Source of the DNA: Candidatus Pacebacteria bacterium CG_4_10_14_3_um_filter_34_15
GTDB taxonomy: Bacteria > Patescibacteriota > Microgenomatia > UBA1400 > PJMF01
Direction of reading: 5' to 3'
DNA length: 34,976 nt
NCBI GenBank assembly: GCA_002783105.1
Contig: PFJN01000048.1
Location: forward strand, 1 to 34,976
Positions 1 to 34,976 of the stretch are shown here, in pieces. The stretch's first letter is position 1. The number at the start of each line of letters is the position of its first letter. Under the pieces are notes generated by a model. It was given only the letters and a program-made list of their open reading frames with translations. It was not told the DNA's origin and did no database searches. Position numbers and translations under genes: made by a program.

Positions 1-447
1 GGCTCCATCTCCAAATCTCGTAAAATATCCTAAATAATGTTCAGATTTATTTTCTGTTCCAACTACGAGACCTTGTTTATTTTTCGCAATGTCATACACA
101 ATTATCATTCTCACACGAGCCATAATATTGCCCTTGCGCATTATTTCATTTTGAGAAATATTTAGCGAAATACAAAGGTTGTCGACATCACTTTTAATAT
201 TTTTAACAATAATATTTTCTGTGGGAATTTGATTCCACTCACAAATTGTCATGGCGTCTGTCATATCTTGATCACCATAAGGCATTAATACTGGAAACAC
301 ATTTTCGGGCGAAATCGCTTTGCTAATTAGGGTTAAAGAAATTGTAGAGTCAATTCCGCCAGAAACAGCAATAATTGCAGAATTAATCTTATTTTTTGAA
401 AAAGTATTTTTAAGAAACACTAGTATCTGATCAGCTTCTTTTTGCAT
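1..447 (-). CDS. nadE: NAD+ synthetase NadE, N-terminal part, cut by window edge
   Basis: ATP-dependent amidation of deamido-NAD+ to NAD+, the last step of NAD synthesis. Translating the minus strand from the ATG at 447 gives 149 open codons to the window edge. The PP-loop SGGIDST is at residues 29-35, and the last residues seen include GTENKSEHYLGYFT followed by RFGDGA, which matches the conserved NadE core. No glutaminase domain precedes the synthetase domain, so this should be the ammonia-dependent form, or one fed by a separate glutaminase. The start lies 4 nt beyond the nadD stop, so the two genes are probably co-transcribed with nadD first. The C-terminal part lies outside the window. 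Confidence 0.93.
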   Translation of the reverse strand, partial: MQKEADQILVFLKNTFSKNKINSAIIAVSGGIDSTISLTLISKAISPENVFPVLMPYGDQDMTDAMTICEWNQIPTENIIVKNIKSDVDNLCISLNISQNEIMRKGNIMARVRMIIVYDIAKNKQGLVVGTENKSEHYLGYFTRFGDGA

Positions 448-451
448 ATTT

Positions 452-1003
452 TTATTGATAAAGCTCATTATCTTTTATGTACTTAATAATTTCTGGAGTA
501 GTATACGATTCGATGGATTTTTTTTCTTGAAGTAAGTTTTTAATCTGAGTTGAAGAAATGTCGATATTTTCAACATGTTCAAGTTTTATAATACCTGGAA
601 GCATGTTATCAAAAGGAAAACCAGTTCTTGGATATACTAATACTTGGAAGTTCTTCAAAATATCTTCGTAACGGTACCATTTTTTAAAGTCAGCCAACTG
701 ATCAGATCCAACTATCCAAATAAATGTGTCGTTTGGGAACAGTTTTTGGAAATATTCAAGCGTTTCAATTGAGTAGCTAGTTGAGTTTTTGTTTAATTCG
801 TAAGCGCAAATAGAGAAGTTTTTGAACGTTTTTAGCATTGCAAAACGGTGAGATGCAGAAGAAATATCCTTTTGATATGGATGTTGAGCGCATGGAACAA
901 ACCAAATGACATCACAATATTTTTTTGCTATTAGAGTATTTGCAATCTTCAAATGACCACTGTGCGGTGGGTCAAAGCTTCCTCCAAAAAGTCCGATTTT
1001 CAT
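452..1003 (-). CDS. nadD: Nicotinate-nucleotide adenylyltransferase NadD
   Basis: Transfers AMP from ATP to nicotinate mononucleotide, giving deamido-NAD+, the substrate of the adjacent NadE. From the ATG at 1003 the protein is 183 residues, normal for NadD. It starts MKIGLFGGSFDPPHSGH, with the HxGH nucleotidyltransferase motif at H14-H17, and ends with the ISST-type motif (IDISSTQIKNLL). A longer frame reaches an upstream start at 1033, but its ten extra residues precede the conserved beta strand, and a TATAAT box lies inside that stretch. I therefore prefer the ATG at 1003. nadD and nadE form a two-gene NAD operon. Confidence 0.93.
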   Translation of the reverse strand: MKIGLFGGSFDPPHSGHLKIANTLIAKKYCDVIWFVPCAQHPYQKDISSASHRFAMLKTFKNFSICAYELNKNSTSYSIETLEYFQKLFPNDTFIWIVGSDQLADFKKWYRYEDILKNFQVLVYPRTGFPFDNMLPGIIKLEHVENIDISSTQIKNLLQEKKSIESYTTPEIIKYIKDNELYQ

Positions 1004-1009
1004 TCCGTA

Positions 1010-1015
1010 ATTATA
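1010..1015 (-). promoter_or_regulatory. -10 box (TATAAT) for nadD
   Basis: A perfect TATAAT on the minus strand with only 6 nt to the nadD ATG. Transcription would begin at or next to the start codon, so the mRNA would be leaderless. No Shine-Dalgarno sequence is visible. Inferred from sequence only. Confidence 0.6.
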
Positions 1016-1041
1016 CATCATCAGTAGTAACATTTTTTATC

Positions 1042-1050
1042 TGTTAAAAT
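1042..1050 (+). promoter_or_regulatory. Extended -10 box for the FkbM gene
   Basis: TGTTAAAAT has the TGn plus TAAAAT form of an extended -10 element. It would start transcription near 1057, giving a short leader with a GAGGT Shine-Dalgarno-like stretch at 1068-1072. It is divergent from the nadD promoter. Confidence 0.4.
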
Positions 1051-1087
1051 AAAAGAATAAAGTAACTGAGGTCAGTTGGCAATTGGT

Positions 1088-1918
1088 ATGAACATCTTAT
1101 TTTTTAAATTTTATCGTTGGATTTTTTGCAGACCTTTTTTTTATAAATTTAATAACCATTTATTTAAGTTATCGTTGCGTGGATTAGGGGTTCTTAACTC
1201 CGAAGTTGCAAGCGCTACGGGCGAAGATTATCTTTTAGAATATCTTTCAAGGAAATGGAACCCAAAAATAATCATTGATGTAGGCTCAAATACCGATGCA
1301 TATGGACACAAATTTTTTCCAGGAGCTAAGATTTTTGCTATTGAACCTCATCCACAAACATTTAAGAAATTGAAGACAAAGTTTAAGGGAATCAGTCGCG
1401 TGAAAAAATTTAATTTTGCTATGAGCAATCAAAACGGGCAAGCCAAATTGTGGGATTTTGCTGAAAATACTGAATTGAAAAGAACACAACCTACTTCACA
1501 ACTTTCCTCTTTGAATAGAGATGTTATTATCAAAATTCATGGTCAGAAAGCTCAAGGATTCAAAGTCCAAAAAATGACTTTAGACTCATTTGCTCTTCAA
1601 CAGAAATTAGCAAAGATCGATTTTTTGAAGATTGATACCGAGGGGCATGAATTTCAGGTATTACAGGGTGCAAAACAGTTGTTGGCAGACAAAAAAATTG
1701 ACATAATTCAGTTTGAATTTAATGAAATGAATGTTATTTCAGGGAGTTTTTTGCGTGATTTTATGCAAATCTTGCCTGGACATAAATTTTTTAGATTGAT
1801 GCCACGTGGCCTTTATTCACTTGATGATTATCGACCACTCACTCATGAGTTGTTTGGGTTTCAGAATATCTTGGCTGTTCCAGATGACAAACTTGACTTG
1901 ATTTTAGATCTAGTTTGA
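1088..1918 (+). CDS. FkbM-family SAM-dependent methyltransferase
   Basis: Probable O-methyltransferase of the FkbM family, which commonly methylates sugars or secondary metabolites; the substrate cannot be told from sequence. From the ATG at 1088 it is 276 residues. It shows the SAM-binding strand IIIDVGSN, the acidic strand IFAIEPHPQTF, and the family hallmark DFLKIDTEGHE followed by VLQGA. A TTG at 1076 is an alternative start: GAGGT at 1068-1072 is very close to it and rather far from the ATG, so the start is uncertain by four codons. The first 35 residues are rich in Phe, Tyr and Arg and may lie on the membrane. It stands alone, divergent from nadD, so context does not give a pathway. Confidence 0.85.
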   Translation: MNILFFKFYRWIFCRPFFYKFNNHLFKLSLRGLGVLNSEVASATGEDYLLEYLSRKWNPKIIIDVGSNTDAYGHKFFPGAKIFAIEPHPQTFKKLKTKFKGISRVKKFNFAMSNQNGQAKLWDFAENTELKRTQPTSQLSSLNRDVIIKIHGQKAQGFKVQKMTLDSFALQQKLAKIDFLKIDTEGHEFQVLQGAKQLLADKKIDIIQFEFNEMNVISGSFLRDFMQILPGHKFFRLMPRGLYSLDDYRPLTHELFGFQNILAVPDDKLDLILDLV

Positions 1919-1931
1919 TATTTATTTATAG

Positions 1932-1937
1932 TATAAT
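1932..1937 (+). promoter_or_regulatory. -10 box (TATAAT) for the gene at 1971
   Basis: A perfect TATAAT 33 nt before the ATG at 1971, leaving a leader with GGAAAG as a Shine-Dalgarno candidate. A second TATAAT ends 1 nt before the ATG, too close to serve this start. Confidence 0.45.
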
Positions 1938-1970
1938 TAAGCAGTTAATTATTTTTTGGAAAGTATAATT

Positions 1971-2264
1971 ATGTCAAAATCAAGAGCTGAGAAATTAGCA
2001 GAAAAATATGGTTTTCAACCAGAGGTTGGGGTTGAGGGAGAAGAATTGGATGCAGCAGCGCAGTCTTTTCTTTTTAGAGCAATTGTAGATATGGAAATAA
2101 GACCTGGTGACTATGATACTGCAGTGAAATTAGCTAAAATGTCAAATCCACTTAAGAAAGAAGTTTATGAAAGAAATCAACGAGATAAAATAACTAAGCA
2201 TGATATACCCAATGATGTACGTACTTTTGGAGAAAGTGACCAAAGTGAGTGGTCAAAACACTAA
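1971..2264 (+). CDS. Small hypothetical protein (97 aa)
   Basis: I do not recognise this protein. It is 97 residues from the ATG at 1971, charged and soluble, without membrane segments. The N-terminal half is acidic (EVGVEGEELDAAA) and the C-terminal half is rich in Lys, Arg and Asp. The middle looks helical, with a repeated Ala/Leu/Lys pattern (AVKLAKMSNPLKKEV). It has its own TATAAT box and a GGAAAG Shine-Dalgarno candidate, and coding bias like its neighbours, so I take it as real. A frame opening 15 nt earlier at a TTG would add only five residues and is less likely. Confidence 0.6.
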   Translation: MSKSRAEKLAEKYGFQPEVGVEGEELDAAAQSFLFRAIVDMEIRPGDYDTAVKLAKMSNPLKKEVYERNQRDKITKHDIPNDVRTFGESDQSEWSKH

Positions 2265-2301
2265 CAATTTTAATTACTAATTTATTATATTCTTTTATAA
2301 A

Positions 2302-3318
2302 TTATTCTATATTATATCTTTTTAAAATATTGTTAAATCTTTCTTTTCTTTCTGGAGTCATGATGTTCATTCTGATAGCATAGACAGTTTTCCAGAGCAT
2401 AGTTCTAAGCAAATATAGATTCTTTTTTTCTTCAAAATTTTCTGGCAAAGGATTAACTGCTGTATATCCTTCAAGTAATTTTTGCTCTCTTGGGTAATGA
2501 GTTCGCCAGGTAGGGCATGAAGCCAAGTCTAAAATTGGATCAGCCACAACTGCTGTCTCCCAATCAAATATTCCTGCAAAATGGTTTCCTTCATAGGTAA
2601 TATTATGATCTGCTAGGTCGTGGTGTATTAATGATCCTTTTGGCGTGCTATTTATGAGATCTTTATTATTGAAAAACAATTCTTGAGTTTTTATTGCCGC
2701 TTTGGATGTAATAATTTTGTCATTGATTAAATATTCGAGGTCTGATTCTAGGCAAGTAATTAAATAATCATAAAAAGAAGCATCAGTTCCCTTGAGTTTT
2801 CCTTCAAGCGTGTTTTTTTCATCAAATTGACCCCAATTATCAAATTTTATGCTGTGAATTTTTGCAATTGCTTGGCCAAGTTCAAAAGATAAGATATCGT
2901 AGTCTTCCTTTTTCCAATCATTTTTTTGTTCTGGATCATTACCCTTTAGAACTTCTTGAATTTGAAAATCAAAAGGAAAGTCTTTTCGCGATACATCTGC
3001 ATGAAGAATGATATTGGTTGGAACTCCAAATTCAGCAACTTTTTCTGTGATCAGCTTTTCAGTCAGCATCACTGTTTCTGGTTTGCCAAATCCAGTATTG
3101 GCCCTAAAAACTAACTCATGGTGGTTTTGGATTTTTACAAAATAAATAACATGAGAGCTTCCCCATGATCTGGAGGGTTTCCAAGATTTTACTTTCAAAC
3201 TTAATGCCTTTTTGAAAACCTCAGGAATAATCGAATCATCAAATTTGTCGTAGCGAGTTTTGAAAGTATCTATTTGTTCTTGGCTTCTGTGGGCAACTGG
3301 ATAGTAAATATCGGACAT
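2302..3318 (-). CDS. Aminoglycoside-phosphotransferase-family kinase
   Basis: A small-molecule kinase of the APH/choline-kinase fold (338 aa). The catalytic loop IHHDLADHN (residues 231-239) carries the HxD and downstream Asn. The metal-binding Asp follows in GIFDWETAVVADPILDLAS (D252). The N-terminal lobe is less clear. Members phosphorylate aminoglycosides, choline, homoserine, fructosamine or macrolides, and the substrate here is unknown. It starts 3 nt after the stop of the EamA-type transporter gene and is probably translated from the same mRNA, so the two may handle one compound. Resistance is possible but not shown. Confidence 0.8.
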   Translation of the reverse strand: MSDIYYPVAHRSQEQIDTFKTRYDKFDDSIIPEVFKKALSLKVKSWKPSRSWGSSHVIYFVKIQNHHELVFRANTGFGKPETVMLTEKLITEKVAEFGVPTNIILHADVSRKDFPFDFQIQEVLKGNDPEQKNDWKKEDYDILSFELGQAIAKIHSIKFDNWGQFDEKNTLEGKLKGTDASFYDYLITCLESDLEYLINDKIITSKAAIKTQELFFNNKDLINSTPKGSLIHHDLADHNITYEGNHFAGIFDWETAVVADPILDLASCPTWRTHYPREQKLLEGYTAVNPLPENFEEKKNLYLLRTMLWKTVYAIRMNIMTPERKERFNNILKRYNIE

Positions 3319-3321
3319 AAT

Positions 3322-4191
3322 CTAAATTGAGGTTAGGATAATTCCAACAATTGTAATAATTATTCCTAATGACTGGATTTTGGTAATTTTTTCTTTAAGA
3401 AAAACTACCGCCATTAATATGGTAACTATAGATAGAGCAGATGATATTGGATAAACCAGAACTAAATCTCCAAATTCAAGTCCATAGTTCATGCTTGCAA
3501 CTGCAGCAGCTTCTAAAATTCCGATTAGTGCAATAACTAGTAAAATTTTTTTGTTTGCTTTTTCAATTTTAAGTTTTTTCTTGGCAAAAAATGAAAAAAA
3601 TAGCAAAGAGATAATTGCTCCAAATTTTACATATAAAGATGTTGGCAACCAACCAATTATTTCAGAAATATATTCACTTAAATTCCAAAAAACTCCAAAA
3701 AAAACAGATGCAAATAATACTTCTTTAACACCAGCCAATAATTTAAACTCGTTTTTTTTGAAGTCATTAAAATTAACTGAAACAAGAAAAGCACCTGATA
3801 AAACTAGGAAGACTGAGAATAATTGAAATAGAGTCAAGCTTTGCCCTGAAAAGATTACAGCAATTAACATGCCAATAACCACTTCTAAGTTGATAGCTGC
3901 TGAGACAACCGAAACATTACCAACTTCAAATGCTTTATAAAAAAATAAATATCCTGCAGCATAAGCTATAGAAGACAGAAAAATAATTATTCCTAAAAAT
4001 AAGGAAACTTGAGTGCTAATTCCAAAAAAGGGGATTAAAAAAACAGTAAAGATTATTCCTGCCAGTTGAGACCAAAAAAAAGCTTTTAAATGACCTACCT
4101 TATCTGATGAAAGATTGGCAAAGAAATCTGAAGTTCCCCAACCAAACATTGCTCCTAAACCTGCAAGTACACTTATTAATGTTTTATTCAT
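3322..4191 (-). CDS. EamA/DMT-family transporter
   Basis: An inner-membrane permease of the drug/metabolite transporter superfamily: 289 residues with about ten hydrophobic helices arranged as two similar halves. Typical features are the GWGTSDFFAN stretch in the first helix region and a second half with LVYPISSALSIVTILMA, as in EamA proteins. The substrate is unknown; relatives export amino acids, nucleosides or other metabolites. It lies directly upstream of the APH-like kinase gene with a 3-nt gap, and 45 nt downstream of the MFS-like gene. Its own TAAAAT-like -10 box may lie about 14 nt before the start. Confidence 0.8.
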   Translation of the reverse strand: MNKTLISVLAGLGAMFGWGTSDFFANLSSDKVGHLKAFFWSQLAGIIFTVFLIPFFGISTQVSLFLGIIIFLSSIAYAAGYLFFYKAFEVGNVSVVSAAINLEVVIGMLIAVIFSGQSLTLFQLFSVFLVLSGAFLVSVNFNDFKKNEFKLLAGVKEVLFASVFFGVFWNLSEYISEIIGWLPTSLYVKFGAIISLLFFSFFAKKKLKIEKANKKILLVIALIGILEAAAVASMNYGLEFGDLVLVYPISSALSIVTILMAVVFLKEKITKIQSLGIIITIVGIILTSI

Positions 4192-4236
4192 AGTATTCTT
4201 TAGCTATTTTAACAGAAAAATGGTATTAGAAGAGAA

Positions 4237-5460
4237 TTACTTCAATCTTTTTGCTAAACTCAGAATTCCAATTTGAGATAGCGCGGCTAACATCACAATT
4301 ACAGAAACTGCTGTTTTGTTGTCAAAGTTATAAATTAAGTATAAATATAAAATTGTGGTAATTATGCGTCCAAGATTAATATAAATTTCATGATCGAATA
4401 AGAGTCGGTAACTATTAGTAATGCCTCCGTCGCTATTTTGTTCAACTTGGTTATAAAAAATTGGAAAGAAGACAAACCAATAAAGTTTATCAAAAATAAT
4501 CATTGCAATTAAATAAATCAAAATACTTAAATAGTTGAAAGACACTAACATAAAAACAGAACTAAGAATTAGTGGTACCAGACCAAAAAGTAGTATTTTC
4601 GTTCTATTGCTTGATGCATTTTTTAATCTGCCTAATATATATAGAGATATACCAGCGATGACGCTAATTAAACTTATTATTGTTCCAAGCACTCCTTCAT
4701 CACCAATATAGGTAATGATTAATGCCCCAGGTAACGCAAGTACGAGGGTAGACTGCATGCTTCCCAAAAAAGTAAAAGCTCTAAATAATTTCCATTGTTT
4801 AGGAGGATTTTTAACCCAGAGCTTAGTGATTACTGGGTTTTTAGTATCGTGCTTTTTTATAATTAAACCGGCTAAAGTAAAAATACATAGTCCAAACATT
4901 GCTAATAAGCGATATGAAGAAATTTTTTCCCAACCCCATGAGGGAGATAAAGCAATAAGCCAGCCGATAATTAGCGGAGTGGTAGTTCCAATTATTGAAT
5001 TAGTTGAGCCAGTTAGGCCTGATACATAATCTCTTTTTTCATTAGCTATTTCGGCTGTATATAAAAAGCTTCTTGTTCCCCAATATAAACCTAGTGGAAT
5101 TCCATAGAATAATCCAAAAATGAAAACAACTGCAAAGTTAATTACTGGTAGAAAAAATAAAATAAATGACAATAGTCCAAGACCTATTAATCCTGTAACT
5201 GAAACATCTCTCAAGGAATATTTTCTTAATAATTTTGCTGCCAAAATTAAAGCTAGTGGCATAGTAATGTACATGCCAAGCGCAAATACGGCTGGTGATT
5301 CCAGTTTGCCAGATTGTTGAACTATAAAAGCCAACATAAATATCCAAGTACTCACATCAGCTAATTGATAGAGTAAGATAGACCAAGTAAGGGCCCTAGC
5401 TTTTCGAGATAAACTTTTGAAGTGGTCTACTTCAGCTAATAAAAACTTTTTGAGAAACAT
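4237..5460 (-). CDS. MFS-like multi-pass transporter
   Basis: An integral membrane protein of 407 residues from the ATG at 5460, with about twelve hydrophobic helices, a basic N-terminal cytosolic segment and a central cytosolic loop rich in Lys (KKHDTKNPVITKLWVKN). This is the layout of major facilitator transporters. The early loop KLLRKYSLRDVSVTG resembles the basic loop between helices 2 and 3. The substrate is unknown. A longer frame begins at 5517, but a TATAAT box lies between 5517 and 5460, and the residues it would add (MGQLCVIILLSLETDIISS) look non-native, so I chose 5460. Its two downstream neighbours on the same strand are another transporter and a kinase. Confidence 0.75.
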   Translation of the reverse strand: MFLKKFLLAEVDHFKSLSRKARALTWSILLYQLADVSTWIFMLAFIVQQSGKLESPAVFALGMYITMPLALILAAKLLRKYSLRDVSVTGLIGLGLLSFILFFLPVINFAVVFIFGLFYGIPLGLYWGTRSFLYTAEIANEKRDYVSGLTGSTNSIIGTTTPLIIGWLIALSPSWGWEKISSYRLLAMFGLCIFTLAGLIIKKHDTKNPVITKLWVKNPPKQWKLFRAFTFLGSMQSTLVLALPGALIITYIGDEGVLGTIISLISVIAGISLYILGRLKNASSNRTKILLFGLVPLILSSVFMLVSFNYLSILIYLIAMIIFDKLYWFVFFPIFYNQVEQNSDGGITNSYRLLFDHEIYINLGRIITTILYLYLIYNFDNKTAVSVIVMLAALSQIGILSLAKRLK

Positions 5461-5467
5461 GGAAGAG

Positions 5468-5473
5468 ATTATA
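5468..5473 (-). promoter_or_regulatory. -10 box (TATAAT) for the MFS-like gene
   Basis: A perfect TATAAT on the minus strand, 7 nt before the ATG at 5460. This fits a leaderless transcript and supports the shorter start. No good -35 match is visible. Confidence 0.55.
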
Positions 5474-5620
5474 TCAGTTTCCAGTGATAATAAAATTATT
5501 ACACATAATTGTCCCAATGTTGATGTTTCTGATCACTTACCTTTGATTGCAGAACTTGAATTAGGCTGAGGTTTTTAGCAAACGCGTAGTCTATTGTTTA
5601 AAATCGATTGTTTTTCAACT

Positions 5621-6268
5621 CTATAATTCAGCCCCAATTGTCGTTGGCTCTCCATGACCAGGATAACATATTGTTTCTTTTGGATATTTAAATAATTTTT
5701 GAAGAGATTTTTCCAATTCCAATGGCTTTGAATATTTAAAATCTGTTCTTCCAACTGAGTTCTGAAAAAGAGTATCGCCAGTGAAAATAATAGGATTAGT
5801 GCCTTTTGAAACTAAAGAAATACTTCCAGGAGTATGTCCTGGGGTTTCGATCACTTCTAATTGGCAATCTCCGAATTTGAGAATTTTTCCTTCATTAATG
5901 AAGGAAACTTCAGACGGAACCGGAGCAACTTCATGTTTTTTTAACCAATAAATAGCACTTTTTTGGGCATTTTTAATTAGAAAATCATCATTTTTATGTA
6001 AAAATATTGGTAAATCAAAATTAAGTCTTAGTTCTAATGAGCCAAGAACGTGATCAAAATGCCCATGAGTAAAAACCACACACAATGGTTTGAGTTTGAG
6101 CTCGAGAATTTTTTCGCTAATAAAACTACCGTCATCTCCGGGGTCAATAATGATCGTTTCTTGTGTTTCAGGACACGAAACTAAGTAACAGTTGGAATCA
6201 AGTTCGCCTACGGTAAGAGTTAGTATTTCGGGATCTAAATTGTGTACCGAATTATTGTTTTTTTGCAA
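5621..6268 (-). CDS. Metallo-beta-lactamase-fold hydrolase (glyoxalase II-like)
   Basis: A 215-residue binuclear metal hydrolase of the MBL fold. Metal ligands are visible in order: FTHGHFDHVLG (residues 67-76, HxHxDH), ETPGHTPGSISL, FTGDTLF and CYPGHGEPTTIG. The order and spacing match the short glyoxalase-II-like group; full-length GloB would carry an extra C-terminal substrate domain, absent here. Probable thioester or related ester hydrolysis in the cytosol, exact substrate unknown. It begins 12 nt after the stop of the M50 protease gene, so the two are likely one operon. Confidence 0.85.
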   Translation of the reverse strand: MQKNNNSVHNLDPEILTLTVGELDSNCYLVSCPETQETIIIDPGDDGSFISEKILELKLKPLCVVFTHGHFDHVLGSLELRLNFDLPIFLHKNDDFLIKNAQKSAIYWLKKHEVAPVPSEVSFINEGKILKFGDCQLEVIETPGHTPGSISLVSKGTNPIIFTGDTLFQNSVGRTDFKYSKPLELEKSLQKLFKYPKETICYPGHGEPTTIGAEL

Positions 6269-6280
6269 AATGAGTTTGTT

Positions 6281-6928
6281 TTAAATTGACCAAAGAATAG
6301 ATAAGATACTAGAAACAAATTCAATAATTGGAGAAATCAGATGAGAAATTGGCGATCCATTTCCATTCCAAGGCAAAATCAAGCCAATCAAAACTAAGGT
6401 TCCATACTTATTCATGAAAAGTTCGTATTCCAAAGCAATCTGCTTTGGAAGTAATGATTGAGCAATTTTTGATCCATCTAGTGGTGCCACTGGTATAAGA
6501 TTGAAAATTGCTAACATTACATTGATAAAAATAATTGTAATTAACACTGATAAAAATATTCCAGAAATGTTTAAAATACCAATTAATAGTGAAAGAATGG
6601 TTGCTAAAATAATATTTGAGGCTGGTCCAGCTAGAGCAATTAAAGCAGCGTCTCTTTTGGGATTTTTAAGATTATAAGGATCAAATTGAACCGCTTTTCC
6701 CCAGCCAAATCCAATCAGCAGAATTGCGAGTGTGCCCATAGGATCCAGATGTGCTCTAGGGTCGAGAGTCACTCTGCCTTGATATTTCGGAGTAGGGTCG
6801 CCTAATTTATTGGCAATGAATGCATGAGCAAATTCATGAATAGTAACCGAGACAATTAAGCCAACGGCAATCATTATAAATGAGATAGGGTCATTGAACA
6901 AAACAGATAATAATCCAATTCTAGGCAT
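6281..6928 (-). CDS. Site-2-protease-type membrane metallopeptidase (M50)
   Basis: An intramembrane zinc protease of 215 residues with several hydrophobic helices. HEFAH (residues 31-35) gives two zinc ligands and the catalytic Glu. The third ligand lies in the NLIPVAPLDG motif (Asn143 to Asp151). No PDZ domain is present, so it belongs to the small M50B type found in Gram-positives and many small genomes. The natural substrate is not inferable. It heads a two-gene unit with the MBL-fold hydrolase. Confidence 0.88.
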   Translation of the reverse strand: MPRIGLLSVLFNDPISFIMIAVGLIVSVTIHEFAHAFIANKLGDPTPKYQGRVTLDPRAHLDPMGTLAILLIGFGWGKAVQFDPYNLKNPKRDAALIALAGPASNIILATILSLLIGILNISGIFLSVLITIIFINVMLAIFNLIPVAPLDGSKIAQSLLPKQIALEYELFMNKYGTLVLIGLILPWNGNGSPISHLISPIIEFVSSILSILWSI

Positions 6929-6935
6929 GGTCTAA

Positions 6936-6941
6936 ATTATA
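6936..6941 (-). promoter_or_regulatory. -10 box (TATAAT) for the M50 protease gene
   Basis: A perfect TATAAT 7 nt before the ATG at 6928 on the minus strand. A weak -35 (TTGATT) lies 16 nt further upstream. The predicted transcript is leaderless. Confidence 0.6.
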
Positions 6942-6975
6942 GACTATTGTGTTTGCCAATCAAGGGGGTAGGTAG

Positions 6976-6981
6976 TATAAT
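6976..6981 (+). promoter_or_regulatory. -10 box (TATAAT) for rpmB
   Basis: A perfect TATAAT 35 nt before the bL28 ATG. It leaves a leader of nearly 30 nt containing GGAAC, a weak Shine-Dalgarno candidate. It is back to back with the M50 promoter, about 35 bp away. Confidence 0.5.
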
Positions 6982-7016
6982 TGCAATCTGATTGAAATTT
7001 AACTGGAACAATAATT

Positions 7017-7229
7017 ATGTCAAGTTTTGCATTTAAACACAAAAGTGTAGCCCATATCGGCAATAAAGTTTCTCATGCCAAAAATAGAAGCAAAAGACCA
7101 TTCAAATTTAATTTACACACCGTAACATTGCTAATTGAAGGTCAAAAACAAAAAATGAAAGTTCCTGCAAAGGTTCTTAAAATGCTAAAGAAGTCTGGTA
7201 TGACTACACACTGGAAAAAGCCAGAATAA
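7017..7229 (+). CDS. rpmB: Ribosomal protein bL28
   Basis: Large-subunit ribosomal protein of 70 residues. The core matches bL28: GNKVSHAKNRSKRPFKFNLH, then a basic strand region and KVPAKVLKMLKKSGM. The usual N-terminal start with the KCxxTGK-like element is replaced by SSFAFKHKSVAHI, so any zinc-binding cysteines are absent. The gene stands alone and converges with fmt, their stop codons separated by one nucleotide. No intrinsic terminator is visible between them. Confidence 0.8.
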   Translation: MSSFAFKHKSVAHIGNKVSHAKNRSKRPFKFNLHTVTLLIEGQKQKMKVPAKVLKMLKKSGMTTHWKKPE

Positions 7230-7230
7230 A

Positions 7231-8202
7231 TTATTCAACAATTGAATTTTTAACGTCGTTCCACAATCCCGGATCTTTTCCTTCAATGTGAACGGTAATT
7301 AATACTAATTTGTCGATGTTTTTGTTTTTATCTTCCTCACCATTTTTTACTTCTAAGCTTAATAGCTTCATTCTTTTTTCACCTTTTTGAGTCGGTACCA
7401 TCGTCCATAGTCCTGGCCACGGGAAAAATGCTTTGCTAGCTCTTTCTAAGGTTAGGGCGAGTGAGCGATTATGTTCTAGGGCTTTCAATAATAATTTAGA
7501 AAGTTGAGGCTTTTGATTTTCAATATTTTTACCATTCATTGCCATTTTTAAGATTTTCCAAGTAACAAATGTTTGTTCTTTCTTTAGTTTATAAGCAATC
7601 ATGGTTGGAGATTTTTCTGGTTGTGATCTTGCCACATCTTTAGTAAACTTTGCAACTTTTCCTCCCAGCCCATCACACATAAGTTTAAATGCGTGCGAAT
7701 AATAATCTTCATGATTCCAGCTTCTATTAATTTTAAAAAAGTCTTGATGAATTATTGGGCCTTGGTCAAATTTGTTATTTATTTTCATTAATGTGACGGC
7801 AGACTCTGTATCATTAAACAAAATTGAGAATTGTCCTGGAGATGTGCCTCGCCATTTTGGAAGTTCAGAGGGATGAATGTTTAAAGGAGCGATTTTTGGG
7901 AGATTTAATAACCAATTTGGGATGAAATAGCCAAAATCTACGACGAGTAGAAAATCTGGAGTAATAGAAATTTGTGAAGCAATGGTTTCATCAATTTTAT
8001 TTTCAACATAAACAACTGGTACTTCATTTTTTTCCGCAAAAATATTAAGTGGATTGGGAGTCACAATTTTTTTTCTACCACTGGGCTTTGGTTTTGGGGT
8101 TAAGACCCAGACGATCTCAAAGTTTTCATCATTTTTAAGTGCCTCAGCACAAATGGCAGTTCTTTGAGTTGATCCTGATATAGCGATTGTATATTTATTC
8201 AT
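7231..8202 (-). CDS. fmt: Methionyl-tRNA formyltransferase
   Basis: Formylates initiator Met-tRNA using 10-formyl-tetrahydrofolate. The protein is 323 residues. The N-terminal Rossmann domain carries the active-site triad in LNIHPSELPKWRGTSPGQ (Asn108, His110) and KFDQGPI (Asp146), matching the family order. The C-terminal OB-like domain is present, with the usual WPG element (FFPWPGLW). It lies 9 nt after the def stop, the classic def-fmt operon, so initiator formylation and later removal are coupled. The initial loop is longer than usual (KPKPSGRKKIVTPN), as in many family members. Confidence 0.93.
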   Translation of the reverse strand: MNKYTIAISGSTQRTAICAEALKNDENFEIVWVLTPKPKPSGRKKIVTPNPLNIFAEKNEVPVVYVENKIDETIASQISITPDFLLVVDFGYFIPNWLLNLPKIAPLNIHPSELPKWRGTSPGQFSILFNDTESAVTLMKINNKFDQGPIIHQDFFKINRSWNHEDYYSHAFKLMCDGLGGKVAKFTKDVARSQPEKSPTMIAYKLKKEQTFVTWKILKMAMNGKNIENQKPQLSKLLLKALEHNRSLALTLERASKAFFPWPGLWTMVPTQKGEKRMKLLSLEVKNGEEDKNKNIDKLVLITVHIEGKDPGLWNDVKNSIVE

Positions 8203-8211
8203 TTATAAAGT

Positions 8212-8760
8212 TTAAAAAAGCTCCAAAAGCGCGTTATCGATTTCTTCGTACTTATCTCCCTTGCTTTTTTTGTAAACAGGCAAGTCGTATTTTAAAGAGT
8301 AATCTGTGAACAAAACACCATCAAGATGATCGAGCTCATGTTGAAACACTCTTGCTTTAAAGTCTTCTAATCTTAGTTTTTTTTCAGAAAGTTTGTCGCC
8401 GTCAATAACTTGGCACTCTATTTCGACCCAAGAAAATCTAGGAACTGGTCCATATAGATCAGGAATAGAGAGGCAAGCCTCTAAAATAGGATCTTCTTCA
8501 TCTGGTCCAAAAGTAATTCTTTTGCTTTGCTTAATAACTCTTGGATTGATAAATGTTTCAATTCCTGCAATATTAATGCAGAAAATTCTCCATAATTTAT
8601 CAACTTGAGGAGCAGCGAGGCCTACACCACGCGGATTTCTTTTTTTTGCAAGCGTTTCTTCCAATTCAGTTACGAAATTTTTCAGTTTTTTATCATAATG
8701 CGTCACAACTTTAGCTGTTTTTCGTAGTGTTGGGTGAGGTATTGTAATAATTTTTTTCAT
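8212..8760 (-). CDS. def: Peptide deformylase
   Basis: Removes the formyl group from the N-terminal methionine of nascent proteins. The protein is 182 residues. The three family motifs are visible: GVGLAAPQ (residues 45-52), EACLS (94-98, Cys96 as metal ligand; usually EGCLS) and HELDH (141-145, two His ligands and the catalytic Glu). The Gly-to-Ala change in motif II is mild and occurs in divergent deformylases. It is the first gene of the def-fmt pair, with a TATAAT box 8 nt before its ATG. Confidence 0.93.
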   Translation of the reverse strand: MKKIITIPHPTLRKTAKVVTHYDKKLKNFVTELEETLAKKRNPRGVGLAAPQVDKLWRIFCINIAGIETFINPRVIKQSKRITFGPDEEDPILEACLSIPDLYGPVPRFSWVEIECQVIDGDKLSEKKLRLEDFKARVFQHELDHLDGVLFTDYSLKYDLPVYKKSKGDKYEEIDNALLELF

Positions 8761-8768
8761 TGAGGGAT

Positions 8769-8774
8769 ATTATA
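8769..8774 (-). promoter_or_regulatory. -10 box (TATAAT) for def-fmt
   Basis: A perfect TATAAT on the minus strand, 8 nt before the def ATG. It lies in the short gap after the O-antigen-ligase-like gene, so def-fmt can be transcribed independently and without a leader. Confidence 0.6.
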
Positions 8775-8778
8775 ACAT

Positions 8779-10977
8779 CTAGAGCATTTCTAGCTCTGCT
8801 ATTTTATTCTCTGCTTCCTCATTTCCTGGAGAAATATAGTCAATGATATATTGAAGTTGTTCTATTGCTTTTTCAATTTTACCATTGCTTTCATAGAGTT
8901 CTGAAGCCCTCCATCTTGCTTTCTCATAGTCTGGTTTAAGTACTAGGGTTTTTTCAACCAATTGTTGTCCAAGTTCATTGTTTCCATTACTTAATTCAAT
9001 AATTGCCTGGGTGTAGACAAGTTTTGGGTCTGTAGGTGAAAGCTCAAGAGCTTTTTCAATAGTTTTTTGAGCTTCATATATAAAGTTTTCGTCTAGCTGT
9101 GACAGTGTAATAAAAACCCGTGATCTAGTTTTATAAAAATTTAAATGTCTATCATTATTTTCTATTGCAAGATCGCTTGCTTTAATGGCTTCATTGGTAA
9201 GTTGGGTAGCAGCTGTTGCTTCTCCAGTTTTTGCTAATTCAACTGCTAACATTGCATAGTTATCTGATAGGCTATCGTAATAAAGAGCTTCTTTGGGGGA
9301 TTTTTTTGTGGCCTCAACTTGTTTTTGAATCCCCACAGCATAATTACCAGACGAGAAATAAGCTTTTCCTTGAGAAAATAATCTATCTGCATCCCAGTAA
9401 TTATAAATTTTTATTAGTATGATCAGTGAAATAATACTTATTAAGGTAACAGCAAAATACTGATCAGCAGAGTTGATTTTAGCTCTGTACCCCAGGCCAG
9501 CCTCTCTTGTTTCACAATTCACCTTCTTCACCTTGTCTTTTTTTGAAGATTTTTGATTTGTTTGGATTTCTTTTTGATTAAAAACAATAAATACTCCAAA
9601 TAAAATAAACATTAGGACATTGACCATGACAGTTGAAAATCCAAAAAAGTTGGAGATAAACAGTCCAACAATTCCAGCCAAAATAGCAACTGAGACAATG
9701 CTAGTTTTATTATTTTTAAAAACAGATTTAATGACTTCTGTTCCAAAAGCGACAAATATTAATAAATATGTTGCTAGGCCAAAAATCCCTGTTGTTGCTA
9801 GAAAGTTTATGAGTTCGTTATGAGCTTTATTATATAAAAAATCCCATTCGGAAACGTCATTATGTTCTCTTGGTCTATCGAGATAATAACTGTAGGCAAA
9901 TGTTTCAACTCCAGAACCTATGATTGGATATCTTTTCCAAATTTGTAGACCACCTTTCCAAACTATTTTTCTGATTTCTCCAGAATCGGTTCCTCCCAAA
10001 TCTAATCGATTGACGACGGGTTGCTCAACTTCTTCTAGATTGTTTATTGAGTTTTCAGCATTATTTAAAATTTTTGTTTGTTTATTTTTTTTGGATAGTT
10101 CATCAAATGAAGGAGTGTACATGGTTCCAAAGACTCCGGTTGTTAATACGATTATTGCCAGCAAAGCTGTGGCAATTTCAAGATTGATTACTTTTTTATT
10201 TTTCAAAAATGCAATTAATGCACCGATTAAAAAGACAAACATTCCGCCTGTTAAACCGATTAATCCTGACCTCGATTTAGTAAAAATCAATACCGCAAAA
10301 AGAAGAACAGAGGAAATACCAAAAAATAATATTTGAAAAAATATGTGTTTTTTTGCATCATTCTTTTTTTGAATTGTTAAAGCTATTCCAAGAGGCAAAA
10401 TTGTAATTGCGTATGCAGCCAACCAATTTGGTTGACCAAAAGTTGCAAAAACTCTTGACTGGACATCTTGTTTCCAACAATTAACACTAAAATCTTTTAA
10501 TCCAGGCGCCAACAGACAACTAAATGAGTGTCCGAAGTGTTCGAGTATTCCATAAACTGAAACCAGTATTCCAGATGTGAACGTAGTTATTAAGATTCCT
10601 AGAAGATCTTTTTTCTTTACGTTACTGACAAATGCATAATAAAGAAGTGCGTAACTAATCATTGAGATCAATCCGCCATTAAATCTGGAATAATAACCGA
10701 GCATAGATGTTCTTGGATGAATGGAGAAAATTGTTGAAATAGTTTGAGCTACAATGAATAAAAAAATTGGGACATCTAAAGGCGTTTTTTTAAAGATTAA
10801 TTTTTTTTCTTGAATCATGTGAACTAACCAGAAAAAAACGATTATTGTTGTGAGTGCGTACACTAAAATCATTTTATTAAACTCAAACAGCTCTTCGTTT
10901 ACAAATCTAAAGTAGAGTGGAACTGAAAAAAGTAGAAAATTAAAAAAGAAGATCATTATTTTTTTGGGGTTTTTCAT
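8779..10977 (-). CDS. O-antigen ligase/polymerase-like membrane protein with TPR tail
   Basis: A 732-residue protein. Residues 1 to about 470 hold some twelve hydrophobic helices. A large exposed loop (about residues 285-385) ends in RYPIIGSGVETFAYSYY and AHNELINFLATTGIFGL, the layout and signature region of the Wzy_C/O-antigen-ligase superfamily. After a Lys-rich linker and one more helix (about 512-530), residues 540-732 form tetratricopeptide-like repeats (for example AIEKALELSPTDPKLVY and LVLKPDYEKARWRASELYES), probably outside the membrane. Such proteins polymerise or transfer undecaprenyl-linked glycans, or glycosylate proteins; the acceptor is unknown. No glycosyltransferase cluster is adjacent. 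Confidence 0.8.
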   Translation of the reverse strand: MKNPKKIMIFFFNFLLFSVPLYFRFVNEELFEFNKMILVYALTTIIVFFWLVHMIQEKKLIFKKTPLDVPIFLFIVAQTISTIFSIHPRTSMLGYYSRFNGGLISMISYALLYYAFVSNVKKKDLLGILITTFTSGILVSVYGILEHFGHSFSCLLAPGLKDFSVNCWKQDVQSRVFATFGQPNWLAAYAITILPLGIALTIQKKNDAKKHIFFQILFFGISSVLLFAVLIFTKSRSGLIGLTGGMFVFLIGALIAFLKNKKVINLEIATALLAIIVLTTGVFGTMYTPSFDELSKKNKQTKILNNAENSINNLEEVEQPVVNRLDLGGTDSGEIRKIVWKGGLQIWKRYPIIGSGVETFAYSYYLDRPREHNDVSEWDFLYNKAHNELINFLATTGIFGLATYLLIFVAFGTEVIKSVFKNNKTSIVSVAILAGIVGLFISNFFGFSTVMVNVLMFILFGVFIVFNQKEIQTNQKSSKKDKVKKVNCETREAGLGYRAKINSADQYFAVTLISIISLIILIKIYNYWDADRLFSQGKAYFSSGNYAVGIQKQVEATKKSPKEALYYDSLSDNYAMLAVELAKTGEATAATQLTNEAIKASDLAIENNDRHLNFYKTRSRVFITLSQLDENFIYEAQKTIEKALELSPTDPKLVYTQAIIELSNGNNELGQQLVEKTLVLKPDYEKARWRASELYESNGKIEKAIEQLQYIIDYISPGNEEAENKIAELEML

Positions 10978-10984
10978 ATCTATA

Positions 10985-10993
10985 ATAGTATCA
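10985..10993 (-). promoter_or_regulatory. Extended -10 box for the O-antigen-ligase-like gene
   Basis: On the minus strand TGATACTAT forms TGn plus TACTAT, 7 nt before the ATG at 10977. The predicted transcript is leaderless. It is divergent from the promoter at 11030. Confidence 0.5.
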
Positions 10994-11029
10994 GAAATTT
11001 ATCTATTTCAAATTATGATAAAAAACTGT

Positions 11030-11035
11030 TATAGT
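11030..11035 (+). promoter_or_regulatory. -10 box (TATAGT) for the gene at 11044
   Basis: TATAGT 8 nt before the ATG at 11044, with no Shine-Dalgarno sequence between. Predicted to give a leaderless transcript. Confidence 0.5.
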
Positions 11036-11043
11036 TATGTTAT

Positions 11044-11661
11044 ATGAACGATAATCCTACACAAGGCACTCAACCAAGTAATTCTTATGTTGACGACTAT
11101 CAGCCACCACAGAGTGTGGGAGTTGATCAAACAAGCCAAGCAACATCACCTATCCCAACACCAGTGACCTCAGACATTGCCTCCAATGCTAATAGTGAAA
11201 CCTTAGAAGATCAAAATATTTTCTTTATGCTTGGAGTAGAAGATGGGAATGATGAGGTAAAGGAAAACTTTTTAAATGAACTTCAAAAAGTTATTTGGGA
11301 CGATTTTCTTGAAAATGATGTTAATTTATTGATTACTTCTGAAGAAAAAGTTAAATTTGATGAATTAATGGCAAAAAAAGAAATCAGTGACAAACAGGGG
11401 ATTACTGAAGAGGCCAGTGAAGAAATTCAAGATGCTTTGGTGGCATATCTTGAAACATTAATTCCAGATCTAGAAGATATTATGTTAGAAAAAGCCTTAG
11501 ATTTGAAATCTGATTTATTTGTTGAAAGAATTAATGGATTAAGAGAATACTACGCCAATGATGCTACTGTACTTGAGAAAATTAACAAGTCAGAAAAATT
11601 GATGAGTGAAGAGAAATGGTTCTCATCTGCAGAAGTATTGAATCAGTTTGATGCTAAGTGA
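11044..11661 (+). CDS. Acidic hypothetical protein (205 aa) upstream of mreB
   Basis: I do not recognise this family with certainty. Residues 1 to about 55 are disordered (Pro, Ser, Thr, Gln rich). The rest is strongly acidic and helical: a first helical block around FFMLGVEDGNDEVKENFL, a long helical hairpin (DELMAKKEISDKQG, then AYLETLIPDLEDIMLEKAL), and a short tail. There is no signal peptide or membrane segment, so it is probably cytosolic. It has its own putative leaderless promoter and lies 48 nt before mreB, which has another promoter, so a link to the cell-shape genes is positional only. Confidence 0.75.
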   Translation: MNDNPTQGTQPSNSYVDDYQPPQSVGVDQTSQATSPIPTPVTSDIASNANSETLEDQNIFFMLGVEDGNDEVKENFLNELQKVIWDDFLENDVNLLITSEEKVKFDELMAKKEISDKQGITEEASEEIQDALVAYLETLIPDLEDIMLEKALDLKSDLFVERINGLREYYANDATVLEKINKSEKLMSEEKWFSSAEVLNQFDAK

Positions 11662-11673
11662 TAATAAATTGCT

Positions 11674-11703
11674 TGTTAATTTCTTCAGCTTCTCATTTAT
11701 ACT
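11674..11703 (+). promoter_or_regulatory. Promoter for mreB-mreC-mreD (TTGTTA, 18 nt, TATACT)
   Basis: A -35-like TTGTTA at 11674-11679, an 18-nt spacer, and TATACT at 11698-11703, which ends 6 nt before the mreB ATG. No Shine-Dalgarno sequence is present, so the wall operon would start with a leaderless message. Confidence 0.6.
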
Positions 11704-11709
11704 AACCCC

Positions 11710-12690
11710 ATGAACGTCAAGAGTTTCAATGACCAAGAGCTATATATAGATATTGGTTCGGCAAATACAAGAATTTTTTCAAATAATCAAGAAATTTTTA
11801 GTGAACCTACTTGTATTGTTTATCACAAAAATAGTGATTCGGTAGTTGCAGTTGGTAATAAAGCCTTAATGCTATTGGGTAAAACTCCTAGCTCGATCGA
11901 AATTGGTTTTCCAGTTCAATATGGATCTATTTTTAACACAAAATATTTTGAATTATTTTTATTGGCTGTTTTGAGCCAAGTAATGCCAAAAAATAGATTT
12001 CGAAGGATGATTTTTGGCCTGAATGGAAAATTTTCGGTGATGAGTGCTCTTTCTCCTGCAAAAAAAAGATTGTTACATAATTTGCTTAAAAAAGTTGGTT
12101 TTTCCAAAATTAAGTTAATTGATAGTGCATATGCGGCTGCATTATCTATATGTAACGGAGATAAAACGCAACTGAACAATTTTTGTGTAATTGATATTGG
12201 TGCTCAAAAAACTGAAATTGCAATTTTTTCTATGGATGAGCTAGTCAAATCAAGAATTTTCAAATGGGGAGGGATCAAATTGACAGAAGCTCTTCAAAAG
12301 ATTGTTAGATCCGAACACCAATGTGTTGTGGGCTGGCACTTGGCTGAGGAAGCAAAAAAACAAGTTGGTACATTGGGAAGTGAAAAAAATAAGTTTGCAT
12401 TGCATGGCAAGGATTTGATAAGTCAGGCAAGCAAAACCATTGTCTTTAGTTCAGATGATATTAGAGTTGAATTTAATAAATTATTTGGAGAGCTTTTAGA
12501 TGATATCCAAAGTTTTATTTCGACACTTCCTTCTGAAACTGCGGTTTCAATTTTAGATAGAGGCATATTTATAACCGGTGGTGGTAGCATGCTCAGTGGA
12601 ATAGATAGTGTTATTCGCAAACGACTTAAGTGCGATGTTTTTATCTCTAGCAATCCAAAAAGAGATGTAATTAATGGCCTTAGATTATGA
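11710..12690 (+). CDS. mreB: Divergent MreB-like bacterial actin
   Basis: An ATP-binding actin-fold protein (326 aa) expected to form membrane-bound filaments that guide lateral wall synthesis. Phosphate-1 loop ELYIDIGSANTRIF (residues 10-23), phosphate-2 loop CVIDIGAQKTEIAIF (159-173) and adenosine motif GIFITGGGSMLSG are all present. It is more divergent than typical MreB: the usual EPxAAA stretch before phosphate-2 reads IDSAYAAAL, and the N-terminal membrane helix is not obvious. The next genes, mreC and mreD, overlap it in series (ATGA overlap with mreC), which makes MreB far likelier than FtsA, PilM or DnaK. Confidence 0.82.
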   Translation: MNVKSFNDQELYIDIGSANTRIFSNNQEIFSEPTCIVYHKNSDSVVAVGNKALMLLGKTPSSIEIGFPVQYGSIFNTKYFELFLLAVLSQVMPKNRFRRMIFGLNGKFSVMSALSPAKKRLLHNLLKKVGFSKIKLIDSAYAAALSICNGDKTQLNNFCVIDIGAQKTEIAIFSMDELVKSRIFKWGGIKLTEALQKIVRSEHQCVVGWHLAEEAKKQVGTLGSEKNKFALHGKDLISQASKTIVFSSDDIRVEFNKLFGELLDDIQSFISTLPSETAVSILDRGIFITGGGSMLSGIDSVIRKRLKCDVFISSNPKRDVINGLRL

Positions 12691-13442
12691 AGCTAAAGGA
12701 AATTGTCATACTTATATTATTGATTTTATTGTTTTCACTTTTTGAGTTTGTCGGGTGGTTTTCAAAAATAGAAACTGTAGCTAATAAATGGCTCACGCCA
12801 ATTTATAGTATTAACATTTCATTGGTCCAAAAAATCAAAATTCCGTATGATTTTGTTGTTTTTTCCTTTAATAAATTTAAATATATGAACCAGTTGGAGT
12901 CTAGATATATTAAGTCATTGTCCGAACTTAGCGAGTTAGACAAACTCCGTGAAGAAAATGTTGAACTAAGGAAACTCATAGAGAATAGAGACATAAAGAT
13001 TCAAAAAACAATTATTAGCGCTCCAATTATTTCATTAGCATATCCAGCAGTTGGTGTGGGAAGTAACGATGGGGTAGAAGTAAATGATATGGTTCTCTCA
13101 AATGGAATGTTAGTAGGAACTATTGATGAAGTTGAAAATTATCAATCGAAAGTTTCGCTACTGTCTAGGCACAGAAATAATAAAATATTAGCAAAAACTG
13201 AGTCTGGTGTGGAAGGAGTTATTGATGGTGATGGAAAAAATGTTTTGTTAACTCAAGTTCCAAGAAATTTAGACCTAATCAATGGAGAAAGAGTTGTGAG
13301 CGTAGGACAAGAGGGCATAGAGAGAAACATTTTAATTGGTACATTAAGAATTATTGATAATAATCCTTCAGCTCCTACTCAAACGGCAACTATTATTCAA
13401 GAGATCACTTTTTATGATGCAATATTGTTGGAGGTGAAATAA
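12687..13442 (+). CDS. mreC: Rod shape-determining protein MreC
   Basis: A membrane-anchored periplasmic/extracytoplasmic scaffold that links MreB to the wall synthases. It is 251 residues with one N-terminal membrane helix (about residues 7-25). A coiled coil follows (about 70-98: SELSELDKLREENVELRKLI), then the two beta-barrel domains, with the family-like stretches VGVGSNDGVEVNDMVLSNG and GVEGVIDGDGKNVLL. The start overlaps the mreB stop by 4 nt (ATGA), so translation is probably coupled. Length and domain order are normal. Confidence 0.88.
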   Translation: MKLKEIVILILLILLFSLFEFVGWFSKIETVANKWLTPIYSINISLVQKIKIPYDFVVFSFNKFKYMNQLESRYIKSLSELSELDKLREENVELRKLIENRDIKIQKTIISAPIISLAYPAVGVGSNDGVEVNDMVLSNGMLVGTIDEVENYQSKVSLLSRHRNNKILAKTESGVEGVIDGDGKNVLLTQVPRNLDLINGERVVSVGQEGIERNILIGTLRIIDNNPSAPTQTATIIQEITFYDAILLEVK

Positions 13443-13915
13443 TGATCTTAATTAAAAATTTGCTTGCGACGCTGATCAAGTTATCACTATTATTGATGGT
13501 TATTGCGTTTGAAAAAGTTGTTGGTCTGCCATTAATTTTTCTTACTTTGGTGTTAATATTTTTTGTAAATGACAGAAGTTTCTATAAATATGTCTATCCT
13601 GTGTTTGGTTCGGTATTTTTAGCAATTATGTATGGTTTTTCGTTATCATTTTCATTAATACTATTAGATTTTTTAGTTTTAACAGTGAGTTATGGAGGAA
13701 ATATAATCGCAAATGATATTAATAGGGTTTTACTGATCATTTATAGTTTGATTATGTTAATTGCCGTAGTTTCTCAAATTGCTTGGGAGGGTAGAGTGGT
13801 GGGATATTTTATTATTAGTTCAATAACTATGATAATAATTTTAATGAAAACTTTGTTTTTTAAATATGGTTTGACTGGTAGAATTACAGGCAAAAATAGC
13901 AATTTTTTCAGATAG
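13442..13915 (+). CDS. mreD: Rod shape-determining protein MreD (possible C-terminal frameshift)
   Basis: A small polytopic membrane protein of 157 residues with about five or six hydrophobic helices. MreD proteins diverge strongly, and the call rests on size, topology and position between mreC and PBP2. Its ATG shares one nucleotide with the mreC stop. The frame closes at 13913-13915 after KNSNFFR, leaving 70 nt before PBP2. In the +1 frame the same DNA stays open to a TGA at 13977-13979, 6 nt before the PBP2 start. That frame reads IFSDRVIATNDGSVIAAGGG with further Gly after it. A one-base change in the T6 run near 13904 would join the two. Whether this is a real frameshift, a sequencing error or chance is open. 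Confidence 0.78.
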   Translation: MILIKNLLATLIKLSLLLMVIAFEKVVGLPLIFLTLVLIFFVNDRSFYKYVYPVFGSVFLAIMYGFSLSFSLILLDFLVLTVSYGGNIIANDINRVLLIIYSLIMLIAVVSQIAWEGRVVGYFIISSITMIIILMKTLFFKYGLTGRITGKNSNFFR

Positions 13916-13967
13916 AGTTATCGCTACAAATGACGGTAGCGTGATAGCTGCGGGAGGTGGTGGAAAT

Positions 13968-13976
13968 GGGGGGGGG
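13968..13976 (+). repeat. G9 homopolymer tract just before PBP2
   Basis: Nine consecutive G, preceded by further G-rich sequence from 13951, in DNA that is otherwise AT-rich. It ends 9 nt before the PBP2 ATG and is the only Shine-Dalgarno-like sequence there, so tract length could alter translation. The upstream bases 13916-13946 can fold as an imperfect hairpin (GCTAC/GTAGC core). Confidence 0.6.
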
Positions 13977-13985
13977 TGACAAACT

Positions 13986-15917
13986 ATGAAAAACAAGTTA
14001 ATTTTTGGATTGATTGTATTTGTTTTTACAACGCTTCTATTTAGATTGATTGATATTCAACTTCTAAATGGGAATATTTATGAAAATTTAGCAAATAATA
14101 ATAAAACATATAGAGTTAATCTTCCAGAAGAAAGAGGTGTTTTTTTGGATAGATATAATCAGTCAATGGTTTATAACAAACCTGTTTATTTTAAACTCAA
14201 CTCCAGCGAATCTCTCTATAGTGATAAAACCAGAATTACTTACGACGAAGCACTGCGAGTGATGTCTCAAGATTCAGATTTGATTAGAACTGAGTTGGAA
14301 AGAATGTACCTTTACCCAAAATCGATGGCACACGTTTTGGGCTATGTTGGTAGCGTGAGTTTGGATGAATTATCAAGTGACTCAACCTTATATATAAGTG
14401 ATCGGGTTGGAAAATTTGGGCTGGAGAAAGAATTTCAGAGTTTTTTGCGAGGGAGCAAAAGTTCGCAAGTATTTGAAATTAACGCACTTGGCGAGAAACA
14501 ACGCCTGATAACAGAAGAAACTGGTATTCCTGGAAGAAACGTTCCGACTACTTTGGATTCGTATCTATCTGAAGTTGCGTTGAGGGCTATGGGAGATAAT
14601 AAGGGTGCAGTAGTAATTCTTGATTCCTCAAATTCTGAAGTATTAAGCTTGGTTAGTACTCCAACTTTCGATAGTTCAGTTCTAAGTGAATCATTTGCCA
14701 ATGAGGAGTCCGAGAGACTTCGCGTGCGCACTATTCAAGATTTTCTTTCAAATCCTCAGAAACTTTTTTTTAATCGAGCAGTAAGCGGTGCGTATCCACC
14801 AGGATCAATTTTTAAAATCATAACCTCTCTTGCTGGTTTAGAAGGAAAGCAAATTGACAAAGATACTTCTGTAATAGACGAGGGCACATTAGAAGTTGGT
14901 GAGTATTCATATGCCAACTGGTATTTTACTCAGTATGGGCTAAAAGAAGGCGAAATCAGCCTTGTTAGAGCTATCACAAGGAGTAATGACATCTATTTTT
15001 ATAAAGTTGCTGAGTGGGTGGGACCTGAGAAATTAAAAGAAATGGCAAACCTTTTTGCTTTAGGAGAAAAAAGTGGTATTCAACTTCAGGCTGAAATAGA
15101 GGGAGTTATTCCAGATCCAGAATGGAAACAAAGAATGATCGGTGAAAGATGGTTTTTGGGCAATACATATCATATGGGAATTGGCCAGGGAGACATTCTC
15201 GTTACTCCAATTCAAATTGCTCAGTTAGTTCAGGGTATAGCCAATAATGGCAATCTTTGTAAGGCGACGCTAATAAAAGACACTTTTGATTTGGGAAACG
15301 TAGGATTAAGCAGTGTTGGTGGCATTTTTGGCAAAAGCAGGTGCGAAGAAGTTGGAGTTTTGGAGGAAAATATTAATCTTGTTCTAGATGGTATGCTCGG
15401 AGCATGTAGTGCTGGTGGGACTGGCTTTCCTTTTTTTGAAAATAATTCTTTAGTTCTTAAAGAAGGGTTGTCTGCTAAGGATCAACTTGATAATGGTGCG
15501 GTTGCTTGTAAGACTGGTACTTCTGAGTTTGGTCCTTTAGACGCCAATGGATATAGAAAAACCCATGGCTGGTTTGCATCAATAATGGGAACAAAAGCTT
15601 TAGTAAATAATGCACTTGAGGAGAGAAAGCAAGCTAGAGAGAAATTAGAAAATATCCCAAAAATGGGAAGCGAAAGTGCGGTTGCTGAGATAGATTCTGA
15701 AAATATGTTGACAAACCAATCTGATTTATCTATAAACAGAGACCTCTGGCTAGATGGAGTGGAGAAATATGGATTTCCAGACGAAATAGTAGTGATTGTG
15801 TTGGTCGAAAGTGACGAATTAAATCCATATAAAGAGGGATCTAAAGATGCTGGGCCAGTTGCCAAGGAAATTTTTGATTGGATTAAAAATGGTAAATCAT
15901 CTTCTACAACTAACTAA
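13986..15917 (+). CDS. mrdA: Penicillin-binding protein 2-type transpeptidase
   Basis: A class B PBP of 643 residues that cross-links peptidoglycan during elongation. One N-terminal membrane helix (about residues 4-22) precedes the PBP dimerisation domain, with the typical RGVFLDRYNQ near residue 50. The transpeptidase domain has all three active-site motifs: SIFK (Ser274, Lys277), SND (333-335) and KTG (509-511). It closes the mreBCD block, the usual arrangement. An insertion after the KTG motif (about 535-590, Ala/Glu/Lys-rich) is larger than in E. coli PBP2. A RodA partner is not in this window. Confidence 0.9.
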   Translation: MKNKLIFGLIVFVFTTLLFRLIDIQLLNGNIYENLANNNKTYRVNLPEERGVFLDRYNQSMVYNKPVYFKLNSSESLYSDKTRITYDEALRVMSQDSDLIRTELERMYLYPKSMAHVLGYVGSVSLDELSSDSTLYISDRVGKFGLEKEFQSFLRGSKSSQVFEINALGEKQRLITEETGIPGRNVPTTLDSYLSEVALRAMGDNKGAVVILDSSNSEVLSLVSTPTFDSSVLSESFANEESERLRVRTIQDFLSNPQKLFFNRAVSGAYPPGSIFKIITSLAGLEGKQIDKDTSVIDEGTLEVGEYSYANWYFTQYGLKEGEISLVRAITRSNDIYFYKVAEWVGPEKLKEMANLFALGEKSGIQLQAEIEGVIPDPEWKQRMIGERWFLGNTYHMGIGQGDILVTPIQIAQLVQGIANNGNLCKATLIKDTFDLGNVGLSSVGGIFGKSRCEEVGVLEENINLVLDGMLGACSAGGTGFPFFENNSLVLKEGLSAKDQLDNGAVACKTGTSEFGPLDANGYRKTHGWFASIMGTKALVNNALEERKQAREKLENIPKMGSESAVAEIDSENMLTNQSDLSINRDLWLDGVEKYGFPDEIVVIVLVESDELNPYKEGSKDAGPVAKEIFDWIKNGKSSSTTN

Positions 15918-15944
15918 AGAATAGTTTGTTAAGCTTTGTTTGCT

Positions 15945-17102
15945 ATGAGCTTAGAACAAACAATTATAAATTCAAAAAAACATTTCACCCTCAAAGATAA
16001 AAAATTTGTATTGTTGTTACTTTCCGTAACAGGAGTGGGTAGAAAAACTGCCAAGAACATTATTTATTTACTAATAAAATACGAACTCAAATTTGAGGAC
16101 TTTTGGGTAAACAAATTTGGAATTTGGCAAAAATCTCAGCTGTCAAATAAATCTATTGAAAACATTAAAAAGATTAAAACAGAACATAATAATTACTCAT
16201 TATATAAAGACATAATTAAAAAGGATATTCGGGTGATCGCTTTTTGGGAAGAAGAGTATCCAAAATTACTAAAACAGTGTGATGACTTTCCAGTAATTTT
16301 ATTTGTTAAAGGAAATGCTAAATGTCTTCAAAATGATTCAATTGGAGTGGTTGGTACTCGAAGAATAACTAGCTATGGTAGGCTAGCAACCAAAAAAATA
16401 GTTGAGGATTTGGTACTCGAGGGTTTTTCCATTGTTTCAGGTTTTATGTATGGTGTTGATTTGTGTGCTCATCTGGAGGCAATGAAAAACGGAGGAATTA
16501 CAATCGCTGTTTTAGGATTTGGATTTGATCATATGTATCCAAGAAGTCATACAAAATATTTCGATCAGGTTATTAAAAGTGGTGGCTGTTTTATAACTGA
16601 ATTTCCACCTAATGTAGAACCAGCAGCAGGCAATTTCCCCTCAAGAAATAGAATTGTTGCTGGAATCAGCAAAGGAGTTGTTGTTATTGAGGCAGCCAAG
16701 AAAAGTGGTAGTCATATCACTGCAGAGTGCGCCGTGAACGAAGGCAGAGAAGTCTTTGCCGTTCCTGGTCCGATAAACAATCCATTTTCTGAGGGAACGA
16801 AGTGGTTAATAAATCAAGGAGCCACGATGATTACATCTGGACATGATGTGATAGAACAGTTTAAGGGAGTTTGTAATATATCAAGCGATGCTAGAGCTGA
16901 CAGTTCTAGCAATGATTTGCTAAAGAACTTGAGTAAAATTCAGAGGTTGATAATTGAAGAATTAAGGGGTGGGCCCCAAGAAATAGATAATTTGGCCGAC
17001 ACTATTAAAATAGATGTGAATGAAATAATAAAAGAAATTACTTTATTAGAAATTAGTGATATTGTTAATGTTATTGGAAATAGATTAAGTATAAAACTGT
17101 AA
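15945..17102 (+). CDS. dprA: DNA processing protein DprA
   Basis: Binds incoming single-stranded DNA and loads RecA during natural transformation. It is 385 residues from the ATG at 15945. It has an N-terminal helix-hairpin-helix (SVTGVGRKTAKNII), a Rossmann-like SMF core (GVVGTRRITSYGRLA, then SGFMYGVDLCAHLEAM and FPSRNRIVAGISKGVVVIEA), and a C-terminal winged-helix domain of about 65 residues. A frame start nine bases upstream is possible but less likely. dprA followed by topA is a common bacterial order. No other competence genes are in the window, but a DprA is compatible with DNA uptake. Confidence 0.92.
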   Translation: MSLEQTIINSKKHFTLKDKKFVLLLLSVTGVGRKTAKNIIYLLIKYELKFEDFWVNKFGIWQKSQLSNKSIENIKKIKTEHNNYSLYKDIIKKDIRVIAFWEEEYPKLLKQCDDFPVILFVKGNAKCLQNDSIGVVGTRRITSYGRLATKKIVEDLVLEGFSIVSGFMYGVDLCAHLEAMKNGGITIAVLGFGFDHMYPRSHTKYFDQVIKSGGCFITEFPPNVEPAAGNFPSRNRIVAGISKGVVVIEAAKKSGSHITAECAVNEGREVFAVPGPINNPFSEGTKWLINQGATMITSGHDVIEQFKGVCNISSDARADSSSNDLLKNLSKIQRLIIEELRGGPQEIDNLADTIKIDVNEIIKEITLLEISDIVNVIGNRLSIKL

Positions 17103-17120
17103 GTTTGGCACAACTTGCTT

Positions 17121-17126
17121 TATAAT
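17121..17126 (+). promoter_or_regulatory. -10 box (TATAAT) for topA
   Basis: A perfect TATAAT 34 nt before the topA ATG. No -35 with normal spacing is clear. The leader contains a short tandem repeat (17127-17152). Confidence 0.5.
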
Positions 17127-17152
17127 AGCCCGAATAGGAAGCCCGGATAGAA
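17127..17152 (+). repeat. Tandem 13-nt repeat in the topA leader
   Basis: Two adjacent units, AGCCCGAATAGGA and AGCCCGGATAGAA, matching at 11 of 13 positions, fill most of the predicted 5' leader of topA. The second copy supplies a weak GAAAG ribosome-binding candidate. Confidence 0.6.
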
Positions 17153-17160
17153 AGCAAAAT

Positions 17161-19344
17161 ATGAATTTAGTAATTGTCGAATCACCTACAAAAGCCAGAA
17201 AATTAAGTAAGTTTCTGGGGAAAGATTACATTGTTGAAGCTTCCGTTGGACATATTCGAGATTTGCCAAAATCAGGTCTTTCAGTTGATACAGAAAATAA
17301 TTTTGAACCAACATACGCAATTTCCAAAGATAAAAATAAGGTCGTTAGTAAGTTAAGAGCTGCAGCGGTCAATGCTGACAAAATTTATTTAGCAACTGAC
17401 CCTGACCGTGAGGGAGAGGCAATAGCTTGGCATGTTAAGTATGTGTTGGAGAATACTACAGGTAAAAACAAGACAAAAGCAAAGTTTTTGCGTGCAACTT
17501 TTCATGAGATTACCAAAAGTGCAGTTTTGAAAGCAATGGAAAATCCTACTGAATTAAGTATGGATATGGTTGATGCTCAGCAGGCTCGTCGAGTGGTTGA
17601 TCGTTTGGTTGGTTATAAACTATCCCCAGTTCTATGGAAAAAAGTGAGAAGAGGACTATCTGCCGGTAGAGTTCAATCGGTTGCATTGAGACTAATTGTC
17701 GAAAAAGAGCGAGAAATTGAAGCATTTATAGCTGAAGAATATTGGGAGCTTGATGTCGCTCTAAGTGCTAATAAACTATCAGGCATTACTGCTTTTACTC
17801 AAGAATCAAAGGTAATCGAAGATCTCAATCAAGACGTTTTTATTTCGAGAGTTATTTCGGTCGAAGGCAAAAAGTTTGAGCCAAAAAAAAAGGGAGTTGT
17901 AGAGCCAGTTTTGGCAGTACTTGATGACGCTGATTATTTAGTTGAAGCAATCGAAAAGAAAGAGAGAAGTCGCGTCAGTTTGCCCCCTTTCACAACTTCT
18001 ACAATGCAACAAAAATCTGCTACCAGCTTTGGTTATAGTGGTAAACAGACCATGAGTTTAGCTCAGCATCTTTATGAAGAAGGTTTAATTACATACCATC
18101 GTACCGATTCTGTGGTTTTATCTCAGACGGCAGTTGATATGGCTAGAGGTTTTATTGCTAGCGAGTACGGAAATAATTATTTACCAAAAGCTCAAAATAT
18201 TTTTTCAAAAAAGAGTAAAAATGCCCAAGAGGCTCATGAGGCTATTCGTGTGACAGATATCACTATTCAAGGGAATGATATTTTGCAGAAAAGTGCAAGA
18301 TTTACACCTCAACATGTTAAATTATATGATTTGATCTGGAGAAGATTTGTTTCTAGTCAAATGGAAAAAGCAGCTTACAGCCAAACTTCCATAACAATTG
18401 AGTTTAAGAATGATAAAAGCAATGGACCAAAATCAGGAATGCTCAGAACATCTGGATCTATCTTGAAGTTTGATGGTTGGATGAGGTTATTTCCAAATAG
18501 AGAAGATACCTTGTTACCAGATCTTAGCGAAGGTCAAACACTTAACTTTGTAGATAAGTCTGCTACACAAAAATTTACTCAACCACCGGCTAGATTTAAT
18601 GATGCATCTTTAATTAAAGAACTAGAAAAAAGAGGTATTGGTAGACCTAGTACGTATGCTTCAATTATCTCAGTGATTATTGATCGTGGTTACATTGAGC
18701 GCACGCAAAAGAAATTTTTCGCAAGCTCAGTAGGAATAACTGTCAGTGATTTTTTGTTAAAACATTTTCCAATTGTTATGGATTATGATTTTACCGCCGA
18801 AATGGAAGAAAATTTGGACAGAATTTCGAGAGGTGAGAAAGAGTGGCGAAAAACTGTTGCTGATTTTTATTATCCTTTAGAAAAAACAATTGAGTCAGTA
18901 ACAGATAATGCAGAGAGAACTCAAATTCCTGTAGAAAAAACTGGAGAGAAGTGTCCAGAATGCAACGCCGAATATGGTGGAGAGATAGTTATTAGGTCTG
19001 GAAGATTTGGAAAGTTCAAAAGCTGTAATCGTTTCCCAGAGTGCAAGTTTACGCAAAATATTGTTGAAGTTGTCGAGGATGTTATTTGCCCACTGTGTCA
19101 AAAAGGTGAGGTCACGATCAAAAATACTAGATGGGGAAAACCATTTTTTGGTTGTGGAAATTATCCAAAATGCAACTGGGCATCTTGGAATAAACCAGAA
19201 AAAGGTGAGACAATGTCAAAGGAAGAGTGGGCGGTTCTTCAAGCAGCTAGTGAAGAACGTAAAGCAAAGTGGGCTGAGAGAAACAAAAAGAGTGCTGATG
19301 TGGCAGAAGCTAAAAAACCTGCAAAAACTACCAAGCAAAAATAG
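17161..19344 (+). CDS. topA: DNA topoisomerase I
   Basis: Type IA topoisomerase (727 aa) that relaxes negative supercoils by single-strand passage. The Toprim domain begins at VIVESPTKARK (Glu7), followed by the metal-binding DPDREGEA (residues 80-87). The catalytic tyrosine is in LITYHRTDS (Tyr312), and GRVQSVALRLIV is the conserved binding element. Two C-terminal four-cysteine zinc ribbons are present: one from CPECNAEYGG to CNRFPEC, the next from CPLCQKGEV to CGNYPKC. A Lys/Ala-rich tail of about 40 residues ends the protein. It follows dprA and precedes thyA. Confidence 0.95.
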   Translation: MNLVIVESPTKARKLSKFLGKDYIVEASVGHIRDLPKSGLSVDTENNFEPTYAISKDKNKVVSKLRAAAVNADKIYLATDPDREGEAIAWHVKYVLENTTGKNKTKAKFLRATFHEITKSAVLKAMENPTELSMDMVDAQQARRVVDRLVGYKLSPVLWKKVRRGLSAGRVQSVALRLIVEKEREIEAFIAEEYWELDVALSANKLSGITAFTQESKVIEDLNQDVFISRVISVEGKKFEPKKKGVVEPVLAVLDDADYLVEAIEKKERSRVSLPPFTTSTMQQKSATSFGYSGKQTMSLAQHLYEEGLITYHRTDSVVLSQTAVDMARGFIASEYGNNYLPKAQNIFSKKSKNAQEAHEAIRVTDITIQGNDILQKSARFTPQHVKLYDLIWRRFVSSQMEKAAYSQTSITIEFKNDKSNGPKSGMLRTSGSILKFDGWMRLFPNREDTLLPDLSEGQTLNFVDKSATQKFTQPPARFNDASLIKELEKRGIGRPSTYASIISVIIDRGYIERTQKKFFASSVGITVSDFLLKHFPIVMDYDFTAEMEENLDRISRGEKEWRKTVADFYYPLEKTIESVTDNAERTQIPVEKTGEKCPECNAEYGGEIVIRSGRFGKFKSCNRFPECKFTQNIVEVVEDVICPLCQKGEVTIKNTRWGKPFFGCGNYPKCNWASWNKPEKGETMSKEEWAVLQAASEERKAKWAERNKKSADVAEAKKPAKTTKQK

Positions 19345-19347
19345 ATA

Positions 19348-19356
19348 TGTTATAGT
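19348..19356 (+). promoter_or_regulatory. Extended -10 box for thyA
   Basis: TGTTATAGT (TGn plus TATAGT) just after the topA stop. It is followed by an AAAGGG Shine-Dalgarno sequence at 19372-19377, 5 nt before the thyA ATG. This is one of the leadered starts in the window. Confidence 0.5.
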
Positions 19357-19382
19357 TTCTGTAGTACACCCAAAGGGCATAA

Positions 19383-20270
19383 ATGACAAAAACTCTCGAT
19401 TCTCAATACAAAAGACTTCTCAGAGAAATTTTAGAAAATGGTACGGTCACGGAATCTCAACAAGGTGTAGATGCGCTCACTTTAATGGCACCTCAGCCAC
19501 TTCGATTTCGACTTTCAAATGGCTTCCCGATTATTACAGAACGAAAAATTTCCAAAAAAATTTGGGGTCAGGCAATTGGCGAAATTATTGGTTTTATCAA
19601 CGGAGCAAGAACTCAGGAAGAATTATCTAGCTACGGTTGCCGTTGGTGGAAATATTGGGTAACTGAAAAAAAGTGCAAAAAACGTGGTTTAGAGCCTGGA
19701 GATATGGGTCCTGGAAGTTATGGAGTTGCTTTTCATGATTTTCCAACTTCAGAAGGTCCAGTTTACAATCAATTCAAAAATATTATCGAACAAATTAAAG
19801 AGCAACCCCAGTTAAGAACTCATTTTATTACTCCTTGGATTCCTCAATATACGATCAGAGGTAAGGGTAAGCAACAAAAAGTTGTAGTTTGTCCTTGCCA
19901 TGGGTGGATTCACATCAGGATTATTGATAATAAATTAACTCTTCATATGTTTCAAAGAAGTAGTGATACCCCAATTGGCTTACCGGCAAACTTAGCTCAA
20001 TATGCAGCTTTAACCATGATGATTGCTCATGTTACCGGCTATGAAGCATACGAATATATTCATAGTTTTTCTGATGCACATATGTTTGTTGATCAAATTA
20101 AGCATGTTAAAACGATGCTTGAGCGTGAAGATAAAACTTTGCCCACAATGAAACTTAATGTTGGTTCAGGAAAAGCTAAGAAAGACTTATTCGATTTTAG
20201 AGTTGATGATTTCGAGTTAACTGATTACGATCCGCATCCAGGAATATGGGATATTCCTGTGGCAATTTAA
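19383..20270 (+). CDS. thyA: Thymidylate synthase ThyA
   Basis: Methylates dUMP to dTMP with methylene-tetrahydrofolate. It is 295 residues. The catalytic cysteine is in VCPCHGW (Cys172). The dUMP-binding elements follow: MFQRSSDTPIGLPANLAQYA (family form RSxD then N-x-x-x-Y) and the C-terminal DYDPHPGIWDIPVAI, which closes on the folate. The N-terminal half is more divergent from the E. coli enzyme than the C-terminal half. Unlike flavin-dependent ThyX, this reaction makes dihydrofolate, which needs a DHFR; a DHFR-family gene lies 2 kb away. Confidence 0.92.
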   Translation: MTKTLDSQYKRLLREILENGTVTESQQGVDALTLMAPQPLRFRLSNGFPIITERKISKKIWGQAIGEIIGFINGARTQEELSSYGCRWWKYWVTEKKCKKRGLEPGDMGPGSYGVAFHDFPTSEGPVYNQFKNIIEQIKEQPQLRTHFITPWIPQYTIRGKGKQQKVVVCPCHGWIHIRIIDNKLTLHMFQRSSDTPIGLPANLAQYAALTMMIAHVTGYEAYEYIHSFSDAHMFVDQIKHVKTMLEREDKTLPTMKLNVGSGKAKKDLFDFRVDDFELTDYDPHPGIWDIPVAI

Positions 20271-20297
20271 TTATTTAAGCTATCAAGGTTTACTTTT

Positions 20298-20750
20298 ATG
20301 AAAAAGCAATTTGTTGATTTAGATAATGCTAGGGAAGATGAACAAAAGCAGGTTATGGAGGAGATTATCAAGGCTGGTCACTGTCCTTTTTGTCAGGAGA
20401 ACTTCAAGTTATATAATTCCCAGACATCTTTAAGAGATGGAAAGTATTGGTTTATGATTAAAAATAGATGGCCATACAAAAATACCAAGGTACATTTAAT
20501 CGCAATTTATAAACAACATGCAACTAATTTGGATGACATTGATTCGGAATCAGGAAAAGAACTACTTGATTTTTTGAAGTGGGCTGAAAAAGAATATGAT
20601 GTTCCTGGGGGAGGGTGGTCAATGAGATTTGGTGATACTGATTATTCGGCAGGAACTGTCAATCATATTCATGTTCAATTTATTCAACCTGATATAAATG
20701 CGCCAGAATATAAGCCTGTGAAAATCAAAATTGGGAAAAGATTCAAGTAA
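20298..20750 (+). CDS. HIT-family nucleotide hydrolase/transferase
   Basis: A 150-residue histidine-triad protein. The motif reads NHIHVQF (residues 122-128): His123 and His125 are present but the usual third His is Gln127, as in the HxHxQ forms of GalT and Ap4A phosphorylase. CPFC near the N-terminus (residues 29-32) could bind zinc, with another His further on. HIT enzymes act on nucleotide phosphoramidates or dinucleoside polyphosphates. It lies 27 nt after thyA and probably shares its transcript; its substrate is unknown. Confidence 0.82.
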   Translation: MKKQFVDLDNAREDEQKQVMEEIIKAGHCPFCQENFKLYNSQTSLRDGKYWFMIKNRWPYKNTKVHLIAIYKQHATNLDDIDSESGKELLDFLKWAEKEYDVPGGGWSMRFGDTDYSAGTVNHIHVQFIQPDINAPEYKPVKIKIGKRFK

Positions 20751-20764
20751 GTTTATTTAATCAA

Positions 20765-21715
20765 TTATTTAATTATTCGAATTACTTCAACCCCGAATTT
20801 TTTCAAAATTTTGTCACCATCAAGCATAGCGTATCCATCAGTAAAGTAGAGCTTTGATATTCCGCTACAAGCAACTAATTTGGCGCAAGCCGGGCATGGA
20901 AAAGTTGTTACATATATTTCGGTATCTAGAAGTGAAACTCCATCCTTAGCAGCCTTTGAAATTAGGGCAGCCTCAGCGTGAATGGCAGTTGAAAGATCAA
21001 TATTTTCACTCTTGTGAAAGCTATTTCTTGGATCGCTATCAATATATGGTGAATATGGAGTTGGCAGTTGTGTGTTGTGAGCAATCGCAATAATTTTTTC
21101 ATCTCTGAGTGTTTTCTCAATTGTTTCTTTTGACGAACTTCCAGAATTACCTTTAATGACTACTGCACCAACTTGACGCCACCAGTCAGAACTAAGTTTC
21201 TTTTGATTGTTTGCCACATCCATCATTTTTTTGGAAAATTCGTCTTCTGAAATTTCGACCGACGATTCAATTTGTTTTTTTTGTGTACTGTTATTTCTAT
21301 TCCATCTTAAAAAAGTTGGTTCAAATTCCACAAACTTATGTGTAAGATATTTTTTTTGGAGCCAGACAAAAATATCTTCATTTGGGAGGATATATTTTGG
21401 TTTTTCTTGAATTTGCTGAGAGCTAATTTCTAAAAATTTTTCAACAGACAAGAGACTGATTTTTCTTTCAGGGAAAAGTGCTTTTAGAGCAAGTTTTGCT
21501 TGGTTCGGGGATAGCGAACGAATCTCTTTTCTTAAGTAGTCAAATTCCTCATCTATCAAGGAGATTAATGACTCGTCTAAAATAAAAATTTCAGATTCGG
21601 GATATTTTTCCAATAATTTTACATATCCAGAGTGAATTACTGGTAGATAGAGAAGCAATTTTGAATTAGTGGTATTTTGTTCTTGGTGCGATTTTTGATT
21701 TTGGTTTTGATTCAT
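20765..21715 (-). CDS. dCMP-deaminase-like protein with an unexplained N-terminal half
   Basis: The C-terminal half (about residues 175-316) is a zinc-dependent cytidine/deoxycytidylate deaminase domain. It has WWRQVGAVVIKG, the catalytic HAEAA (His246, Glu248) and the metal ligands PCPACA (Cys274, Cys277). It would convert dCMP to dUMP for ThyA. The protein is 316 residues, about twice a normal dCMP deaminase. Residues 1-20 are a Gln/Asn-rich tail, and residues 20-140 form a separate domain I do not recognise (starting LLLYLPVIHSGYVKLL). It starts with a good AGAGGG Shine-Dalgarno 13 nt after the stop of the cytidylyltransferase gene, so the two are one operon. Confidence 0.8.
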   Translation of the reverse strand: MNQNQNQKSHQEQNTTNSKLLLYLPVIHSGYVKLLEKYPESEIFILDESLISLIDEEFDYLRKEIRSLSPNQAKLALKALFPERKISLLSVEKFLEISSQQIQEKPKYILPNEDIFVWLQKKYLTHKFVEFEPTFLRWNRNNSTQKKQIESSVEISEDEFSKKMMDVANNQKKLSSDWWRQVGAVVIKGNSGSSSKETIEKTLRDEKIIAIAHNTQLPTPYSPYIDSDPRNSFHKSENIDLSTAIHAEAALISKAAKDGVSLLDTEIYVTTFPCPACAKLVACSGISKLYFTDGYAMLDGDKILKKFGVEVIRIIK

Positions 21716-21728
21716 TCCGTTTACCCTC

Positions 21729-22286
21729 TTAATCTTTTAATTCCTCAAGCATTTGTTCCATTGTGGAAATTAAGCGATTTGAAATTGTTTTAGTTATTTT
21801 TTTTTCAGCACCAATCTGAACTAATCTTATTTTTGCACTAGTTGATGTTGTAGCACGTCTACCTAGAATTTTGATTTCTCCGCAAAGTTTTTCAAGTTGC
21901 TTAAGACTTTCCTTAGAGTACGTTTCATCAATTGCAACTAAAACATCTGGTTTTATTAATTTTATCAGCTCCCATTTTGGTTGATCAAGATTTTTTAAAA
22001 CAACGTGATCAACATCCTTAATATATGTGAGCATTTCTATTCGTTCTTCTTCTGGGACAACTGGACGATCAGGACCTTTGCGAGTCCTTATTTTTTTATC
22101 ACTATCAACACCTACAACAAGAACATCACCAAATTTTCTGGCATCACACAGGTAGCGGCAATGTCCGATGTGCAACATATCAAAAGAACCAGAGGTAAGA
22201 ACAATTTTTTTACCTTCTTTTCGGTATTTGCTAATTAAAGGTGTGACTTTTTTATAATCAGTAATTATTTTGTGACTATTTTTCAT
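21729..22286 (-). CDS. Cytidylyltransferase-family protein (RfaE C-domain-like)
   Basis: A 185-residue nucleotidyltransferase of the HxGH superfamily. The active site is VLTSGSFDMLHIGHCRYL (His39-His42). Later stretches (RPVVPEEERIEML, then DVLVAIDETYSKESL and the STSAKI element) resemble the ADP-heptose synthase adenylyltransferase domain, RfaE/HldE C-terminal type. The kinase half is missing. The real substrate is uncertain; glycerol-3-phosphate, heptose-phosphate or other phospho-sugars are known for relatives. It is co-transcribed with the deaminase-like gene. Confidence 0.8.
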   Translation of the reverse strand: MKNSHKIITDYKKVTPLISKYRKEGKKIVLTSGSFDMLHIGHCRYLCDARKFGDVLVVGVDSDKKIRTRKGPDRPVVPEEERIEMLTYIKDVDHVVLKNLDQPKWELIKLIKPDVLVAIDETYSKESLKQLEKLCGEIKILGRRATTSTSAKIRLVQIGAEKKITKTISNRLISTMEQMLEELKD

Positions 22287-22341
22287 AACTTACTAGCATC
22301 CTACTATATGTTTATCTGTTGTGCTACCATATGTGAAAGAT

Positions 22342-22851
22342 ATGAAAGTTTCAATAATAGTTTCAATTACTGCAGATGGATTTATTGCTCAAAGTGTAGG
22401 GCAATCGTCATTAAAATGGACAAGCAAGGAAGACACAAAGTTTTTTGTGGAATATACAAAAAAAGTTGGTGTGCTTATCATGGGCTCAGCAACTTTTGAG
22501 ACAATAAATAGACCTCTTCCAGATAGAAAAATAATCGTATTAACTCGATCTAAAAAATATGATCAATTCGATTCAGATCAGGTTGTTGCAGAGGGTAGGG
22601 AGATTAAAGAAGTTTTGCAAGAGCTGGAAGCCTCAGGTCAAAAAGAAGTTGCTATTACTGGTGGTACAAGTGTTTATACTCAATTTATGAAAGAGAAGCT
22701 TGTTGACGAACTGTATTTAACAATTGAACCAATCGTATTTGGTTCGGGTCTCAAACTCTTTAATGAGTCTTTATATCAGAAATTAGAACTAGTAGAAATA
22801 ATTGATTTATCAGAACAAACAAAAGTATTGCACTATAAAATTATTCAATAA
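22342..22851 (+). CDS. Dihydrofolate-reductase-family protein
   Basis: Probable NADPH-dependent reductase of the DHFR/RibD C-terminal fold (169 aa from the ATG at 22342). Visible elements are SITADGFIA at the N-terminus, LKWTSKEDTKFF, the GSATFETI nucleotide-binding helix, PDRKIIVLTR, and the cofactor-binding ITGGTSVYTQFM. It is a plausible partner of ThyA, which oxidises its folate cofactor, but RibD-like reductases share these motifs, so I do not call it folA. A GTG start at 22321 is possible but would add seven residues before the first strand. Confidence 0.8.
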   Translation: MKVSIIVSITADGFIAQSVGQSSLKWTSKEDTKFFVEYTKKVGVLIMGSATFETINRPLPDRKIIVLTRSKKYDQFDSDQVVAEGREIKEVLQELEASGQKEVAITGGTSVYTQFMKEKLVDELYLTIEPIVFGSGLKLFNESLYQKLELVEIIDLSEQTKVLHYKIIQ

Positions 22852-22897
22852 TGATTTTAGGAACCCCCCAAACTTATTATTGGAGAGACCCATAAAA

Positions 22898-23362
22898 ATG
22901 ACGAACGACAAAGGTGAATCTACTAAAAAAATAACTCTACGTATGAAGTTATTTGACAAAAAATTGCCCATTCCAGAATATAAATCTGAGGGGGCTGCCG
23001 CTGTTGATTTGTATGCCAGGGTTGAAACAAAGATACCAGCCAAGGGAATTGGCTATATCCCGCTCAATATTGCTTTGCAACTTCCGGAAAACCACTGGGC
23101 TCTCATCTCTGCCAGAAGCTCGCTCCACAAGCGTGGTTTGATGATCGCTAATGGTATTGGTGTAGGAGATTACGATTATAGAGGTCCAAATGATGAATAT
23201 TTAGTTGCAGTTTATAATTTTACAGATACAGAGGTTGTCATTGAGAAAGCTGAACGAGTTGCACAACTAATTGTGATGTCTCGCGAACCAGTTGAGATAG
23301 TATTAGCAGATGATTTTGATGCTCCTAATCGCGGTGGTTTTGGTAGTACTGGAAAAATTTAA
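22898..23362 (+). CDS. dut: dUTPase (deoxyuridine triphosphatase)
   Basis: Hydrolyses dUTP to dUMP, keeping uracil out of DNA and supplying ThyA. It is 154 residues from the ATG at 22898, preceded by GGAGAG. Trimeric dUTPase motifs are in order: GAAAVDLYA (I), ISARSSLHKRG (II), GIGVGDYDYRGP (III, with the catalytic-region Asp), KAERVAQLIV (IV) and the C-terminal RGGFGSTGKI (V), which closes over the active site. An upstream frame opening at 22802 overlaps the reductase gene and adds non-conserved residues, so I rejected that start. Confidence 0.93.
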   Translation: MTNDKGESTKKITLRMKLFDKKLPIPEYKSEGAAAVDLYARVETKIPAKGIGYIPLNIALQLPENHWALISARSSLHKRGLMIANGIGVGDYDYRGPNDEYLVAVYNFTDTEVVIEKAERVAQLIVMSREPVEIVLADDFDAPNRGGFGSTGKI

Positions 23363-23645
23363 TTAATTAAATTTGTTGATTTAATTTCTAAAAATTTATT
23401 TTTGGCTTATGTGTAGCCAGCGAAAGAAAAAGCTGGCCTTCCCAGTCCTGATACTTTGTGAGCTAGTTTTTTCTTAAAATCAGTTTTTTAGCAAAGTTAC
23501 TCAAAAATTTAAAATTTAATTAATATGTCGGTCACAAATACATCATATGGTTTTTTACCTATTGCATACACACAATATATTGTGGTTTAGTTGCTGGTAT
23601 TGAAATAATTAAAACTTTTAAAAGTATTCGTAGTTAAGGGTAAAA
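23363..23645 (+). other. Intergenic region with competing stem-loops and a palindrome
   Basis: A 283-nt gap after dut. Directly after the dut stop is a weak AT-only stem (23365-23386). TGGCT (23403-23407) can pair with AGCCA (23415-23419). GCCAGC (23416-23421) can instead pair with GCTGGC (23432-23437), and CTGG/CCAG (23433-23445) is a third option, so these structures exclude one another. A T6 run follows at 23467-23472. No open reading frame or tRNA is seen. The layout could be an attenuator or a small RNA, but no known class matches. Confidence 0.35.
23571..23584 (+). promoter_or_regulatory. 14-bp perfect palindrome, possible operator
   Basis: CACAATATATTGTG reads the same on both strands and lies 61 nt before the Maf-like gene. 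It is a candidate site for a dimeric repressor; no regulator gene is adjacent. Confidence 0.4.
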
Positions 23646-24635
23646 ATGTTTGAGACTGCTCCAGTTGGCATTGATAGTTTTATAGAAATAGCTGAGCGCG
23701 AAGCTGAGCTAAAGTTTTCAAAAGAAGATTTAACTTTTTGGAACAATAATCCACCCGAACAGGTTGTTTTTGCTACTGGCAGTATTAGAAAAGCAATAAT
23801 GCTCATTTCTGAGATTGATAATTTTTCATTCAAGGTTATAGAAGACGGAAAACTAAAGCAAATATCTGATCCGCTAGATCTATTGAAATATTTTAATGAA
23901 AATGTTTACAACGGCAATGGATCGGTCAAAGTAAAAACATTTTTAGGTTATTTATTTGGAGTAGAACTTTATATTCATCCTGGAGAAGGAGAATCGAGTT
24001 CAAACGAATTTCCTTTGGAGGAGGCAAAAAATAAAGCCTCATATTTATATGAAGAAGAAGCAAATGGATATAAAGGAAGAGATATTTTAATTTTTAGTTC
24101 TGACACCGTTGATAAGCCAGATGCAGCAAAATTACCACTTGGAAAACCTGAAAATGAAAATGAAGAAAGTGGTTTTCCTTTCCCACAAAAAGTAGATTAT
24201 GTTGGTGATGACGCAGGCTTTGAGGCAGCGAAAGTAGAATATCTCATAGCCTGGAAAGAAAGATTTTATGTTGCTAGTAAAGAGATTATACATACAAATG
24301 CAATTGCGGTTTTAGATGCACTTACTGGTGAATTTATAGAGTTAGGAGATCTGGCCACTTTGGAGCTAAATGTTCCAATAGATCATGACAGACTAAGAGA
24401 AGCTATAGTTTACCATGATATGGCCGGTGGCGGCATATTACAACAATTAATAGAATGGGGAAACATTGACGCGATACTGAATTATTTTGATGAAATTTCT
24501 TTGCGATTAATTAAAGAACAGTCAGAAGAAATTATAAAAATGGCTCTAATGTGTCAAATAATGGGATCACCGCATGCTATTATTGAATTGGTTAGAATGG
24601 CAAATGAAAAAAGGGGAAATTTATATGGCAATTAA
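23646..24635 (+). CDS. Highly divergent Maf-like nucleotide pyrophosphatase (putative)
   Basis: 329 residues with scattered but correctly ordered resemblance to Maf house-cleaning NTP pyrophosphatases. VVFATGSIRKA (residues 40-50) stands for the usual LASxSPRR start, AKNKASYLY (127-135) for the AxxKA helix, LIFSSDTV (148-155) for the catalytic-Asp ADTV strand, and LGKP (165-168) for the GKP loop. HTNAIAVLDALTGEF (216-230) stands for the Tax-strand and MAGGGILQQ (259-267) for the AGAYxIQG element. Residues 1-35 and the last 40 or so are extra, and about 50 residues are inserted before AKNKA. The usual Arg pair is partly lost. It overlaps tmk by 11 nt, in a nucleotide-metabolism block, which supports the idea. 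Activity is uncertain. Confidence 0.55.
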   Translation: MFETAPVGIDSFIEIAEREAELKFSKEDLTFWNNNPPEQVVFATGSIRKAIMLISEIDNFSFKVIEDGKLKQISDPLDLLKYFNENVYNGNGSVKVKTFLGYLFGVELYIHPGEGESSSNEFPLEEAKNKASYLYEEEANGYKGRDILIFSSDTVDKPDAAKLPLGKPENENEESGFPFPQKVDYVGDDAGFEAAKVEYLIAWKERFYVASKEIIHTNAIAVLDALTGEFIELGDLATLELNVPIDHDRLREAIVYHDMAGGGILQQLIEWGNIDAILNYFDEISLRLIKEQSEEIIKMALMCQIMGSPHAIIELVRMANEKRGNLYGN

Positions 24636-25260
24636 AAAAGGTTTCTTAATTACACTTGAAGGTGGAGAGGGCGGAGGAAAAACCACTCAAGCAGTAAGTT
24701 TATATAAGAGATTAAAAAAGGCAGGCAAGGACGTAGTTATTTTCAGAGAGCCCGGTTGCACAGTAATTAGCGAACAAATTCGCGAAGTAGTTTTGTCTGC
24801 GAAAAATAAAAACATTGCATTCACGACAGAAGTTTTGCTTTTTCAAGCTGCTAGAGCTCAAATTTATGAAGAGTTGGTTTTACCTTCGATGCGGGCTGGC
24901 AAAGTTATTGTGATGGATAGATCCAGAGACAGTTCTGTTGTTTATCAAGGAATGGTTCGTGGGTTTGGCAAAAAAATGATTGAGCAACTTAACAATATTT
25001 CTACAAGTCGCACATTGCCAGACTTGACTTTGCTTTTAGATGTTCCTGTAAATAAAGGGCTTAAGAGAAGAGAGAATTCTGGAACTATAAATAGACTTGA
25101 TATGGAAGCCAAAAACTTTCATAACAAGGTCAGAAAAGCCTATTTAGAGCTTGCGGAAGAAGATAAATCAGGGAGATGGCGCGTTATTAATGCTGCTAAA
25201 TCAATTGAGAATGTTGAAGAACAAATGTGGGAAGCTATTTCTGATAAACTTGGTTTATAA
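24625..25260 (+). CDS. tmk: Thymidylate kinase
   Basis: Phosphorylates dTMP to dTDP, the step after ThyA. It is 211 residues from the ATG at 24625, preceded by GGGG 8 nt before the start. The P-loop is EGGEGGGKTT (residues 12-21). REPGCTVISEQIR is the dTMP-binding region, and VMDRSRDSSVVYQG corresponds to the DRxxxSxxAYQG motif. A lid region rich in basic residues follows (KRRENSGTINRLD). The start lies inside the end of the Maf-like gene (11-nt overlap), suggesting translational coupling. Confidence 0.93.
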   Translation: MAIKKGFLITLEGGEGGGKTTQAVSLYKRLKKAGKDVVIFREPGCTVISEQIREVVLSAKNKNIAFTTEVLLFQAARAQIYEELVLPSMRAGKVIVMDRSRDSSVVYQGMVRGFGKKMIEQLNNISTSRTLPDLTLLLDVPVNKGLKRRENSGTINRLDMEAKNFHNKVRKAYLELAEEDKSGRWRVINAAKSIENVEEQMWEAISDKLGL

Positions 25261-25294
25261 ATTAACAAAAATAACTTTGAAGATTAAGAAATTT

Positions 25295-25903
25295 ATGAAA
25301 TTACCAAGAGCAGTACAAAATTTGATCGAAAAATTCGAAAAACTTCCAGGGGTTGGGCCAAAATCTGCTCAGCGCTTAGTTTTTTATTTACTTCACAATC
25401 CAGATCATGAGATTGAAGATTTTTCGAAAAAACTGCTTGAATTAAAGAAAAACACCGTACTTTGTGAAATTTGCCACAATGTGAGTGAATCAAACCCTTG
25501 TGAAGTTTGCGGTGATGAAACAAGAGAAAACAATGTTCTTTGTATAGTTGAGCATCCATTAGACGTTTTAGCGCTTGAGCGTTCAAATTCATTTAAAGGT
25601 AGATACCATGTTTTACACGGAAGCATTGCTCCGCTTAATAACATTGGTCCTGACCAGCTATTTTTGCATGATGTAGCTAAACGGCTAGATAAAATTGATG
25701 AGTTAATTATTGCCACAAACCCTACGATGGAAGGTGAGGCCACTGCTTTATATATTACTGAGTATCTTAATCAAAATTCACAGGTTGATTCAGAAAAGAT
25801 GATAATCACTAGGATTGGCCATGGTTTACCAATTGGTGCTGATATTGAATATGCAGATGGAGTCACCTTAGCAAAGGCTCTTGAGGGCAGAAGAAAAATT
25901 TAA
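25295..25903 (+). CDS. recR: Recombination protein RecR
   Basis: Forms the RecFOR/RecOR complex that loads RecA at gaps. It is 202 residues. There is an N-terminal helix-hairpin-helix (KLPGVGPKSAQRLVFYLL) and a zinc finger with four cysteines (Cys57, Cys60, Cys69, Cys72). The Toprim domain follows (VLCIVEHPLDVLALE), then the Walker-B-like region and RIGHGLPIGADIEYAD near the C-terminus. The frame is open further upstream inside tmk, but the conserved MKLPRAVQNL start is at 25295. dnaX is not adjacent here. A strong terminator follows at 25991. Confidence 0.95.
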   Translation: MKLPRAVQNLIEKFEKLPGVGPKSAQRLVFYLLHNPDHEIEDFSKKLLELKKNTVLCEICHNVSESNPCEVCGDETRENNVLCIVEHPLDVLALERSNSFKGRYHVLHGSIAPLNNIGPDQLFLHDVAKRLDKIDELIIATNPTMEGEATALYITEYLNQNSQVDSEKMIITRIGHGLPIGADIEYADGVTLAKALEGRRKI

Positions 25904-25989
25904 TTAATTTATAGACTTTTTTCTGTTTAATTAAATTCAATAATGATGTTAATATTTATTTAGATGGTTAAATTAAATAATGAAACTAG

Positions 25990-26029
25990 ACCACTCAAAT
26001 TCTTAAAGTAAGAATAGAGTGGTTTTTTT
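25990..26029 (+). terminator. Intrinsic terminator after recR
   Basis: ACCACTC (25990-25996) pairs with GAGTGGT (26017-26023). An inner stem ATTCTTA/TAAGAAT (25999-26005 and 26009-26015) closes a 3-nt loop, and T7 (26023-26029) follows. It is the clearest intrinsic terminator in the window, ending the tmk-recR unit. Confidence 0.85.
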
Positions 26030-26046
26030 GTAAATAAAAAAAGGGA

Positions 26047-26055
26047 GGGGGGGGG
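26047..26055 (+). repeat. G9 homopolymer tract upstream of the HPF-like gene
   Basis: Nine G, preceded by AAAGGGA, between the recR terminator and the HPF-like gene (96 nt before its ATG). It is the second such tract in this AT-rich window. The rest of the gap 25904-26151 shows only the terminator, this tract and a small GCCT/AGGC hairpin before the Shine-Dalgarno sequence. Confidence 0.6.
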
Positions 26056-26151
26056 CAAAAAATCAGCAAAATCTCAGGAAAAATTGAGAACATTGAGTCG
26101 TACAAATATTTTAAAGTATAAATAGAAGCCTTATCAGGCAGAAGGATTTAT

Positions 26152-26490
26152 ATGACAGTAATAGTTGAGTCAAAGAAAATGAAAGTAACGAACGCAATTA
26201 GACAGTTTGCTGAAAAACAAGCACTTAAAATTAGCAAATTAGGTAAGAGTGTTTTAGATATTAAGATCCATTTAGAGAAAATTCGTAAAAAAAAGATGGA
26301 TGAAAACTCAAATATTGTCACATATTTTGTATCTACTCCTGGAAAAAATATTGTTGTGAAAAGTAAATCAGCTGATATGTACAAAGCAATTTTTGAAGCT
26401 ACTTCTAGTGCAGTGAGGAAACTTAGAAAAATGAGTGAAAAGAGAAAAACAATCAAAAGATCAACAAAAAAACTTTCGTTAGTAAGTTGA
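26152..26490 (+). CDS. Ribosome hibernation-promoting factor/RaiA-like protein
   Basis: A 112-residue protein of the HPF/YfiA (sigma-54 modulation) family, which binds the 30S decoding centre and silences ribosomes under stress. The pattern fits: an opening beta strand (VIVESKKMKVTNAIRQFAEK), a helix, a second strand (SVLDIKIHLEK), then a strand (PGKNIVVKSKSADMYKAIFEA) leading to the helix VRKLRKM and a basic tail. It is the short form without the dimerising C-terminal domain. AGAAGG lies 6 nt before the ATG. No regulator is visible; the upstream terminator isolates it from recR. Confidence 0.8.
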   Translation: MTVIVESKKMKVTNAIRQFAEKQALKISKLGKSVLDIKIHLEKIRKKKMDENSNIVTYFVSTPGKNIVVKSKSADMYKAIFEATSSAVRKLRKMSEKRKTIKRSTKKLSLVS

Positions 26491-26534
26491 ATAGATAATT
26501 AAAATACTAATTTAAAAAGAATTACTGCCAAATT

Positions 26535-26551
26535 CACCCTTGATTAAGGTG
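26535..26551 (+). other. Small stem-loop after the HPF-like gene
   Basis: CACCCTT and AAGGTG pair with a one-base bulge around a 4-nt loop. No T-tract follows, so I do not call it a terminator. It lies upstream of the larger hairpin at 26576. Confidence 0.4.
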
Positions 26552-26575
26552 CATACTATCTTGTATCGTGTAAAT

Positions 26576-26632
26576 AGACTTCTTGCGAAATAGATGTCAA
26601 AATTGCTACAAAGCTTATTTCGCAAAAAGTCT
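26576..26632 (+). other. Long leader hairpin before the low-complexity gene pair
   Basis: AGACTT, one mismatch, then TTGCGAAATA (26576-26592) pair with TATTTCGCAA, the mismatch, and AAGTCT (26616-26632): 16 of 17 positions match. The loop is 23 nt. No T-tract follows. The structure ends 26 nt before the ATG at 26659 and before the GGAG ribosome site, so it probably belongs to the 5' leader, though a transcription start on its far side is not proven. Confidence 0.7.
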
Positions 26633-26658
26633 AATGTGTATCTTACAATGGAGTTTAT

Positions 26659-27057
26659 ATGGCAGATGATAATAAAAATCCCCTAGACGTTTTAGAAGAA
26701 TTGTTAAAACAGTCCGGTGGTGGCGCAGGAACTGGTGGCGCAGGAGTAGGTGCTGTGGCGGCAGGAAAAGCTTCACTATCTGCTGATGAAGTTGCGAAGA
26801 TCAAAGAAGAAGCTGAAAAAAAACTTGCTGAAGAGCTCGAAGTTAAGCGTCTAGAACTTGAACAGCACCAAGTTGAGCAAAGTGTTGTAGATGAAGTGAA
26901 AATGGCAGAACAGAGAGAAGAAATTGTAAAGATTAAAGATTCTGATGAATATAAGGCAAGAATACAGCAAGACTCAGATAAAAAAGCTAGTGATGACAAT
27001 AAGATTATTGCAGGCGATGGCTTTGAAATTGATCAATTAGATCACAAAAAGGTTTAA
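26659..27057 (+). CDS. Hypothetical Gly-rich/coiled-coil protein (132 aa)
   Basis: I do not recognise this protein. Residues 1-17 are a short acidic helix (LDVLEELLKQ), followed by a Gly/Ala linker (GGGAGTGGAGVGAVAAG). A long highly charged helix (about 42-115) follows, of coiled-coil character (EVAKIKEEAEKKLAEEL), with an acidic C-terminus. No membrane segment or signal peptide is present. The start has GGAG 5 nt upstream. Its stop and the next ATG are separated by 2 nt, so the two are one operon and may form a complex. It follows the leader hairpin at 26576. Confidence 0.65.
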   Translation: MADDNKNPLDVLEELLKQSGGGAGTGGAGVGAVAAGKASLSADEVAKIKEEAEKKLAEELEVKRLELEQHQVEQSVVDEVKMAEQREEIVKIKDSDEYKARIQQDSDKKASDDNKIIAGDGFEIDQLDHKKV

Positions 27058-27059
27058 TA

Positions 27060-27701
27060 ATGCTAAGTTCAGCATCAAATCATGGTTCAAGTATGGGTTC
27101 AGGTGGTATGGGTGGTTTTGGAGGTATGAGTGGTGGAGATAGTTTTGGCGAAGCAGCAGATGAGAGAAGTAAGATACAACAAGCCATGTCTAGTAATTCT
27201 AATAAAGGTTCTGGTGCAAGCTCTGCATCTGGTACTGGTGGTGCTGGAAGCACTCCACAAAATCAACCAATGGCTCAGTCACCAGCTGAACCAAGGGAAG
27301 TTGCTGAAATACCAGAGGAAGCAAAACGAGGGGTGGAGGATGTTTGGCTTGAAGTGAAGAAATTCTTTTCATTAAATGCATGGTTGGGAATTGATCCAGA
27401 AAACATGAACCCTGAGGAGCAAGCCCAAGCAAAGCAATTTCATGCAAAATACCAACAGTTAGATCAGGAACAACAAGCTGTTGCAAAACAAATGTACCAA
27501 GAAAAACTTCAAAAGAAAAAAATGTTAGAAGAAGAAGAGAGGCGTAAAAAAGAACAAGAAGCTCAGGAAAAAGAACAGTCAATCGTGATACCGTCTGGTC
27601 CTCAAAAAGGTGCTGGTCAAGAAGGAAAAACCAAAAAACAACAAGTGCTAAGCAAAATTAAGCAGGACAGAACTACACTTTCAACAAGTCAGGGAGAGTA
27701 G
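27060..27701 (+). CDS. Hypothetical Gly/Ser-rich protein with charged coiled coil (213 aa)
   Basis: I do not recognise this protein. Residues 1-85 are low complexity (Gly, Ser, Met, Ala, Pro; for example GSGGMGGFGGMSGGDSFGE) and probably disordered. Residues 90-115 form a compact segment (VEDVWLEVKKFFSLNAWLGI). A long Gln/Glu/Lys-rich coiled coil follows (about 118-183), then a basic tail. Its composition parallels the preceding gene, two nucleotides away. cysS begins 3 nt after its stop, so all three lie on one transcript. Function unknown; a link to translation is positional only. Confidence 0.65.
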   Translation: MLSSASNHGSSMGSGGMGGFGGMSGGDSFGEAADERSKIQQAMSSNSNKGSGASSASGTGGAGSTPQNQPMAQSPAEPREVAEIPEEAKRGVEDVWLEVKKFFSLNAWLGIDPENMNPEEQAQAKQFHAKYQQLDQEQQAVAKQMYQEKLQKKKMLEEEERRKKEQEAQEKEQSIVIPSGPQKGAGQEGKTKKQQVLSKIKQDRTTLSTSQGE

Positions 27702-27704
27702 TAT

Positions 27705-29198
27705 ATGAAACTTTATAATACACCTACCAAAAAAATTGAAGAATTTATTCCAATAGATGATGGAAAAGTCGGTTTATATGCTTGCGGATTCACAGTTTAC
27801 GATTTTACACATTTGGGTCATTTGAGAAAATACACGATGGATGATGTTTTGATTAGAACTCTCAAACACGAGGGTTATGACGTAAATTTCATTCAAAATA
27901 TTACTGATGTTGGTCACTTAGCTTCAGATGAAGATACTGGCGAAGATAAGCTGGAAAAAGGTGCTAAAAAATATGGCAAATCTGTTTGGGATGTAGCAAA
28001 AGAATTTGAAGATTATTTTTTTAGAAGTATGGATTTAATGGGAAACTTGCGACCTGATAAAAGTACTAGAGCAACAGAGCATATCGAAGAGCAGTTAAAT
28101 TTGGTTAAAACACTTAAGGAAAAAGGTTATACATATGTGATAGATGGAGACGGAGTTTATTTTGATACCAGTAAATTTCCTGAATATGGAAAAATGGCTG
28201 GACTTGATTTGAAACGGCAGCAAGAAGGTGCGCGTGTTGAGAAAGTAGTTGGCAAAAGAAACTCTTCAGATTTCGCTTTATGGAAGTTTGAACGTGAAGG
28301 TGAAAATAGGGCCATGATTTGGGAAAGCCCTTGGAGCAAACGAAGCTTTCCAGGATGGCATGTTGAATGTAGTGCAATGTCCATGAAGTATTTGGGTGAA
28401 CAATTTGACATCCACACTGGTGGCATTGATCATATTCCTGTTCATCACACAAATGAAATAGCTCAGTCCGAAGCAGCTACGGGAAAATCGCCATTTGTTA
28501 AGTATTGGGTGCACCACAACTTTCTGAAGGTCGATGGCACCAAAATGAGTAAGTCATTGGGTAATTTTTATACTATTGATGATGTGATGGAGCGTGGATT
28601 TAGTCCACGAGCGTTAAGGCTCCTATTCATGACGGCTCATTATCAATCTGAGATGAACTTTACTTGGGAAAATTTGGTTGGTATGCAGAAAAGTTACGAA
28701 AGGCTGTTGAAAATTGTTGTTGATTTGAAAAAAAATGTTTTAGAATCAGAAAAAACTGACGAAAAACTTGTTGCTGATTTTGATGGCAATTTGGCAACAA
28801 AATTTAAAGACAAATTCTTTACAGCCCTGTCAGAAAATCTTAATACAGCTCAAGCTTTAGCTGTTCTTTGGGAAGTGATGAAGTCTGATGAATTAAGTAA
28901 CTCTGAAAAATTATCATTGTTGTTGGCATTTGATGAAGTTTTTCAGTTAGATTTAAAACAGGCAGAACAAGTTTTGGAAAAAATTAAATTTAACAAATTG
29001 GGCGACACAACAGGCAATTTTTCTGGAGAAATGAATGATTTACCTGAGGAAATTCAGCAAATATTATTAGATAGAGAAACTGCTAGAAAGAATAATGATT
29101 GGGGTCAGTCAGACGCACTTAGAGACCTACTTCTAAAAAAAGGTTATAAAGTTTTGGATTCTTCTGAGGGGCAAAAATTGGAGAAGCTTCATTTCTAA
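27705..29198 (+). CDS. cysS: Cysteinyl-tRNA synthetase
   Basis: Class I synthetase (497 aa) that charges tRNA-Cys. The zinc-ligand cysteine is in GLYACGFTVYDFTHLGH (Cys27), ending in the HIGH-type motif HLGH (residues 36-39). Further zinc and substrate motifs are GWHVECSAMSMKYLG, the HTGGIDHIPVHHTNEIAQSE stretch, and KMSKS (residues 280-284). The C-terminal anticodon-binding domain is present. It follows the two low-complexity genes with a 3-nt gap and uses GGGAGAG as ribosome site. Length is normal. Confidence 0.95.
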   Translation: MKLYNTPTKKIEEFIPIDDGKVGLYACGFTVYDFTHLGHLRKYTMDDVLIRTLKHEGYDVNFIQNITDVGHLASDEDTGEDKLEKGAKKYGKSVWDVAKEFEDYFFRSMDLMGNLRPDKSTRATEHIEEQLNLVKTLKEKGYTYVIDGDGVYFDTSKFPEYGKMAGLDLKRQQEGARVEKVVGKRNSSDFALWKFEREGENRAMIWESPWSKRSFPGWHVECSAMSMKYLGEQFDIHTGGIDHIPVHHTNEIAQSEAATGKSPFVKYWVHHNFLKVDGTKMSKSLGNFYTIDDVMERGFSPRALRLLFMTAHYQSEMNFTWENLVGMQKSYERLLKIVVDLKKNVLESEKTDEKLVADFDGNLATKFKDKFFTALSENLNTAQALAVLWEVMKSDELSNSEKLSLLLAFDEVFQLDLKQAEQVLEKIKFNKLGDTTGNFSGEMNDLPEEIQQILLDRETARKNNDWGQSDALRDLLLKKGYKVLDSSEGQKLEKLHF

Positions 29199-29259
29199 TT
29201 AATCAATATCATGCAAAACATAAAACTCGGAACATATTAATATTGCAAAGGTACAAACT

Positions 29260-29853
29260 ATGAATATTTGTATATTTGGCGATAGTATTGCTTGGGGAGC
29301 ATGGTTGCCATTTAGAGTTAGTTGGGCTAATCTTCTCAGAAACTATCTTGAAAAAAACTTCGGCAGTACATTTTCTGTTTATGACTTAGGTATTGATGGT
29401 GATACTACAAATGATTTAATTATGAGATTTGATGCGGAAGCAAAAGCTCGTTCTCCAAAATTAATAATTTTTGCAATAGGAACGAATGATTCTTCTTTCA
29501 GGAAAACAAGGAATAACCCAATAGTTGACATAAATACTTTCAAAAGAAATGTAAAAATTTTAATAGATAAAGCTAAAATTTACACTCAGAAAATTATATT
29601 TCTTGGTTTGGTTAAGGGTAATGACCAAGAAACAATGCCACTACCTAGCAGTAGTACTGGAAAGTGTTACGACAAAGAAAATGTAGTTTTATATGATGAA
29701 GCCATGAAGCATATTTGCTTAGAAGAAAATGTTAACTTTATAGACTTGTATTCATTATTAACAGATCAAGATTTTATTGATGGTCTTCACCCCAATCCAG
29801 CTGGTCACATAAAGATTTTTGAGATTATTCGTGAAATGTTTGATAGTGAGTAA
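29260..29853 (+). CDS. SGNH/GDSL-family esterase
   Basis: A 197-residue hydrolase of the SGNH fold. The nucleophile block is IFGDSIAWGAW (Ser9), the second block has a Gly-turn (LGIDGDTTND), the third is IFAIGTND (Asn), and the catalytic Asp/His is in DGLHPNPAGH. No signal peptide is present, so it acts in the cytosol. Relatives are lipases, carbohydrate deacetylases or thioesterases, and the substrate is not clear. AAAGG lies 7 nt before the ATG. It stands between cysS and the toxin-antitoxin pair as a single gene. Confidence 0.85.
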   Translation: MNICIFGDSIAWGAWLPFRVSWANLLRNYLEKNFGSTFSVYDLGIDGDTTNDLIMRFDAEAKARSPKLIIFAIGTNDSSFRKTRNNPIVDINTFKRNVKILIDKAKIYTQKIIFLGLVKGNDQETMPLPSSSTGKCYDKENVVLYDEAMKHICLEENVNFIDLYSLLTDQDFIDGLHPNPAGHIKIFEIIREMFDSE

Positions 29854-29878
29854 TTGAGTAAATAGGTTTTTCTATAAT

Positions 29879-29923
29879 TAATGCAAATTGACAAAAGTAA
29901 TGCAAAATGATATTATTAATGCA
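29879..29923 (+). promoter_or_regulatory. Three TAATGCA repeats spaced 19 nt, probable vapBC operator
   Basis: TAATGCA occurs at 29879, 29898 and 29917: three direct copies with exactly 19 nt between starts. The -35 box lies between copies 1 and 2, and the -10 box between copies 2 and 3. AbrB-type antitoxins commonly bind their own promoter, so autoregulation through these repeats is likely but inferred. Confidence 0.7.
29888..29916 (+). promoter_or_regulatory. Consensus promoter for the toxin-antitoxin pair
   Basis: TTGACA (29888-29893), a 17-nt spacer, and TATTAT (29911-29916): the best -35/-10 match in the window. It ends 8 nt before the ATG at 29925, so a leaderless antitoxin message is predicted. 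Confidence 0.8.
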
Positions 29924-29924
29924 T

Positions 29925-30194
29925 ATGTCACAAATTGTATCTATAACATCACAAGGTCAAATTAGTATTCCAGCACAAATGAGGAGGTTTTTAGGTTTAG
30001 ATTTAGCTAAAAAAGCTTATGTTACTCAAGAAAATGGAAAGATTATTATTGAACCTGTTCCAGATCTTCTAACTTTGGCAGGATCTTTAAATTCTGTTGC
30101 AATTAAAAATAAATCTAGTGAAGAAATTCAATCAATAGAACAAAAAGCTGTTGAGCAAGTTCGAATAAATAAATATCTAAGCAAGAAAAAATAG
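29925..30194 (+). CDS. AbrB/SpoVT-type antitoxin (VapB-like)
   Basis: 89 residues with a swapped-hairpin AbrB DNA-binding domain (residues 1-45: VSITSQGQISIPAQMRRFLG, then AYVTQENGKIIIEPV), followed by a flexible charged tail that should wrap the toxin. It represses its own promoter in related systems. An in-frame ATG at 29919 and another at 29907 exist, but these lie within or right against the -10 box, so I chose 29925. The PIN-domain toxin gene starts 32 nt later. The repeats at 29879-29923 are the obvious operator candidate. Confidence 0.85.
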   Translation: MSQIVSITSQGQISIPAQMRRFLGLDLAKKAYVTQENGKIIIEPVPDLLTLAGSLNSVAIKNKSSEEIQSIEQKAVEQVRINKYLSKKK

Positions 30195-30226
30195 GTTAAA
30201 TATCTTAGAAATAATAGATTCCATTT

Positions 30227-30625
30227 ATGAAAAAACTATATGTAGATACAAATGTTTTTTTAAGATTTCTTCTACAAGATAATATCAAGCAAGCTAAAGT
30301 CGCTGAAAAAAATTTTATTTTGGCAAAAGACGAAAAAGTTAAAATAGTAATTGTTTCAGAAGTTATTCCAGAATTAGTTTATGTTTTGTCTGGTGTATAT
30401 AAATTATCAAGAGTAAATATTGCAAAATATATTGAGAATATTGTTAAAACTATATATTTAAATGTCGAGCAGAGGGATGTTTGGATTAAGGTTATGAGTA
30501 TTTATCCTCAGGTTAATTTTGATGTTGTAGATATATTTTTAGCTGTAAAAGCAAAAGAGGAAAATGGAGAAGTTTTGTCTTTTGACAAAGATTTTGAAAA
30601 ACTAGAGAAACATCTATCGATTTAA
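30227..30625 (+). CDS. PIN-domain toxin ribonuclease (VapC-like)
   Basis: A 132-residue PIN-domain Mg-dependent RNase. The acidic active site is visible: YVDTNVFLRFLL (Asp7), SEVIPELVYVL (Glu45/Glu49), FDVVDIFLAVKA (Asp99/Asp102) and LSFDKDFEKL (Asp120/Asp122). VapC toxins cleave tRNA or rRNA when the antitoxin is degraded. The antitoxin-first gene order, the AbrB-type partner and the shared promoter support a type II toxin-antitoxin system. The target RNA is unknown. Confidence 0.88.
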   Translation: MKKLYVDTNVFLRFLLQDNIKQAKVAEKNFILAKDEKVKIVIVSEVIPELVYVLSGVYKLSRVNIAKYIENIVKTIYLNVEQRDVWIKVMSIYPQVNFDVVDIFLAVKAKEENGEVLSFDKDFEKLEKHLSI

Positions 30626-30633
30626 ACTAAACC

Positions 30634-30642
30634 TGATAAAAT
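30634..30642 (+). promoter_or_regulatory. Extended -10 box for ychF
   Basis: TGATAAAAT (TGn plus TAAAAT), 9 nt before the ychF ATG. It overlaps the end of the toxin gene region and permits separate expression of ychF with almost no leader. Confidence 0.45.
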
Positions 30643-30651
30643 ACAGCCTAT

Positions 30652-31734
30652 ATGTCTTTATCAGTAGGAATAGTTGGTTTACCAAATGTAGGAAAGTCTA
30701 CATTGTTTAATGCACTTCTAAAGCGCCAAGCTGCTTTGGCCGCCAATTATCCTTTTGCAACCATTGATCCCAATATCGGAATTGTTCCTGTACCAGATGC
30801 ACGCTTGGAAGTTTTGGCAAAAATGGTTTCTGCCAAAGCAATTAAGCCTGCGGTTGTTGAATTTGTTGATATCGCTGGCTTGGTTTCTGGAGCAAGCAAG
30901 GGCGAAGGCTTAGGTAACAAATTTTTAGCAAATATACGCGAAACCGATCTGATTTGTCATGTCGTGCGAGGTTTTAGTGATGATTTAATTTTGCGTGAAG
31001 GCAGTACAGATCCAAAATCTGATCGAGAAGTAATTGAGATGGAGCTTTTATTAGCCGACATCACAACTTTGGAGAAGCAACGTCAGCCAAAAGCAACCAA
31101 AGACAAAGATTTATTGTTCAAGTGGGAAGTTGTTCAGAAAATGTTAAAAGTGGCTATTGATGGTCAAATGATTTCTTCTGCGCTTGCTTCTGATGAAGAA
31201 AAAAAAGTGGGCCGAGAAATGGGATTGCTTACAGCTAAAGAAATTATTTATATCATTAATGTCGACGAGAATGTGATTAGCGAGCAGGATTCTCAAATAA
31301 AAAATTATGCAGATCTTTTAAGCGTTTCTGAAGACAAAATCGTGATTATTAGTGCCAAAATTGAAAGTGAAATTGCAGCTTTGGCTGACGAAGATTCAGC
31401 CTTATTTTTGGAGGAATTGGGACTAAAAAAAAGTGGTTTAGAAAGACTAATTCAAACTGCTTATGATCGATTAGGTTTGCAAACATATCTTACTGCTGGA
31501 GAAATGGAAGTTAAAGCATGGACTATCAAAAAAGGTACCCTAGCACCTCAGGCTGCTGGCGTAATTCACACTGATTTTGAAAAGAAATTTATTAAAGCCA
31601 AAGTAGTTTCTTATCAAGATTTCTTAGATTTTGATGGTTGGAAGGGGACTAAAGAAAAAGGTAAACAGAGAATTGAAGGTAAGGATTATGAGATGCGAGC
31701 TGATGATGTTGTTGAATTTATGATCGGAACTTGA
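30652..31734 (+). CDS. ychF: Redox/ribosome-associated ATPase YchF
   Basis: A universally conserved Obg-related P-loop NTPase (360 aa) that prefers ATP and binds ribosomes. G1 is VGLPNVGKST (residues 8-17), the switch region reads NYPFATIDPNIGIVPVPD, and G3 is DIAGLVSGASKGEGLGNKFL. The central coiled-coil insertion is present, followed by the C-terminal TGS domain (LQTYLTAGEMEVKAWTIKKG). Length and domain order are standard. It is transcribed separately from the toxin-antitoxin pair. Confidence 0.95.
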   Translation: MSLSVGIVGLPNVGKSTLFNALLKRQAALAANYPFATIDPNIGIVPVPDARLEVLAKMVSAKAIKPAVVEFVDIAGLVSGASKGEGLGNKFLANIRETDLICHVVRGFSDDLILREGSTDPKSDREVIEMELLLADITTLEKQRQPKATKDKDLLFKWEVVQKMLKVAIDGQMISSALASDEEKKVGREMGLLTAKEIIYIINVDENVISEQDSQIKNYADLLSVSEDKIVIISAKIESEIAALADEDSALFLEELGLKKSGLERLIQTAYDRLGLQTYLTAGEMEVKAWTIKKGTLAPQAAGVIHTDFEKKFIKAKVVSYQDFLDFDGWKGTKEKGKQRIEGKDYEMRADDVVEFMIGT

Positions 31735-31813
31735 TCCAAGAGAAAACTTTTTGATTTTACATATAATCTTGTGATATATATACTTATCTAGTCTAGGTAT
31801 ATTACATAAATAA

Positions 31814-32683
31814 ATGATGAATCAAGAAATTTCAGCTAATAATTCTGGTCCAGAAAAAAATCACCAAGTGAGCAGAAGAGATTTTTTGAAATTGATGAAT
31901 CGTGCCCTTTTGGGTTTAGGAGTCGCGGTTGTTACACCACCATTGAGACGTTATGAGAAACTTATGAATGGTCTTTTGAGTTCAACAGATTTAGAAAGTG
32001 GGAATGCTTCTGAAACTGCAGCAGAAGCATTCCTTCTTATAACCGAAACGTATGGACTTGAAATCTATAATGGCGAGAACAAAATTACAAATATTTTAAG
32101 TTTAGGTAACGTAAGTGGTGAAGAATTGAGCCGTGAAGAATTGGAGGGCGCTTTACAGCTAGTAGCACAGGAAATTTTAAAATATCCACCAAATTTTTTT
32201 AAAAAAAATAATGTCAATAGTGTTCGTTTTATGAATAATATAACGTATTTTAGTGATAGGGCTGCTGGATTAACTTTAAGCTTTGGTGATTTTAGTATGG
32301 AATACGATGATTTGAATAAAGAATATAGAAGGGCAACTTTTCACCATGAAATTTTCCATTGTCTGACTTTACGTTTAAAATCAATTGGAAACTTTTTTGC
32401 TTACAAGAAAAATTATATTGATGGAGCTAATGCTAATATAAATAGACACGATGGAGCACTTGAGGATATTGCAGAATTAGCAGAGCAAATAATGCTTGCT
32501 GATGGACATGCAAAATTTATTGATCGAATTAATTATGAACCATATCAGAAACTAAAAAAAGCACTTCAGGTTAAATATTCTTTGATTAAACAAATATACT
32601 TTGATTTGAGTGACGGAGCTATGGATGAAGAATATTGGAGGAATTTAATACGTAATAAAATAGATCGAGATTACTTTAACTGA
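31814..32683 (+). CDS. Tat-exported putative zinc metallopeptidase
   Basis: 289 residues. The N-terminal signal is a textbook twin-arginine leader: SRRDFLK (residues 20-26), followed by a moderately hydrophobic stretch (ALLGLGVAVVTPP). Tat carries folded proteins, often with bound metal. In the mature part HHEIFH (177-182) has the HExxH zinc motif, and 35-39 residues later EDIAELAEQI (217-226) offers the third ligand (Glu217 or Glu221), as in gluzincin peptidases. The rest matches no family I recognise. No metal cofactor or peptidase activity is proven. The next gene converges with it by an 8-nt overlap. Confidence 0.6.
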   Translation: MMNQEISANNSGPEKNHQVSRRDFLKLMNRALLGLGVAVVTPPLRRYEKLMNGLLSSTDLESGNASETAAEAFLLITETYGLEIYNGENKITNILSLGNVSGEELSREELEGALQLVAQEILKYPPNFFKKNNVNSVRFMNNITYFSDRAAGLTLSFGDFSMEYDDLNKEYRRATFHHEIFHCLTLRLKSIGNFFAYKKNYIDGANANINRHDGALEDIAELAEQIMLADGHAKFIDRINYEPYQKLKKALQVKYSLIKQIYFDLSDGAMDEEYWRNLIRNKIDRDYFN

Positions 32684-33869
32684 CGCTTTTTTTCATTTGA
32701 ATATGTCTTACGTGAATTACTTGCATAGTATCATAGCCACCCACTTCTTCTGCGACTCTTTTTATTTGTTTGCTAATTGAGGTTTCTTCTTTCATTTTGT
32801 CGAAAACAGAAATTTCAGTTCCAAGTAGATCTTGAAGCATTTCTGCAGCTTTAATTCGCATTTCTTTCTTTTTTTTGCCAGCTTCATTTCCATCTAATAT
32901 TTCTGATTGTGACAGCAAAAATCCTTCTACAGCTCCTACGACAAATCCTTCTAATTTTTGACGAAGTTTTACATCATCAGGGAATTGATCAATTATTATT
33001 CTTGCAACTTTTGCCAAAAGAAGAATTGATCCTTCTGCGTTTGTAGTTAGGCTAAGATCTACAAATTTAAATAACTCAATTTTGCCAATTTTGTCTTTAA
33101 TATCATCAGGAAGTAAATTAGTAAATTTTTCCATAAGAGGTGCATTTACCCAATCAGTTCTGAGTAAAAATTTCTGAGTTTGATTTAATAATTTTTTACG
33201 ATGATCCAAAGAATTTTGATGAAAGTCGAATCCTTCTAATTGGTGGTTCCAAAGAGAGAGTTCTTCTTTTTCTGTATCATTCATCTGATCTTCGGTAATT
33301 TCGTTAATTCTAGAAATTAATAATTTCAGTATTTTTCTAGCTTCAGGATTATTTATGGATAGAGGACCATGAGCATCTGTTTCCTTAGAAAACTCTCCAA
33401 GTATTTTTCTAGCAAGTGCTGGTAAGATTTTTGGAAATGCCTCAAGTACATCATTTGCCATTTCCCAACTTCTACTGTTGCCTATGTTTTTTTCTACAAA
33501 TGTGATTGCAATTGCAACAGTTTCTGGATCTTCACTTTTTGTTTCGGCAGCTGCGACGAGATCCTCTTTGAGTTTTTGTAATTTAATTAGTTTTTTTTCT
33601 TTTTGCGTGCCTTCTTTTGGATCAGTATAATAAGAATCAGCTGTTTTGCTTGCCCCATCTCTTGCTTTGACAATTTTTTTCCCTAATTTAGCTTCTGGTG
33701 ATGGCGTTGGTTTTTGTTCAGTTTCACCACCAATTTTCCAGAGAGTTTCTGCCGCATCGTGTTGTTGAAAGGCGGAGTCCGCTGCTACTGTCTTATGCAA
33801 AGTTTCATCACCTTCTGGAGCTACATCTGTTTCTATTACTTTTTTTATATTTTCATTTTCATTTATCAT
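32676..33869 (-). CDS. Large helical hypothetical protein (397 aa)
   Basis: I do not recognise this protein. The first 90 residues are acidic and low in order (ENENIKKVIETDVAPEGDET). Residues 90 to about 390 are almost entirely helical, with repeated leucine-rich helices (for example KILPALARKILGEF, then ILLLAKVARIIIDQF), as in a solenoid of HEAT-like or other alpha repeats. There is no membrane segment, signal peptide or catalytic motif. Its stop overlaps the end of the Tat-exported protein gene by 8 nt on the other strand. A TACAAT box lies 9 nt before its start, with the transposase gene just upstream. Confidence 0.6.
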   Translation of the reverse strand: MINENENIKKVIETDVAPEGDETLHKTVAADSAFQQHDAAETLWKIGGETEQKPTPSPEAKLGKKIVKARDGASKTADSYYTDPKEGTQKEKKLIKLQKLKEDLVAAAETKSEDPETVAIAITFVEKNIGNSRSWEMANDVLEAFPKILPALARKILGEFSKETDAHGPLSINNPEARKILKLLISRINEITEDQMNDTEKEELSLWNHQLEGFDFHQNSLDHRKKLLNQTQKFLLRTDWVNAPLMEKFTNLLPDDIKDKIGKIELFKFVDLSLTTNAEGSILLLAKVARIIIDQFPDDVKLRQKLEGFVVGAVEGFLLSQSEILDGNEAGKKKKEMRIKAAEMLQDLLGTEISVFDKMKEETSISKQIKRVAEEVGGYDTMQVIHVRHIQMKKSVS

Positions 33870-33878
33870 AGTTCATTC

Positions 33879-33884
33879 ATTGTA
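33879..33884 (-). promoter_or_regulatory. -10 box (TACAAT) for the 397-aa gene
   Basis: TACAAT on the minus strand, 9 nt before the ATG at 33869. Its -35 would fall near 33902-33907, within 20 bp of the putative transposon end. Confidence 0.45.
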
Positions 33885-33916
33885 TAAGAACATTAATGAT
33901 TAGGTCACGATACATT

Positions 33917-33942
33917 TGGCACAAACGGCCGTTAGGCCGTTA
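33917..33942 (+). repeat. Putative left end of the IS element
   Basis: CAAACG (33922-33927) is matched in reverse complement by CGTTTG at 34971-34976, the last six bases of the window. AACGGCC/GGCCGTT (33924-33941) can form a 7-bp hairpin, and GGCCGTTA occurs twice in tandem (33927-33942). The element boundary and any target-site duplication cannot be fixed without sequence beyond the window. Confidence 0.45.
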
Positions 33943-33983
33943 TGAGAATCAGACATAATTTTCCAATAATAAAAACAGAGCAG

Positions 33984-33989
33984 TATGAT
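33984..33989 (+). promoter_or_regulatory. -10 box (TATGAT) for the transposase
   Basis: TATGAT 6 nt before the ATG at 33996, the same near-start spacing as the host genes. No Shine-Dalgarno sequence is seen. Confidence 0.4.
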
Positions 33990-33995
33990 TGTTTT

Positions 33996-34967
33996 ATGAC
34001 AACTATCAACACTGCTCTTGGCTTTGATTCTAACGACAAAGCTAAATTTAAACTACGGGTAATTGAATTATTTGAAACTTCTGGTTTAAAAGTAACACAA
34101 CTAGCATTTCCAGGAATCAGTAAGAGAACAATATATCGGTGGAGAAAAAGATTTATTGAGTCTGGCAAAAAGTTGCGAAGCCTCTTGCCTTTATCAACCA
34201 AACCCAAGAAGGTAAGAGAAATGGTAGTACCATATCAAATACTTGGCTTTATCAAAGAAATTAGAAAAAAATATCCTCGGCTCTCAAAATATAAAATTAG
34301 AGTGTTTTTAGATTCATATTGTGAAGAAAATCATTTGAGAAAATATTCATCTTCTTGGATTGGAAAAGTAATTAATAGATACAAGTTTTTCTTTAATATT
34401 AGAAAGGAAGTGAGAAGAAAAAGAAGGAGTACGGAACAAGTAACTCGGGTTAAACATTGTCCCAAACAAAAAGATATTGAATTAGGATACTTACAACTTG
34501 ATGGAATTAAAGTATATTTTGAAGGCAAGAACTACTATTTTCTTTCTTGTATTGAACTTAAATCCAGACAATCTTGGGCTAAAAGAGTTGGGTCAATTTC
34601 AAGCCTTAATGCAAAACTATTTCTTGAAGAAATACTTTCATCAGTTAATTATCCAATTCATACAATCCAAACAGATAATGGATCTGAGTTTAAAGGATAT
34701 TTTGACAAGGCAATTGAAGAGCTAAAAAATACACAACATGTTTGGAGCTATCCAAAGTCTCCTAAAACAAATGGCTATGTTGAGAGATTCAACTGGACTA
34801 TTCAAGATGAGTTTATTAACTATGAGATTGATACAGCAACTTATGACCTAAAAGAATTTGACGAAAGACTAGATGATTGGCTAATTTATTACAATACAAT
34901 CAGACCACATCAATCACTTAACTATATGACACCAAACAATTATTTAGTACAATTACAGAAAGGATGA
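33996..34967 (+). CDS. DDE transposase, rve integrase type
   Basis: 323 residues from the ATG at 33996; an in-frame ATG at 33942 would add 18 residues but would place the TATGAT box inside the gene. The N-terminus carries a helix-turn-helix (FPGISKRTIYRWRKRF). The catalytic core has LQLDGIK (first Asp), QTDNGSEF (second Asp) and GYVERFN (Glu), with exactly 35 residues between the last two, the D,D(35)E spacing of IS3/IS481 and retroviral integrases. RPHQSLNYMTPNNY near the end is typical of the rve C-terminus. Both candidate frames are intact, so the gene is probably functional. Confidence 0.88.
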   Translation: MTTINTALGFDSNDKAKFKLRVIELFETSGLKVTQLAFPGISKRTIYRWRKRFIESGKKLRSLLPLSTKPKKVREMVVPYQILGFIKEIRKKYPRLSKYKIRVFLDSYCEENHLRKYSSSWIGKVINRYKFFFNIRKEVRRKRRSTEQVTRVKHCPKQKDIELGYLQLDGIKVYFEGKNYYFLSCIELKSRQSWAKRVGSISSLNAKLFLEEILSSVNYPIHTIQTDNGSEFKGYFDKAIEELKNTQHVWSYPKSPKTNGYVERFNWTIQDEFINYEIDTATYDLKEFDERLDDWLIYYNTIRPHQSLNYMTPNNYLVQLQKG

Positions 34968-34976
34968 GCACGTTTG

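Follow-up and report, generated by a model that had tools for sequence, protein, structure and literature searches.

The gene between dut and tmk

The window, by which the whole analysed stretch of 34,976 nucleotides from a tiny, uncultured bacterium is meant, contains between the genes for dUTPase (dut) and thymidylate kinase (tmk) an open reading frame for a protein of 329 amino acids, called here X (Table 1). In the earlier note, made from the sequence alone, this frame was taken for a real gene overlapping tmk, and both points hold. ATG 23646 is the sole usable start, with an in-frame stop 12 nt 5' of it, and is preceded by AAGG, the Shine-Dalgarno sequence of X itself; the start of tmk lies most likely at 24625, behind its own AAAGGGG, and the overlap of the two genes thus amounts to 11 nt. 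X and tmk are probably translationally coupled. In the intergenic stretch 23363-23645 promoter and terminator signals did not rise above chance.

The genes of thymidylate synthase (thyA), a dCMP deaminase-type protein, a dihydrofolate reductase-like enzyme (DHFR) and dUTPase lie 5' of X and, together with tmk, form a dTTP-supply cluster. The setting in nucleotide metabolism that had been proposed for X is supported by its relatives as well, where tmk is found no more than two genes away in 10/10 family members. Elsewhere in the window (26659-27701), two small low-complexity reading frames rich in Gly, Ser and Glu lie between recR and cysS and have no Pfam matches.

Table 1. Positions of X, of its Maf-like features, of the neighbouring genes and of MazG-like proteins at the same place in relatives (Maf residue numbers after PMC3899018).
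Feature	Position	Strand	Basis and remarks
thyA, thymidylate synthase	19383..20270	+	Pfam PF00303, E=7.1e-64
dCMP/cytidine deaminase-type protein	20765..21715	-	Pfam PF00383, E=3.6e-12
DHFR-like reductase	22321..22851	+	Pfam PF00186, E=7.5e-21
dut, dUTPase	22802..23362	+	Pfam PF00692, E=1.1e-21
X, divergent Maf-like protein, 329 aa	23646..24635	+	ORF; 9 homologues; hhalign to Maf 96.2%
ATGSIRK, residues 43-49	23772..23792	+	S46 = Ser10, R48 = Arg12, K49 replaces Arg13
Insert of ~45-50 residues (~57-104)	23814..23957	+	No Maf counterpart in ten-member alignment; NGxG patch, N89 invariant, G101
E116 = Maf Glu33, metal ligand	23991..23993	+	Invariant 10/10; motif-anchored placement
K130 = Maf Lys52, in NKA	24033..24035	+	Invariant 10/10
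D153 = catalytic Asp70, T154 = Thr71	24102..24107	+	D invariant 10/10; T 6/10
GKP, K167 = Maf Lys82	24141..24149	+	K and P invariant 10/10
AGGGILQQ, Q266 = Gln153, YhdE-subfamily base-recognition residue	24423..24446	+	Q266 invariant 10/10; placed by motif order
tmk, thymidylate kinase	24625..25260	+	Pfam PF02223, E=2.8e-42; Shine-Dalgarno AAAGGGG at 24610-24616
MazG-like proteins of the dut-tmk slot	L096:3157-4092, L098:1061-1801, L099:1773-2576, L100:2645-3403, L104:1979-2899, L106:3813-4556		Below Pfam cut-off; L106 copy beside X

Likeness of X to Maf proteins

Maf enzymes cut unwanted nucleotides. Scans of Pfam, NCBIfam, PHROGs and PDB, run with the single sequence and with ten members, gave no usable match to the X family: the Pfam Maf model matched 0/10 members, NCBIfam returned one Maf-like match among the ten (E=0.067, below cut-off), and no single member reached the cut-off of PF02545 or of the NCBIfam Maf model. 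By profile comparison with hhalign, the X family matched 30 Maf proteins of its order with a probability of 96.2% (P=2e-9, score 69.4), and the value stayed at 96.1% without the window protein and at 96.0% when the Maf side was drawn from the order's other families; of the subsets of the X profile, L005-L010 gave 94.9% and L002-L004 gave 74.4%. The best of 100 column shuffles reached a score of 21.4 and a probability of 1.4%, reversed X gave 0.3%, and tmk, dut, DHFR and recR gave at most 0.4%. Because these controls stay so low, the remote assignment to Maf stands on sequence, and the homology put forward earlier can be regarded as well supported and very probably correct. When a Maf HMM was run without filters over 334 background reading frames, three X members came out on top, with weak E-values of 0.014-0.07; an HMM of X, in turn, placed every Ham1 protein below nearly all of the Maf proteins, its best E-value being 5.8e-7. 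The Ham1/ITPase profile (PF01725) matched X at only 0.3%, for comparison with 47% between Maf and Ham1 themselves. Two AlphaFold2 runs with the window protein and three homologues (four sequences) yielded models of low confidence (pLDDT 45.5, pTM 0.39; pLDDT 51.2, pTM 0.52). Foldseek found no significant match with either model and Maf was outside the top 50 in both, and on account of the low confidence of the models these lists were discarded as meaningless. For a Maf/ITPase fold of X the models thus speak neither way.

The Maf signature consists of Ser10, Arg13, Glu33, Lys52, Asp70 and Lys82; Arg12, Thr71 and Gln153 mark the YhdE branch (Tchigvintsev et al., PMC3899018). The Maf blocks cited in the earlier note were confirmed to follow one another in X in the right order, ATGSIRK (43-49), AKNKA (127-131), SSDTV (151-155), GKP (166-168) and AGGGILQQ (260-267), and this order exceeds chance, as judged from the invariance of key residues and from hhalign against shuffles. 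At Maf active-site positions S46, E116, K130, D153, K167 and Q266 are invariant in all ten X proteins. The assignment of E116 to Glu33 and of Q266 to Gln153 is based on motif order and invariance; hhalign gives the segment around E116 another placement, and its alignment of the C-terminal part is uncertain. Taken strictly, X departs from the six-residue signature, five residues of which are invariant and the sixth, Arg13, is conservatively replaced by Lys (K49) in every member. The YhdE set R-T-Q is complete in the window protein, which lacks the YceF set (aromatic-Gln-Glu) at the same positions; in the whole family R48 is kept in nine of ten members and T154 in six, with Ala or Val in the remaining four. 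The earlier suggestion that an altered Arg pair means a changed substrate choice is unsupported: the residue that differs is the phosphate-binding Arg13, whose counterpart in the ITPase RdgB is also a lysine (Lys13, PMC3899018), so it gives no pointer to the base pocket, and the base-pocket Arg12 is retained.

X exceeds ordinary Maf by about 130 residues, as had been stated, although these residues are distributed otherwise than was thought. The N-terminal extension (~35 aa) and the insertion between the S-x-R-K and Glu motifs (~45-50 aa) were both recovered, the distance from Ser to Glu being 70 residues in X and ~23 in Maf (PMC3899018), and a further ~28 aa are found between GKP and Gln. The C-terminal extension proved short: the end of X is only ~15 aa longer than that of Maf, and the C-terminus appears to include the normal last block of Maf, of the 'GLP' type.

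It can be said that X resembles the YhdE subfamily of Maf (PF02545) in the order of motifs, in the positions of S-x-R-[R/K], E, K, D, KP and Gln, and in the probable C-terminal block, and differs from it in Lys for Arg13, in its length and NGxG-bearing insert, in being missed by Pfam and NCBIfam, and in its confinement to one order. The Ham1/RdgB ITPases share a superfamily with Maf and the Lys with X, whereas X has DT and GKP motifs of the Maf type and not the motifs of ITPases.

Distribution of the family and the dut-tmk slot

Nine homologues, 21-34% identical to X, were found in the search of relatives, which places the family in 10/88 genomes of one order of Patescibacteria ('Ca. Pacebacteria'). 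It was not found outside the order among 374 genomes of the class and 380 of the phylum, both of which samples overlap the order. No phage match was found; a scan of IMG/VR with homologue L002 as the only query was empty, and a literature search, itself limited evidence, gave no description of the family. In seven of ten members tmk lies directly downstream of X, and in L007 one gene further; in L008 and L009 tmk is upstream, separated from X by a gene on the opposite strand, which in the L008 genome (locus L105) is a dCTP deaminase. Near X and tmk of genome G053, a 545-aa protein (L107:4300-5934, minus strand) has matches to thymidylate synthase, PterinBD-DUF4346 and MtrA and represents an unusual thymidylate synthase fusion.

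In relatives that lack X, the dut-tmk gap is empty (L097, L102) or contains another reading frame of ~250-360 aa (L096, L098-L101, L103, L104). Several of these proteins, together with one that stands beside X, make up a MazG-like family (Table 1), three members of which have weak Pfam MazG matches (E=0.004-0.0075), and whose profile matches MazG at 76% (P=2e-5, score 39; shuffle maximum 14.8). Known MazG-like members (PF03819) are all-alpha NTP pyrophosphohydrolases. The slot family has in common with X its place between dut and tmk, in relatives of the host; by sequence it is unrelated to X (profile match 0.1%). A search with the slot family matched 18/88 genomes, mostly beside tmk by coordinates, and at least nine genomes without X were counted as clear cases of a MazG-like protein in the slot, only a few of the 18 neighbourhoods having been viewed directly. 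X and the MazG-like family occur together, side by side, in G016 only (L106). Mutual exclusion of the two is suggestive only, the Fisher test not being significant (p=0.05-0.12) and the relatives being non-independent. The proteins L101:1804-2775 and L103:2120-3205, both on the minus strand, seemed MazG-like by eye (EExxE, ExxD) and were not counted, since the profile test gave 1%; they form a second type of slot protein, in which KIARNxxxYP-like motifs are also present.

The host genome also carries a recognised Maf gene (C52:5024-5578, L011). The encoded protein and six other Maf proteins of the same taxonomic family (L045, L049, L051-L054) have Gln at Arg12 and Ala at Gln153, residues which are kept as Arg and Gln by most Maf proteins in the order's other families and by X. 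These Q-T-A proteins may be a further Maf subfamily. It would fit these residues if X supplied YhdE-type specificity in a host whose ordinary Maf has lost both of them; a comparison of X with the presence of canonical Maf within the family was not significant (2/9 against 19/33, p=0.13).

Putative role in the thymidylate pool

From such comparisons we infer the fold, activity, substrate and role of X. The reading which we favour, and which is rather likely to be right, is that X is a far-diverged, YhdE-like member of the Maf superfamily, active as a pyrimidine-nucleotide pyrophosphatase tied to dTTP supply. X would probably hydrolyse pyrimidine (deoxy)nucleoside triphosphates to the monophosphate and pyrophosphate, with dTTP or UTP-type nucleotides, or their modified or damaged versions, as substrates. 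Metal binding and activation of water would fall to D153 and E116, and binding of the triphosphate to K49, K130 and K167, while the walls of the base pocket would be formed by R48, T154 and Q266. As a product translated together with tmk from the thyA/DHFR/dut/tmk cluster, the enzyme may trim or clean the thymidylate pool.

Three other explanations should be weighed. X could keep the Maf fold and nucleotide pocket and, instead of acting as a catalyst, sense nucleotides or regulate Tmk, which is improbable and still the best of the three. Mutants of Maf with Ala for Arg13 are inactive, and the replacement of this catalytic residue by Lys would agree with such a role, as would the 11-nt overlap with tmk and the added functions suggested by the N-terminal extension and the large conserved insert with its NGxG patch; however, all ten sequences, diverse as they are, share the catalytic Asp, the metal-binding Glu and the three lysines, a constancy unusual in an enzyme without activity, and in two genomes an opposite-strand gene separates tmk from X. 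Somewhat less probable still is an ITPase-like protein of the same superfamily acting on purine or other non-canonical NTPs: the Lys shared with RdgB (PMC3899018) speaks for it, but the profile comparison with Ham1 and the ranking by the X HMM speak against, the Arg12 and Gln153 of YhdE type are kept, and the host genome already has a Ham1 gene. That X is unrelated to Maf and alike in motif order by chance is highly unlikely, for the missing match to curated models and the low-confidence structure without a Maf match stand against the profile P-value with its clean controls and against the invariance of Maf active-site positions.

It is also conceivable, though tentative, that X represents a Maf subfamily of its own, set apart by Lys in the place of the catalytic Arg and by a subdomain with the NGxG patch, and that X swaps with a MazG-like pyrophosphatase between dut and tmk, takes over in its own family the pyrimidine specificity lost by ordinary Maf and is possibly complexed with Tmk. 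The neighbourhoods suggest that two pyrophosphatase folds without relation to each other can take the same genomic slot in dTTP synthesis. Should this exchange be true, the cellular role of such enzymes, not settled so far in the case of Maf, could be tested by swapping them. X would be a branch of Maf in minimal genomes that current family models miss, and its gene would be annotated as hypothetical.
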